Origin: Chlorobiaceae bacterium
GTDB lineage: Bacteria > Bacteroidota > Chlorobiia > Chlorobiales > Chlorobiaceae
NCBI GenBank assembly: GCA_013334865.1
Contig: JAAXWS010000015.1
Location: 1 to 59,099, forward strand
Length of the DNA stretch: 59,099 nt
Direction of reading: 5' to 3'
The position numbers were made by a program, and so were the translations under genes. Below, piece by piece: positions 1 to 59,099 of this stretch; the stretch's first letter is position 1, and every line of letters starts with the position of its first letter. Under the pieces are notes generated by a model. It was given only the letters and a program-made list of their open reading frames with translations, searched no databases and was not told the origin of the DNA.

Positions 1-18
1 CTGTCCGTCCCTTATCAG

Positions 19-43
19 GTCATGATGTCAGCAACATCATGAC
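19..43. other. Perfect 10-bp hairpin, unknown role
   Basis: GTCATGATGT (19-28) and ACATCATGAC (34-43) are exact reverse complements around a 5-nt loop. There is no T-run after it, so it is not an obvious intrinsic terminator. It could belong to the end of a gene lying before the window or be an operator. Confidence 0.4.
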
Positions 44-459
44 GAATGACTGCAGTTCTCAGCTACACTGCCGTGAAATGCTTCTCTGGACGGTTGTTCT
101 TATTCGGGCAACAGGACAGTTTCGGCGTGGAATTCTGTGCCCGTTCATGCTGGGAACCGGTTCCGATTCCGCATGGTCTTAATGGACGACGTAGTTATAT
201 GTCGATATATTAAGACAATTTTAAGAATTCGCAAAGTATTCGATGTAAAATACCGAGTATAACGTCCATAAACAGACCTTGTGACGGCGAACATGGATTG
301 ATCGTGAGCAAAGCCGTGGGTCCGTATCGTATATCGTATGTTCAATCTCTTCTGTAACGGAATCACCTCTATGAGGCAACCGGTATGCGGCCCCCACTTG
401 CAACCATGACTGCACCATCGTCAGGACATCAATGCCGGATTTTCTCCATGGGCGGGGCA
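44..459. other. Long gene-free stretch, partly GC-poor
   Basis: No open frame here resembles a protein I recognise, and the short frames present have no ribosome binding site. The part from about 180 to 340 is clearly richer in A and T than the surrounding chromosome, which suggests decayed or foreign DNA. I see no tRNA or riboswitch fold. Confidence 0.4.
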
Positions 460-640
460 TTATCTCGTCTGTTTCCGATTGGCGCTTCGTACCCGGTAAA
501 GCCTTTCAGTAAATCCCCCTTCTTTCTCAAAATCGGTCGCCTGCCGTTCGACCTGCCGGTCGAGAAGATAGCAGGCAAGGTTGAGGAGTGACAACGCAAC
601 ATTTGCCGCAAGACAGTCTGAGCTCAAAGACTCACACGGA
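460..640 (-). pseudogene. 3' remnant of a four-helix-bundle suffix domain gene
   Basis: Reading leftward and stopping at TAA (460-462), the frame gives a segment of the form LAANVALSLLNLACYLLDRQ, followed by an acidic/basic stretch and a GG-F-ER turn. This matches my memory of the C-terminal 'suffix' domain of four-helix-bundle proteins related to those encoded in 23S rRNA intervening sequences. The N-terminal bundle is missing: upstream the frame runs into an inverted repeat (635-702) with no plausible start. I read it as a truncated relic. Identification is by motif memory only, so confidence is moderate. Confidence 0.45.
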
Positions 641-702
641 CTTCCACCGACTGGCATGGACCGTGAAAACAACATGTCCCTGCCAGTCCGTGGAAGTCCG
701 TG
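635..702. repeat. 20-bp inverted repeat (one mismatch)
   Basis: Arm 635-654 (CACGGACTTCCACCGACTGG) pairs with arm 683-702 with a single mismatch around a 28-nt loop. The arms are built from short GTCCGTGG/AAGTCCGTG-like units, typical of dispersed intergenic repeats. It abuts the broken end of the gene remnant at 460-640. Confidence 0.6.
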
Positions 703-892
703 CCTGTCCTTGTCGATCTGCCTCGCCTCCTGACAAAGCTGCGTTGTTGAACGGAATCTAACGGGTTTTGATCCATCGCTGTAATTTCACCTATTAACCA
801 GAAAGCTGCAAACGGGTACCGGCTGCGCTTGTTATATTTCATCCGAACGGCACAGGCAACAACTTCGTCGATCGTGAAACCCCGAACAACAG

Positions 893-1714
893 GTGACCCA
901 ATCCACATCGCAGCATACTCCGCTTCATTTCGTCACCGTCGGCGACAGCGCCCTCCCGGGGATCCTCTTCCTGCACGGATTCCTGGGGTCGGGGCGTGAC
1001 TGGCTGCCGGTCGCGCGGATGCTTGGGGAACGCTACTGCGCGCGCCTCGTCGATCTTCCGGGGCATGGCAGCGCCGGCATGCCGGAAAGGGTCGATCATG
1101 CCGGATTCTTCATGCAGACCGTCGACTCGCTCGCCGACCTCCTGCGCCGTCAGGCGCCGGGCCCCTGCAGCCTGGCCGGCTACTCGATGGGTGGCCGCAT
1201 CGCCCTCGCGCTTGCGCTTCGCCATCCGGAACTCTTTTCGTCGGCTGTGATCGTCTCCGCATCTCCCGGCCTGCCTACCGAAGAGGAGCGCAGGCTGCGA
1301 CGCCTCGGCGACGACGCCCTGGCGACGGAACTCGAACAGGATTTCGACGCATTCCTCGAGCGGTGGTACGACCTGCCCCTCTTCGCGACACTGAAGGCCG
1401 GCCCTTCGTTCGAAGCGGTGCTCGCAGACCGCCGGTCGGGCGACCCGTCGGCCCTCGCCTCGTGCCTTCGGGCGCTCGGTACCGGCAACCAGCCTCAGCT
1501 CTGGGACGACCTCCCCGCAAACCGCCTGCCGATCCTTTTCTGCGCGGGGGAAAAAGACGCCAAGTTCGTTGAAATCGGCCGCCAAATGGTTAATTTGTGC
1601 CCCGGATCAGCCCTTGATATCTTCCCCGGCTGCGGCCATACCCTGCACGTCGAGGAGCGCGCCCGCTTCGCCGGTCGCCTCGAGTCTTTCATCAACAACC
1701 ATCGATTCTCCTGA
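893..1714 (+). CDS. menH: 2-succinyl-6-hydroxy-2,4-cyclohexadiene-1-carboxylate synthase (MenH)
   Basis: Alpha/beta hydrolase of 273 aa that eliminates pyruvate from SEPHCHC to give SHCHC in menaquinone synthesis. Visible features are the oxyanion HGFLG motif (residues 29-33), the nucleophile elbow GYSMGG with Ser98, Asp222 in the GEKD segment and His249 in GCGHT, which form the expected MenH triad. The start is GTG at 893; no strong ribosome binding site precedes it. The stop is 1 nt before menB, and menC and menE follow, so the context supports MenH over a generic hydrolase. The usual upstream partners menF and menD are not in the window; 1-892 is non-coding, so this gene may begin a separate transcript. 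Confidence 0.88.
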
Positions 1715-1715
1715 T

Positions 1716-2537
1716 ATGAGCACTGTCAACTGGATACCAGCCGGTGAGTTCACCGACATCCTCTATCACAAGGCGGAAGGCATCGCCAAGATCACCATCA
1801 ACCGCCCCGAGCGCCGCAACGCGTTCCGCCCGCAGACGGTGGACGAGATGATCGCGGCGCTGCAGGATGCGCGCAACGACCAGGAGATCGGCGTCGTCAT
1901 CCTGACCGGCCAGGGCGACCTTGCCTTCTGCTCAGGCGGCGACCAGAAGATCCGCGGCAACGCAGGTTATGCGGACAGCAAGGGGGTCAACAAACTCAAC
2001 GTGCTCGATTTCCAGCGCGACATCCGCACCTGCCCGAAGCCGGTGATCGCCATGGTGGCGGGCTACGCCATCGGCGGCGGCCACGTGCTGCACATGCTCT
2101 GCGACCTGACCATCGCCGCCGAGAACGCGCGCTTCGGCCAGACCGGCCCGAAGGTCGGCTCGTTCGACGGCGGCTGGGGAGCCAGCTACATGGCCCGCCT
2201 CGTCGGCCAGAAGAAGGCCCGCGAGATCTGGTACCTCTGCCGCCAGTACGACGCACAGCAGGCGCTCGACATGGGGCTGGTGAACACCGTCGTACCGCTG
2301 GAGCGCCTCGAGGAGGAGACCGTCCAGTGGTGCCGCGAGATCCTCGCCAACTCGCCGCTCGCCATCCGCTGCCTGAAGGCTGCGCTGAACGCGGACTGCG
2401 ACGGCCAGGCCGGCCTGCAGGAGCTCGCCGGCAACGCCACGCTGCTCTACTACATGAGCGAGGAGGGGCAGGAGGGCCGCAACGCCTTCGTCGAGAAGCG
2501 CAAGCCCGATTTCGGCAAGTTCCCGAAACGCCCTTGA
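1716..2537 (+). CDS. menB: 1,4-dihydroxy-2-naphthoyl-CoA synthase (MenB)
   Basis: Crotonase-family enzyme of 273 aa that cyclises o-succinylbenzoyl-CoA to dihydroxynaphthoyl-CoA. It shows the CoA/oxyanion motif CSGGDQ, the GYAIGGGH loop and the family block [15 protein letters not shown] Gly rather than Asp in QTGPKVG is the pattern of bicarbonate-dependent MenB enzymes, so I infer bicarbonate dependence. The open frame extends upstream through menH, but the ATG at 1716 (MSTVNW) gives the normal family length. It lies 1 nt after the menH stop, so the two are co-transcribed. Confidence 0.95.
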
Positions 2538-3631
2538 GCCCGATCCATGCCGACATCCGCCGGTATGGCATCCCCTTTTCCGTCCCGGTCCTGATCAGGG
2601 GCCTCCGCGTCGAACGGCGCGAAGGCCTCCTGCTCCGCCTGATGACGGCCGACGGCGGAGCGGTCGCCATCGGCGAGGTCGCCCCGCTGCCCGGCCTGCA
2701 CGACGAGACACTCGACGAGGCCGAACGTTCGCTCACCGCGCTCATCCCGAAGATACCCGCACTGATCGGCTGCCCCGTCCCGGAGCTTCGCGCGCGGGTG
2801 GAGGCCGAAGGGCTCCCTCCGTCGGTGGCAACCGGCGTCGAAATGGCCGTGCTGAACTTCCTGGCAGCCCGCACCGGCGCCCTGCCCCCGTTTCCGGAAT
2901 CGTCCGCGCCGGCAAGCCCGGTCCCGGTCAACGCGCTGCTCGACGGCGCTCCCGATGCCGTGCTCGAAAAGGCTGCCGCCTCTTTTTCCGGAGGGTTCAG
3001 GGCGTTCAAGCTCAAGGTACGCCCCGGCCGCACCAGTGAGGCGCTCGCCTGTATCCAGGCCTTCCACCGGATATACCGGGGCAGGGCCGAACTCCGGCTC
3101 GACGCCAACCAGTCGCTGGGGCTCGACGAGGCCGTGGAGTTCGGCAGGTCGATCCCGGCGGGCAGCGTCGCCTACATCGAGGAGCCGCTCATGGATGCGT
3201 CGCAAATCCATCTGTTCCATGAACGGACCGGAATCCTCTCGGCACTCGATGAAACGCTCTGGCAATGCCCCGGCCTCATGGAAACGATTCCCGCAAAGGC
3301 GCTCGGAGCGCTGGTGCTCAAGCCGAACCGCATCGGCGGCCTGATGAAATCCCTGGAGCTCGCCGGACTCGCCGCAAGGCTGGGAATTCCGGCCGTCTTC
3401 AGTTCGGCCTTCGAAACAGGGGTGAGCCTCGGGATGTACGCCCTGATGGCCGCCATCAGCTCGCGCGAGCCGGCGGCAAGCGGCCTCGACACCATCAGCT
3501 TCCTGGAATACGACCTGCCCGTAGTCGCGTTCTCGACGTCGGGCGGATCGACCGACCCGGTAGCGGCCTGGCGTAACGGGCAACGCCTCCGTGAAGAACT
3601 GCTTGAACCGCACGGCTCATGGATATTGTAA
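2534..3631 (+). CDS. menC: o-succinylbenzoate synthase (MenC)
   Basis: Enolase-superfamily dehydratase of about 365 aa making o-succinylbenzoate from SHCHC. Predicted catalytic set: Lys161 in the KLKVRP motif, metal ligands Asp190 (LRLDAN), Glu216 (IEEP) and Asp239 (ALDE), and Lys263 (VLKPNRIGG). The start is uncertain. The frame is open far upstream inside menB, and the best site is TTG at 2534, overlapping the menB stop by 4 nt; no ATG in frame is well placed. The end overlaps menE by 13 nt, so translation of the three genes is likely coupled. Confidence 0.9.
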
Positions 3632-5034
3632 GGGAGGCATCGAAACGCTTCGGGGAGCGCCCGGCGCTCATCATGCCCGAAGGAACCCTCTCCTTCGCCG
3701 ACTGCGAGCGCGAGAGCGGACGCGTCGCGGCAACGCTCGTCTCGCTGGGCATCCGCCGGGGTGATATCGTGGCGCTGGTCGCGCCGAACGGCCCCGAACC
3801 GCTGTTGCTCCTGATGGCGCTCCTGCGCATCGGCGTGGTGGCCGCACCGCTGAACCACCGGTTCCCCGCAACCCATGTCGCCGGGATGCTGGAACGCCTC
3901 GCCCCAAAACTGACCGTGTACGACCCGCAGGCCTGCCCGGGGCTCACCGCCGAACAGGCCGTAACTTTCGAAACCCTCGAGGGGTTGAAGAAAGCGGCCA
4001 CGTCAACGTCGTTCGCGGCAGCAGAGGAGATGGAACGACCGGCCTCGGTCATCCACACCTCCGCAAGCTCCGGCAGGCCGAAGGCCGCCCTGCACTCCCT
4101 GTCGAACCACTGGCACAACGCCTTGGGGTCGGCCGTAAACCTGCCGTTCGGACCCGGCGACTGCTGGCTGCTGTCGCTGCCGCTCTACCATGTCGGCGGC
4201 TATTCGATGCTCTTCAAATGCCTGCTCGGCGGCGGAGCCCTTGCCATCCCGCAACCAGGTGCGCAGATTGAGGAGTCGCTGTCGCAGTTCCCGGTGACCC
4301 ACCTTTCGCTGGTGCCCACGCAGCTCTACCGGATGCTCAGGGCACCCGGCGGCAGCGATCTGCTGAGGAAACTGAAGGCGATCCTGCTCGGCGGCAGCTC
4401 GGCAGGCAGGTCCCTGCTCGAAGAGTCGATCGAAGCCGGGCTGCCGCTCCGCCTGACCTACGGCTCGACCGAGATGGGCTCGCAGGTCTCCACCTCCCGG
4501 GGGCCGGTCACCTCGCCGACGATCGACAGCGGCGCCCTCCTGCCCTACCGCGAAGCGGCGATCTCCACGGAGGGAGAGATCCTTGTCAAGGGCCCCTGCC
4601 TGTTCCTGGGGTACCTGAAACACGACGGCCTCGATCCGGCCAGGGACCGGGACGGCTGGTTCCACACGGGCGATATCGGAGCGTTGTCGGGCGAAGGGGT
4701 GCTTAGCGTGCTGGGGCGGCGCGACAACATGTTCGTCTCCGGAGGGGAGAACATCCATCCGGAGGAGGTCGAGCAGGCGCTGGCCTCCCTGCCGGGCATC
4801 GAGGAGGCCCTCGTCGTGCCGCTGCCCGACCGGGAGTATGGCTCGAGGCCGGTTGCATGGGTAAGGGTATCGAAGGAGGTTGTGCTGGACGACGGCAAGC
4901 TCTCGAAGATGGCGGCAGCGGTGCTCGGCGGCCTGAAACGGCCGGTTGCGTTCAGGCGTGTCGACGAGTGGATAACGATCCCCGGATCGGCCAAGATCGA
5001 CCGGAACTGGTACAGGAAGAGGGGTGATAGTTGA
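3619..5034 (+). CDS. menE: o-succinylbenzoate-CoA ligase (MenE)
   Basis: Adenylate-forming ligase of 471 aa that activates o-succinylbenzoate with ATP and CoA. The ANL-family blocks appear in order: the P-loop-like HTSASSGRPKAALHS, the YGSTEMG motif, GWFHTGDIG, the hinge RRDNMFVSGGENIHPEEVE and the C-terminal catalytic-lysine region PGSAKIDRNW. The ATG at 3619 overlaps menC by 13 nt. It is last in the men cluster. Its stop codon (TGA, 5032-5034) lies inside a TGATAGT heptamer array (5025-5055), so the last residues (GDS) are encoded by repeat DNA. Confidence 0.93.
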   Translation: MDIVREASKRFGERPALIMPEGTLSFADCERESGRVAATLVSLGIRRGDIVALVAPNGPEPLLLLMALLRIGVVAAPLNHRFPATHVAGMLERLAPKLTVYDPQACPGLTAEQAVTFETLEGLKKAATSTSFAAAEEMERPASVIHTSASSGRPKAALHSLSNHWHNALGSAVNLPFGPGDCWLLSLPLYHVGGYSMLFKCLLGGGALAIPQPGAQIEESLSQFPVTHLSLVPTQLYRMLRAPGGSDLLRKLKAILLGGSSAGRSLLEESIEAGLPLRLTYGSTEMGSQVSTSRGPVTSPTIDSGALLPYREAAISTEGEILVKGPCLFLGYLKHDGLDPARDRDGWFHTGDIGALSGEGVLSVLGRRDNMFVSGGENIHPEEVEQALASLPGIEEALVVPLPDREYGSRPVAWVRVSKEVVLDDGKLSKMAAAVLGGLKRPVAFRRVDEWITIPGSAKIDRNWYRKRGDS

Positions 5035-5055
5035 TAGTTGATAGTTGATAGTTGA
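5025..5055. repeat. Heptamer tandem array (TGATAGT)4
   Basis: Four exact TGATAGT units (5025-5052) plus TGA. The menE stop codon is the first triplet of the second unit. The same unit recurs inverted at 5165-5192 and again at 38915-38935. With the inverted copy it could form a stem of about 28 bp with a loop of about 110 nt between two convergent genes. Confidence 0.9.
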
Positions 5056-5164
5056 AAATTAAACTGCATCAGCCGGAAATAAGGAAGCACCTTCCAGGCT
5101 CATCGGTTTAATCAAAGAGCTGTCGGTCCCGAACATCCCTAAAAACTCCCCGTCCATCTCTTCC

Positions 5165-5192
5165 ACTATCAACTATCAACTATCAACTATCA
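5165..5192. repeat. Heptamer tandem array (ACTATCA)4, inverted copy
   Basis: Four exact ACTATCA units, the reverse complement of the array at 5025-5055. The stop codon of the leftward gene 5190-5705 is TGA read from 5192-5190, inside the last unit. Both genes therefore enter the repeat in its TGATAGT orientation. Confidence 0.9.
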
Positions 5193-5705
5193 ACTTCTTT
5201 TAGCCTGCCATTTCAGGATCAGCACGGAGATCCTGGCGCCGACGCCGGCGAAAGGAGCGTAGATCGCACCGGTGAGCAGCATGCTGACCACCAGGTCTGA
5301 AACGGTGATCTCCACCGGAGCGGTCACCATGGCGAGCAGCTGCCGGAAGGTCGGAGCCTCTTCGGGAGCCATTCGGGTCGCCCAGTCGATCAGCAGGCGA
5401 AGGCTCTCCAGGCCGGGACGGTAACCGAACACCTTGAGCAGGAAATACTCCACGCAGACCGAGAGCACCCCGCCGGCAAGTCCGCTCAACGAGCCGATCA
5501 CGAAAGCCTGGCGGTAGGTCAGCGGGATCTGGTGCCGCATGATGTAGTACCAGGCAGCGGCGCCACCTGAAAAGATGATACCGGAGAAGAGGAGCGCGTT
5601 GACCAGGTTCAGGTAGGGCACCGTCGTCGTGATGACGATCAGCACGGCTCCGAGCAGCACCTCGGGGAGCACTCCCGGGTGTCTTTCAACAGTAACGGGT
5701 CCCAT
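5190..5705 (-). CDS. Conserved membrane protein, function unknown
   Basis: A 171-aa protein with about four hydrophobic segments (roughly residues 15-35, 36-53, 66-90 and 130-160) and a polar loop near 95-125, so probably an inner-membrane protein. I do not recognise a named family with confidence; the layout recalls small DUF4199-like proteins of Bacteroidetes/Chlorobi, which is only a guess. It starts 3 nt after the dapB stop and is the last gene of the parA-parB-DUF5683-dapB unit. Its final residues (KRS) and stop are encoded by the heptamer repeat at 5165-5192. Confidence 0.75.
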   Translation of the reverse strand: MGPVTVERHPGVLPEVLLGAVLIVITTTVPYLNLVNALLFSGIIFSGGAAAWYYIMRHQIPLTYRQAFVIGSLSGLAGGVLSVCVEYFLLKVFGYRPGLESLRLLIDWATRMAPEEAPTFRQLLAMVTAPVEITVSDLVVSMLLTGAIYAPFAGVGARISVLILKWQAKRS

Positions 5706-5708
5706 GCT

Positions 5709-6458
5709 TCACTCGGCGAACAGGTCGTTCAGGAAATCGTCCATCGTATAGAAGCCGGGCCGCAGCACGTGGTGTGCGACGAGCCATGCCGCCGCATGGA
5801 CGGCCCCGGAGGCGAAACCGGTCCGGTTCTTGGCTGTATGGGTGAGTTCTATCGTATCGGCATCGGAGTCGATGAACGCGGAGTGGACCCCGAACACAGA
5901 ACCGAGGCGGAGCGCCGCCACCTGAAGCTCGTCCTTCCTGATCTTGCGGCCATCCTCGAGCTGCCTCATGACCGATTTCTTGCGAGGGTTGGCTGAAAGG
6001 ACCACCTCGGCAGCCTTCAGGCCGGTGCCGCTGGGAAAATCGGCCTTGCCGGTATGGTGCTGTTCGCAGAGGGCGATGTCGAACTGCTGGAAGGGCGCGA
6101 TGAGGCGGGCAGCCTCGTGGAGCGTCCGGAGGAAGATGTTCACGCCCAGCGAGAAATTGGCCGAATAGAGCATCGAGGTGCCTGCGGCGGCAACCTCGTC
6201 CCTGATGCGCTCCATGACGTCGTCCCAGCCCGTGGTACCGACGACCACCGGCACGCCCGAAGCGATCATCGCCCTGTAGTTGACGAGAAAAGCGTCACGG
6301 ACGGTGAAGTCGATGATGACATCCGAACCCGCGAACGCGGGGGCGTCGATGATGTCAACGGCATCGAGCACGCGAAGGACGGTATGCTCCCCGCCGCAGT
6401 TGACAATGTCGGCGATCTGTCGGCCCATGCGGCCGTTACCAACCAGAGTGATCTTCAT
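5709..6458 (-). CDS. dapB: 4-hydroxy-tetrahydrodipicolinate reductase (DapB)
   Basis: NAD(P)H-dependent reductase of 249 aa in the lysine/diaminopimelate pathway, cytoplasmic. It has the N-terminal nucleotide motif GNGRMG (residues 7-12), the VVGTTGW block and the signature [16 protein letters not shown], which carries the catalytic His and Lys. The last Gly of GNGRMG and the Asp-rich second strand are normal for the family. The frame is open upstream, but ATG at 6458 ([12 protein letters not shown]) gives the standard length. It lies 14 nt after the DUF5683 gene. Diaminopimelate is also a peptidoglycan precursor, which links it loosely to the L,D-transpeptidases downstream. Confidence 0.93.
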
Positions 6459-6472
6459 GGTCTCAAACTGTA

Positions 6473-7072
6473 CTAGAATTTCATGGAAACGCTGACGAGC
6501 GGCGCAGGGTCTGCCGGAGCGCCGGACGCCCCGACCTTCTCGTCGATGATCCTGTCGAAGTCGTAGAGCTGCGTATCGACGTAGGCATCGACGATGCCTG
6601 CGACGTAGGCAATGCACAGCCAGACGATCTGGGTATTGCGCTTCTTGCGGTAATCGTCCCTGCTCGCGGCAGCGGCGGAGCTGTGGTCGGCGAGGTACTG
6701 CGAGCGGTAGTCGAGGTACTTGCCGTTGTCGTCGATGGCGTTCTTCGCGAACCAGGTCATGAGGCCGTAGTAGATCGGCAGCTTCCAGGCAGCGTGATTG
6801 TATACCTGACCGTAACCGGGAAGGACTGCGGAGATCGCCGCCACCTTCCATGGTGCGAGGCGATTGCCGTTCTCCAGCTCGACCTGGCGGTCGGCAGTGG
6901 CAGGCTCGCTGCTCGCAGCCAGGGACTCACGAACCTCCGATGAAGCTGCGGATGCGGAGAGCATCCCGCCGGACGCACCGAGAACGGCTCCGGACGGGAT
7001 TGCCATGCAAAGGGCCGAAGCCAGCAGCAGGGCCGCTGAAAGGCGTCGGATGCGGGTATGCAGTTCAGTCAT
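6473..7072 (-). CDS. DUF5683 domain protein, exported or membrane-anchored
   Basis: A 199-aa protein with an N-terminal signal-type segment (basic RIRRLS, then a hydrophobic stretch to about residue 32), a low-complexity Ser/Ala-rich spacer, then the DUF5683 core. The core has the helix [16 protein letters not shown] followed by [10 protein letters not shown], and a later hydrophobic helix near 150-165 ([16 protein letters not shown]). The function of this family is unknown. In Bacteroidetes/Chlorobi it is commonly found beside parB, as here, and its start overlaps the parB stop by 8 nt, so the two are translationally coupled. Confidence 0.8.
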
Positions 7073-7952
7073 TTCCCATCAGGTCAAGGAGTCTTTCGAG
7101 GTCGTCATTGGAGAAATACCTGATATGGATCTCGCCCTGCCCCCCTTTCTTCTCGACGACTTTCACCTTGGTGGCAAGGCGGTCCCTGAGGATGCCCTCG
7201 ATCTCGCCGAGCTGGACATCCCTGGGCGAGGCCTGTTTCGTAGCCTCCTTGGGCGGATCCTTGAACATGTTGTTGACCAGCGCCTCGGCCTGCCTTACCG
7301 AAAGCTGGCGTGCGATGATCTGGCGCCACACCTTGAGCTGGAGGTGCTCGTTCGGGAGGTTGATCAGCGTACGTGCATGGCCTGACGATATCTCCCTCGA
7401 GCGGATGCTGTCCTGGATCTGGCGGGGCAGCTTGAGCAGCCGCAGGAAGTTGCTGACCGTGGAGCGGTTCTTGCCCACCTTCTGGGCAACCTCGTCCTGG
7501 GTCAGGTTGCACTTGGTCACCAGGCTCCTGAGGGCGAGGGCTACTTCGATCGCGTTCAGGTCCTCGCGCTGGATGTTCTCGATGAGGGCGAGTTCGAGCT
7601 TGCTGGCATCCTCGTGCGCCTCGATGACGTAGGCGGGAATGAACTTGAAGCCTGCGCCCGTGACGGCGCGGAGCCGGCGTTCGCCGCTGATGAGCTGGTA
7701 GCCGTCGCCGTCGCGGCAGACGGTCACCGGCTGGATGACGCCGTTTTCGATGATGGAGTTGCGAAGCTCCTCGAGGGCGGTCTCGTCGAACTCCTTGCGG
7801 GGCTGGAACGGGTTGACCCTGATCTTGTCGACGGGCAGGCTGCCGATGGCCCCTTCACGGAGCTTTTCGTTCTCCTCCGCTTTCTCGGCGGCCGCGAACC
7901 CCTCTTCGGAGATCAACGCCTTCAATCCCCTGCCAAGTGCTTTTTTCGACAT
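7065..7952 (-). CDS. parB: Chromosome partitioning protein ParB
   Basis: A 295-aa ParB/Spo0J protein that binds parS sites and loads onto DNA as a CTP-dependent clamp. Features: the N-terminal SKKALGRGLKALI that contacts ParA, the ParB/Srx domain with ENGVIQPVTV and the CTP-binding GERRLRA, the ENIQREDLN segment, a helix-turn-helix (TQDEVAQKVGKNRSTVSNFLRLL) and a C-terminal dimerisation region. I chose ATG 7952 because the protein then begins with the conserved MSKKALGRGL. Upstream in the same frame is only parA DNA. It follows parA by 11 nt. I did not find a clear parS palindrome in the window. Confidence 0.95.
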   Translation of the reverse strand: MSKKALGRGLKALISEEGFAAAEKAEENEKLREGAIGSLPVDKIRVNPFQPRKEFDETALEELRNSIIENGVIQPVTVCRDGDGYQLISGERRLRAVTGAGFKFIPAYVIEAHEDASKLELALIENIQREDLNAIEVALALRSLVTKCNLTQDEVAQKVGKNRSTVSNFLRLLKLPRQIQDSIRSREISSGHARTLINLPNEHLQLKVWRQIIARQLSVRQAEALVNNMFKDPPKEATKQASPRDVQLGEIEGILRDRLATKVKVVEKKGGQGEIHIRYFSNDDLERLLDLMGND

Positions 7953-7958
7953 ATGTTC

Positions 7959-7972
7959 CCCGGTTAACCGGG
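7959..7972. promoter_or_regulatory. 14-bp perfect palindrome at the parA-parB junction
   Basis: CCCGGTTAACCGGG covers the parA stop codon (TAA, 7966-7964) and runs into the G-rich ribosome binding region of parB. It could tune coupled translation of parB or simply be coincidental; no experiment supports either. Confidence 0.4.
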
Positions 7973-8773
7973 CAGCTGCTGCTGCCTCACGTTGAATTTC
8001 CTGATGTTGCCGTCGCGCTCGAAAATCTCCTGGGCAAGATCCAGGTAATCCTTCGACCCGATGCTCTGGGCATCGTACAGAAGGGCGGGCTTGCCGTGGC
8101 TGGGCGCTTCGGAGAGCCTGACGTTCCGGCGGATGTAGGTCTTGTAGACCTTGTCCTTGAAGAACTTCTTCACCTCTTCGGCCACCTGGGAGGCAAGGCG
8201 CAACCGGGAGTCGTACATGGTCACCAGCACCCCCTCGATCTCGAGCCGCGGGTTCAGGTGCTTGCGCACGATGCTGATGGTGTTCAGCAGCTTGCCGAGC
8301 CCCTCGAGGGCGTAGTATTCCGCCTGGACCGGGATGAGCACCGAATCGGCCGCGGTGAGCGAATTGAGCGTGATGAGGCCCAGCGAAGGCGGGCAATCGA
8401 TGATGATGTAGTCGTACTGGTCCCTGACCTGTTTCAGGGCCTTCTGCATGACGTACTCCCGTTCGCGCATGTTGACCAGTTCGACCTCCATGCCGACGAG
8501 GTTCACGTTGGAGGGAAGCACGTCGAGGTACTCGAGGCCGGAAGACCTGATCGCATCGCGGATCTCCCCCCCCTTGACCATGACGTGGTAGAAGGTGTTC
8601 TCGATCTCGTCGCCGGTTTCTAGCCCGAACCCGGAGGTGGCGTTTGCCTGGGGATCGATGTCGATCAGGAGGGTACGGAATTCGGATATCGCTATGGAAG
8701 CCGCAATATTGACCGCCGTGGTCGTCTTGCCGACGCCACCCTTCTGGTTTGCAATTGCTATGACTCTACCCAT
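7964..8773 (-). CDS. parA: Chromosome partitioning ATPase ParA (Soj)
   Basis: Deviant Walker-A P-loop ATPase of 269 aa. The KGGVGKTT motif (residues 11-18) carries the signature lysine, and the [11 protein letters not shown] block (Walker A') and IIDCPPSLG (Walker B) follow. There is no N-terminal helix-turn-helix, so it is a Soj-type chromosomal ParA. It begins the operon parA-parB-DUF5683-dapB-membrane protein. A sigma-70-like promoter is visible upstream on the minus strand (8834-8861). Confidence 0.95.
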
Positions 8774-8833
8774 GAAAATAGCCGGGGAAATGAAAAATAT
8801 TCGCGAAGTCCGTCCACCTTTCCGATCTGCTTA

Positions 8834-8861
8834 ATTATAATAGATACGAAAACTTTTGCAA
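8834..8861 (-). promoter_or_regulatory. Candidate sigma-70 promoter for parA
   Basis: On the minus strand, TTGCAA (8861-8856) and TATAAT (8839-8834) are separated by 16 nt, about 60 nt before the parA ATG. The -10 core lies in ATTATAAT, which is self-complementary, so it might also serve mpg on the plus strand, though no good -35 is seen that way. Confidence 0.45.
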
Positions 8862-8887
8862 ACACATGGGCACCTCAATTATCGATC

Positions 8888-9511
8888 ATGGAGCGTCTTG
8901 GTCCTGATTTCTTCGAGCTGCCGACACTTCTGCTGGCCGAGCGCCTGCTGGGCAAGATCTTCGTGCGTCGTGAGGCTCCCGGAAGCCCGCTGCTGAAGGG
9001 CCGGATCGTGGAGACCGAGGCGTACCTCGGCGAGGAGGACGAAGCGAGCCACGCCTGGAGGGGCCTGACCCGGAGGAACCGGGCGATGTTCGGTCCGCCG
9101 GGAACCCTCTACATCTACTTCTCCTATGGCTGCCACCACCTGGCCAACATCGTCTCCGAACCTGAGGGTACGGCCGGCGCTGTGCTCCTCAGGGCCATGG
9201 AGCCGGTCGAAGGCATCGAACGGATGCGCCTGAACCGCCGGACAGAGGATCCCCGCCTGCTCATGAGCGGCCCGGGCAGGCTGACCCAGGCCCTCGGCAT
9301 CGGCCCCGACCTTTACGCGGAGTCGCTTCTCGGACAGCGATGCTGGATCGAGGACGCTCCGGAAGTGCCGCCGGAGATGATCGGCACCAGCCAGCGCATC
9401 GGCATTTCAAGAAGCACGCACCTGCCCTGGCGGAAGTTCGTCTCCGGCTCTGCCCACCTTTCGAAAAGGGCCATCTCCGGAGGTCGGAAAAAGGCTGGCG
9501 TCAGGCGGTAA
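8888..9511 (+). CDS. mpg: 3-methyladenine DNA glycosylase, AAG/Mpg family
   Basis: A 207-aa base-excision-repair glycosylase that flips out and removes alkylated purines. It contains the catalytic glutamate in the motif [10 protein letters not shown], the block [24 protein letters not shown] and the [10 protein letters not shown] segment typical of the family. ATG 8888 gives the usual family length. It is divergent from parA across a 114-nt gap that holds a TATAAT element. The C-terminus is basic ([10 protein letters not shown]), consistent with DNA binding. Confidence 0.93.
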
Positions 9512-9584
9512 AGTTGAAAAAATTTCCTTTTTTACGGTCTGTCGGGTCAGACGAGGAATCATTCACCAAGCAGCCTCAGGCATC

Positions 9585-10967
9585 ATGATCGGGACCCCAA
9601 TCTTTCCGGAAATACGCGAGCTGATCGAGAAGCGCAACTTCAGCGCCCTGCAGCGGCTCTTCAACGACTGGCTTCCGGTCGACCTGGCGGAGCTCATCTC
9701 CGACCTGCCCGAAAGCGACCAGGCGATCCTCTTCCGCCTCCTGCCGCGGGATGTGGCCACGGAAACATTCGAATACCTCGATTTCGACGCCCAGCAGAAC
9801 CTGCTCAACGCCCTGACCCAGAAGGATGTCACGCACATCCTGAACAGCATGTCGGCCGACGACCGCACGGCACTGCTCGAGGAGCTTCCCGGCCCGGTCG
9901 CCCAGGAGCTCATCAAGCTGCTCAGCTTCAAGGAGTTCAAGATCGCCAAGACCCTGCTGGCCTACGCCGAAGGCAGCGTCGGAAGGCTCATGTCCCCGGA
10001 CTACCTCAGCGTCAAGCAGGACTGGAACATCGGCCAGGTACTCGAACACATCAGGACCTTCGGCCATGAGAGCGAGACCCTGAACGTCATCTACGCGGTC
10101 GACGACCACGGCAAGCTCGCCGGCGAAATGGTGGCCCGCGACCTCCTGCTGTCTGCGCTGGACAGAACGGTGAGCGATATCATTTCCGAAGACAAGCTGA
10201 TCACCCTGACGGCCTCCCAGGACCAGCAGGAGGCCCTCGAGGAGTTCAAGCGGTACGACAGGGTCGCGTTGCCCGTGGTTGACTCGAACGGGTACCTGAT
10301 CGGCATCGTGACGGTGGACGACATGCTCGACGTGGCCGAAGAGGAGGAGACCGAGGACATCCAGAAGTTCGGCGGTATCGAGGCCCTCGAAGAGCCGTAC
10401 ATCGACGTGCCGCTCCTGGAGCTTGTCAAGAAGCGCGCCGTGTGGCTCGTCGTGCTCTTCCTCAGCGAGATGCTGACGGCTTCGGCCATGTCCTATTTCG
10501 AAGGCGAGCTCTCCAGGGCGATTGTCCTTGCTACCTTCATCCCGCTCGTCATCTCCAGCGGCGGCAACTCGGGCTCACAGGCGGCAACCCTCATCATCCG
10601 CTCGCTCTCCCTCGGCGAAATCACCATCCGCGACTGGTGGTCGGTCATGCGCCGCGAGCTCCTTTCGGGCCTCATGCTCGGGAGTCTGCTCGGCCTGATC
10701 GGCCTGTTCCGGGTCGTCCTGTGGTCGATGATCCTCGGGCGCTTCACCATGGTCTGGCTGCTGATCGGCATCACGGTCGGCATGTCGCTCGTCGGCATCG
10801 TGCTCTGGGGCACCATCACCGGATCGATGCTGCCGCTGCTCCTCAAGCGGGCAGGCCTCGACCCGGCAACCTCCTCGGCGCCGTTCGTGGCGACGCTGGT
10901 CGACGTCACCGGCATCGTCATCTATTTCACGGTCGCCTCCATGGTGCTGCGAGGCGTACTGCTCTGA
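9585..10967 (+). CDS. mgtE: Magnesium transporter MgtE
   Basis: A 460-aa Mg2+ channel of the inner membrane. The N-terminal half is the cytosolic superhelical MgtE-N domain (about residues 1-130) followed by two CBS domains (about 135-260) that sense cytosolic Mg2+. The C-terminal half has five predicted membrane helices with the selectivity segment [16 protein letters not shown]. Length and domain order are canonical. It lies 73 nt after mpg. A Mg2+-responsive leader is not evident in the short upstream gap. Confidence 0.93.
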
Positions 10968-11007
10968 CAGGCTGCGGAGATGCGCTTTGTTCCTGTGGAA
11001 TGGTTCA

Positions 11008-11060
11008 TCGAAATCCACATCGATTTGGATGCCGATTTCGATACCGATTTGGATTTCGAT
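11008..11060. repeat. Degenerate CGATTT(G/C)GAT tandem repeat
   Basis: The stretch consists of imperfect 10-12-nt units (CGATTTGGATGC, CGATTTCGATAC, CGATTTGGAT, TTCGAT) preceded by ATCGAAATCCACAT, which can pair with several of them. It lies just before mnmA; if translated it would give a low-complexity Ile/Trp/Ser peptide, so I regard it as non-coding leader DNA. Confidence 0.6.
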
Positions 11061-11091
11061 GGAAGGCGTCACAAAACATGACACCACAAAG

Positions 11092-12177
11092 ATGAACGCT
11101 CAGCCACATGTCATCGTCGGCCTTTCGGGAGGCGTGGACTCCGGAGTAGCCGCATGCCTGCTCTCCCGTCAGGGTTACCGGGTCACCGGACTGAACATCA
11201 AGGTGCTCGACGAGCCGGACCACGAACCGGTGCTCGTCCACTCCCAGCTCCGCGTCAGCGACCACCACGAATTCGACTTCCCCGTGTTCACCCTCAACCT
11301 GAGCGGCAGGTTCCGCCGCGAGGTGATCGGCTATTTCCACGACGCCTACCTGGCGGGCAGGACGCCGAACCCCTGCATGGTATGCAACAAGACCGTCAAG
11401 TGGTTCGGGCTCTTCGAGGCGGTACACCTCCTGGGCGCCGATCTGGTGGCTACAGGGCATTACGCCCGCACCTCGGTGACCGACGGACGCCATCACCTGT
11501 ACAAGGGCATCGATCCGCAGAAGGACCAGAGCTATTTTCTCTGGATGCTGAACCGCCACGAAATTTCGAGGACGCTGTTCCCGCTCGGAGGATACACCAA
11601 GCCGGAGGTACGTGAGATGGCCCGTTCGTTCGGGGTGCTGGCCGCCGAAAAGAAGGAGAGCCAGGAGATCTGTTTCGTGCCGCACGACGACTACTGCAGC
11701 TACCTCGAAAACGCCCTTCCCGGGCTTTCGGATCGGGTGGCGGACGGCGAGATCGTCGACCAGTCGGGCAGGGTCGTCGGACGGCATCGCGGTTACCCGT
11801 TCTACACGATCGGCCAGCGGCGGGGGCTCGGCATCTCGACCGGAGAGCCGGCCTACGTCACGGAGATCGATGCCGCCCGAAACAGGATCGTCGTCGGCCC
11901 GAAACCGGCCCTCGAGTGCCGTGCCCTCAGGGCGGAAGGCCTCAACTGGATCGGCATCGAGCCTCCCGCGGAACCGTTCGAGGCGTCGGCAAAGATCCGT
12001 TACCGCGACCGTGAAAGCCGCTGCACCGTAGAACCGCAAAACGACGGTTCGGCGATCGTCTCATTCTCGGAGCCCAAGAGCGCCGTGGCCGCAGGCCAGG
12101 CCGTCGTCTTCTACCGGGGCGACGAGCTGCTGGGAGGCGGCATGATCTCCGGCGTCGTCAAGAGATCGAAAAACTGA
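11092..12177 (+). CDS. mnmA: tRNA-specific 2-thiouridylase MnmA
   Basis: A 361-aa enzyme that installs the 2-thio group on U34 of tRNA Lys/Glu/Gln. It has the PP-loop SGGVDS (residues 12-17), the first catalytic Cys95 in TPNPCMVCNK and the second, persulfide-forming Cys194 in SQEICFVP, followed by the central and C-terminal beta-barrel domains (GQRRGLG). The start is set at ATG 11092 (MNAQPHVIVGLSGG); an upstream in-frame ATG would add residues translated from the degenerate repeat at 11008-11060. Confidence 0.94.
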   Translation: MNAQPHVIVGLSGGVDSGVAACLLSRQGYRVTGLNIKVLDEPDHEPVLVHSQLRVSDHHEFDFPVFTLNLSGRFRREVIGYFHDAYLAGRTPNPCMVCNKTVKWFGLFEAVHLLGADLVATGHYARTSVTDGRHHLYKGIDPQKDQSYFLWMLNRHEISRTLFPLGGYTKPEVREMARSFGVLAAEKKESQEICFVPHDDYCSYLENALPGLSDRVADGEIVDQSGRVVGRHRGYPFYTIGQRRGLGISTGEPAYVTEIDAARNRIVVGPKPALECRALRAEGLNWIGIEPPAEPFEASAKIRYRDRESRCTVEPQNDGSAIVSFSEPKSAVAAGQAVVFYRGDELLGGGMISGVVKRSKN

Positions 12178-12189
12178 ACCAACCAATCA

Positions 12190-12858
12190 ATGCTGGAAAA
12201 AAGAGAGGACACCATCAACCATCTCGACTACTCCGCCGGAGCCGCCGAAGGCGCCCCACTGCTGATCATGCTGCACGGCTACGGCAGCAATGAAAAGGAC
12301 CTCATCAGCCTCGCCCCGATGCTCGACCGCCGGCTGCGCGTCATGAGCCTCCAGGCCCCCATCGGCATGGGGTACGAATCCTACGCATGGTTCCCGATCG
12401 CCTTCACCGACGCCGGCATCACCGTGGACCGGGAAGCGGCGAAGAGAGCCCGCGACCGCCTGGAGGAGTTCCTCCAGGAAACGATCGCCAAATTCAGGCC
12501 TGCAGGGAACAAGGTGTTCCTGATGGGCTTCAGCCAGGGGGCCGTCATGAACTACCTGACCGCTTTCAGCTCACCCGAGCTGCTGCACGGCGTCATCGCC
12601 CTGAGCGGACAGCTTCCGGACCTCCCGCCGGAGATCCCGGCTCATCCGGGAGCCCTGACGGCGCTCCCGTTCCTCGTGGTACACGGGCTCTTCGACGACG
12701 TCCTCCCGATCGACAAGGGACGCGAGGCGGACCGCTGGCTGAAGGAGAACATCTCGGACCTCACCTACCGCGAATACCCTATGGGACACGAGATCGACGG
12801 CGACACTCTCGACCTGGTCGCCGCCTGGCTCCGCGAACGGCTCGACCGCCTTGCATAG
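12190..12858 (+). CDS. Phospholipase/carboxylesterase-type alpha/beta hydrolase
   Basis: A 222-aa serine hydrolase of the carboxylesterase/thioesterase family (Abhydrolase_2, like E. coli YpfH). It shows HGYGSNEKDL (oxyanion region), the nucleophile elbow GFSQG with Ser115, an Asp in the VHGLFDDVLPI segment and His in MGHEID. No signal peptide, so cytoplasmic. It starts 12 nt after mnmA and may be co-transcribed. The natural substrate cannot be read from sequence; short-chain esters or acyl-proteins are the family norm. Confidence 0.85.
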   Translation: MLEKREDTINHLDYSAGAAEGAPLLIMLHGYGSNEKDLISLAPMLDRRLRVMSLQAPIGMGYESYAWFPIAFTDAGITVDREAAKRARDRLEEFLQETIAKFRPAGNKVFLMGFSQGAVMNYLTAFSSPELLHGVIALSGQLPDLPPEIPAHPGALTALPFLVVHGLFDDVLPIDKGREADRWLKENISDLTYREYPMGHEIDGDTLDLVAAWLRERLDRLA

Positions 12859-12875
12859 CCTGAATTCACGGGCGT

Positions 12876-12893
12876 GCCGGGCTCCGGCCCGGC
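12876..12893 (+). terminator. GC-rich hairpin, weak terminator candidate
   Basis: GCCGGGC (12876-12882), loop TCCG and GCCCGGC (12887-12893) form a strong 7-bp stem just after the esterase. A T-run does not follow directly (the nearest is about 20 nt on), so it may only slow transcription before metH. Confidence 0.35.
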
Positions 12894-13033
12894 GACCGCC
12901 CTCCACACCCGGTTTTTCGCCCCGCATTGAGCCCTCCGCAACGGATAATTCGCCGCTTTTTTGTTACCTTGTGGACTGATTTTTCGGTCGCAACAGGACC
13001 GGCCAACCAACCCTTAAATCACTGAGCCGCAGC

Positions 13034-16732
<3,699 letters not shown>

Positions 16733-16755
16733 AAGGACAACAGGGGACTACAAGG

Positions 16756-16799
16756 ACGAAGAGGAAGACGGTTCTGCAGAGTATCGTCTTCCTCTTCGT
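16756..16799. terminator. Bidirectional hairpin terminator after metH
   Basis: ACGAAGAGGAAGACG (16756-16770) pairs perfectly with 16785-16799 around a 14-nt loop, between metH and the convergent SRPBCC gene. The purine/pyrimidine-biased arms give a stable 15-bp stem usable from both sides. Confidence 0.65.
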
Positions 16800-16829
16800 G
16801 CCTATTGTCTCCTCAGTCCATATCCTCTC

Positions 16830-17300
16830 TTACATCTTCCTGAGGGTTTCGGCGATATTCGAAATGTAGCGGTCAATCTTCTGGGCGAAGGCCATCTCGA
16901 TCAGGGGGGAGAGCAGAAACTGCAGGAAACCCGGAAAATCAACCTGCAGACGCCCCTTGGTGTTGAGCTGCACCTTCGTGCCTGCGGCCGCCGGCGAGAG
17001 CGTCCAGCCCCCTTCGACACTGGCGTTTCCAACGCCGTCCACCGGGGTCCAGTCGACCCGAAGCGTCTCCGGGTTGCTCGTGTAGGTGCAGGCGTAGATG
17101 GTCTGCTGCAGGGTGTAGTCGCCAATGCCGATCTTCTCCATGACCCATCTGAAGGCGTTACCGCCAAGGTCTTCGAGTTTCTCGACATCAGGGAAGTGGG
17201 CGGCAGAACGCGGCACGTCTGCCAGCAGTTCAAAAACCTTGTCTGGAAGCGCCGGGGATTCGAATTGGCGGGTTACCGAGATACTGACGGTGAACGACAT
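16830..17300 (-). CDS. SRPBCC (START-like) ligand-binding protein
   Basis: A 156-aa protein with the helix-grip layout: a first beta strand (VSISVTRQFES), a helix (DKVFELLADVPRSAAHFPDVEKLEDL), a run of beta strands ending in KGRLQVDFPGF, and a long C-terminal helix. It resembles polyketide-cyclase/coenzyme Q-binding-like SRPBCC proteins, which bind hydrophobic ligands; the ligand is unknown. No signal peptide. It stands alone between convergent metH and the upstream-divergent region, so context does not define its job. Confidence 0.75.
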   Translation of the reverse strand: MSFTVSISVTRQFESPALPDKVFELLADVPRSAAHFPDVEKLEDLGGNAFRWVMEKIGIGDYTLQQTIYACTYTSNPETLRVDWTPVDGVGNASVEGGWTLSPAAAGTKVQLNTKGRLQVDFPGFLQFLLSPLIEMAFAQKIDRYISNIAETLRKM

Positions 17301-17403
17301 GGGAGCAGCGTTTTTTGGGTTTTCTTGACCTGTCAGGCGGCTTATATCATGTGTAATATACGCCGGTATCCCGAAAATAGGGCATCACTTCGGGATGCCC
17401 GGC

Positions 17404-19182
17404 TCACCGGGCGAGTTCATCGACGAACCTGCTGCTGGCCGGGCTCTGGAGCACCTTGAGCAGCCGGGCGTCGCGGTCGTAGACATCGGTCCTGAACTCG
17501 ACCTGCGCCCCGTCCGCAAACGCCGTCTGGTAGAGGAGGTAGACCGGGATGCTCTTCGGCAGGTTGATCGTCCGGGTCTTGTCGGTATCGATGGCCTCCT
17601 GGATCCTGCCCTTGCTCCAGCGGGCCTTGTCCTGGAGGACGATTTCGGCCAGGTCGACCGGCTTGTCCACCCTCACGCACCCGTGGCTGAAGGTCCTCCT
17701 GCTTTTCTCGAACAGCTCCTTGGTCGGCGTGTCATGAAGATAGACCGTGAACCGGTTGGGCAGCATGAACTTGATCCTGCCGAGGGAGCCTTCGTCGCCG
17801 GAAGCCTGCACCAGACGGTACGGGAACCCTCCGTTGACATACCGTGCCCAGTCGACCGACGACGGGCTGACCGTATGCCCCTCGTTGTCGACGACCGCAA
17901 GGTTCTTCCTGTCGAGGTAGGACTCGTCCTTGAGGATGGTTGAAATAATCTTGTCCTTGACGATGATACCGTTCGGAATCACCCAGTGGGGATTGAGGAT
18001 GATGTACTGCATCTCGGCCCTGAAGACCGGCGTCTGGGTATCCGGCTTGCCGACGATGACCCTCGAGTTCCACCTGCGGATGTTGTTCTGCACCAGATCG
18101 ACCGAGAAAGAGGGGATGTTGACCATGATGTAGTTCGGCCCCCTGCTGTTCAGGTACCAGCGGTAGCGCTCGAGGTTGATCCTGATCTGGTCGATCCGCT
18201 GGCCGACGGAGACGTTCATGGCCCTGACGGTCTCGTTGCCGACGACGCCGTCCGTCTCCAGCCCGTGGCGTTTCTGGAAAGCCTTGACGGCGTCGAAAAG
18301 CTCCTGGTCGTAGATCTGGCCGTAATCCGCGGCCGGCTCCGGAAGCGAATCTGCCAGGGCCTTTGAATCCCCGGCATCCGAGGAGTCCGCCCGCGCATTC
18401 TGCTCTTTCTTCGCCGGTGCTGCCGGAGGCATGACATAGTCGCCGGAGGCGGCAAGGCGCCGGCGGATATCCGGGATACGGGCGTCGACGGCGCCGACCT
18501 TGTCGATCGGTCGGCCGGAAGGCACGCTTTCCCAGCCGCCGGAGGCGGCGATCGCCTTCATCCTGACCAGGCCCCTGCGCAGGGCCGAATACTCGGGCGA
18601 TGACGGCCGCAGTTTCTGGATGATCTCGGGGAACCGGCTGCCCATGACCGCGGACATGATCGTGCGGTCGTAATCTGCGCCCGGCTCCGGCGGTTCGATG
18701 TTCCAGTCGGATTCGATGGAACGGGCATAGACCTTCCCGGAACGCATGTGCGACATGAGGGTCAAGACGGCATCGGTCATCAGCAGGTCCGCCCTTGCCC
18801 TGAGTTCGGGCGATTCGGAGGGGTTCTGGTAGAAGCTGCGGATCTCGTCGAGATGGTAGTCGGAAGGCAGAAGACCGTCGTTAGCCGAATCCTCAAGAAC
18901 CTCGATCAGGCGGGCGACCGCCTGGCGGTTGGTCCAGGCGGGCCGATACCCAAGCGCCTCGTAGAAGCGCTTCGTGTGCCTGATGATCGAAGCCCGGTCG
19001 GGACCGGTCGTCCCGATGCTCAGCCGTTCGAGACGGGCGAGGTACTGACGCAGGACGCCGCTGACCTGCGTTCCAGAACCTGCGCGCTCCTCCACCCTGC
19101 GGCCATTGTCAGCGTCAGCCAGGGAGGAAGATGGTTGCATGGCAGGGAGAAGGGCGAACCAGAGCAGGAAGATCGGGGACAT
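17404..19182 (-). CDS. L,D-transpeptidase, YcbB/LdtD type
   Basis: A 592-aa exported murein L,D-transpeptidase. A hydrophobic N-terminus (about 1-22) serves as signal or anchor. Then come an N-terminal scaffold domain, a peptidoglycan-binding domain (AVKAFQKRHGLETDGVVGNETVRAMN, about 295-325) and a YkuD catalytic domain with YLHDTP and SHGCVR, in which Cys502 is the predicted nucleophile. The order scaffold/PG-binding/YkuD is that of YcbB, which makes 3-3 crosslinks. An Ala/Lys/Asp-rich linker around 240-280 is an insertion. It lies 18 nt after another L,D-transpeptidase gene of a different subfamily, so the two are probably one operon. Confidence 0.9.
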   Translation of the reverse strand: MSPIFLLWFALLPAMQPSSSLADADNGRRVEERAGSGTQVSGVLRQYLARLERLSIGTTGPDRASIIRHTKRFYEALGYRPAWTNRQAVARLIEVLEDSANDGLLPSDYHLDEIRSFYQNPSESPELRARADLLMTDAVLTLMSHMRSGKVYARSIESDWNIEPPEPGADYDRTIMSAVMGSRFPEIIQKLRPSSPEYSALRRGLVRMKAIAASGGWESVPSGRPIDKVGAVDARIPDIRRRLAASGDYVMPPAAPAKKEQNARADSSDAGDSKALADSLPEPAADYGQIYDQELFDAVKAFQKRHGLETDGVVGNETVRAMNVSVGQRIDQIRINLERYRWYLNSRGPNYIMVNIPSFSVDLVQNNIRRWNSRVIVGKPDTQTPVFRAEMQYIILNPHWVIPNGIIVKDKIISTILKDESYLDRKNLAVVDNEGHTVSPSSVDWARYVNGGFPYRLVQASGDEGSLGRIKFMLPNRFTVYLHDTPTKELFEKSRRTFSHGCVRVDKPVDLAEIVLQDKARWSKGRIQEAIDTDKTRTINLPKSIPVYLLYQTAFADGAQVEFRTDVYDRDARLLKVLQSPASSRFVDELAR

Positions 19183-19200
19183 GAATAGTACGGAATGATG

Positions 19201-19938
19201 TTAGGCATGGCGCGGATGGCGACCGCTCCTGAAGGCAGTCCTGTGATGGCGCACGCCGGGCTTCGAGGCGTACGCGTTGCCGGCATGGTAGATGAAGAGG
19301 CAGGTGCCATCCTTGATCGTGTCGATCAGCTGCTGGCAGTCGTCGAAAGAGATGGCCGGACATCCCTGGCTCCTGCCGAGCCGACCGTACCTCCTGATAT
19401 AGTCCTGGGAAACGTAGTCCGCGCCGTGGATCACGATGCTCCGGCTCTCAGCCTTGTCGTTGACTCCCTGGTCGAGGCCCTTGAGCACCAGGGAATAACC
19501 GTTCCTTCCGGAGTAGGTCGTCTCGGTCAGGTACAGGCCAAGGCTGCTCGAGTTGGAGCCCGGCCTGTTGGAGAACCTTGTCGCCATGATGTCTCCGCTG
19601 CCCTTGCCATGAGCTACAAGGGCCGACTGGAGCACCGTACCGTTGTTGACGTCGATGATATAGAGCCGCTCGGTGACCGACGGCTTGTCGAAATCGATCA
19701 GGGTGAGGATCCCCTCGCGCTTGAGGAGCCCCTGGCGCTTGAGGTTGAAGTATCCCCGCATGGCGAGGTCGAGCGCCCTGGGGTTGATGTCGCCAGCCAG
19801 GCTCCCGGTCTGCGGAAGGGATGGCTGCTGGTTCCTTTCGTTGAAATCGGAAAAGGTGATCGAACGGCTCGAGACCGGAGATGTCAGTATCAGAAACATC
19901 GACAGAAGAAGTCCGGAGACAGCTCTTTTCATATGCAT
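19201..19938 (-). CDS. Murein L,D-transpeptidase catalytic domain protein (YkuD_2)
   Basis: A 245-aa exported protein. Residues 1-25 form a signal peptide (MKRAVSGLLLSMFLILTSPVSS). The rest matches the YkuD_2 family: FDKPSVTERLYIIDV, HGKGSGD, SIVIHGADYV with His171 and GRSQGCPAI with the predicted nucleophile Cys193. The C-terminus after about residue 225 is basic and His/Arg-rich and outside the usual domain. ATG 19938 and the in-frame ATG 6 nt later are both possible. It is transcribed just before the YcbB-type enzyme at 17404-19182. Confidence 0.85.
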   Translation of the reverse strand: MHMKRAVSGLLLSMFLILTSPVSSRSITFSDFNERNQQPSLPQTGSLAGDINPRALDLAMRGYFNLKRQGLLKREGILTLIDFDKPSVTERLYIIDVNNGTVLQSALVAHGKGSGDIMATRFSNRPGSNSSSLGLYLTETTYSGRNGYSLVLKGLDQGVNDKAESRSIVIHGADYVSQDYIRRYGRLGRSQGCPAISFDDCQQLIDTIKDGTCLFIYHAGNAYASKPGVRHHRTAFRSGRHPRHA

Positions 19939-20254
19939 CGTCCTCGTTTGGGGAGAAACCCCGTTTCACGACAGGTTGCCTGTCGTTCCTGCCGGATGAA
20001 ACCGGCAAAGGGGTCGCCCGGCAGACCCAAGCGACCTGCATCGGGCACCGGAATCAGCCGCTGGCCTGGAAGGCCGGGCTACCGGTTGTCCATTCATGAA
20101 ATTGTGGTAAGATAACCCTTTTTTTCTTGGGGCAAAATCCCCCTCGCCGGATCCGGAAGCCCGCTTCGGACAAGCCGGGGAGGGCGCGACGGCTCACCGG
20201 CAGGGAACGGCGGGAAAAGCCCGGCCATCCTGCATCAGGAGTTAAGCTCATGGT
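19939..20254. other. Intergenic region, several short stems, no gene
   Basis: This 316-nt gap precedes the YkuD_2 gene (leftward). It contains short GC-rich inverted pieces such as GACAGGTTGCCTGTC and GCCGGATGAAACCGGC, and an A-run on the minus strand (about 20120-20130). I looked for cobalamin, SAM and c-di-GMP riboswitch cores and did not recognise one. No convincing open frame. Confidence 0.4.
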
Positions 20255-20911
20255 TCACCACTCGCCGTCATGCTCCCCGACGACACCCCGATAGGCGACG
20301 GCCATCGCGCAGGAGGTCACGGGGATGGACACCAGCATGCCGATGCCGAGGGCCAGAAGGCCGAGCAGATTGATGACGATGAGCACGAGCATGAAGCCGA
20401 ACAGGCCGAACCAGTGCTTTCCGATGAGCCGCCTGCTGATCTCCATCGCCTGCCAGAACTCGACGCCGTAATCGACCACGATGGCGCTGGCGAAAAGGTA
20501 GGAGACCATGAAGTAGATGCCTGGCACGATCAGGAGCAGGAAGCCAGCGCCTACGATGCATCCCGTGGCAAGCCCCGCAAGGAGAAGCGGAAGGAAATGG
20601 TGGAAACCGGTAAACAGGTCGTTGAAATGAAACTCCTTTCCGGCCATGATCCTGAATGTCGCGATGATGAAACCTGCGGAGAGCGGCGAGAATATGGCCG
20701 AGACGATCAGGGACCCTGCGTTCGAGAACAGCGAGGAGACCGCAGAAACCAGGAAGAGGATGATGGTAAAACCGATGAACTCGCCGGCATGCTCCCTGAA
20801 AAGGCGCCATCCCCCTTCGATGGCGGCCCGCATGTCAAGGTGGTACTCCCGGCCCACGAGGGCATCGAGCGTTACCTGGTCAAGTTTCCGGCCGAAATCG
20901 AAGGCTGCCAT
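20255..20911 (-). CDS. Multi-pass membrane protein, DUF975/UPF0259-like
   Basis: A 218-aa inner-membrane protein with a soluble N-terminal 35 residues and about five or six hydrophobic helices from residue 45 on (GFTIILFLVSAVSSLFS, LIVSAIFSPLSAGFIIATF, LLLAGLATGCIVGAGFLLLIVPGIYF, IVINLLGLLALGIGMLV). The motif GxYFMVSYLFASAIVVDYGVEFWQAMEISRRLIGKHW is characteristic of DUF975/UPF0259-type proteins. Function unknown. The frame extends upstream, but ATG 20911 (MAAFDFGRKLDQ) avoids an implausible arginine-rich leader. Confidence 0.7.
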   Translation of the reverse strand: MAAFDFGRKLDQVTLDALVGREYHLDMRAAIEGGWRLFREHAGEFIGFTIILFLVSAVSSLFSNAGSLIVSAIFSPLSAGFIIATFRIMAGKEFHFNDLFTGFHHFLPLLLAGLATGCIVGAGFLLLIVPGIYFMVSYLFASAIVVDYGVEFWQAMEISRRLIGKHWFGLFGFMLVLIVINLLGLLALGIGMLVSIPVTSCAMAVAYRGVVGEHDGEW

Positions 20912-21141
20912 AGGTTCAGGATTTTGCGCCCTGGATCCGCGGCGCATTGCAATAGCATGATGTTTGACGCCGCCGGGCACCCTTTTCGTGAAGGGCACGG
21001 CATCGGCAGCCGCCTGAAATATCAATCAGCGACGTCGAAAAACCAAAACAGGTGTGACGGATACGCAAAACAGCCGCTTGGTCGGGGCGCGGCCGGTATG
21101 TATGTTATGGAAAAGCCCCCCGTCCCGAAACCCGGACCCGC

Positions 21142-23172
21142 ATGAACACATCCTGCACCACCGGAATCATCGACGCGGAAGCGATCGCCACCGTCAGGCT
21201 CCTGGCGGTCGACATGGTAGAGCAGGCGCGCTCGGGCCACCCGGGGCTCCCGCTCGGCGCGGCCCCCATGGCCTACACGCTCTTCACGAAGATCATGCGT
21301 CACAACCCGGCCGACCCCGCATGGCCGGACCGGGACCGTTTCGTGCTCTCGGCGGGCCACGGCTCGGCGCTGCTCTACGCGCTCCTGCACCTCTGCGGCT
21401 ACGGGCTCGATCTGGAGGAGCTGAAGTCCTTCCGCCAGTTCGGCAGCAGGACGCCCGGACATCCCGAATACGGCCATACCCCTGGCATCGAAACCACGAC
21501 CGGGCCGCTCGGCCAGGGGATCGCCACCGCGGTCGGCATGGCCCTGGCCGAACGGCTGCTCGCCTCGCGCCTGAACCGCGACGGGCTGACGATCATCGAC
21601 CACCACACCTACGTCATCTGCAGCGACGGCGACCTGATGGAGGGGTTGAGTTCTGAAGCATCCTCCATTGCCGGCCACCTGAAGCTCGGGCGGCTGATCT
21701 GCCTCTACGACGACAACGGCATCTCCATCGAGGGGCCGACCGGCCTCGCATTCACGGAAAGCGTCCGGCGGCGTTACGAAGCTTACGGCTGGCATGTTGA
21801 CGAAATCGACGGCAACGACCCGCAGGCGGTCGAAAAGGCGGTGCGTGCCGCGAAGGGGATCGCCGACCGCCCCTCCATGATCATGGCCCGGACGACCATC
21901 GGGTACGGAAGCCCGCACAAGGCGGGCACGGCCGGCGCCCATGGTGAGCCCCTCGGCCCGGAGGAGGCCCGGCTGGTCAAGGCGCGGTTCGGATTTCCGC
22001 CGGACGCATCGTTCACCGTATCCGAAGCGGTACGGGAGCATTTCAGGGTGGCCATGGCGCGGGGGACCGCCCTCGAGGAGGCGTGGCATGCCCGATGGAG
22101 GCGATTCGAAGAGGAGGATCCGGAGAGGGCTTCGGCCCTGGCCCTCCTTCGTCACGGCACGTTCCCCGAAAAGTGGCTGCCTCCCGAAGAGCTCTTCGAC
22201 TCCTGCAGGCCCCAGGCCACACGCGTAGCGTCGAAAGCGGTACTCGGCGAACTCTGCGGCAAAATGCCCTTCATCGTCGGGGGATCGGCGGACCTCGGCC
22301 CCTCTACCGGCACGGCCCTCCCCGGAGCCCTCGACATCGGGCCAGGACGCTTCGACGGCTTCAACATCCATTTCGGGGTGCGCGAGCATGCGATGGGCGC
22401 CATACTGAACGGCATGGCCCTGTCGGGCATGCTGGTCCCGTATGGCGGGACGTTCCTCGTCTTCGCCGACTACATGAAGCCTGCGATCCGCCTCGCCTCC
22501 ATGATGCGGCTGCCGGTAACCTGGATCTTCACGCACGACAGCATCGGCCTCGGGGAGGACGGCCCGACCCACCAGCCGGTCGAACAGCTGGCCATGCTCA
22601 GGTCGATCCCGGGGCTGACGGTGATCCGCCCCGCCGACGCCGTGGAAACACTCGCCGCCTGGCGGCTCGCCCTCGCCCGCCGGCGCCCTGCGGCGCTGGT
22701 ACTGTCAAGGCAGACGCTTCCCTGCCTCACCGCGGAGCGGAGCCGTGTCATGGAGGGCACGGCGAAAGGCGCCTATGTCCTGTCGGACTGGCCGGATCCG
22801 GAGTCTACGGCGGCAAGTCGCCTCCTGGTGGTCGCGACAGGCTCGGAGGTGCATCCTGCGCTTGGGGCAAAGGCCCTGCTTGAACAGGAAGGGGTCGCCG
22901 TCCGTGTCGTCTCGATGCCGTCGCGCGAGTTGTTCCAGGAGCAGCCGGAGGAATACCGCAACGAAGTCATCCCCGCCGGTGTCCGGGCTCGGTTAATCGT
23001 CGAGGCGGCTTCGCCGTTCGGATGGGAGGGTCTCGCCGGCCCGGGAGGAACCGTGCTCGGCATGGACCGCTTCGGGGCTTCGGCGCCCGGCGAGCGCATG
23101 GCGGAAGCATTCGGCTTCACGGCCGTGCAGATCGCCGAAGCCGCAAGGAATCTTCTGGAACCGGGAACCTGA
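21142..23172 (+). CDS. tkt: Transketolase
   Basis: Thiamine-diphosphate enzyme of 676 aa transferring two-carbon units in the Calvin-type/non-oxidative pentose phosphate pathway. Motifs: [15 protein letters not shown], the HGS near 73-75, [16 protein letters not shown], the ThDP-binding [28 protein letters not shown] and the pyrimidine-domain block [20 protein letters not shown]. The length is standard. In green sulfur bacteria, which fix carbon by the reverse TCA cycle, transketolase supplies pentoses and erythrose-4-phosphate. It lies 9 nt before pgl, so the two form an operon. Confidence 0.95.
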
Positions 23173-23181
23173 CAGACCAGG

Positions 23182-23994
23182 ATGGGGCAGAAATGGAACA
23201 GATGGATCACCGGCAGCGAACCGGAGGTCGTCGAAAGGGCCGCGGCATTCATCACGGAAGCAGCCTACCGGGCGGTGGACGCGCGAGGCCGGTTCACCAT
23301 GGCGCTCGCCGGAGGCAGCACCCCGCAGGAGCTCTACGCCCTGCTTGCACGGGGCATTCCTGAATCGAGGCTCGCCGGACTCGGCTGCGAGGTGCCGCAC
23401 GATGCCCGCAGGTCTCCGGCGGCCCCCGGGAAGATCACCCTGCCCTGGCTCCACACCCTCCTCTTCCAGGGTGACGAACGCTACGTGCCCTCCACGCACC
23501 CCGACAGCAACTTCGGCATGGCGAGAAGGAGCCTCATCCGCCACAGCGGCATCCCGCCGCGGAATATCGTCAGGATGCCGGTCGAGTCGGGGGATGCCGC
23601 CGGTGACGCCCGGCGCTACGAGTCGCTGATGAGGGACCTGTTCGGCAAGGATGGGGAGAGTTCGGCGGAGGGGTTGCCCGTATTCGACCTTGTCATGCTC
23701 GGGCTCGGGGACGACGGCCACACGGCATCGCTCTTCCCGGGCGACCGGGAGGCGATCGAAGAGCGTTCGCGATGGGTCGTCGCGGTCGAGGCGCCTGATG
23801 CGAAACCGCCCGGCACGCGGCTCACGCTCACCCTGCCGGTCATCAACGAGGCCGCGGCCGTGATGTTCCTCGTGCCGGCAAAACGGCACGGCCTGGCCCG
23901 TTCGATACATGAGGGCCTTCACCCGGAGCTGCCGGCAGGAATGGTTCGGCCGCGCCGTGGGCGCCTGGTCTGGTTCGTGGCTGACCATAGTTAG
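23182..23994 (+). CDS. pgl: 6-phosphogluconolactonase
   Basis: A 270-aa enzyme hydrolysing 6-phosphogluconolactone, the second step of the oxidative pentose phosphate pathway. It shows the phosphate loop ALAGGSTPQELY, FQGDERYVPSTHPDSNFG and the signature LGLGDDGHTASLFPG with the catalytic His, as in DevB/Pgl. A segment around residues 70-85 (CEVPHDARRSPAAPGKITLP) is longer than usual. It is co-oriented with transketolase 9 nt upstream and converges on zwf, whose product makes its substrate. Confidence 0.92.
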   Translation: MGQKWNRWITGSEPEVVERAAAFITEAAYRAVDARGRFTMALAGGSTPQELYALLARGIPESRLAGLGCEVPHDARRSPAAPGKITLPWLHTLLFQGDERYVPSTHPDSNFGMARRSLIRHSGIPPRNIVRMPVESGDAAGDARRYESLMRDLFGKDGESSAEGLPVFDLVMLGLGDDGHTASLFPGDREAIEERSRWVVAVEAPDAKPPGTRLTLTLPVINEAAAVMFLVPAKRHGLARSIHEGLHPELPAGMVRPRRGRLVWFVADHS

Positions 23995-24051
23995 GCGACA
24001 GACAAATAGATTGCCCCAATCGAAATCGAAGGAAGAGGTCTGGCAACTCGT

Positions 24052-25497
24052 TCAGCCCGGGGTTTCGTAAATCCTCCCTGCCGAGTCGGGCCCCCAGGAG
24101 TGGACCGGGTAGGAGTCCGGAATGGTACCGGCGAGCGACTCCCTGATGCTGTCGACGATCGACCAGGAGCGCTCCAGGCTGTCCCTCCGGATGAAGTTCA
24201 TCTGGTTGCCGTCGACCGCATCGAGCAGCAGGCGATGGTAGGGGGTCAGCCCCTCCTCGGCGAACGATTCATGGTAGTCGAACTTCATGAAGACCGGGTC
24301 GGTCACCATCTCCTCACCGGGCCGCTTCGTCCCGAACCTGATGGCCACGGTCTCTTCGGGCTGGATTCCCAGGATGACCTGGTTGGGCGTGCATGCAGCC
24401 GTGCCGCGCTCACCGTAGAAGTTCTGCGGGGGGCACCTGAAGGTGATCACGATCTCCGTGACGGTGCGCCCGAGGGATTTGCCCGCCTTCATGAAGAAGG
24501 GCACGCCCGACCAGCGCCAGTTGTCTACCATGAACCTCAACGAGGCGAAGGTCTCGACGTTCGAATCCTGCGCGACCCCCTTTTCCTCACGGTACCCGTC
24601 ATACTGCCCGAGTACCGCCGAACCGTGCGCGGTTTCCCGGTCGAACAGCCTGATGGAGCGCAGCACCTTGGACTTCTCGTCCCGTATGGCGTCCGGGCTG
24701 AGCTCGACGGGGGGCTCCATGGCGACGGCCGCCAGCAGCTGCAGTCCGTGGTTCTGCACGATGTCGCGAAGGAGGCCCGCCTCTTCGTAGTAGGCACCCC
24801 TGCCGCGGATGCCGAACTCCTCGGCGATGGTGATCTGCACCTGCGCGATGTACTGCCGGTTCCAGAGCGGCTCGAACATGCCGTTCGAGAAGCGGAAGAC
24901 CATGATGTTCTGCACCGGTTCCTTGCCGAGGTAGTGGTCGATCCGGTAGATCTGGTGCTCGTCGAACGCCTCTTCGAGCAGCGAGTTCAGCTCACGGGCA
25001 CTTTGCAGGTCGTGGCCGAACGGCTTCTCGACGATGATCTTGCGCCAGCCGGGGCACGCCTGCCCACGGCCGCCGAGGCCGGCCAAGACCAGGTTCCCCA
25101 CGATGGCCGGTGCGAGGCTTGGCGGGGTCGAGAGGTAGAAGAGCAGGTTGCCGCAGCCCGCCTCCGCACCGCGGGTACGCATGATCTCCCCGTGCAGGAC
25201 GGTATATCCTTCGGGCCGGTCAAGCTCAGCGTTGACGTAGAACAGCCGCTCGCAGAACCGTTCGAAGTGCTGACGGTCGTCGACGGAATCGGGCGACAGC
25301 TCCATGACCCGGTCGAACACGTACCGCCGGAAGCGCTCATGGGTATGACCGGCCCTCCCGACGCCGATCAGCCGCCACTCCTCGGGCAGGTGTCCCCACC
25401 GGAAGAGCTGGTAGATCGAGGGAAAGAGCTTCCTCGTCGCAAGGTCGCTGCCGGCGCCGAAGATGACGATCGTGAAGTTGTCCGGGCGCCCGCTCAT
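24052..25497 (-). CDS. zwf: Glucose-6-phosphate dehydrogenase
   Basis: A 481-aa enzyme that oxidises glucose-6-phosphate to the lactone with NAD(P)+. The active-site block RIDHYLGKE (residues 185-193) with the catalytic His, EKPFGHD and the C-terminal substrate region are present. An oddity is the dinucleotide loop: residues 14-20 read GAGSDLA where the family consensus is GASGDLA/T, so Ser and the second Gly are swapped. The TRKLFP part is intact. Its ATG overlaps the gnd stop by 4 nt (ATGA), so the two are translationally coupled. Confidence 0.93.
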
Positions 25498-26411
25498 GAC
25501 GATGCCTCCCCGCCCTCAGCCGGAGTAAAGCCATGGCCCCCGAATTCGTTGCGGAGAGCTGCGACCACCCTGTCGGAAAAACTATCCTTCGAGCGTGAGC
25601 TGAACCGACGGAACACCGATCCCGCGATCACGGGGATGGAGACCCCGCGTTCGAGCGCGGCCTCGACCGTCCAGCGCCCTTCGCCCGAATCGGCGATGGC
25701 TCCGGTCAGGTAGGAGAGCCTGCCGTCCTTGGCGAAGGCATTTCCGGCGAGCTCCATGAGCCAGCCCCTGATGACCGAACCGTTCGACCAGACCCGTGCA
25801 ACCGCTTCGTGGTCGATTCCGTATCCGCTCGATTCCAGGAGATCGAACCCCTCGCCGATCGCCTGCATCATGCCGTACTCGATGCCGTTGTGGACCATCT
25901 TCACGAAATGTCCCGAACCGGAAGCCCCCATGTAGCCATAGCCGTCCTCGACGCAGAGTTCGCGCAACAGGGGCTCGACCGCATCGTAGGCTTCACGGGG
26001 GCCTCCGACCATGATGCAGGCGCCATGACGCGCCCCTTCGAGCCCACCGCTGGTGCCCGCATCGAGCATATGGACGCCCGACCCGGCGAGCCGCGAGGCG
26101 CGGGAAACCGTATCGGCGTAATGCGAGTTTCCGCCGTCCACGACGATGTCGCCGCCGCTCAGGCAAGGGGTCAGGCCGTCGAGGACCGCATCGACCGCAT
26201 GGCCGGCAGGAACCATCATCCAGACCACCCTCGGCGCCCGGAGTTCGTCGACGAGATGATGCAGCGAGCGGGCCGGGACCGCCCCCCGTCCGGCCAGCGC
26301 CCCGACCGCATCGGCTGACAGGTCGTGCACCACGACCCGGTGGCCGCTCTCGAGCAGGTGCTCCACCATGCCGAACCCCATTTTTCCCAGTCCGATGAAT
26401 CCGATCTCCAT
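25494..26411 (-). CDS. gnd: 6-phosphogluconate dehydrogenase, short NAD-type (GndA/YqeC-like)
   Basis: A 305-aa decarboxylating dehydrogenase giving ribulose-5-phosphate. It is the short form (long forms are about 470 aa). Motifs: IGLGKMG (6-12), [25 protein letters not shown] and the catalytic [19 protein letters not shown]. After the second strand the sequence reads VVVHDLS, with Asp30 where NADP-type enzymes have Asn-Arg, so I infer NAD+ preference. It follows the hybrid kinase gene by 12 nt and overlaps zwf, so kinase, gnd and zwf are probably one transcript. Confidence 0.93.
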
Positions 26412-26423
26412 ATCCTTGCCCTT

Positions 26424-29276
26424 TCATGATTGAGGTTTATCGCCGAGCCAGCCTTTCCGGGCCAGTTCGATCCTGAGAAGACCGAACTGCTGTACAAGCA
26501 GAGGTATCATCGGCCCGGCCGCGTCGGGCCCGCCAGACCTGACGGCCTTCTCGACGGCCATGGCGCACCTGCTCAACCGGACGGCGCCGATCGTGGCCGA
26601 AGCTCCTTTCAGGGTGTGGGCAAGCAGCTGCATCCTTGAGGCATCCCCCTCGGCGAGGGCCGAGGAGAGGCCGGCGATCTGCGATGGAGCGTCCCCGATG
26701 AACTGGTTGATGATATCCCTGACGATGAACTCGTCCCCGTCCAGCCTCCGGAGCACATCCTCTTCGTCGAAGAGCGCCCCGTCACCAGCTTCGCCGGCAG
26801 CTGCCGCTCCGGATTCATCCTGCAGCGCATGAATCGGAACCGGATGAAGCAGGTATTTTTCGATCATCCGGAGGAAATCCTTCTTGCGAACGGGCTTGGC
26901 GATATAGTCGTCCATACCGTTATCGATGCAGCGCTTCCGGTCGCCCACCATGGCGTTGGCCGTCATGGCCACGATGGGCATCGAACGGTTGGCATCCCCG
27001 GCCTGGCCGGACCTGATGAGGCTGGTCGTAGCGAAACCGTCGAGATCCGGCATCTGGCAGTCCATGAACACCAGGTCGAAGCGCCGCTTCCCGAGCACTG
27101 AAAGCGCCTCGATGCCGTTTGCGGCCACCTCCGGTTCAAACCCGGCCTTCCGGAGCATCGAGACGGCGACCTGCTGGTTGACGATGCTGTCTTCGACGAT
27201 CAGGATCCTGGCGGCGGGAACCCGCGGCTCCTCGTGCCTGCCGGATGAGGGACGATCCCCGGATTCGGCCTTGGTCCGCGGCGCCGGGACGTCGAGTGCG
27301 TCGAGCAGCTCCTTCCTGCGCAGCGGCTTGCTGATACAGAGTTCCGCCGCGTACTCGAGCGACATTGACGTCGTGCGGCGGCGTCCGAATGCCCGCATCA
27401 CGATGATCCGAATCTCGCGGCCTGCAGCTGCGAGCCGGAGCCTCCGGCACAGCTCCGTCAACGGCATGTCTTCGATAGTATCGTCGATCACGGCGAAAGC
27501 AGGCGTATATCCTTCTTCCATGCCGGCTCCGACCATAGCGAGCGCTCCGGCGCCGTCAGAAGCGCCGATACAGCTGCATCCGAAGGATCCGAGAAGTTCG
27601 GTGAGCATCTGCCTCCTCAGGGGATTGCCGTCGACCAGCAGCACGTTGCGGCCAGTCAGGTCCGGAGAGTCCTCGACGGCGCCGGCGGCAGCCGTCTGCT
27701 GCCTTGTGAGCCGGAACCGGAAAACGAAGGTCGATCCTTCGCCCGACACACTGCTCACCGTAATGCTTCCGCCCAACCTGCGGGCCAGATGCGCCGAGAT
27801 GGTCAGGCCGAGCCCTGTCCCCCCATACTTCCTGATGGTCGATCCGTCACCCTGGGTGAAGGGGGCGAAGATAGAATCGATCTGGTCTGCCGGTATGCCG
27901 ATGCCCGTATCGATGACCGAGACCCTCATGGTGAGGCCATCGGAAGTTTCGGTTTCAACCTCGGCCCGGACGACGACTCCTCCTGACGACGTAAACTTGA
28001 TCGCATTGCCGATCAGGTTGATCATGACCTGCCTGATCCGGGAAGGGTCCCCGTTGACCATCAGCGGCAGTGCGGGGTCCGGATAGAGGGTAAGGTCAAG
28101 CCCCTTCTCATGCGCCTCGAGGCCGAACATTTCGGCGACATCCTCCAGCAGTAAAAGCAGGTTGAAGTCGATGGCATCCAGTTCGAGGCGGTTGGCCTCG
28201 ATCTTCGAGAAGTCGAGAAGGTCGTTGATGATACGGATGAGGTTCCTTCCGCTGGAAACGATCGTTTCTACGTATTTCTGCTGCTCGGCGGTGAGATCGG
28301 TTTCGAGCAGCAGGTCAGACATGCCGATGACTCCGTTCATCGGCGTCCGGATCTCGTGGCTGACGTTTGCAAGGAACTCGCTCTTGGCTGCGTTGGCCGT
28401 TTGGGCTTTCTTGGCCATGCGGCGCGCGATGGCAATGGATTTCTCAAGCTGCAGGTTCATCTCCGTAAGGGCATTTCGGGCCTGGCTCGCATCCTCTACA
28501 AGGTTCAGAAGGGCTTCGCGCTGGTCTTTGCCACCGTACGGCTTGGCCGCGGCCTCCTCAAGCTGTCCGGGCGTCGTCGCCCCCCCCTGCCCGGATGCCC
28601 GCATGGCGAGGAACCGCTCAAGCTCACGGGCATCGTCCTCGGGCATCCGGTAGACAGGAGGCTTGCCGAGCTCAGCACACAGGCGGTTGACCTCGGACTT
28701 CAGTTCGATGGTCCGTTTTTCGCGCCCCACCATGAGGCTGTTGAAGCGCTCAAGCTCATGAATGGAGTCACGGACCTCGTCCTCTATCCGCTTCCGTCCG
28801 GTAATATCGGTCACCATCATCACCAGCAGCTCCAGGCCGTCAACGATGCCAAGGCTCAGCCGGGACTCGAGCCAGAATTCGGTCCCGCTCCCGGAAACGA
28901 GGCGCTCTTCGAACCGCGCCGGGCACCCGGTCCGGAAGACGGCCTCGACCGTCGACCTCATTTCGTCGTGGCCGGATTCGCCGAACAGCTCGAACAGGCT
29001 CCTGCCGACAGGATCGAAGGAGGAGTGCCCCGGAAGCGGGTGGTTCATGTAGACGATCCGCCCATTCCGGTCGATCGTGATGATCGTGTCGGGGTTGTTG
29101 GCCATGATGGAGGCGAACAGGACGCACACTTCGGGCCGTCCTCCCTCAATCGTCCGGATGCGGGCCTTGATGCAGGATCCCGGCTCGGGCCGCACGCCGG
29201 TCATCGACCGCAGGGCCGATTCGAGCTCGGCTATCCTGGTCTGCAGCTCCTCGTGCGAAAGATGTTCACTGGACAT
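26424..29276 (-). CDS. Hybrid sensor histidine kinase (PAS-HK-REC-REC-Hpt)
   Basis: A 950-aa phosphorelay protein of BarA/ArcB-like architecture, apparently without membrane helices. Order: N-terminal coiled coil, PAS domain (about 55-165), coiled coil (165-300), HisKA with His307 ([13 protein letters not shown]), HATPase with N424, DTGIG (456-460) and GTGLGL (486-491), a first receiver (about 543-660; Asp598 likely acceptor, otherwise divergent), a second canonical receiver (690-805; Asp739 in [10 protein letters not shown], Lys794) and an Hpt domain with His887 (AHTLKGASA). The absence of a transmembrane region suggests a cytosolic signal. It lies 12 nt upstream of gnd, so carbon or redox state is a reasonable, unproven input or target. 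Confidence 0.92.
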
Positions 29277-29365
29277 GGACGTAAGGAATGGGTGGATTTA
29301 CGGTAGCTCCGCCATCGTGATCCGGCAGTAGGGATGTCACGAAAATAAGGTCGGACGGAATGGAT

Positions 29366-30499
29366 TCAGTTCCTTCCGGATGGAGCTGAATCCATCTGCC
29401 GATACCGTTCGATCAAGGCAGCGTTGACTGCGGACCATGATTTGCCGTCTGCGAATTCGATCCCGAGGCCACGCATCGAATCATAGCCCTCCCGGTTCCG
29501 CATGAGCTGCAGGCAGGCCGCATGGAAGCTTTCGGCATCGCCAGCCCTGGCGACGATGCCGGCTTTCGACCTCAGGACAAGCTCCATGCAGCCGCCGGCA
29601 TCCGAAACCACCGCAGGCAGTCCCGAGGCGAGTGCCTCGAGCACGACGTTGCAGAACGCCTCCGTCGTCGAAGGGAACAGGAAAACGTCACCGCTCGCAT
29701 ACGCTTCAGGCAGGGCATGTCCGTTAAGATAGCCGGTGAACACCGCTTCGGGCATCCGTTCCCGCATCCGCCCCTCCTCGGGGCCCGAACCGATCATGAC
29801 GAACCTGACCCGATCGCCATATCCCTCATCCATGAAGCGCCGGTAAATCTCCATCACCACCTCGACATCCTTGTACAGCACGAACCTGCCGGTATAGATG
29901 AAGACGCTCCTGCCCTCCGCGCCCCAGGAGCGCCGCAGGGACTCCGACCGCCGTAAAGGGTTGAACAGCTCCTTGTCCACCCCCCTCGACCAGAGCTCGA
30001 CCTTCATGACTCCTTTCGATGAGAGCTTTTCGCGGACGATCTCGTTCGGAGCCAGCACAACGTCGCAGGCGTTGTAGAACTTCACCAGGTAGTCCCAGGC
30101 ATGCTTTTCGGCAAAGCCCAGATGGTAATAGCTGAAATAGGACGGGAAATCGGTATGGAATGCCGATGCGACCGGAATACCCTTCCTCTTCGCATAGCGG
30201 AGGAACCTGTTGCCGACGATGTCGGGCGTCGAAATATGGATGATATCCGGTGAAAACAGGTCGAGCTGCCTTTCGGTACGGGTGGTGTAGAATCCAAGCC
30301 GGTAATCGGGATAGACCGGCACCGGCACCGACGGCACCCGGTTGACCTCCTGCGAACCGGCGTCCTGCGGGGAAACGTCGGGCGACCAGACGGCAACCTC
30401 ATGCCCCGATTTCCTCATCGACGAGACCAGCTGGTAGATCGAACGTACCGCGCCATCCTTATCCTTGACATACGATCCCGAATAGATAGCTATCTTCAT
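29366..30499 (-). CDS. Glycosyltransferase family 4 (group 1)
   Basis: A 377-aa GT-B glycosyltransferase. The N-terminal domain has the IAIYSGSYVKDKDGAVRSIYQL acceptor loop and HTDFPSY; the C-terminal domain has IYTGRFVLYKD, GSGPEEGRM and the nucleotide-sugar motif FPSTTEAFCNVVLEALASGLP. It resembles the MgtA/SqdX-like branch that puts mannose or sulfoquinovose on lipids, but donor and acceptor cannot be read from sequence. No membrane helix, so it is probably a cytosolic or peripheral membrane enzyme. It lies 89 nt downstream of nothing co-oriented that would define a pathway (its 5' neighbour is ybaK-like). Confidence 0.85.
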   Translation of the reverse strand: MKIAIYSGSYVKDKDGAVRSIYQLVSSMRKSGHEVAVWSPDVSPQDAGSQEVNRVPSVPVPVYPDYRLGFYTTRTERQLDLFSPDIIHISTPDIVGNRFLRYAKRKGIPVASAFHTDFPSYFSYYHLGFAEKHAWDYLVKFYNACDVVLAPNEIVREKLSSKGVMKVELWSRGVDKELFNPLRRSESLRRSWGAEGRSVFIYTGRFVLYKDVEVVMEIYRRFMDEGYGDRVRFVMIGSGPEEGRMRERMPEAVFTGYLNGHALPEAYASGDVFLFPSTTEAFCNVVLEALASGLPAVVSDAGGCMELVLRSKAGIVARAGDAESFHAACLQLMRNREGYDSMRGLGIEFADGKSWSAVNAALIERYRQMDSAPSGRN

Positions 30500-30638
30500 A
30501 TTGCGTCAACAGATCCTGAAAACGTGACATACATTCCCCTATGCAAGCCGAACACTCCTTCATGTTATTTTCCAACAGGACGAGACTCAGTCAAAAGGTA
30601 ACATTTCCCGATCAAAAAGCCACACCGGCGTCCGTGCT

Positions 30639-31106
30639 TCAGAGCTTCCGGGAGAGCCTCGCAACCAGCGGATTGACCAGTCGACGGTAATCGGGCCACG
30701 ACATCCTGAGCAGTTCCGTGTGGGCCCCTGCGTTGAAGGTGATCTCTTCGGCTTCGTCCAGCTCGTCATCCGCATACACCTCCATGCCGTAAAGGTTTCC
30801 GAAGGGCGGCATGGCGCCGATCTCGCACTCGGGAAAGAGTCCGCCGAACTCCTGTTCTCCGGCCAGCGCGACATCCCTGGTGCCGCACAGTGCGCGAAGC
30901 AGGTCGAAATCGAGCTGCCTCGATGCCGGCATGACCACCATGGCCATCCTGCCTTCGACCGAGACCATGACCGTCTTGGCGAATGCCTTGCCGGAAACAT
31001 GGGCCGAAGCGGCGATCTCCTGAGCCGTATAGGCGGGGGAATGGCTGATGACAAAATACCTGACCTGATGGCTGTCCAGATAATCCCTTAACCTTCGCAT
31101 GGGCAT
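30639..31106 (-). CDS. YbaK/ProX-type aminoacyl-tRNA deacylase-like protein
   Basis: A 155-aa protein of the YbaK/EbsC/INS-domain superfamily, which hydrolyses mischarged aminoacyl-tRNAs. Recognisable parts: the N-terminal YLDSHQVRYFVISHSPAYTAQEIAAS, the GKAFAKTVMV segment with the family lysine, and the GAMPPFGNLYG loop. ATG 31106 is preceded by AAAGGAGG at a good spacing, which settles the start against longer upstream frames. The tRNA specificity is unknown. It stands alone upstream of the glycosyltransferase gene. Confidence 0.85.
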   Translation of the reverse strand: MPMRRLRDYLDSHQVRYFVISHSPAYTAQEIAASAHVSGKAFAKTVMVSVEGRMAMVVMPASRQLDFDLLRALCGTRDVALAGEQEFGGLFPECEIGAMPPFGNLYGMEVYADDELDEAEEITFNAGAHTELLRMSWPDYRRLVNPLVARLSRKL

Positions 31107-31352
31107 AATCGCCTCCTTTTTTTCAGTTGTGCAGGCAGTCCGTCGTTGCGGACGGATGAAACGTACGCCGGAACACATGGCGGAAAGGACGGTACACAGG
31201 GAACAGCATGATGCCGGTTGGGAACGGATGACCGGCAATCGTCCGGCGGCAGGTGGAGGCTCTCAGAGAGTGCGGCCTCGCCGGAATCAAAGGGGTAACG
31301 GGATTTTACGAAAACCGGACTTCAGGAACAAATATCCGTGAGGGCCTCCGTT

Positions 31353-32171
31353 TCACGACCTGGCGGGCCGCTCTTGCCCGATCCATGCCTCGAGCAGGGG
31401 ATAGGCTTCGGCATAACCGGCCGCCAGGATCGCCGGCACGGCCGACATGTCGACCATGCTGAATCCCGACAGGTCGGGAGTGATGACCAGGTCGGCGTTC
31501 CTGATCTGGAGCTCCGACAGGGTGCGCAACGCGCTGTAGAACGCGTTCATCAGCAGGGTCGCCAGATGCTCGGGCCTGTTGAATGTGTGGCGCCCGAGCA
31601 GGTCGACGCAGAGCACCTTCCCGGCCCCCATCTCCCGCAGCGGCGAGATCGGCACGTTCTCGGTAAGCACTCCGTCGACCAGCAGCATGCCCCGATACTC
31701 CACTGGACGGAAGATGCCTGGAATGGATGAGCTGGCCATGACCGCCGTCGCGACGTCCCCGTCGCGGAACACCACCTTCGAGCCGGTGCTGATGTCGGTC
31801 GCGACGATGGCCAGGGGGATCGGGGCGTCCTCGATACGGCAGGATCCGAGCAGGCGGTTGACCAGGGTGCCGAACTTCCTGTTGGACAAGAGGCCGTACT
31901 CCGAGAGGGTCAGTCCTGAAAGGTCGGACCAGTCGAGCTCCAGGGCGAGGGCCTCGATCCGTTCCCAGCCCATGCCGAACGCATAAAGCGCGGCCACGAA
32001 CGAGCCGATGCTGGTACCCGAGATGAACCCCGGTTTGAAGCCGAGTTCATGCATCGCCTTCAGGACACCGACGTGCGCGGCCCCCAGCACCGCGCCGCCG
32101 CCGAGGGCGAGGCCGGTTTTCGTTTCGGGTGAGCCGTCGGCGCCCGATCCACCGTTCAGGAGTGCTGCCAT
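31353..32171 (-). CDS. Patatin-like phospholipase (RssA-type)
   Basis: A 272-aa lipid acyl hydrolase. The glycine-rich oxyanion loop [10 protein letters not shown] (21-30), the nucleophile elbow GTSIG with Ser54 and the Asp166 of the [11 protein letters not shown] block form the Ser-Asp dyad. It lacks a signal peptide, so it is cytoplasmic or membrane-peripheral. Its start is 1 nt after the aldehyde dehydrogenase stop, so the two are one transcript; a shared role in membrane-lipid or aldehyde turnover is possible but inferred only from this. Confidence 0.88.
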
Positions 32172-32172
32172 A

Positions 32173-33561
32173 TCATGAAAAGAGGTTGACGATCCGTTTG
32201 AGCAGGCGCAGCTTCCACTCCCCGTAAGGAGGGTATCGGAGGTCCGGGTCCGGGAAACCGGACTTGACGAGTATGCTCCGCGGAGCGGTGAAGGTATCGA
32301 ACCCGGCCCGGCCGTGGTAAGCGCCGATGCCGCTCATGCCCCGGCCGCCGAACGGCAGACCATGGATCGATGCCTGGAACAGCAGGTCGTTGCAGCAGAT
32401 TCCTCCGCTCAGGGTACGCAGCTCGACCTGTCGGATATCCTCCGCCCGTCCTGAAAAAAGGTAGACGGCCAGCGGTTCCCCCCCGGCGCGGACAATGTCG
32501 ATCGCCTCCGCAAGCGATGAGACCGTGAGCACCGGCAGCACCGGTCCGAAAATCTCCTCCCGCATGAGAGGCGAATCAGGACGCACGCCCCGGATGAGCG
32601 TCGGCTCAATGTACCGGTCCGCACCGTCGATGCGGCCGCCGGCGGCCACCCCGCCCTCATCGAGGTAGGCCGTGAGCCTTCCGAAATTGCGTCCGTCGGC
32701 AATGCGGGCGTAATCGGGGCTCGCCCTGGGATCCTCTCCATAGAAACGCTGCAGGGCCTCCCGGATCAGGACGAGCAGCCGGCCCTCGACCGACTCGTGC
32801 ACCAGCAGGTAGTCGGGCGAGATGCAGGTCTGTCCGGCGTTCAGGAACTTGGCCCAGGCGATACGGCGGGCAGCGCTGCGAAGGTCGGCGCTCTCCGTCA
32901 CGATACAGGGGCACTTCCCTCCGAGTTCGAGCGTGACCGGCGTGAGGTGCCGAGCTGCGGCCGTCATCACCTCGCGCCCCTTCTGGCGGCTGCCGGTGAA
33001 AAAGATATGGTCGAAACGGTGGCGGAGCAGTTCGCAGGCCATCCCGGGGCCGCCCTCGACGATGCGTACCGCCTCGGGGTCGACATAACGGGGAAGCTCC
33101 GTGGCCAGAAGGCGTGAGGTTTCGGGAGCCAGCTCCGAAGGCTTGAGCACCGCGCAGTTTCCGCCGGCAAGCGCACCGACGAGGGGGGCGAGGCTGAGCT
33201 GGATCGGGTAGTTCCACGCACCGATGACGAGCACGACGCCGAGGGGCTCCCTGGTGAACCAGGCACGGCCGGGAAGGTAGTGCAGCGGAACGGAGACTCT
33301 CCGGGGCTTCATCCACCCCACGAGGCGCTTGCTGACATGCCTGATCTCCGAGAGCAGCCATCCGGTCTCGGTCAGCCAGGTCTCGGCTGACGACTTGCGG
33401 AAGTCGGCCTGCAGTGCTCGGGCGATCGGAGCCTCCCGTTCCCTGAGGAACGACCCGAGCCCTCGCAGCTGGGCGAGCCTCCAGTCGGAAGGCCTGGTCC
33501 TGCCGCTGTCGAAACAGTGTTTCATACCGGCATGCAGCCGGTCATCGTAGTGAACGCCCAT
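32173..33561 (-). CDS. Aldehyde dehydrogenase, class 3-like
   Basis: NAD(P)+-dependent aldehyde dehydrogenase of about 462 aa. It has the [30 protein letters not shown] block, FTGS for the cofactor, the catalytic Glu in LELGGK and the catalytic Cys in [11 protein letters not shown], plus the C-terminal motif [22 protein letters not shown]. Length and C-terminus place it in the ALDH3/coniferyl/fatty aldehyde group, not ALDH1/2. GTG 33588 would add nine residues but its ribosome site is too close, so I prefer ATG 33561. Likely substrates are long-chain or aromatic aldehydes; the gene beside it encodes a phospholipase. Confidence 0.88.
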
Positions 33562-33714
33562 TTCGCCACCGAAGATTACGGTTGACACTCCTTAAGGTAA
33601 TGTAGGGCATTGGCCGCCAAGTTTCAGAATGTTGCCCATAACGCTTTTCAAGTTTACATTCAGTAGCAGATAAAAAAACACGCATGCACCGTCAACCCCC
33701 ATAACCTGAACAGC

Positions 33715-34464
33715 ATGGAATGGATCTTCAGTCCGGAAGCCTGGATCGCGCTCCTGACGCTTACAGCGCTTGAAATCGTCCTCGGCATCGACAACATCAT
33801 CTTCATCTCGATCATCGTCGGCCGGCTCCCCGCTGAACAGCGCGGCAGCGGACGGAGCATTGGACTCGGGCTGGCCATGGTCACCAGGATCATGCTCCTG
33901 CTCTCGATCACCTGGGTCATGGGACTGAAGGCCGACCTCTTCACGGTATTCGGGCAGGGCATCTCCGGCCGGGACCTCATCCTGCTCGGAGGCGGCCTCT
34001 TCCTGCTCGCAAAAAGCACCGGCGAGATCCACGAGAGCCTCGAAGGAGGCGACCACGAGGAGAAAAGCGGCCGCTCCTCGGGCTTCGTCTCGACGCTCAT
34101 CCAGATCGCCCTCATCGACATCGTCTTCTCCCTCGACTCGGTTATCACGGCCGTGGGCCTGGCCAACGACATCCCGGTGATGATCCTCTCGATCATGGTG
34201 GCCGTGGGGATCATGATGGTCGCATCGAAATCGATCGGCGATTTCGTCGACCGCCACCCGACCGTCAAGATGCTGGCCCTCAGCTTCCTGATCCTCGTCG
34301 GCGTCACCCTGATCGCCGAAGGGGCCGGGTTCGAATTCCCGAAAGGCTACATCTACTTCGCCATGGCTTTTTCGGTGTGCGTGGAGATGCTCAACCTCCG
34401 GCTGCGCAAAAAAGACGGGGCTCCGGTGCACCTGCACAAGATCCTGGAAGACGAAGCCCCGTAA
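33715..34464 (+). CDS. TerC family membrane protein
   Basis: A 249-aa inner-membrane protein with about seven helices. The TerC signature residues are present: ALEIVLGIDNIIFISI near the N-terminus and ALIDIVFSLDSVITAVGLA in the middle, with the conserved acidic residues in helices that suggest metal ion transport (Mn2+ or similar). A charged linker (SLEGGDHEEKSGRSSG) separates the two halves. It is divergent from the aldehyde dehydrogenase gene and precedes a LonB-type protease by 126 nt. Confidence 0.9.
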   Translation: MEWIFSPEAWIALLTLTALEIVLGIDNIIFISIIVGRLPAEQRGSGRSIGLGLAMVTRIMLLLSITWVMGLKADLFTVFGQGISGRDLILLGGGLFLLAKSTGEIHESLEGGDHEEKSGRSSGFVSTLIQIALIDIVFSLDSVITAVGLANDIPVMILSIMVAVGIMMVASKSIGDFVDRHPTVKMLALSFLILVGVTLIAEGAGFEFPKGYIYFAMAFSVCVEMLNLRLRKKDGAPVHLHKILEDEAP

Positions 34465-34590
34465 GCCCCCTGCGGGAACCATTCCGACGGCGCCGCACGT
34501 TGATGCTTCTATCTCCGGCTGGTGGCGCCGATTCCGGGAGCGCCATCCCCCCAGCCGCATCCCTTCTGCCCGGAAAAAGGAGCATGCCTC

Positions 34591-37020
34591 ATGCCTTTGC
34601 CCGAAAAACTCGCACCCGGGAAGCTTTTCAACCGCTGCGACCCCGGCCAGTTCGGTTTCGAAACGACGGCCGAGCTTGACGGTACGACCGAAATCGCCGG
34701 ACAGAGTCGGGCGCTCGATGCCATAAAGTTCGGCATGGGTATACGCCACGACGGCTTCAACCTGTTCGCCCTCGGCCCGTCGGGCACGGGCAAGCAGTCC
34801 GCCGTGCTGCATTACCTTGGCGGCCTGGCGCCCGGATCACCCTGCCCCGACGACTGGTGCTACGTCTACAACTTCGAAAAGCCCCGGCACCCCCGCGCGC
34901 TCAGGCTTCCGCCCGGCCGCGCCTGCGAACTGGTCAGGGACATGGAGCACCTTGTCGAAGCGCTCTTCAGCGTCATGCCGGCCGCATTCAGCAGCGAGGA
35001 GTACCAGTCGAGGGAGAAGGAGATCAACGAATCATTCCAGGAACAGCAGGGTACGGCCATCGAGGAGCTCGAAGAGGAGGCCCGGAAGCACGATATCGCG
35101 CTGATCAGGACGCCGGGCGGTTTCGCCTTCGCCCCGGTCAGGAAAGGCGAGGTGATCAAGTCCGACGACTTCATGCGTCTCAAGCAGGAGGAGCGCGACC
35201 GGATCGAGGCGGAGATGGGGCGGCTGAAGGACGCCCTGCAGTCGATCATGGCCCAGATCCCGAAATGGCAGCGCGAGAGCGTCGAAAAGATCAAGGAGCT
35301 GAACCGTGACGTGGCCGGCTTCACCCTGAAACCTCTCGTCGCCGAGCTGAAGGCGAAATACGAAACGCTGCCCGAAGTGGTCAGATACATCGATGCGATC
35401 GAAAACGACATCATCGGGAACTTCGACCAGTTCCTCGAAAAAGAGGCGTCGCCGCAGGAGCTCTTCATGAGCGGAGGCCCGTCGAAGCACGGAGCCAAAG
35501 GGAGGTTCTTCATCAGGTACCGGGTCAACGTCATGATCGACAACGGCCGGACGAAGGGGGCCCCCGTCGTCCTGGAGGACAAGCCCGCCTCCCAGAACCT
35601 CATCGGAGACATCGAACACACCTCGCAGATGGGCACGCTGGTCACCGACTTCACCCTCATCAAGCCAGGGGCGCTGCACCGGGCCAACGGCGGCTACCTC
35701 GTGCTCGACGCCCGGCGGCTCCTGCTCGAGCCATTCGCATGGGAGGCGCTCAAGAAGGCGATCCGCACACGCCAGATCCGGATAGAGTCCCTGGCCCAGC
35801 TCTACAGCCTGGTCAGCACCATCTCGCTCGAACCCGAGCCGATCCCGCTGCAGGTCAAGGTCATCCTGCTCGGCGAGCGCGTGCTCTACTACCTGCTCAG
35901 CACCTACGATCCGGATTTCACCGAGCTGTTCAAGATTGCCGCCGATTTCGAGGACGAGATGGAGCGGAGCCCCGACAACCATCTCGCCTATGCGCGGATG
36001 ATCGGTTCGATGACCGTACGAGGCAAGCTGCGTCCCTTCGACCGGGGCGCCGTCGCACGGGTCATCGAGCAGGGCTCCCGCATGGCCGGCGACTCCACCA
36101 AGCTGACCACGCACCTGCAGGGAATCTGCGACCTGGTGCACGAGGCGGACTACCACGCATCAGAGGCGGGACGGGACCGGGTGACTGCCGACGACGTCCA
36201 GGCGGTCCTCGACGCGCAGCTCCACCGCGCCGCCCGCATCCAGGAGCGCATCAGGGAGGCGATGCTGCGCGACACGATCCTGATCGACACGGCTTCCGAA
36301 CGGACCGGCCAGATCAACGGCCTCGCCGTCTACTCCCTGGGAGAGCGGAGTTTCGGACGCCCGAACCGGATAACCGCCCGGATACGGATGGGCAAGGGCG
36401 AGGTGGTCGACATCGAGCGTGAGGTGGAGATGGGCGGCCCCATCCACTCGAAAGGGGTGCTTATCCTGTCGGGCTTCCTCGGCGCCAGGTACGCTCCGGA
36501 ACGCCCGCTGTCGCTCTCGGCCACGCTGGTCTTCGAGCAGTCATACAGCGGCGTGGAGGGCGACAGCGCCTCGTCGGCCGAGCTCTACGCGCTGCTCTCG
36601 GCCATCTCGGGGGTCCCGATCCGGCAATGGTTCGCCGTGACAGGATCGGTCAACCAGTACGGCGAGGTGCAGGCGATCGGCGGGGTGAATGAAAAAGTCG
36701 AGGGTTTTTTCGATCTTTGCAGGGAACGGGGCCTGGACGGGCGCCACGGAGTGCTGATCCCCGCCTCGAACGTAGACAACCTGATGCTCAGGAGTGAGGT
36801 CGTCAGGGCCGTTGAAGAGGGCCAGTTCTCGATCTGGCCCGTCTCGCACATCGACCAGGGCATCGAGCTCCTGACGGGGATGCCCGCAGGCGAGCAGGCG
36901 CCCGACGGCTCCTGGCCGCAGGGAACCATCAACGCCATGATCGTCGAACGGCTCGACGTAATGGCAAAAAGACAGAAGGAGTTCGGATCAGAGCATGACG
37001 ATGAAGACAAGAAAGGGTGA
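34591..37020 (+). CDS. LonB-type ATP-dependent protease
   Basis: An 809-aa protein of the bacterial Lon-like family that has an AAA_32 domain instead of the Lon N-domain. Walker A is GPSGTGKQ (62-69), interrupted by a long coiled coil (about 125-260), then AAA/LID regions and a C-terminal Lon protease domain. Ser659 ([10 protein letters not shown]) and Lys702 ([10 protein letters not shown]) are spaced 43 residues apart, as in E. coli Lon (679/722), so the dyad is intact. ATG 34591 has AAAAAGGAG upstream. No membrane helix, so a soluble LonB-like enzyme. The Usp gene follows at 36 nt. Confidence 0.9.
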
Positions 37021-37056
37021 GCGGTTCCCGGCGGCATGCCCGGCCTGGAGGGGGTT

Positions 37057-37890
37057 ATGAGTTCCGGGGTGATCCGCTCGATCGCCGTGGCCATCGACTG
37101 CTCGCCCCACAGCAGGGCCTCGCTCGAAGCCGCCGCCGAGATGGCCGGACGGCTTCAGGCGGAGCTTGTCGGCATCTTCGTCGAGGACATCAACCTGCTC
37201 AGGATCGCCGGTATTCCCTTCGCCGAGGAGATCCGGAGCTACAGCTCGACGACAGGAAAACTCGACGAAGGACAGCTCGAGCGGCTGCTCAGGCTCCAGG
37301 CCCGCGAAGCGCAGGATCTGCTGCAGCGCACCGCCGACACGAAGACGCTCCGCCACACGTTCAGGGTGCTCCGGGGCATTGTGCCCGAGGAGGTCATGGC
37401 CGCCGCATCCCAAGCCGACATCCTGGTTCTCGGCAGGAGCGGGCGCTCTCCGTCGTGCCGCAAGGGGCTGGGCTCGACGGCACGCTCCGCCCTGTACGAA
37501 GGAGACAGGACCGTCCTGCTGATGCGTCCAGGATTCACCGCCACGAAAGGGCCGCTGCTGGTTCTGTACGACGGGTCCGGAGGGTCGAAACGGGCCCTGC
37601 AGACCGCGCTCGACATCGCCGGCCCTGAAAGCACGATCCACCTCATCGTCCTCGACCACGACCCGGAAGAGGTAGAGCGGTGCCGGGAGGATGCACAATC
37701 GCTGATCGGCCCTGCAGGCATCGCCGCCGAATACCACCACCTCCCCATCTCCGCCGGCAAACAGCTTGCGAGGTACATCAAAATGATCGACACCGGCCTG
37801 CTCGTGCTGAGCGACCGGATGGGGCTCCCCGGCCAGGAGCTTCGCGAACTGGTCGACGACATCGACTATCCCGTGCTGGTGGTGCGTTAA
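37057..37890 (+). CDS. Universal stress protein, two Usp domains
   Basis: A protein of about 277 aa with two tandem UspA-like folds: residues 8-155 (IAVAIDCSPHSRASLEAA, ending near VLLMRPG) and 165-277 (LLVLYDGSGGSKRALQTA, ending in YPVLVVR). The ATP-binding G-2x-G-9x-G-S/T motif is recognisable in part in the first half (LGRSGRSPSCRKGLGSTA) and lost in the second. ATG 37057 is preceded by GGAGGGGG; an upstream in-frame ATG is less well placed. It is downstream of the LonB-type gene and its stop codon overlaps that of the convergent gene at 37887. Confidence 0.82.
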   Translation: MSSGVIRSIAVAIDCSPHSRASLEAAAEMAGRLQAELVGIFVEDINLLRIAGIPFAEEIRSYSSTTGKLDEGQLERLLRLQAREAQDLLQRTADTKTLRHTFRVLRGIVPEEVMAAASQADILVLGRSGRSPSCRKGLGSTARSALYEGDRTVLLMRPGFTATKGPLLVLYDGSGGSKRALQTALDIAGPESTIHLIVLDHDPEEVERCREDAQSLIGPAGIAAEYHHLPISAGKQLARYIKMIDTGLLVLSDRMGLPGQELRELVDDIDYPVLVVR

Positions 37891-38894
37891 GGCCTGAGCC
37901 AGCCGGCGATCCGCTCGGCGGCAAGGTACGCGCCCCAGGCGGCCGTGTCGAGAAGGGCGCGGTCGTCACCGCCGGCACGGCGGAATGCCTCGACCTCGCC
38001 ATCGTCCACTGCCCACGAAGCCATGGCGGCCAGCAGCGCAATCCGGGCCTGCGGCCTCGATGCCTGGGGCAGCGCCCCGACCGCATGGTCAAGCCACCAC
38101 TTGCCGATTCCCGGAGCCTCTCCATTCCAAGACGATACCATCCGCACTACCGCTTCACACGCGCCGGCATCAAGCGCCGAAGAGGCTGCAACGGAGGCCA
38201 CGCTGAACCGCCGCAAACCGCCGGCCACCCGGGAATCCGGCGCAGCCCAGGCGAATGCCTCGGGCAGCGGCGCTTCCGGATCGGGGGTGAGGAACTCGCC
38301 GGGAGGCACTTCCAGCGCGGCGATCCGTCCGGAAACCACGCTGCTGAACACATGGAACGCCGGTTCGCGCAGCAGCGGCACCTTGCCGATGATCGGCATC
38401 ATGGTGTCGTCGAGGAAGATGCTTGCCATCCGGTTGATGTAGTGGAAAAGCACCGCCGTGCCCTTGACGGCGGGCATCATTTCCGGGGGGACCGGCGGGA
38501 CGACGCCCTCCACCGTCGCCTGTTCGCCCGTGGCGGCCGCCCATGCGGCGAGCAACCGATCTGCAGGCTCGGGGAACCCCGCCAGGAACGAGGTGTGCGC
38601 CTGGACGCAGTAGGGGCAGCGGTTCGACGTCGACACGGCGACAGCGACGGCCTCCTTGAGGCCTCTGCCGGGTCCGGCGACCAGCGTTTCGCGGCAGGCG
38701 CTCCAGACACCGGCCATGAGCTCCGGATCGAGGTGGTGCATCGTGACCGGAGGCACCGTCTGGAACTCCCGTTCGAGCTGGCGGTAGACTGAGGCGGCAA
38801 GCCCTGTTGCCCCACCTACGTCAGGTGGCGGCAGGTGCCGGATCGACAGCGGCGTGAGTTTCCTGAAGATGAACTGTTCGATGAAGCGCAGCAT
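37887..38894 (-). CDS. AhpD/carboxymuconolactone decarboxylase-like protein
   Basis: A protein of about 335 aa with an AhpD-like core. The CPYCVQAH motif (Cys93, Cys96, His100) matches the active site of peroxidase-like AhpD proteins, preceded by GLKEAVAVAVSTSNR. The C-terminal 200 residues repeat a similar all-helical layout without the Cys pair, so this is an enlarged two-lobe form. An in-frame TTG at 38915 lies in a heptamer repeat; I prefer ATG 38894 (MLRFIEQF). It ends tail-to-tail with the Usp gene, the stops sharing TTAA. Antioxidant activity is inferred from the motif. Confidence 0.75.
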   Translation of the reverse strand: MLRFIEQFIFRKLTPLSIRHLPPPDVGGATGLAASVYRQLEREFQTVPPVTMHHLDPELMAGVWSACRETLVAGPGRGLKEAVAVAVSTSNRCPYCVQAHTSFLAGFPEPADRLLAAWAAATGEQATVEGVVPPVPPEMMPAVKGTAVLFHYINRMASIFLDDTMMPIIGKVPLLREPAFHVFSSVVSGRIAALEVPPGEFLTPDPEAPLPEAFAWAAPDSRVAGGLRRFSVASVAASSALDAGACEAVVRMVSSWNGEAPGIGKWWLDHAVGALPQASRPQARIALLAAMASWAVDDGEVEAFRRAGGDDRALLDTAAWGAYLAAERIAGWLRP

Positions 38895-38914
38895 ACCCGG
38901 GGAATCGATTTTCA

Positions 38915-38935
38915 ACTATCAACTATCAACTATCA
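38915..38935. repeat. Heptamer tandem array (ACTATCA)3
   Basis: Three exact ACTATCA units followed by a degenerate ACTAAAC. The stop codon of marC (TAG, read from 38939 to 38937) falls in the degenerate unit. It is the third copy of the family seen at 5025-5055 and 5165-5192, again read as TGATAGT by the gene that ends there. Confidence 0.88.
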
Positions 38936-38936
38936 A

Positions 38937-39563
38937 CTAAACAATCCCGCTCTGCAGAAGGCCGTCGAGCATGAACTGCACGGCCAGGGCCGCAAGCACC
39001 ACTCCGATCGTGCGGCTGACCACGTGGAGGCCGGTGACGCCGAGGATGCGCTGGACACCCGAGGCAGCCATGAAAAGCAGCAGGGTGATCGCCAGCACGG
39101 CAAGCAGGGCACCGACGACTGCCGCCTGCAACAGCAGCTCTCCTCGTGTTCCGGCCATCAGCAGGATCGAGGCCCCGATGGTGGCCGGCCCGGCGATGAG
39201 CGGCGTAGCCATCGGGAAAACCGAGATATCCGGGCTCTGCATGGCCTCGACGGCCTCCTCCCCGGAGGGCCTGCGCGACCCTGCCGCCTCGCCGAACACC
39301 ATCCCGACAGCCATGACCAGCAGCAGGATGCCTCCCGAGATCCGGAGGGCCGCAAGCGATATGCCGAGGTAGGCGAGCAGCGCGTTGCCTCCGAACGCGA
39401 ACACCAGCAGGATGCAGGCGGCGATGCCGACCGCCTTGACGCCCACGGCGAGCCGCTCGGCCTCCGTGTGGTATGGGGTCAGGGCTGCGAGCAGGGCGGC
39501 AAGGTCCACCGGCCCGACCGTGGCCAGGAAGGTCGCGAAAGCGACAGCTGCGGTTTTGATCAT
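38937..39563 (-). CDS. MarC family integral membrane protein
   Basis: A 208-aa protein with six hydrophobic helices. MarC-family marks include the N-terminal [22 protein letters not shown], the [33 protein letters not shown] stretch and [20 protein letters not shown]. Despite the name, MarC is not known to confer multiple antibiotic resistance; its transport substrate is unknown. The ORF starts with TTG one codon earlier, so I take the ATG at 39563. Its TAG stop is in the heptamer array at 38915-38939. Confidence 0.88.
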
Positions 39564-39685
39564 CAAAGAGTCACAAGGGATCGCTGCCAGAAAGGGAACG
39601 TCTATTCGAACAACCAGACAGAGGGATTTGTTTCCTGCTTATGCCGCACTTCCGTCCCTGTTGTCCTTGATCTCCCTGAAACCTT

Positions 39686-39705
39686 CCCCGGGTTGAAACC
39701 CGGGG
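39686..39705. repeat. Palindrome CCCCGGGTTGAAACCCGGGG
   Basis: An 8-bp GC stem with a 4-nt loop (TGAA), in the gap between marC and the rRNA methyltransferase. The identical 20-mer recurs at 58927-58946. It behaves like a dispersed intergenic palindrome. Confidence 0.75.
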
Positions 39706-39740
39706 CCACACAAGAAAATGTAAGAGTTTGAATATCCGGA

Positions 39741-39758
39741 GTCCCGACAAGTCGGGAC
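39741..39758. repeat. GTCCCGAC hairpin
   Basis: GTCCCGAC-AA-GTCGGGAC, an 8-bp perfect stem with a 2-nt loop, 35 nt after the palindrome at 39686-39705. It may help terminate the leftward rRNA methyltransferase transcript, which ends at 39787, but it lacks a T-run. Confidence 0.5.
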
Positions 39759-39786
39759 ACCTGAATACAGGATCATCCTTACGGGG

Positions 39787-40575
39787 TCAGACGAACGCCA
39801 GGCCGGCCATAAGGATGGCCGCGGAGACCGAGGCGTTCAGGGACTCGACGTTCGGGCGCTCTCCGGCATGGGGAATCAGCACGAGCCGGTCGGCGATGTC
39901 GAGCACCGGCTGGCCGATGCCGTTGGCCTCGTTGCCGATGACCAGCACCCTGCGGTCGGGCCACTCGCCGGAACGTCGGTAATCCTGGCCGTCGAGCGAC
40001 GCCGCGGCCACCACGAAGCCTTCGCCCTGCAGGCGCTCGAGCTCAGCGGCGAGCTCCTTCACGGCGTAGTGCCGCACCGCATAGATGCTGCCGGCACTCG
40101 ACCGGACCGCCTTCGTGTTGTAGAGGTCGGCCGTTCCCTCGCCACAGATGACCGCGTCGGCGCCGAACCATGCTGCCGTACGGATGATGGTGCCGACGTT
40201 GCCGGGATCCTGCACGTCGTCGAGCGCCACGACCAGCGAACGCTTTCCGGGCACGAACCGGCCGCCGGGCTGTTTCCTGAACACCCCGAACACCCCCTGG
40301 GAGTTCGTTGTCTGCGCCAGGCGCGTACACGCCTCCCTGTCGGCGCGGAAGAGTTTGCCGCGAAACCCGCTGAACCACTGCATGCTTTCGCGGGCCCCCT
40401 CGTCGACGATGAGCGCCACGAGCATCTCCGGATCGGGCAGGCTGTCGATCAGTTCGCGCACGGTGCGCAGCCCCTCGGCAAGGAACAGCCCCTCCTGGTC
40501 GCGATACTTCTTCTGGGCGAGCTTGGCGAACCTGGTGAGCATGGCCTTGCTCAGCGGTGGAACGACGGGGCTCAT
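39787..40575 (-). CDS. TrmH/SpoU family RNA 2'-O-methyltransferase
   Basis: A 262-aa SPOUT methyltransferase. An N-terminal substrate-binding domain (about 1-95) precedes the knotted catalytic domain with the three family motifs: LDDVQDPGNVGTIIRTA (motif 1), VIGNEANGI (motif 2) and VESLNASVSAAI (motif 3), which bind AdoMet. Candidate targets are 23S rRNA (RlmB-like) or tRNA; the N-terminal domain resembles rRNA enzymes. Its ATG overlaps the stop of the upstream membrane protein gene by 4 nt. Confidence 0.88.
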   Translation of the reverse strand: MSPVVPPLSKAMLTRFAKLAQKKYRDQEGLFLAEGLRTVRELIDSLPDPEMLVALIVDEGARESMQWFSGFRGKLFRADREACTRLAQTTNSQGVFGVFRKQPGGRFVPGKRSLVVALDDVQDPGNVGTIIRTAAWFGADAVICGEGTADLYNTKAVRSSAGSIYAVRHYAVKELAAELERLQGEGFVVAAASLDGQDYRRSGEWPDRRVLVIGNEANGIGQPVLDIADRLVLIPHAGERPNVESLNASVSAAILMAGLAFV

Positions 40576-41342
40576 GGCCTGGGGCCCCCCGCCGGACGGT
40601 TGATCTTCGCCTTCACGGCTTCAGGCGAGTGGGAGAATTCGGTCGGAGGCGCCCCCGGAAGGCGGGAGAGCCCATCCGCATCGAGCCCTATCGAGAAACT
40701 TTCGCCCGCGCTCTCATCGTCGTCGATGCAGGTGTCGCGGTCGGTCATGCAGCGGCGGATATAGTCGTCGAAGGTCTCGCGGTCGAGGGAGATCTGCAGC
40801 GGCGGGACATCCTCCCCGCCCTTACCTCCGGACTCAGCAGCGGCAAGTTCGGCAACGGCGGCCAATGCCTGCCCCTTCGACACCCCTGACGCACCGATCT
40901 TGCGCGCCATGGCGCCGAAGGAGGCCTCATCCATCGCTTCGAGGGTCTCGCTGAGCTTGCCGAGCCCCCCGGCCATGCCTGCGTACGACAGAATGGCCGC
41001 CTTGAGCGACTCGTCGTCGACGGTCCCGGCTCCTGCCGAAGCAGGCTTGCGCGCCCGCTGCCCGCTGCCGAGGAACTCCTCGTCGACGTCGTAGCCCTCG
41101 AGGATGCCCCCGTCACCCCGCTTCGCCCTTGCGCGGCGCTCAGAGACGCTCTCGATCCTGCCGCTCCCCCCGTCGGAAAGCATCCTCAGGGAAAAAAGCA
41201 GGCCGGCTGCCCCGGCGTAGAGGGCCAGCCAGAAGAGGATGATGCCCGCATCGAAACCGCGAAGGGCGCCCGTTGCGGTTTCGGCGACGATCAATGCTGC
41301 GGAGAGGCCGGCAAGCAGCCCGGCGGCCAGGCGTTCGTTCAT
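40572..41342 (-). CDS. Conserved hypothetical membrane protein
   Basis: A 256-aa protein with two N-terminal hydrophobic helices (about residues 3-22 and 30-53), then a long cytosolic part rich in charged and Ala/Gly residues with short helices. I do not recognise a family. ATG 41342 gives a membrane start (MNERLAAGLLAGL); the longer frame begins in the divergent promoter region. It is translationally coupled to the TrmH-type methyltransferase (ATGA overlap) and divergent from the U32 peptidase gene. Confidence 0.65.
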   Translation of the reverse strand: MNERLAAGLLAGLSAALIVAETATGALRGFDAGIILFWLALYAGAAGLLFSLRMLSDGGSGRIESVSERRARAKRGDGGILEGYDVDEEFLGSGQRARKPASAGAGTVDDESLKAAILSYAGMAGGLGKLSETLEAMDEASFGAMARKIGASGVSKGQALAAVAELAAAESGGKGGEDVPPLQISLDRETFDDYIRRCMTDRDTCIDDDESAGESFSIGLDADGLSRLPGAPPTEFSHSPEAVKAKINRPAGGPRP

Positions 41343-41409
41343 GGTATTGTCGAATGTCTGTTTATTTTTGTCATAGTATAACGAATAATCAGCATTTCGC
41401 CGTTCTGCC

Positions 41410-42663
41410 GTGCCCACACGAACCATTCGACCCGAACTCATCTCTCCCGCCGGGGAGTGGGCCTCCCTGCGCGCCGCGCTCGACGCCGGGGCGGACGCCG
41501 TCTACTTCGGGGCCGACGGCTTCAACATGCGGGCAGCGAGCAGAGGGTTCGGGCCGGGAGAGTTCGGCGGCATCGCAAGGCTCTGCCGGAGCCATGGGGC
41601 GAAAGCCTACCTCGCCCTGAACTCGGTGGTGTACGATGCCGAACTGGAGGCCGTCGACGCGGTGATCGCGGCCGCCCGGCAGGCCGGGCTCGACGCGGTC
41701 ATCTGCTGGGACATGGCGGTCATCGAATCGTGCCGGCGCCACGGCATGCCCATCCACCTCTCCACCCAGGCCTCCGTGAGCAACTTCGAAGCCGTCAGGT
41801 CCTACGCCTCACTCGGCGCCCGCATGATCGTGCTGGCCAGGGAGCTCGACCTCGACCAGGCCGCCGCGATCTCGGCACGCATTGACCAGGACGCGTTACC
41901 GGTCACGATCGAGTGCTTCGTGCACGGCGCCATGTGCGTGGCCGTCTCGGGGCGCTGCTTCATCTCGCAGGAGCTGTTCGGCCGCTCGGCCAACCGCGGG
42001 GAGTGCGTGCAGCCCTGCCGCCGCTCCTACAGCGTCACGGACACCGAGGAGGGATTCGGGCTCGAGCTCGGCGCCGACTATGTGATGAGCCCGAAGGACC
42101 TCTGCACGGTCGGTTTCCTCGACCGCCTCTACGACGCCGGCATCGGTGCATTCAAGATCGAGGGGCGCAACCGGAGCCCGGAGTATGTGGCGACCACCAC
42201 GGCCGCCTACCGCCGTGCGATCGACTTCATCGCCGCTCACCGGGGCGACGACGGGTTCGGCGATGCGTACCGGGAGCTCTCGGCGGAGCTCGAAACGGAG
42301 CTGGCCAGGGTCTACAACCGCGGTTTCTCGAACGGCTTCTACTTCGGCCGCCCGGCCTCCGACTGGGCTCGCCACCACGGATCGGCCGCCACGGAGACGA
42401 AGGCGTACGTCGGAATCGTGAAAAAGTACTTCCCGAAGGCCGGCATCGCAGAAATCCTTATCCACTCTCGTGGGCTTGATGCGGGCGAGACGCTCTCCAT
42501 CCAGGGCCCCGCGACAGGGCTGGTGACCGTGTCCGCAGCAGCTCCCTACCTCGACGACACGCCGGCAGAGAGGATCGCCCAGGGGGAGACCTTCACGGTC
42601 AGATGCGACCGCGTCAGGAAAAACGACAAGGTCTACGTGCTGGAGAAAAAAGCCTCGGCCTGA
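41410..42663 (+). CDS. Peptidase U32 family protein (TrhP-like)
   Basis: A 417-aa U32 family protein. The N-terminal barrel ([27 protein letters not shown]) precedes the family signature [19 protein letters not shown] with its cysteines, and CVQPCRRSY, which together give the cluster-type Cys set. Many such proteins act in tRNA U34 hydroxylation (TrhP/YegQ) or in ubiquinone-like synthesis, while the proteolytic role is weakly supported. The start is GTG at 41410; the -10-like TATAAC lies about 30 nt upstream. Confidence 0.85.
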
Positions 42664-42763
42664 AACCCTTGCCGAACTGCTTGATTCACCCGGCTTTTTC
42701 CTACATTCATACATAGGCTGTCAGCCACTCCCCCGACATTCCCGTGAAACCGGAGGTGTTCAG

Positions 42764-43843
42764 ATGATTTACAAGGTCATTTCGAAGCCCGAGTTCATAT
42801 CGTTCATCGATGCGATCGTCAAGGCGAACAACGCCTACGGGCCGCGCCAGGTCGATACCGGCCGCAGGGGCGAGCCGATCTACCAGTTCATGCCGGTAAC
42901 GTCGGCGGGCGAGATCGCCTTCGACTACACGGCCACCCACTCATCGGCCAAGCACCTCTTCCTGCCTTTCCGCGACGAACTCTCCAAATTCAGCTTCACC
43001 GACGGCAACTGGGAGCAGGAGGTGCGGTACGACGCTCCGCCCATCGTGCTCATCGGCCTCAGGCCCTGCGACATCAACGCCGTCAACATCCTCGACGACG
43101 TGATGCTCCGCGGCCCCTATCCGTCGCCCTACTACCTCGCGCGCCGCCGGAACACCTTCATCATCGGCATGGACCACCTGCCGCTGGCCGACTGCTTCTG
43201 CAAGTCGATGAACCGGCACACCGTCAACCACGGCTTCAACCTCTTCTGTTCCGACATCGGCGACCGGTACTACCTGTCGATCAACTCCGCGAACGCCTTC
43301 GGCTTCCTCAAGGAGTTCCGGCTCGAGGAGCCCTCCTACGAGGACAACTGCAACCTGATCGAACGGCGCAAGATGATCAAGCACAGCTTCACGACCAATA
43401 TCGAGGTGACCGGCCTACCGGTCTTCCTCGACATCGAGTTCGACTCCCCGATCTGGCAGAAATGGGGCGACAAGTGCCTCAGCTGCGGCTCCTGCGCCAT
43501 GGTCTGCCCCACCTGCTACTGCTACAGCGTCGAGGAGCGGTTCGACATCGACCTCAAGGGCTCGACCCGGCAGAACCACCTCTACTCGTGCAACCTGGTC
43601 GATTTCGCCCAGGTTGCCGGCGGGCACAACTTCAGGCCAAAGAACGGCGACCGGCTCAAGTACCGCTACTACCACCACTACCGCGGTTTCGCGGCCAACG
43701 ACAACCAGCAGATCTGCGTCGGCTGCAACCGGTGCGGACGCGCCTGCCTGGCCGGCATCAATCCGAAAGACGTCATCAACGACCTCAGACTGGAGCGTGA
43801 ATCATGCATGACCTGCGTTTCAACATCCCCGGACAGGACCTGA
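42764..43843 (+). CDS. hydB: [NiFe] sulfhydrogenase beta subunit (iron-sulfur)
   Basis: A 359-aa subunit of a cytosolic group-3b-type [NiFe] hydrogenase, homologous to HydB of Pyrococcus sulfhydrogenase. It carries [12 protein letters not shown] and two ferredoxin-like Cys sets, [16 protein letters not shown] and [14 protein letters not shown], for 4Fe-4S clusters that pass electrons between the NiFe module and the flavin subunit. The ATG at 42764 has an excellent GGAGGTG site. It opens the hydB-hydG-hydD-hydA operon and overlaps hydG by 40 nt, a long overlap that suggests tight coupling. Confidence 0.92.
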
Positions 43844-44721
43844 ACCTCGAACCCTTCGCGCTCAGGGCCCCGGACTTCCAGAAAAAGTGCGAGGTCATGA
43901 TCACCGACCGGGGCTACAAGTGCCGGATCACCAACATCGTGCCGCTCTCCGGCCAGGAGCGGCTGTTCCTGCTCCGCATCGTCGACCCGCTCGAACGGGA
44001 GCTCTTCAACTTCAGGCCCGGCCAGTTCCTGATGCTCGAAGTGCCGGGTTACGGCGAGGCGCCGATCTCGATTTCGAGCTCCACGAGCAACCACGAGTTC
44101 ATCGAGCTGTGCATCCGCAGGGCCGGACATGTGACTTCGGCCCTCTTCGAAGCCAAGCAGGGCGCCATCGTCTCCATCAGGGGGCCTTTCGGGACGGCAT
44201 TCCCGATGGAGCAGATGAAAGGGCGGAACGTGCTCATGGTGGCCGGAGGACTCGGCATCGCCCCGATGCGCGCCCCGCTCTTCTGGATCGGCAACCACCG
44301 CGACTGGTACCGCGACGTGCGGCTCCTCTACGGCGCGAAAGAGCCGTCGCAACTGCTCTTCAGCTACCAGTTCGAGGAGTGGCAGAAGGTGAGCAACGTC
44401 AAGCTGCACACCATCGTCGAGAATCCGGACGGATCCTGGCGTGGCAGGAGCGGGATGATCACCACCCTGTTCGACGAATTCACCTTCGACCCCGAAGAGA
44501 CCTGGGCCATCGTCTGCGGCCCGCCGGCCATGTTCAAGTTCGTCTGCAACTACCTGGACCTGAAGGGCATCCCGATGAACCGCATGTTCGTGTCGCTGGA
44601 GCGCCGGATGCACTGCGGCATGGGAAAGTGCTGCCGCTGCATGGTCGGCTCCACCTTCACCTGCCTCGACGGCCCGGTGTTCGACTACTGGTCGGTCATG
44701 AACCTCAAGGAAGCCATCTAG
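43804..44721 (+). CDS. hydG: [NiFe] sulfhydrogenase gamma subunit (flavin, NAD(P)-linked)
   Basis: A 305-aa ferredoxin reductase-like subunit that links the hydrogenase to NAD(P)H, as HydG in Pyrococcus. FAD-binding part with [10 protein letters not shown] and the [10 protein letters not shown] segment, NAD(P)-binding part with [11 protein letters not shown] and the IVCGPPAMF block, and a C-terminal 2Fe-2S set [10 protein letters not shown]...C. It starts inside hydB and precedes hydD by 9 nt. (This is the hydrogenase HydG, not the [FeFe]-maturase of the same name.). Confidence 0.92.
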
Positions 44722-44730
44722 GGAGCCGCC

Positions 44731-45495
44731 ATGAACCACCTCGGATTCGAACTGCAACCCCTGAAGATCGCCTCGTTCGACTTCACCTGCTGCGAAGGGT
44801 GCCAGCTGCAGCTCGCCAACAGGGAGTCCACCCTTCCGGAGTTCCTCGCGCTGGTCGACATCCGCAACTTCAGGGAGATCTCCTCCGAACGGCACGACGA
44901 TTACGACATCGCCCTGGTCGAGGGGAGCATCACGCGAAGCGACGAGATCGAACGGCTCAAGACGATCCGCGCCCGGGCGAAGATGCTCGTCGCCTTCGGC
45001 ACCTGCGCCTGCTTCGGCGGGGTGAACAGCCTCAAGAACCGCATGCCGCAGGAGGCGGTCATCCGTGAAGTCTACGACGGCAAGGCGATCGAGACGATGC
45101 CGTCGATGAGGATCGGCGACATCGTCGAGGTGGACTACGGCATTCCGGGATGCCCCGTCTCGAAGGAGGAGGTCGAACGGATCGTGGTGAGCCTCGTCAG
45201 CCGCTCGCCCGTCACCCTTCCGACCTATCCCGTCTGCGTCGAGTGCAAGCAGCGGCTCAACACCTGCCTGTTCGACCTCGGCGAAATCTGCCTCGGCCCC
45301 GTCACGCGTGCCGGTTGCGACGCGGTCTGCCCCACCGGAAATACCGCCTGCCTCGGCTGCCGGGGGCCGGCCGAAGAGATCAACTTCCCCGCCTTCGCGC
45401 AGCTCGTCAGGGACAAGGAGCTCAGTATGGCGGACATGAGGGAAAAGCTCGCATTCTACAACGGTTTCGGAGACTACCTTGAAGAGGAAACTTGA
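44731..45495 (+). CDS. hydD: [NiFe] sulfhydrogenase delta (small) subunit
   Basis: A 254-aa small subunit carrying the proximal electron-transfer clusters next to the NiFe site. Cysteine signatures: [43 protein letters not shown] and [24 protein letters not shown]. There is no twin-arginine signal, so the enzyme stays in the cytoplasm, which fits group 3b. A GGGAG site lies before ATG 44731. Its end overlaps hydA by 17 nt. Confidence 0.93.
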
Positions 45496-46759
45496 TTTCG
45501 ACATCGACCTGCACCACCTCCCGAGGGTCGAAGGGCACGGCAACATCCGCATCTCCGTCAGGGATGGGCGCCTTGCCGAAGCTACCTGGGCGGTGGTCGA
45601 GACCCCGCGCTTCTTCGAGGCGATCGTCAAGGGCATGAGCGCCGAACGGGTGCCGTTCCTCACCTCGAGGATCTGCGGCATCTGCTCGATCAGCCACTCC
45701 CTGGCCAGCATCCGCGCGCTCGAACGAGCCATGGAGATCACGCCGCCGGAAACCGCGCTCACCATCCGCCTGCTCGCCATGCACGGCGAGACCCTGCAGA
45801 GCCACGCCCTGCACCTCTTCTTCCTGGCCGCCCCCGACTTCCTCGATGCGCCCAGCGCCCTGCCGATCATGCAATCGCACCCGGAGATCGTTCGTGCCGG
45901 CCTGCAGCTCAAGGAGCTCGGCAACGAAATCAGCACCGTGACCACCGGACGCTGCACCCATCCGGTCAGCCTCGTGCTCGGGGGCGTCAGCAAGGCCCCG
46001 TCAAGGGAGCTGCTGCTCCGGCTGAAAACGATGATCGCCGAACGGCTGCCGGCCCTCGAAAGGACAACGGAGTTCTTCAGCACGCTCACGATCCCGCAGT
46101 TCGTCCGTGAAACCGAATTCATCTCGCTGCGCAACGGCTCGGCCTACCCCTCGATCGGCGGCGACCTGGTTTCGACCGACGGCGTCGTCCGGGACGAGGA
46201 GGACTACCTGCGGATGACCAACGAATACCTCGTGGCGTTCTCCACCTCGAAATTCACGAAGGTCACCCGCCAGTCGTCTGCTGCCGGGGCGCTGGCCCGC
46301 TTCAACAACAACTTCGGTCTCCTGCACCCCCGGGCCAGAGCCGCCGCCGCCGCCTTCGGGCTGGAGCCTGTCTGCCACAACCCCTTCATGAACAACGTCG
46401 CCCAGCTCGTCGAGTGCCACCACATCATGGAGGACGCCGCAATGCTCGTCGACCGCCTGCTCGACGCCGACCTGCTCGACATCCGGACGGCCTTCAAGCC
46501 GAAGGCGGGCTCGGCCACCGGCGCCGTCGAAGCCCCGAGAGGCATCCTCTACCACCACCTGGAGACCGACGACGAAGGCAAGGTGGTCAAGGCCGACTGC
46601 ATCATCCCGACCACGCAGAACAACGCCAACATCCACTACGACCTCCACGCCCTCGCCGAACAGGCGCTGGCCGAAGGCCGGAACGAAGCCGAAACAGAGA
46701 AGCTCTGCGTCATACTGGTAAGATCCTACGACCCCTGCATCTCCTGCTCGGTGCACTGA
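45479..46759 (+). CDS. hydA: [NiFe] sulfhydrogenase alpha (large, catalytic) subunit
   Basis: A 426-aa large subunit with the active-site motifs L1 RICGIC (Arg64, Cys66, Cys69) and L2 DPCISCSVH (Asp418, Cys420, Cys423, His426). The four cysteines bind Ni and Fe. Unusually, the stop codon follows His426 directly. Large subunits normally have a C-terminal peptide after that His that is cut off during maturation, so this protein seems to be made in the already-processed form. The start is TTG 45479, supported by GGAG 6 nt upstream and overlap with hydD. The TGA stop is part of a perfect 23-bp hairpin. Confidence 0.92.
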
Positions 46760-46808
46760 ACATGAAACAGCAAGGGCGAGATGGGCGCCCTTGCTGTTTC
46801 ATGTTCAG
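46756..46808. terminator. Perfect 23-bp hairpin, bidirectional terminator
   Basis: 46756-46778 and 46786-46808 are exact reverse complements around a 7-nt loop (AGATGGG). The left arm contains the hydA stop codon (46757-46759), and the right arm ends 10 nt before the stop of the leftward methyltransferase gene (46819). Palindromic arms without a long T-run fit a shared terminator for convergent genes. Confidence 0.75.
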
Positions 46809-46818
46809 GACAGATGGA

Positions 46819-47493
46819 TCAAGCGGCTTTCGTAGCCATGACAACCTCCGAAGGAAACAGCATCTGCTGGTAGTATTCGCGTGAAACGACCGTGAATCCC
46901 TGAAGTTCCAGACTGCCGGAGAGCACCACGCCGCGGCAACCGCCCATGAGGGCAGGGAACATCCGATAGATCCTTTCGTAGATGCAGCTCCCGTGTTTTT
47001 CCCCCTTGGTCATGTTGACGAGCACAAGGCGGCCGCCGAGCTTGAGCACCCGTTTGAACTCCTCGAGCGCCCGGTCGATGTTTTCGGGCGTCATGAGGTC
47101 GAACATGTAGTTGTTGAACAGGATGTCGACCGAGCTGCTCTTCACGGGAAGATCGAGGGCGGATGCAATGGAGAGGGTGTAGTTCGCCATGCCGACCCCC
47201 TGCAGGCGCTTCCGGGCCCGGCTGAGCATGCCTTCGGAGAGGTCGATGCCCGTGTTCGAGCCGTTCGGGTTCCTTTTCACGATCTCATGGAATGCCAGGC
47301 CGGTCCCGACCGCCACCTCGAGGATATTCAGGCCGTCGGTGATCCCGGCAAGATCGATGGCCCTCTGGCGGGCGTTGCTTTCGGTGAGCGTGCCCCAGAT
47401 GTCGTACACCGGGGCATTCAGGTCGTAGACGCCGGCGATTTTGCTCTGTGGTATCCTGGCATCGCTCTCCTGTATCGTCAGCTTGCAGTTCAT
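46819..47493 (-). CDS. Class I SAM-dependent methyltransferase, ArsR-linked
   Basis: A 224-aa methyltransferase of the UbiE/Methyltransf_11 type. Motif I LEVAVGTGLAFHE binds AdoMet, with an acidic residue in GIDLSEGML and the motif near ILFNNYMFDLM. It has two cysteines spaced late in the protein but not the Cys set of ArsM, so arsenite methylation is not supported. ATG 47493 follows GGGGGGAG; ATG 47505 is less good. It lies downstream of arsR on the same strand, with a 26-bp palindrome between them, so it is a likely target of that regulator. Confidence 0.82.
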   Translation of the reverse strand: MNCKLTIQESDARIPQSKIAGVYDLNAPVYDIWGTLTESNARQRAIDLAGITDGLNILEVAVGTGLAFHEIVKRNPNGSNTGIDLSEGMLSRARKRLQGVGMANYTLSIASALDLPVKSSSVDILFNNYMFDLMTPENIDRALEEFKRVLKLGGRLVLVNMTKGEKHGSCIYERIYRMFPALMGGCRGVVLSGSLELQGFTVVSREYYQQMLFPSEVVMATKAA

Positions 47494-47510
47494 ATCTCCC
47501 CCCATTTGGT

Positions 47511-47536
47511 TATATGCTTAAACATTTGATCATATA
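47511..47536. promoter_or_regulatory. Candidate ArsR/SmtB-type operator
   Basis: TATATGCTTAAAC / ATTTGATCATATA: a 26-bp imperfect palindrome, 10 of 13 positions symmetric, with TATATG...CATATA ends. This is the 12-2-12 layout of ArsR/SmtB operators. It sits between the arsR stop (47550) and the methyltransferase start (47493), in an AT-rich gap likely to hold the promoter of the latter gene. Confidence 0.5.
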
Positions 47537-47549
47537 CAACAAAAGAAAG

Positions 47550-47858
47550 TCAGCAGCACCCTTTCAAATAGCTCGTGAGCATGTCGAGGGTGCCCAGTAC
47601 CTGCTCCTTGTTGAAGGAGTAGTAGACCTCCTTGCCCTCCTTGCGCGCGTTGAGGATCTTCGCCCGTTTCATGAGGTTCAGGTGATGGGAGATGGCCGGG
47701 CGGCTCAGGCTGAACTGCCTGGCGATATCGTTCACGCAGAACTCGGGCTGCTTCTGGAACAGGAAGATGATCTCCTGCCGTGTAGGATCGTTCAGGGCGT
47801 TCAGCATATCGAGAATCGATTCGCGAACCGGCCCATATGTATCAACGCGTTCAACCAT
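47550..47858 (-). CDS. ArsR family transcriptional regulator
   Basis: A 102-aa winged-helix repressor. The helix-turn-helix is FCVNDIARQFSLSRPAISHHLNLM, followed by a wing (KEGKEVYYSF). It does not have the ELCVCDL metal motif of canonical ArsR; instead it has a single Cys at the start of the recognition region and a C-terminal Cys pair (GCC), so a thiol-linked or metal signal is possible. It lies just upstream of a methyltransferase gene, with a 26-bp palindrome between them. Confidence 0.88.
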   Translation of the reverse strand: MVERVDTYGPVRESILDMLNALNDPTRQEIIFLFQKQPEFCVNDIARQFSLSRPAISHHLNLMKRAKILNARKEGKEVYYSFNKEQVLGTLDMLTSYLKGCC

Positions 47859-47906
47859 GTTTACATATTAACCATTCAGAAGCAAATCAGCAAGAAAATA
47901 AAGAGC

Positions 47907-47965
47907 GGGGTCAGGTCTTGTATTTTAGCATTTTGTCGAAATGCTAAAATACAAGACCTGACCCC
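47907..47965. repeat. Perfect 27-bp inverted repeat (GGGGTCAGGTCTTG type)
   Basis: 47907-47933 and 47939-47965 are exact reverse complements with a 5-nt loop (TGTCG). The core GGGGTCAGGTCTTGTATTTT resembles a palindrome I recall from intergenic regions of many unrelated bacteria, often near IS200-like (RAYT) transposases, though none is in this window. Outer GCAAATCA / TGATTTGC pieces (47882-47889 and 47971-47978) extend the symmetry. Confidence 0.85.
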
Positions 47966-47992
47966 AGAGTTGATTTGCGGTCGAATGACGGA

Positions 47993-48421
47993 TCAGGCGA
48001 TCTCGATGAGTTCGAGCTCGAAGTTGAGGTCCATGCCGGCCATCGGGTGGTTGGCGTCGAGGGTGACGGTCTCATCGTTGAGGTCGACGATGAGCACCAC
48101 GGTCTGGCCGCCGTCGGCGAGGCCGACCTGGAGCTGCTGGCCGATTTCGACCTCGAGGTCGGCGGGAAGCCTGTCGCGACCGATTTCGGCGACGAGCTCT
48201 TCGCTGCGCGGGCCGTAGGCCTGATCGGCTGGGATGTTGACCGTCTTCTTCTCGCCGAGGGTCATGTTGAGGACGGCGTTGTCGAATCCGGGGATCACCT
48301 GGCCGCTGCCGATGGTGAACTGCAGGGGCTCGCGCTCAGCCGAGCTGTCGAAAACCGTGCCGTCGTCGAAAGTGCCGGTGTAATGGACCCGGACCGTATC
48401 TCCATGTTTGGCCTGTGCCAT
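47993..48421 (-). CDS. FKBP-type peptidyl-prolyl isomerase, SlyD-like
   Basis: A 142-aa isomerase/chaperone. FKBP core: HYTGTFDDGTVFDSS, the catalytic-domain segment QVIPGFDNAVLNMTLGEKKT and AYGPRSEELV, followed by the inserted-flap (IF) region with DGGQTVVLIVDLNDETVTLDANHPMAGMDL, the SlyD signature. The His-rich metal-binding tail of E. coli SlyD is absent, so nickel handling is not implied. ATG 48421 has AGGAGAA at a good distance. Confidence 0.9.
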   Translation of the reverse strand: MAQAKHGDTVRVHYTGTFDDGTVFDSSAEREPLQFTIGSGQVIPGFDNAVLNMTLGEKKTVNIPADQAYGPRSEELVAEIGRDRLPADLEVEIGQQLQVGLADGGQTVVLIVDLNDETVTLDANHPMAGMDLNFELELIEIA

Positions 48422-48462
48422 AAGTCGTTCTCCTTGTTCATTATGATGTGCACCTCTATGTA

Positions 48463-48600
48463 TTTGTTCCGAAACCCGATTGCTGCGTTGGTCGGTGCTC
48501 GAAATCCTCATGTACTGTCTGTACACTCCGGGTTCTGCGCCCCGTCCGCCTTGCACTCGTGCTTCTCACGACAATACTTAGTGGTGCCCTGATGTGCATC
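48463..48600. other. Conserved-looking intergenic element before the FKBP gene
   Basis: This segment contains the stretch GCTCGAAATCCTCATGTACT, followed by GTCTGTACACTCCGG, with TGTAC/GTACA inverted around 5 nt. I recall near-identical strings from intergenic DNA of distantly related bacteria. It has no gene on it; the leftward FKBP frame is open through it, but the start at 48421 is much better. Confidence 0.4.
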
Positions 48601-48705
48601 CGATCATTTCCCCGGCAGTTTTCACGACAGGTTTCCACGCTCGTCCGCCCAAGAAATTCGCCGGCAAGATAGCAATCTTTTCGGCTTTGCAGCACGATCG
48701 GCCCG

Positions 48706-49770
48706 TCAACGCACCGAAAATTCGTCGGGGCCGGAGTCACCGGCATCGTCGTCAGGTGGCTCGGCGCCGATCTGCCGCATGAACCCGATGAGCTTCTCGC
48801 GGACCTCGCAGCGGAGGGTCCAGAGGTCGACGGAGTTGGCTGCACTGACCAGCGCCCGCAACTCCATATACTGGCGTACGGCGCCGGTCACCTCAAGCCG
48901 CACCACCCTTTTGTCCCAAAGCGGGTGGGCCGAAACGATGCGTTCGAGCTCGGCACGGAGATCCCCAACCGGCATGGCGTAACCAACCTGAAGCGTGACC
49001 GCGCCGATGAGCTCGGTGGAGCTGCGGGTCCAGTTCTGGAAGGGCCTGTCGATGAACCAGGTGATGGGCACGATGATGCGGCGCTGGTCGGAGAGGCGCA
49101 CGACGACATAGGTGAGGGTGATCTCCTCGACCCGGCCGGTCTCGTTCTCGACGACCACGACGTCGTCGAGTCGGACAGGCTGGGCGATGGCGATCTGGAT
49201 TCCGGCGATGAGCGTCTGCAGGCTGCGCTGGGCGGCGAAGCCCATCACGACGCCCGCAAGCCCTGCGGAGGCAAGGATGCTCAGGCCGATCTGCCGGACG
49301 GTGTCGAAGGTCATCAGGACCCCTGAAACGGCAAGGATGATGACCAGCACGTTCAGGATCTTCCGTATAAGGCTGACGTTGGTAGCCACGCGCCTCGCTT
49401 CGATGTCCCCCTTGCCGACCTCCTTGTAGCGCATCTGGATCAGCGATTCGGTGAACGCGAAGCCCCGGAGCATGAGCCAGGCGACCCCGGCGATGGAGCC
49501 GATGGTCAAAGCGTGAATGGCGAGCTCCTTGGCCTCGGAGGGTATCTTCGCATAGTGCACGACGCCCGTGACGCCGATGAGGAGGAAGAGCAGCCTGATG
49601 GGCAGCAGCAGCATCCCGAAAGGAAGGCCGGTATCGCGAAGGGAGGCGCGGACCTTCGCGATGAGGCTCTTGAGCAGCGAGTTGGCCACCAGATAGAGGA
49701 GGAAAGCGAACGCGGCCACGACCGCGGGCATCATCCATGGTTCGGGTGAGTATGGTACGTTCATCTGCAT
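48706..49770 (-). CDS. MscS family mechanosensitive ion channel
   Basis: A 354-aa small-conductance channel that opens under membrane tension. About four or five hydrophobic helices lie in the first 180 residues, then the pore helix region GLAGVVMGFAAQRSLQTLIAGIQIAIAQPVRLDDVVVVE, characteristic of MscS, then a beta domain (VVVRLSDQRRIIVPITWF) and a C-terminal alpha/beta domain. It is longer than E. coli MscS (286 aa), with an extra N-terminal pair of helices. ATG 49770 is followed by a second in-frame ATG two codons on. Confidence 0.9.
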   Translation of the reverse strand: MQMNVPYSPEPWMMPAVVAAFAFLLYLVANSLLKSLIAKVRASLRDTGLPFGMLLLPIRLLFLLIGVTGVVHYAKIPSEAKELAIHALTIGSIAGVAWLMLRGFAFTESLIQMRYKEVGKGDIEARRVATNVSLIRKILNVLVIILAVSGVLMTFDTVRQIGLSILASAGLAGVVMGFAAQRSLQTLIAGIQIAIAQPVRLDDVVVVENETGRVEEITLTYVVVRLSDQRRIIVPITWFIDRPFQNWTRSSTELIGAVTLQVGYAMPVGDLRAELERIVSAHPLWDKRVVRLEVTGAVRQYMELRALVSAANSVDLWTLRCEVREKLIGFMRQIGAEPPDDDAGDSGPDEFSVR

Positions 49771-49846
49771 CTGATCAAGGGTTCAGCGACGGCATGCGCC
49801 GCTCTGAAAGGTTCGATGCGGAAAGGACATTCGCGCCAGTGGCCAG

Positions 49847-49881
49847 ACTCGTCACTCGTCACTGGCCACTCGTCACTCATC
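49847..49881. repeat. Heptamer tandem array (ACTCGTC)n
   Basis: Five 7-nt units: ACTCGTC, ACTCGTC, ACTGGCC, ACTCGTC, ACTCATC. On the minus strand the unit reads GACGAGT, and each junction contains TGA. The stop codon of the FAD oxidase gene (TGA, 49879-49877) lies in the last unit. It is a second heptamer family with the same position relative to a gene end as the TGATAGT arrays. Confidence 0.85.
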
Positions 49882-51070
49882 TCGCCATGCGGTCGAACTC
49901 GTCGTGCGAGCGCGAGACGCAGTCCTCGATGGCCATGCCGCCGAAGTAATTGCCGGTCAGGTAGAGGTTCCTGGCGCCGGAAAGCAGGTCGTCGGCCTTG
50001 CGTGCCCATTCACGGTGGCCTTTACGCAGTGAGGGCAGCACCGTAAAGTTCGTGACGGTATGCTCGATCTTCGGCAGGCCCACGCCGAGCACCTCGCTGA
50101 TGCGCTTGAACTTGGCATTGTCGTCAAGCCCCGGACGGAAATGGAAAGCGAAGCCCCGGAAGTTGTCGTCCTTGACGGTATCCCTCGAGACCATCGAGAA
50201 GAAGGTATCGTCGGGGGAGATGATGGCCGCGACCGGCTTGAGCGACACGTTCTCCTTCCTGACCACGACGCCCACGGAATCGACGTCGGCATACTTGAGC
50301 AGGGAGAGGTGATGTGCCACTGCCTGGTTCACGTTCTGCAGGAGCTTCGAGGCGACCGCGGAAGGGAGCGCCAGGACAAGCGCCCCGGCCGAATACTCCT
50401 GCCCGTCTTCGGTCCTGACGACATACCTGCCGCCGGACATGGCCACCGTTTCGGCTGGCGATCCCGTCCGCACTTCGATACCCTTTCGTGCGGCGATGGT
50501 GTGGGCAACGCTCTGCAGGCCGCCCTTGAAGGTGTAGTTCTTGAGGACATCCTTGCGCTTGGGACGGCTCTTGAACATCATGTCGGCCGGGAAGTCGTCG
50601 GTCACCTGGGACGGCACGGCGTTGAAGAAGTGGCTGATCGTGTTGCGGTAGTTTCCCTGCCCGACAATTTTCGAGTAGTACTCCCTGACGGTCAGGTTGT
50701 CCTTCTTCAGGCGGAAAAGGTTGGGCGCCGAAACGAGCAGTTCAGGTATGTTGAGACCCGACGTGATCGACTTCACCTCGCCGTTCTTCAGCAGGGTGAA
50801 GGGCACCTTCTCCCTGGGGATGATGGTGTCGAAGATGCCGCAAGCCTCGACGATGCCGAGCAGGTTCTGGTACGAGCTGTAGCAGGTGTGCGCACCCAGC
50901 TCCAGCCAGAAGCTGTCGCCGTTGCTCGAATAGTGGTGTGATGCGAACGAGCCGCCGACAGCCTTGCCCTTTTCGATCAGGGTGGTTTTCATGCCGGCCT
51001 GCGAGCAGTAGAAGGCCATGCTGAGCCCGCTGATGCCGCCGCCGATAATGACCACGTCTTGTTGCGCCAT
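49877..51070 (-). CDS. FAD-dependent oxidase, protoporphyrinogen oxidase-like
   Basis: A 397-aa flavoprotein with the N-terminal dinucleotide motif VVIIGGGISGLSMAFYCSQAG and a C-terminal TGNYFGGMAIEDCVSRSHDEF, the layout of HemY-type protoporphyrinogen oxidases and carotene desaturase-like amine oxidases. The middle region (PFTLLKNGEVKSI, PSQVTDDFPADMMFKSRP) suggests the HemY side. If correct, it oxidises protoporphyrinogen IX for haem and bacteriochlorophyll synthesis. TTG 51100 is possible but ATG 51070 (MAQQDVV) is preferred. The stop is in a heptamer array. Confidence 0.72.
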   Translation of the reverse strand: MAQQDVVIIGGGISGLSMAFYCSQAGMKTTLIEKGKAVGGSFASHHYSSNGDSFWLELGAHTCYSSYQNLLGIVEACGIFDTIIPREKVPFTLLKNGEVKSITSGLNIPELLVSAPNLFRLKKDNLTVREYYSKIVGQGNYRNTISHFFNAVPSQVTDDFPADMMFKSRPKRKDVLKNYTFKGGLQSVAHTIAARKGIEVRTGSPAETVAMSGGRYVVRTEDGQEYSAGALVLALPSAVASKLLQNVNQAVAHHLSLLKYADVDSVGVVVRKENVSLKPVAAIISPDDTFFSMVSRDTVKDDNFRGFAFHFRPGLDDNAKFKRISEVLGVGLPKIEHTVTNFTVLPSLRKGHREWARKADDLLSGARNLYLTGNYFGGMAIEDCVSRSHDEFDRMAR

Positions 51071-51152
51071 GGTTGGTAACTGGTTTCGTATGCCTTGCAA
51101 AAATGATAGCTAATGTAGCGATTTGCCCGCACAATTCACCATGGGCATATAT

Positions 51153-51683
51153 TCAGCGCCCCTCGTAACCGCCCTCGCGGTAATGGGCCACGTAACGCAC
51201 GTAGTTCTCGGGCGACTCGGCAATGTTCTGCCGCTCCTCTTCGGTGATCGGTCGGATCACCTTTGCGGGCACACCTGCAACCAGCATGCCTGAAGGAACC
51301 CTGAAGCCCTGCTTGACGAGCGAGCCGGCGGCAACCACAGACCAGGGCTCGATGACGCAGTGGTCGAGCAGGATCGCGCCCATTCCGATCAGCACATTGT
51401 CCTCGACCGTGCAGGCGTGCAGCACCGCTCCGTGTCCAATCGTGACGTTGCTGCCGATCTCGAGCGGGCCGGTGTCGTGCGTGACATGCAACGTCACGTT
51501 GTCCTGCACGCTGGTCTTCTCGCCGATCGTGATCGGGCAGACGTCGCCGCGGACGACCGCATTGAACCAGACGCTCGAATGCGCCCCGATCTTCACGTCG
51601 CCAATGACGTACGCACCATCGGCAAGAAACACCGTATCGTGAAGTTCCGGATGCATCCCCCGGTATGACATGACCTTTCGCAT
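51153..51683 (-). CDS. Gamma-carbonic anhydrase family protein
   Basis: A 176-aa left-handed beta-helix protein of the gamma-class carbonic anhydrase/YrdA group. Hexapeptide repeats run from about residue 20 to 140. Predicted zinc ligands are His66 (NVTLHV), His84 and His89 (TIGHGAVLHAC), with the 5-residue spacing typical of the class. The proton-shuttle acidic loop of archaeal Cam is missing, as in YrdA-type proteins. Whether it has carbonic anhydrase activity is open. The frame runs upstream, but ATG 51683 (MRKVMSYRG) fits the family start. Confidence 0.88.
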   Translation of the reverse strand: MRKVMSYRGMHPELHDTVFLADGAYVIGDVKIGAHSSVWFNAVVRGDVCPITIGEKTSVQDNVTLHVTHDTGPLEIGSNVTIGHGAVLHACTVEDNVLIGMGAILLDHCVIEPWSVVAAGSLVKQGFRVPSGMLVAGVPAKVIRPITEEERQNIAESPENYVRYVAHYREGGYEGR

Positions 51684-51887
51684 AATCCTGAATCTGTTTG
51701 TTAGGTAAGGCTCGGAGCTATATCTCACGTTAGCGCTTTTTTGGGGGAGATGAAAACCGGCGGGAGAAAAACCGTGGGAATAAACGCGCATCGCCAGCGG
51801 CTGCCGGGCAACCGGCAAGGCAACTGCCCGACAGCATGGCCGACGCGGCAAGGCAGGAAAACGCCGGGACCGCTGAGAGCTGATAAA

Positions 51888-52775
51888 TCAGCCCTTTCCG
51901 GAGATGAATCTGCGTATGGCCGCCGCCAGTTCCAGGGGCTTCTCTTCGGCAACATAATGGCCGGCATCCTCGAAGCGGAGGATCGCCGCATCGGGGAAAG
52001 CCCGTGTCCAGGTATTCAGCTCGTTCTCCCGGAACGCGATATCCAACATGCCCCAGGCGAGAAGGACTTTCTTGCCCCTGAGCACGACAATGCGGGACCA
52101 GAGCGAATCGAGCCAGCCGGAAGAACCGATGATCCGGCCGGGGAAGACCCACATGCCCTTCCTCGAACCCCGCTCGTCGAACGGATGGATATACTGCCCA
52201 TGCACCTTCGGGGTCAGTTTCGATTTTTCGCCGTAGACCACCGGCATGAATGTCCGGACGAAAAAATTGAACTCGCCGGTCAGCCACCGGCCGATCGGGC
52301 CGCCCATAAACCAGCTGAAGGCCTGGTAGTACCAATCCGACGCCACAGACCATAACCAGGTGTTGGAAACCACGATGCCGGAGACCCGCTCCGGGTGGTC
52401 AAGCGCATACGAAAGGCCGATGGGGCCACCCCAGTCGTTGACGACGATGGTGGCCTGGTGCAGGTCGAGCGACTCGAGCAGCAGTTCGAGGTTTCGGGCG
52501 TGGTCCTCGGGCAGGTAGCTCCAGTCGGCAGGCTTGTCAGAAAGGCCGAAGCCGATGTGGTCCGGCGCGATGCACCGGTAGCTTCCGCGCAGTTCCCGGA
52601 TCAGGTCGCGGTAAACATATGACCAGACCGGGTTGCCATGGACGAAGACGATCGGCTCGCCGCTGCCTTCGTCGACATAGTGCATCCGGCCCGCGCTGGT
52701 CGGGAAGAACCTGGACTCGAAAGGGTATGCCTGCCGGTCAAGCCAGGCGGGCGGCGTCGTGATGTTGGTCATCAT
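51888..52775 (-). CDS. Haloalkane dehalogenase-like alpha/beta hydrolase
   Basis: A 295-aa hydrolase with haloalkane dehalogenase marks: HGNPVWSYVYR (Asn48, next to the oxyanion His-Gly), the nucleophile region VVNDWGGPIGLSYA with Asp114 followed by Trp115 (a halide-stabilising Trp), WGMLD with Asp245 and AGHYV with His273. Asp rather than Ser as nucleophile separates it from ordinary esterases. The acid after the later strand (Asp245) fits the HLD-III subgroup. Substrate unknown. Upstream gene-free 112 nt separates it from the TM2 gene region. Confidence 0.82.
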   Translation of the reverse strand: MMTNITTPPAWLDRQAYPFESRFFPTSAGRMHYVDEGSGEPIVFVHGNPVWSYVYRDLIRELRGSYRCIAPDHIGFGLSDKPADWSYLPEDHARNLELLLESLDLHQATIVVNDWGGPIGLSYALDHPERVSGIVVSNTWLWSVASDWYYQAFSWFMGGPIGRWLTGEFNFFVRTFMPVVYGEKSKLTPKVHGQYIHPFDERGSRKGMWVFPGRIIGSSGWLDSLWSRIVVLRGKKVLLAWGMLDIAFRENELNTWTRAFPDAAILRFEDAGHYVAEEKPLELAAAIRRFISGKG

Positions 52776-53023
52776 AATCGCAGGGGGTTTTGGTTATGAC
52801 TGCCGGATTTCACTTGCAGGCGGTACTCAGGGAACTGTTCATACAACGCCTGCACCTCGGCTCGGGGTTCCCGAGGGGGACCGAGGGACCCACCGCCGGC
52901 AACCCGCTCCGGAACCTGCATCCTGAAGGAATACGGGAAAAGGCAAAAGAGCGAAGCAATCGTTATATTGCCCAAGCACAAGAATACCGGCTTTTCAATA
53001 CCATCAAATGTATCTGTCGCACC

Positions 53024-53380
53024 ATGAGCGAAACCATATCCAAAAGCCCGAACGAGAAGTTCTGTACCGAATGCGGCGCACGCATCAACGTCAAAGCCGA
53101 AATCTGCCCGAAATGCGGCGTCCGCCAGTCTCCCGCACCCTCCGCCAACAATCTCGACTCGGTCGCGCCGAACGGCAGGAGCAAGCTGGCTGCGGCCCTG
53201 TTCGCCTTCTTCCTGGGCAGCATCGGGGTCCACAAGTTCTATCTCGGCAGGATCGGCTGGGGCGTTGTCTACATCCTGTTCTGCTGGACCTTCATCCCGA
53301 GCATCGTCAGCCTCATCGAGGGCATCATGCTGCTCGTCATGAGCGATGCGGAGTTCAACCGGAAGTACGGCAACTGCTGA
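53024..53380 (+). CDS. TM2 domain protein with zinc ribbon
   Basis: A 118-aa membrane protein. Residues 12-35 form a zinc ribbon with two CxxC pairs (CTECGARIN and CPKCGVR), then a disordered Pro/Ser linker and the TM2 domain: two hydrophobic helices joined by FFLGSIGVHKFYLGRIGWG. The frame is open upstream, but ATG 53024 (MSETISKSP) gives a sensible start. Function unknown. It precedes lptB by 58 nt on the same strand. Confidence 0.85.
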   Translation: MSETISKSPNEKFCTECGARINVKAEICPKCGVRQSPAPSANNLDSVAPNGRSKLAAALFAFFLGSIGVHKFYLGRIGWGVVYILFCWTFIPSIVSLIEGIMLLVMSDAEFNRKYGNC

Positions 53381-53438
53381 TGCTCCCGAAACCCAACCTT
53401 TTCATCTCGAGCTCCGATAACCAGATGACCGCGATCCA

Positions 53439-54173
53439 ATGAGTTCTATCCTGAGCTGCAAGAACCTGAAGAAGGTCTACAACAAGCGGGAGGTCGTCAA
53501 AAGCTCTACCCTGGAGGTGAAGCAGGGCCAGATCGTCGGGTTGCTCGGCCCGAACGGCGCAGGCAAGACCACCACATTCTACATGATCGTCGGCCTGGTC
53601 CGGCCGGACGCCGGCGAGGTGTACCTGGACCAGGAGGAGATCACCGACCTGCCCATGTACCGGCGAGCCCGAAAGGGAATCGGCTACCTGCCGCAGGAGG
53701 CCTCGGTGTTCCGGAAACTCACGGTCGAGGAGAACATCCTCGGTGTGCTGGAGTTCACCGGCATGTCGAAAGCAGAGCGCAGGGAGAAGACCGACCTGAT
53801 GCTCGAGGAGCTGAACATCACGCACATACGGAAGAGCATGGGGTATGCACTCTCCGGCGGCGAACGGCGCCGCACGGAGATCGCGCGTGCCCTGGCGCTC
53901 GACCCGAAGTTCATACTGCTCGACGAGCCGTTCGCGGGCGTCGACCCGATCGCCGTGGAGGATATCCAGCAGATCGTCGAGGGGCTCGTCAAGCGCAACA
54001 TCGGGGTTTTGATCACCGACCACAACGTGCACGAAACCCTCTCGATCACCGATCGCGCCTACCTGCTGTTCGACGGCAGCATCTTCATGCACGGTTCGCC
54101 CGAACAGATCGCCGAAAATCCGGACGCACGGAAGCTCTACCTGGGCGAGAAGTTCACGCTCGAACGTTACTGA
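53439..54173 (+). CDS. lptB: LPS export ABC transporter ATPase LptB
   Basis: A 244-aa ABC ATPase that powers extraction of lipopolysaccharide from the inner membrane with LptFG. Walker A GPNGAGKTT, Q-loop YLPQEASVFRKL, signature LSGGERRR, Walker B FILLDEPFAGVDP and the switch His in TDHNVHET are all present. The DEPFAGVDP form and the LSITDRAYLLFDG segment are typical of LptB rather than LivF. Its partners lptF, lptG, lptC and lptA are not in the window. Confidence 0.92.
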   Translation: MSSILSCKNLKKVYNKREVVKSSTLEVKQGQIVGLLGPNGAGKTTTFYMIVGLVRPDAGEVYLDQEEITDLPMYRRARKGIGYLPQEASVFRKLTVEENILGVLEFTGMSKAERREKTDLMLEELNITHIRKSMGYALSGGERRRTEIARALALDPKFILLDEPFAGVDPIAVEDIQQIVEGLVKRNIGVLITDHNVHETLSITDRAYLLFDGSIFMHGSPEQIAENPDARKLYLGEKFTLERY

Positions 54174-54298
54174 GCTGCTGAACGGCCTGGCCGCCACATC
54201 CCGCCATATGCAACTTAACCCCTCGCCAATCTGTTGTTGACCTTGACCCCCGTAACGCCGGGTCAGGCCCAATCCCCCAACGATCGAGGCAACGGCAC

Positions 54299-55810
54299 AT
54301 GAACATCCTTCTCCTCTACCCCGAGTTTCCGGACACATTCTGGAGCTTCAAGCACGCCCTGAAGTTCGTCAGGAAAAAGGCCTCCCTGCCCCCGCTGGGG
54401 TTGGTGACCATAGCCGCCATGCTGCCGGAATCGTGGAATCGTCGGCTGGTGGACCTGAACGTACAGCCGCTGCAGGAGGCTGACCTCGAGTGGTCCGACA
54501 TGGCGCTGGTCAGCGCGATGTCGGTGCAGCAGGGCTCAGCGCGTGAGGTTATCGTCCGATGCAAGGCGGCAGGCGTAACGGTTGTCGCCGGAGGCCCTCT
54601 CTTCACGACCGCACACGAGCAGTTCCCGGAGGTAGACCACTTCGTACTGAACGAGGCGGAGGCAACCCTCCCCCTGTTCCTCGAAGACCTGAGGACGGGC
54701 ACTCCGAAAAAACTCTATGCCAGCAGCGAGTTCCCGGATATCACCCGCACACCCGCACCGGAATGGGGACTGCTCGACAGGAAGAAATACGCCTCGATGG
54801 CTATCCAGTTTTCACGAGGATGCCCTTATCGCTGCGAATTCTGCAACGTCACCACCCTGTTCGGCCACAAGATCCGGACCAAGACAAGCACCCAGATCAT
54901 CGCGGAGCTCGACGGCATCAGGCGGCTCGGTTGGCGGGACAGCATTTTCTTCGTTGACGACAACTTCATCGCGCAACGCTCGTATCTGAAGACGGAGCTG
55001 TTGCCGGCGCTGATCCAATGGCGAAACAGGTACGGCGTGACCACGAAATTCTACACCGAGTGCTCGATCAATCTCGCCGACGACGACGAGCTGATGTCGC
55101 TGATGGTGCTCGCGGGGTTCAACCAGGTGTTCATCGGCATAGAAACACCTGAAGACATCGCCCTGCAGGAGTGCGGAAAGCAGCACAACACGTCTCGCGA
55201 CATGCTCGAGAATGTACGGCGCATCCAGCAGGCGGGGCTGGAGGTACAGGGAGGCTTCATCGTCGGATTCGACAGCGACACCCCTTCGATATTCCAGAAG
55301 CAGATCGAGTTCATCCAGAAAAGCGGCATCGTGACGGCCATGGTGGGCATCCTGCAGGCCCTGCCGGGAACGAAACTGTACGACCGCATGAAGAGCGAGG
55401 GGCGGCTACTTCACCACGTCAGCGGGGACAACGCCGACAGCAACACCAACATCGTATCGAAAATGGATCCGGATATCCTTCGCAGGGGTTACCGGGAGAT
55501 GATGGAACACCTCTATGCCCCGAAATTCTACTACCAGCGCATCCGCACGCTGCTTATGGAGTACCGGGTTCCCCGGATCAAAAGCAGCTTCAGGATGAGC
55601 CGGTTCATCGCGTTCATGCGTTCTACACTCCTGCTCGGGGTAATCGGACGTGAGAGGGTCCAGTACTGGAAGATGCTCACCTGGACCTTCATCCATCGAC
55701 AGCGGGCGCTTCCGCTGGCCGTGACGCTGGCGATCTACGGCCACCACTTCCGGAAGGTGTGCTCCCTGCACCTGAAGGAGCACCGGCACATGGGCTCCGA
55801 AGCTTCGTGA
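54299..55810 (+). CDS. B12-binding radical SAM protein, DUF4070 type
   Basis: A 503-aa class B radical SAM enzyme. An N-terminal cobalamin-binding Rossmann domain (about 1-135; LLYPEFPDTFWSFKHAL, VVAGGPLFTT), a radical SAM barrel with Cys175, Cys179 and Cys182 in FSRGCPYRCEFCN (CxxxCxxC), and a C-terminal DUF4070 domain. There is no DxHxxG motif, as usual in this class. Relatives methylate unreactive carbons, e.g. hopanoids, or the C8/C12 side chains of bacteriochlorophyll (BchQ, BchR) in green sulfur bacteria. Which one this is cannot be said from motifs. The start is ATG 54299. Confidence 0.85.
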   Translation: MNILLLYPEFPDTFWSFKHALKFVRKKASLPPLGLVTIAAMLPESWNRRLVDLNVQPLQEADLEWSDMALVSAMSVQQGSAREVIVRCKAAGVTVVAGGPLFTTAHEQFPEVDHFVLNEAEATLPLFLEDLRTGTPKKLYASSEFPDITRTPAPEWGLLDRKKYASMAIQFSRGCPYRCEFCNVTTLFGHKIRTKTSTQIIAELDGIRRLGWRDSIFFVDDNFIAQRSYLKTELLPALIQWRNRYGVTTKFYTECSINLADDDELMSLMVLAGFNQVFIGIETPEDIALQECGKQHNTSRDMLENVRRIQQAGLEVQGGFIVGFDSDTPSIFQKQIEFIQKSGIVTAMVGILQALPGTKLYDRMKSEGRLLHHVSGDNADSNTNIVSKMDPDILRRGYREMMEHLYAPKFYYQRIRTLLMEYRVPRIKSSFRMSRFIAFMRSTLLLGVIGRERVQYWKMLTWTFIHRQRALPLAVTLAIYGHHFRKVCSLHLKEHRHMGSEAS

Positions 55811-55955
55811 TACAATTAATTTGTTAATTAGTAAAAGAAAGAGTAATCTATTCTTTCGGGCCAAAGGTTGGCCTGGATGCTTTCAAGTGATTTGTGCTTT
55901 TGGTTATTTGGCAGCTACTCTCTTTTCGATCAAAGCACAATTCACAGAGAAAAGC
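55811..55955 (+). promoter_or_regulatory. Structured AT-rich leader of the RRM gene
   Basis: The 145-nt leader has an AATTAATTTGTTAATT inverted stretch near 55815-55830 and a perfect GGCCAA-AGG-TTGGCC hairpin (55859-55873). Upstream frames have no ribosome site, so I treat it as a 5' untranslated region. RRM proteins of this type are often cold-regulated, so an RNA switch is possible. Confidence 0.5.
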
Positions 55956-56228
55956 ATGAACATTTATGTAGGCAATCTTGATTACGACGTCACCGAAGCA
56001 GAACTGAGCCGTGCGTTCGGTGAGTTCGGAACCGTCTCCAGGTCTAACGTCATCATCGACAAGTTCACCGGCCGTTCCAAAGGTTTCGGTTTCGTCGAAA
56101 TGCCGAATGACGCAGAAGCCAACGAAGCCATCTCGAACCTGAACGAGAGCGATCTCAACGGCAGGAAGATCAGGGTCAACGAAGCGAAGCCGAAAGAGGA
56201 TCGCCCCGTTTCCCGCTCCAGGTACTGA
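55956..56228 (+). CDS. RNA-binding protein with one RRM domain
   Basis: A 90-aa protein that is almost all RRM: RNP2 IYVGNL (residues 3-8) and RNP1 KGFGFVEM (about 42-49) with the aromatic residues for RNA stacking, followed by a short basic tail. This is the cyanobacterial/Chlorobi type of glycine-poor RRM protein often induced by cold. The frame is open for 45 codons upstream, but ATG 55956 begins the canonical MNIYVGNL. A strong terminator follows. Confidence 0.93.
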   Translation: MNIYVGNLDYDVTEAELSRAFGEFGTVSRSNVIIDKFTGRSKGFGFVEMPNDAEANEAISNLNESDLNGRKIRVNEAKPKEDRPVSRSRY

Positions 56229-56246
56229 GCACCGTCTTATAAAGGC

Positions 56247-56280
56247 AAAAACTGCAGTCTACCGGCTGCAGTTTTTTTTT
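56247..56280 (+). terminator. Intrinsic terminator after the RRM gene
   Basis: AAAAACTGCAG (56247-56257), loop TCTACCGG, then CTGCAGTTTTT (56266 on) running into a T-run that extends to about 56280. A clear rho-independent terminator, usable mainly rightward. Confidence 0.85.
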
Positions 56281-56350
56281 GCCCGCCCGTTTCTCAACAG
56301 GGATCCTTACTGCGTATCTTTGAAGGCAAGTGACAAAATAAAACTCGCCA

Positions 56351-57763
56351 ATGATCGCCGATTCGTTCCTCTTCCGCTCCGAAGGCGGCTTCATCCGCAT
56401 ACCCATCTGGGGGCATATCCCCCTGAGCGATCCGCTGAAGAAGATCCTGGCCCATCCCACCTTCCTCCGGCTGAAGGGCATCCGCCAGCTCTCGTTCTCG
56501 CAGCAGGTCTACCCCGGTGCGACGCACACCCGTTTCGAGCATTCGATCGGCGTCTACCACCTGATGAAGCTTATCCTGCAGCGCATGGTGACCAGTCCGC
56601 TCGCCGCGAAGCTTCAGGATGAAAGGCTGCAGTTCGACGACGAGACCTGCAGGACGCTGCTCTCCACCTGCCTCCTGCACGACATCGGCCACTACCCGCA
56701 TGCCCACGTCCTCGAGGAGATCGCCCCGCCGGGCGCCACCGGCAGCGTCTTCGCGCACCACGAAGCGCTGACCGGCATGTTCGTAAACCAGAAGCATCCC
56801 GGTTCGCCGCCGCTCGCCGGAATCCTCCACGACGACTGGAAGGTCGATCCGGAGACGGTGGTCGACATCATCGCCGGCAAATCGACGCACCGCCTGGGCA
56901 AACTCGTCAGCGGCACCCTCGATCCGGACAAGATGGACTACCTGATGCGCGACGCGCACCACTGCAACATCCCGTACGGCAGCATCGACATCGAACGGCT
57001 GGTCGAGTCATTCGTGCCCGATCCGGCGAGGGAGCGCTTCGCGATCACGGAAAAGGGGATCGCACCGCTCGAGAGCCTTATCTTCGCGAAGTACATGATG
57101 ATGCGCAACGTCTACTGGCACCACACCAGCCGCACGCTCTCGGCCATGCTCCGGCGCCTGCTGCAGGATATCGTGGACGCCGGGGCGGTGCCGACAGACC
57201 ACCTCCGCGAGCTCTTCTACTTCGGGTCCGACGACCGGGTGCTCTTCGAGCTTGACCGCTCGATCCGCGGCCTTGGCCTGCCGGCACAGGAACTGCTCGA
57301 CGACATCCTGAACCGCCACGTCTACAAGCGGGCCATGACCATCGTCCCCTACCGGGAAGCGCTGATGGAGGCCGATCCCGCCTGGTTCTGCTACAGCTCG
57401 GACCACAGGAGGCGAAAGAACAAGGAGCAGGAAATCTGCTCGCTGCTCGCACGGAAGCACAACCTTCCGCTGCAGGGGCACGAAGTGCTGATCGACGCTC
57501 CGGCGACGAGGGACGTGTTCGATTACGCCGATTTCCGCGAACTCCGCGTCTTCCCTTCACGTCATGAGCACCGGCAGGGCGCGCAGCAGGTTTCGGCCGG
57601 AGGCTATGTCCGGTTCGACGACTTCAGGGAGTCGGTGTTCGGATCGGGGTTCATCCTGTCGTTCGAGCACTGCACCAAGAAGTTCCGCCTGCTCAGCCGG
57701 CACGACCTGACCGAACGACTCGCGGCCCTTGAGGAGGAGGTTATGGAAATTCTTCTGAGTTGA
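56351..57763 (+). CDS. HD domain phosphohydrolase (YwfO/dGTPase-like)
   Basis: A 470-aa metal-dependent phosphohydrolase of the COG1078 group. The metal ligands appear in order: His64 in HTRFEHSIG, His110-Asp111 in LLHDIGHYPHAH and the Asp of LDPDKMDYLMRD. It starts with the typical FIRIPIWGHIPLSDP block that marks the family. Related proteins hydrolyse dNTPs or other phosphorylated nucleotides; the substrate here is unknown. The start ATG 56351 is 70 nt after the terminator of the RRM gene. Confidence 0.9.
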   Translation: MIADSFLFRSEGGFIRIPIWGHIPLSDPLKKILAHPTFLRLKGIRQLSFSQQVYPGATHTRFEHSIGVYHLMKLILQRMVTSPLAAKLQDERLQFDDETCRTLLSTCLLHDIGHYPHAHVLEEIAPPGATGSVFAHHEALTGMFVNQKHPGSPPLAGILHDDWKVDPETVVDIIAGKSTHRLGKLVSGTLDPDKMDYLMRDAHHCNIPYGSIDIERLVESFVPDPARERFAITEKGIAPLESLIFAKYMMMRNVYWHHTSRTLSAMLRRLLQDIVDAGAVPTDHLRELFYFGSDDRVLFELDRSIRGLGLPAQELLDDILNRHVYKRAMTIVPYREALMEADPAWFCYSSDHRRRKNKEQEICSLLARKHNLPLQGHEVLIDAPATRDVFDYADFRELRVFPSRHEHRQGAQQVSAGGYVRFDDFRESVFGSGFILSFEHCTKKFRLLSRHDLTERLAALEEEVMEILLS

Positions 57764-57806
57764 CTTATTTTTATACAGCGTCTTGAAAAACAAAAAAATA
57801 CCGTCC

Positions 57807-58127
57807 ATGGAAAATCAGGACAAATATTACAAGGGCCTCTTCTTCGGAGCTATCTTCGGCGCAGCCGCCGGTACCGTCATGGGGCTGCTGTTCGCCCCCC
57901 GCAAGGGCACGGAAACCCAGATGATCATTTCAGGCCAGCTGAAGAGCGCACTCGAAAAGGCCGCCGAATATTACGAAGGCGCCGGGCAGGAAGAAGCCTA
58001 CAGCAACGAGGCCAAGCACCGCTCGCAGGAGATCATCGACAGCGCGCGCGACGAAGCCCGCAAGATCCTCGACGAAGCCAACAACATCATTCGCGACATC
58101 CGCGGCACGAAAAGCCTCGAGAACTGA
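57807..58127 (+). CDS. YtxH domain protein
   Basis: A 106-aa protein with an N-terminal hydrophobic glycine-rich helix (FFGAIFGAAAGTVMGLLFAPRKGTET) typical of YtxH and a long charged coiled coil (about 40-106). It probably anchors to the membrane by the N-terminus. The function of the family is not settled; stress links are reported. TTG 57783 is an alternative start, but ATG 57807 is preferred. It precedes the hydrolase gene by 3 nt, so they are co-transcribed. Confidence 0.82.
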   Translation: MENQDKYYKGLFFGAIFGAAAGTVMGLLFAPRKGTETQMIISGQLKSALEKAAEYYEGAGQEEAYSNEAKHRSQEIIDSARDEARKILDEANNIIRDIRGTKSLEN

Positions 58128-58130
58128 CGC

Positions 58131-58901
58131 ATGCTGAAGTACCTCGGTTCCGTCGGCGGTGACGCCGGCACAGTCGTGCTGCTTCATGCCTTTCCGCTCT
58201 CCGCCGCCATGTGGGAGCCGCAGGCCTCCTTCCTTCAGGATGCCGGTTACGGCGTCGTGGCCCCGCATGTCTACGGGTTCGACGGGTCGCCCTCCAGGCC
58301 GGGATGGAGCATGGAGGATTACGCCCGGGACCTCTGCGTCCTGCTCGATTCGCTCGGCTGCGGAAAGGTGTCGATCGTCGGCCTGTCGATGGGCGGATAT
58401 CAGGCGTTCGCGTTCTGGAGGCTCTTCCCTGACAGGACGGCCTCACTCGTCCTGTGCGACACAAGGGCAAATGCCGACGGTCCTGAAGCACGCAAGCACC
58501 GGAGGGAGTTCCGCAAGGCTGTGGAAAAGCAGGGACCGTCTGAAGCCGCGGCCCGCATGGTGCCGAATTTCTTCGCCAGCAGGACCTACAAAGAGCAGCC
58601 CGGACTGGTCTCGCAGGTAAGCGACATCATCCTCCGGCAGCCGGCGGCGGAGATCAGCGAAGCCATGGGGGCGATCGCCGAAAGGCAGGACTCGACCGGC
58701 CTGCTGCCCACGATAACCTGCCCGGTCCTCTTCATCAACGGCGAATCGGATTCCGTTACCCCGGTGATCACGGCTTCCGACATGCACGCCAGGATCCCCG
58801 GATCGAAACTCGAGATCCTGCAAGACGCAGGGCACCTCTCGAACCTCGAACAGCCGACCCTCTTCAACAGCCACCTGCTCGAGCACCTGAAAAGCCTTTA
58901 A
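58131..58901 (+). CDS. Alpha/beta hydrolase, unknown substrate
   Basis: A 256-aa hydrolase with LLHAFPLSAAMWEPQ (oxyanion region), the nucleophile elbow VGLSMGGYQ with Ser86, an Asp in the GESDSVTPV segment and His in DAGHLSN. It resembles the esterase/lactonase-type family (3-oxoadipate enol-lactonase-like or BioH-like), but no substrate can be assigned. It lies 3 nt after the YtxH gene. The last gene of the window, followed by dispersed palindromes. Confidence 0.85.
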   Translation: MLKYLGSVGGDAGTVVLLHAFPLSAAMWEPQASFLQDAGYGVVAPHVYGFDGSPSRPGWSMEDYARDLCVLLDSLGCGKVSIVGLSMGGYQAFAFWRLFPDRTASLVLCDTRANADGPEARKHRREFRKAVEKQGPSEAAARMVPNFFASRTYKEQPGLVSQVSDIILRQPAAEISEAMGAIAERQDSTGLLPTITCPVLFINGESDSVTPVITASDMHARIPGSKLEILQDAGHLSNLEQPTLFNSHLLEHLKSL

Positions 58902-58926
58902 AAAGAGAGCGGGGGGGCGCCCCATT

Positions 58927-59056
58927 CCCCGGGTTGAAACCCGGGGCAATCAGGAAATCAACTTCTCATGCTGTCCCGGGCTTCAGCCTCCCATACTCAG
59001 GAGGGATTTATCCCGACGGACATGCATCTCTTACATTCTCTTTCAATTGCCCCGGG
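58927..59056. repeat. Cluster of GC palindromes, second copy of CCCCGGGTTGAAACCCGGGG
   Basis: 58927-58946 is identical to 39686-39705. CCCGGGGCAAT (58940-58950) pairs with ATTGCCCCGGG (59046-59056), enclosing further CCCGGGC and GGGATTTATCCC pieces, and an A-run follows. The whole looks like a composite intergenic repeat that may also stop transcription of the hydrolase gene. Confidence 0.65.
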
Positions 59057-59099
59057 CATAAAAAAAAGATGGTCGTGCATGTCAACCGGCGCGGTTGAC

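Follow-up and report, generated by a model that had tools for sequence, protein, structure and literature searches.

The window, a stretch of 59,099 nucleotides from a Chlorobiaceae bacterium, carries the four-gene operon hydB-hydG-hydD-hydA at positions 42764-46759. The four products are best matched by four sulfhydrogenase subunit families (Table 1). The reading frame of hydA, the final gene, is unbroken over its whole length, begins with a TTG codon with GGAG just 5' of it, and ends in DPCISCSVH followed at once by TGA. Its product matches PF00374 (E-value 4e-37) and has both CxxC motifs, L1 (RxCGxCxxxH) and L2 (DPCxxCxxH). The in-frame codons past the TGA are ACA and TGA, so that readthrough would add one residue only. 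A perfect inverted repeat starts on the stop codon, with arms at 46756-46778 and 46786-46808, a loop of 7 nt, a folding energy of -45 kcal/mol and a z-score of about -10. As it lacks a T run, the hairpin gave no match in a terminator scan and is non-canonical as an intrinsic terminator. It probably ends transcription in both directions, between genes that converge. The gene that converges on hydA across this hairpin is a methyltransferase gene.

Table 1. Features of the hyd operon and of its 3' end, with positions in the window.
Feature	Position	Strand	Description	Basis
hydB	42764..43843	+	Iron-sulfur subunit (beta), group 3b-type hydrogenase	Top NCBIfam matches sulfhyd_ShyB and sulfhyd_HydB; Pfam Fer4_22
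hydG	43804..44721	+	FAD/NAD(P)-binding subunit (gamma)	sulfhyd_ShyC/HydG, PF00175, PF00970, PF10418
hydD	44731..45495	+	Hydrogenase small subunit (delta)	sulfhyd_HydD/ShyD, PF01058
hydA	45479..46759	+	[NiFe] hydrogenase large subunit (alpha), 426 aa, no encoded C-terminal extension	PF00374; top NCBIfam match sulfhyd_ShyA; L1 motif and L2 motif DPCISCSVH intact
L2 C-terminal nickel-ligand motif of HydA	46730..46756	+	Last codon is the His that terminates mature large subunits	Sequence
hydA stop codon TGA	46757..46759	+	Immediately 3' of the terminal His codon	
Perfect inverted repeat, 23 bp	46756..46808	n/a	Starts on the hydA stop codon	

We fetched and read 70 HydA genes from two families of the order to which the source organism belongs. 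All 70 end exactly at ...SVH, with TGA (49), TAG (13) or TAA (8) as the stop codon. The L2 motif DPCISCSVH is identical in 69 of them and reads DPCVSCSVH in the remaining one. The 30 bases 3' of the stop are unconserved, with a near-random entropy of 1.4-2.0 bits per column. The three different stop codons and the lack of conservation behind them exclude chance, sequencing error, readthrough and recoding of TGA. The perfect hairpin that begins on the stop likewise argues against an artefact, and there is next to no chance that a tail is missing through sequencing error or restored by readthrough. The earlier note had read the terminus as DPCISCSVH followed by TGA and the gene as coding for the processed form. 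Both statements hold, since the stop is real and neither HydA nor its close relatives have any extension after the L2 His.

The same four-subunit hydB-G-D-A operon is found for the group 3b sulfhydrogenases of Pyrococcus furiosus (SHI, HydBGDA) and Thermococcus kodakarensis (HyhL), with which HydA aligns over its full length and shares an identical C-terminal motif. The archaeal chains carry four residues beyond the His (428 aa against 424) and need a peptidase, whereas HydA has no tail. The resemblance to a tailed Pyrococcus sulfhydrogenase that the earlier note had pointed out is confirmed: the deposited chain has 428 aa, and the His aligned with that of HydA is residue 424. HydA scores far below the NCBIfam equivalog cut-offs for the archaeal SH I and SH II alpha subunits (249 against 700 and 231 against 880 bits), cut-offs that fit archaeal orthologues and not all of group 3b. 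On a tree built without archaeal 3b sequences and without formal HydDB classification, it falls with the large subunits of group 3b and is separate from 3c/3d-like enzymes. In other families of the same phylum-level group, all 20 group 3b-type large subunits that were read end in a tail of 5-19 residues, typically FLKLxxxR. The source genome itself encodes a group 1 large subunit with a 15-residue tail, VYDMNGNEITKVTIV.

We searched the whole collection with a DNA pattern for YDPC[..]SCxxH-stop. At least 116 stretches matched; the 80 listed are large-subunit C-termini, both cysteine motifs being readable in most, and they cannot be used for frequencies. The taxa among the matches listed are Nitrospirota, Thermodesulfobacteriota, Myxococcota, Acidobacteriota, Planctomycetota, Spirochaetota, Coriobacteriia, Patescibacteria and Archaeoglobales. 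Because such a pattern selects for tail-lessness, the sampling was repeated by homology alone. All 24 sequences with at least 50% identity to HydA proved tail-less (21 Nitrospirota, 2 Myxococcota, 1 Thermodesulfobacteriota). Homologues below 50% identity, sampled without selection for the trait, are nearly all tailed. Thus the Nitrospirota at 44-46% identity have tails of 7-9 residues, such as FLDVKFVNR, in all nine sequences read, and the Myxococcota at or below 44% identity are tailed in 23 of 23 readable sequences. The Thermodesulfobacteriota sample is mostly tailed, and its tail-less members are L250, from the HydA clade, and L247, located elsewhere on the tree. A trait confined to the Chlorobi was rejected by the pattern scan and by the homology searches in two phyla, Nitrospirota and Myxococcota. 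While the encoding of HydA in its processed form stands, this state is peculiar neither to the gene nor to the Chlorobi, and belongs to a multi-phylum clade, with several origins in group 3-type enzymes.

Tail columns were left out of the alignment for a large-subunit tree. On this tree the tail-less relatives of HydA come together in a single clade (ultrafast bootstrap 100, SH-aLRT 99) that is nested within tailed group 3b enzymes with support of 100/98 and 99/97. Given this nesting, the tail would have been lost once, in the ancestor of the clade, before the enzyme spread to Chlorobiales, Nitrospirota, Thermodesulfobacteriota, Myxococcota, Acidobacteriota and others. The other tail-less lineages (Coriobacteriia, Patescibacteria, Archaeoglobales) are placed elsewhere on the tree and probably represent separate losses in further group 3-type lineages. 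A constraint grouping all tail-less rows was rejected by the AU test (p-AU 2e-39), which rules out that every tail-less group 3-type subunit goes back to one loss, and joining the HydA clade with the Coriobacteriia group alone was rejected as well (p-AU 0.0016). The minimum number of tail changes under parsimony is 5 with 63 rows and 8 with 134, counts that depend on sampling because most tail-less rows from outside the Chlorobiales came from the DNA-pattern scan. The Coriobacteriia sequences form a tail-less clade of their own, apart from that of HydA and ending in YDPCLSC[SA]VH (L110, L115, L119, L145, L149, L161, L162, L177, L182, L184).

A search for peptidase genes, which the earlier note had suggested, found a single HycI homologue (C20:209125-209496) in the source genome, which encodes two [NiFe] large subunits. 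No HycI-family peptidase lies by hydA in this genome, the only such gene being on another contig. Of 86 Chlorobiaceae genomes, 77 encode HycI and 76 the group 1 large subunit, which never occurs there without HycI. These genomes contain 78 HycI genes, of which 72 follow the group 1 large subunit on the same strand at a distance of 807-1220 bp and none adjoins hydA. Because HycI tracks the group 1 subunit in both occurrence and position, the sole HycI of the source genome is, judged by its position in relatives, the peptidase of the group 1 Hup hydrogenase, and hydA is by the same reading without a peptidase of its own. In the source genome the HycI gene is not on the hupSLC contig (C20:209125-209496, C34:18269-19822; L005, L043). 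It sits behind a large repetitive surface-protein-like frame, and in most relatives it is about 1 kb downstream of hupL; a rearrangement or a misassembly may account for this.

Across the wider sample, a HycI homologue is found directly behind the large subunit in 32 of 60 tailed loci against 0 of 61 tail-less loci. The profile used was made from Chlorobiales sequences and is escaped by divergent peptidases, and the 28 tailed loci without a match are not evidence of absence. In plasmid-borne tailed 3b operons, the protease gene overlaps the end of the large-subunit gene.

A HycI that serves another hydrogenase is present in most genomes with a tail-less HydA. In G429 no such gene was found: on this chromosome-level record of 5,571,058 bases, the clade member L168 is the only PF00374 protein, the four-gene order is kept (frames of 347, 302, 254 and 422 aa), HypC and HypD are present, and no match to PF01750 (HycI) is found, although a homologue too divergent for this profile could exist. 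HypC and HypD, the two Hyp genes covered by the search, are also present in the source genome. Patescibacteria genomes, which are small and possibly incomplete assemblies, gave no HycI match in those tested. Three Chlorobiaceae genomes (G214, G358, G354) encode HydA with neither a group 1 subunit nor HycI. They were set aside as natural knock-outs, as one assembly gap could remove both neighbouring genes, and G429 was relied on instead because these three assemblies are fragmentary.

These distributions bear on the proposal that tail-less HydA still needs the single HycI-family peptidase (HupD), acting as an assembly chaperone or checkpoint and not as a protease. A maturation protease of Salmonella was reported to bind a large subunit in the absence of the peptide (PMC7654741), and most Chlorobiaceae with hydA also have one HycI. 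Against this, HycI follows the group 1 subunit and not HydA, tail-less enzymes occur without HycI in G429 and in Patescibacteria, and the three incomplete Chlorobiaceae assemblies point weakly the same way. A chaperone role of this kind is thus very improbable.

Trimming by a dedicated protease is the usual last maturation step in textbooks. In the HydA clade of group 3b-type enzymes, the gene for the large subunit specifies the mature chain, and this chain very probably matures by the ordinary Hyp machinery, without HycI-type cleavage. We infer that nickel insertion into HydA is controlled without the trimming step. Apo-HydA would receive Fe(CN)2CO and Ni from HypC/D/E/F and HypA/B, with no tail to hold its last four residues open. 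The active site would then close upon metal insertion or upon binding of the small subunit HydD, and maturation would resemble that of the H2-sensing (2b) and CooH/Ech-type enzymes.

In the 3b enzyme of T. kodakarensis, the strand formed by the tail sits in the position of an N-terminal strand and so leaves the N-terminus free to hold HypA at the active site; once nickel is inserted, cleavage brings the fold back (PMC7294309, PMC12134894). The tails of the sister enzymes (IMDVRFV, YLKVKFI), short and alternating in hydrophobicity, suit the tail strand of this model. A lengthened N-terminus that compensates for the missing tail was rejected, the distance from the start to RVEGHG being similar in the tail-less clade and in its tailed sisters. 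As the N-terminal arm is of ordinary length, no compensating feature was identified.

The tail-less state does not guarantee function, because deletion of the tail inactivated Hyd-2 of E. coli and the soluble hydrogenase of Ralstonia (PMC7294309). HydA could be non-functional or altered, for instance a structural component, or a sulfur reductase that lacks the NiFe centre, and engineered removal of the tail did yield a nickel-free assembled enzyme in two systems (PMC7294309). Such a nickel-free HydA is nevertheless very improbable: both cysteine motifs are kept over deep divergence, with DPCISCSVH nearly invariant in the order, and G429 retains HypC and HypD even though the tail-less HydA is its only [NiFe] large subunit. 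When the membrane-bound hydrogenase subunit HoxG of Ralstonia was artificially made without its tail, the NiFe cofactor was nonetheless incorporated and the enzyme was active (PMC7294309). That pre-cleaved form gave a lower enzyme yield, whereas the state of HydA is natural and ancient.

The proposed maturation of HydA without cleavage has natural precedents in other hydrogenase groups. Naturally tail-less large subunits are described in groups 2b, 2d, 4c and 4e (PMC7294309, PMC12134894) and 4g (PMC7294309), and group 3 is unmentioned in both papers. The regulatory HoxC of Ralstonia (group 2b) is tail-less like HydA and is matured by Hyp proteins (PMC7294309), but it belongs to another subgroup and has other partners; HydBGDA appears to have the electron-transfer subunits of an NAD(P)-linked catalytic enzyme and no sensory context. 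The enzymes of groups 4c, 4e and 4g (CooH, Ech and uncharacterised) are also naturally tail-less (PMC7294309, PMC12134894), but belong to another group, and HydBGDA has no membrane subunits. A literature search that covered few subscription papers turned up no account of group 3b enzymes without a tail. The peptidase-free mode of maturation is already known, and what appears to be unreported is its occurrence across a wide group 3b clade that is presumably catalytic. More generally, it is likely that peptidase-free maturation is normal for a large multi-phylum part of the group 3-type hydrogenases, with several independent origins, and that peptidase genes are lost where no other tailed hydrogenase is left.

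If so, the C-terminal peptide would be an optional checkpoint and not a core step of [NiFe] enzyme assembly. The best structural model for the role of the tail comes from a tailed group 3b enzyme, HyhL of T. kodakarensis bound to HypA. That role is disputed, as removal of the tail abolishes activity in only some hydrogenases (PMC7294309). A natural pair of tailed and tail-less sisters within one subgroup would permit tail swaps between close homologues, with no need for a crippled enzyme. Group 3b enzymes are also wanted for regenerating NADPH, and production in other hosts should be easier with a version that does without a matched peptidase.

Several minor observations were made. Twelve genomes (G396, G406, G410, G412, G413, G415, G419, G423, G428, G433, G436, G439), from Patescibacteria and similar small genomes, have a tail-less large subunit and a HypC match with no HypD match at E 0.001; HypD may be divergent, unassembled or absent. 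One patescibacterial tail-less large subunit (L144:1113-7036) has no recognisable small subunit or peptidase alongside, and its neighbours include a short HypA-like frame that falls below the cut-off. Second, broken copies of hydA, with a frame change and an internal TGA, occur in two Chlorobiaceae genomes (G305:C11:85559-86808, G076:C23:144028-144324). Finally, the residue preceding the last His is Val throughout the sequences of the tail-less HydA clade that were read and mostly Thr or Ala in tailed enzymes, which is a possible compensatory change.
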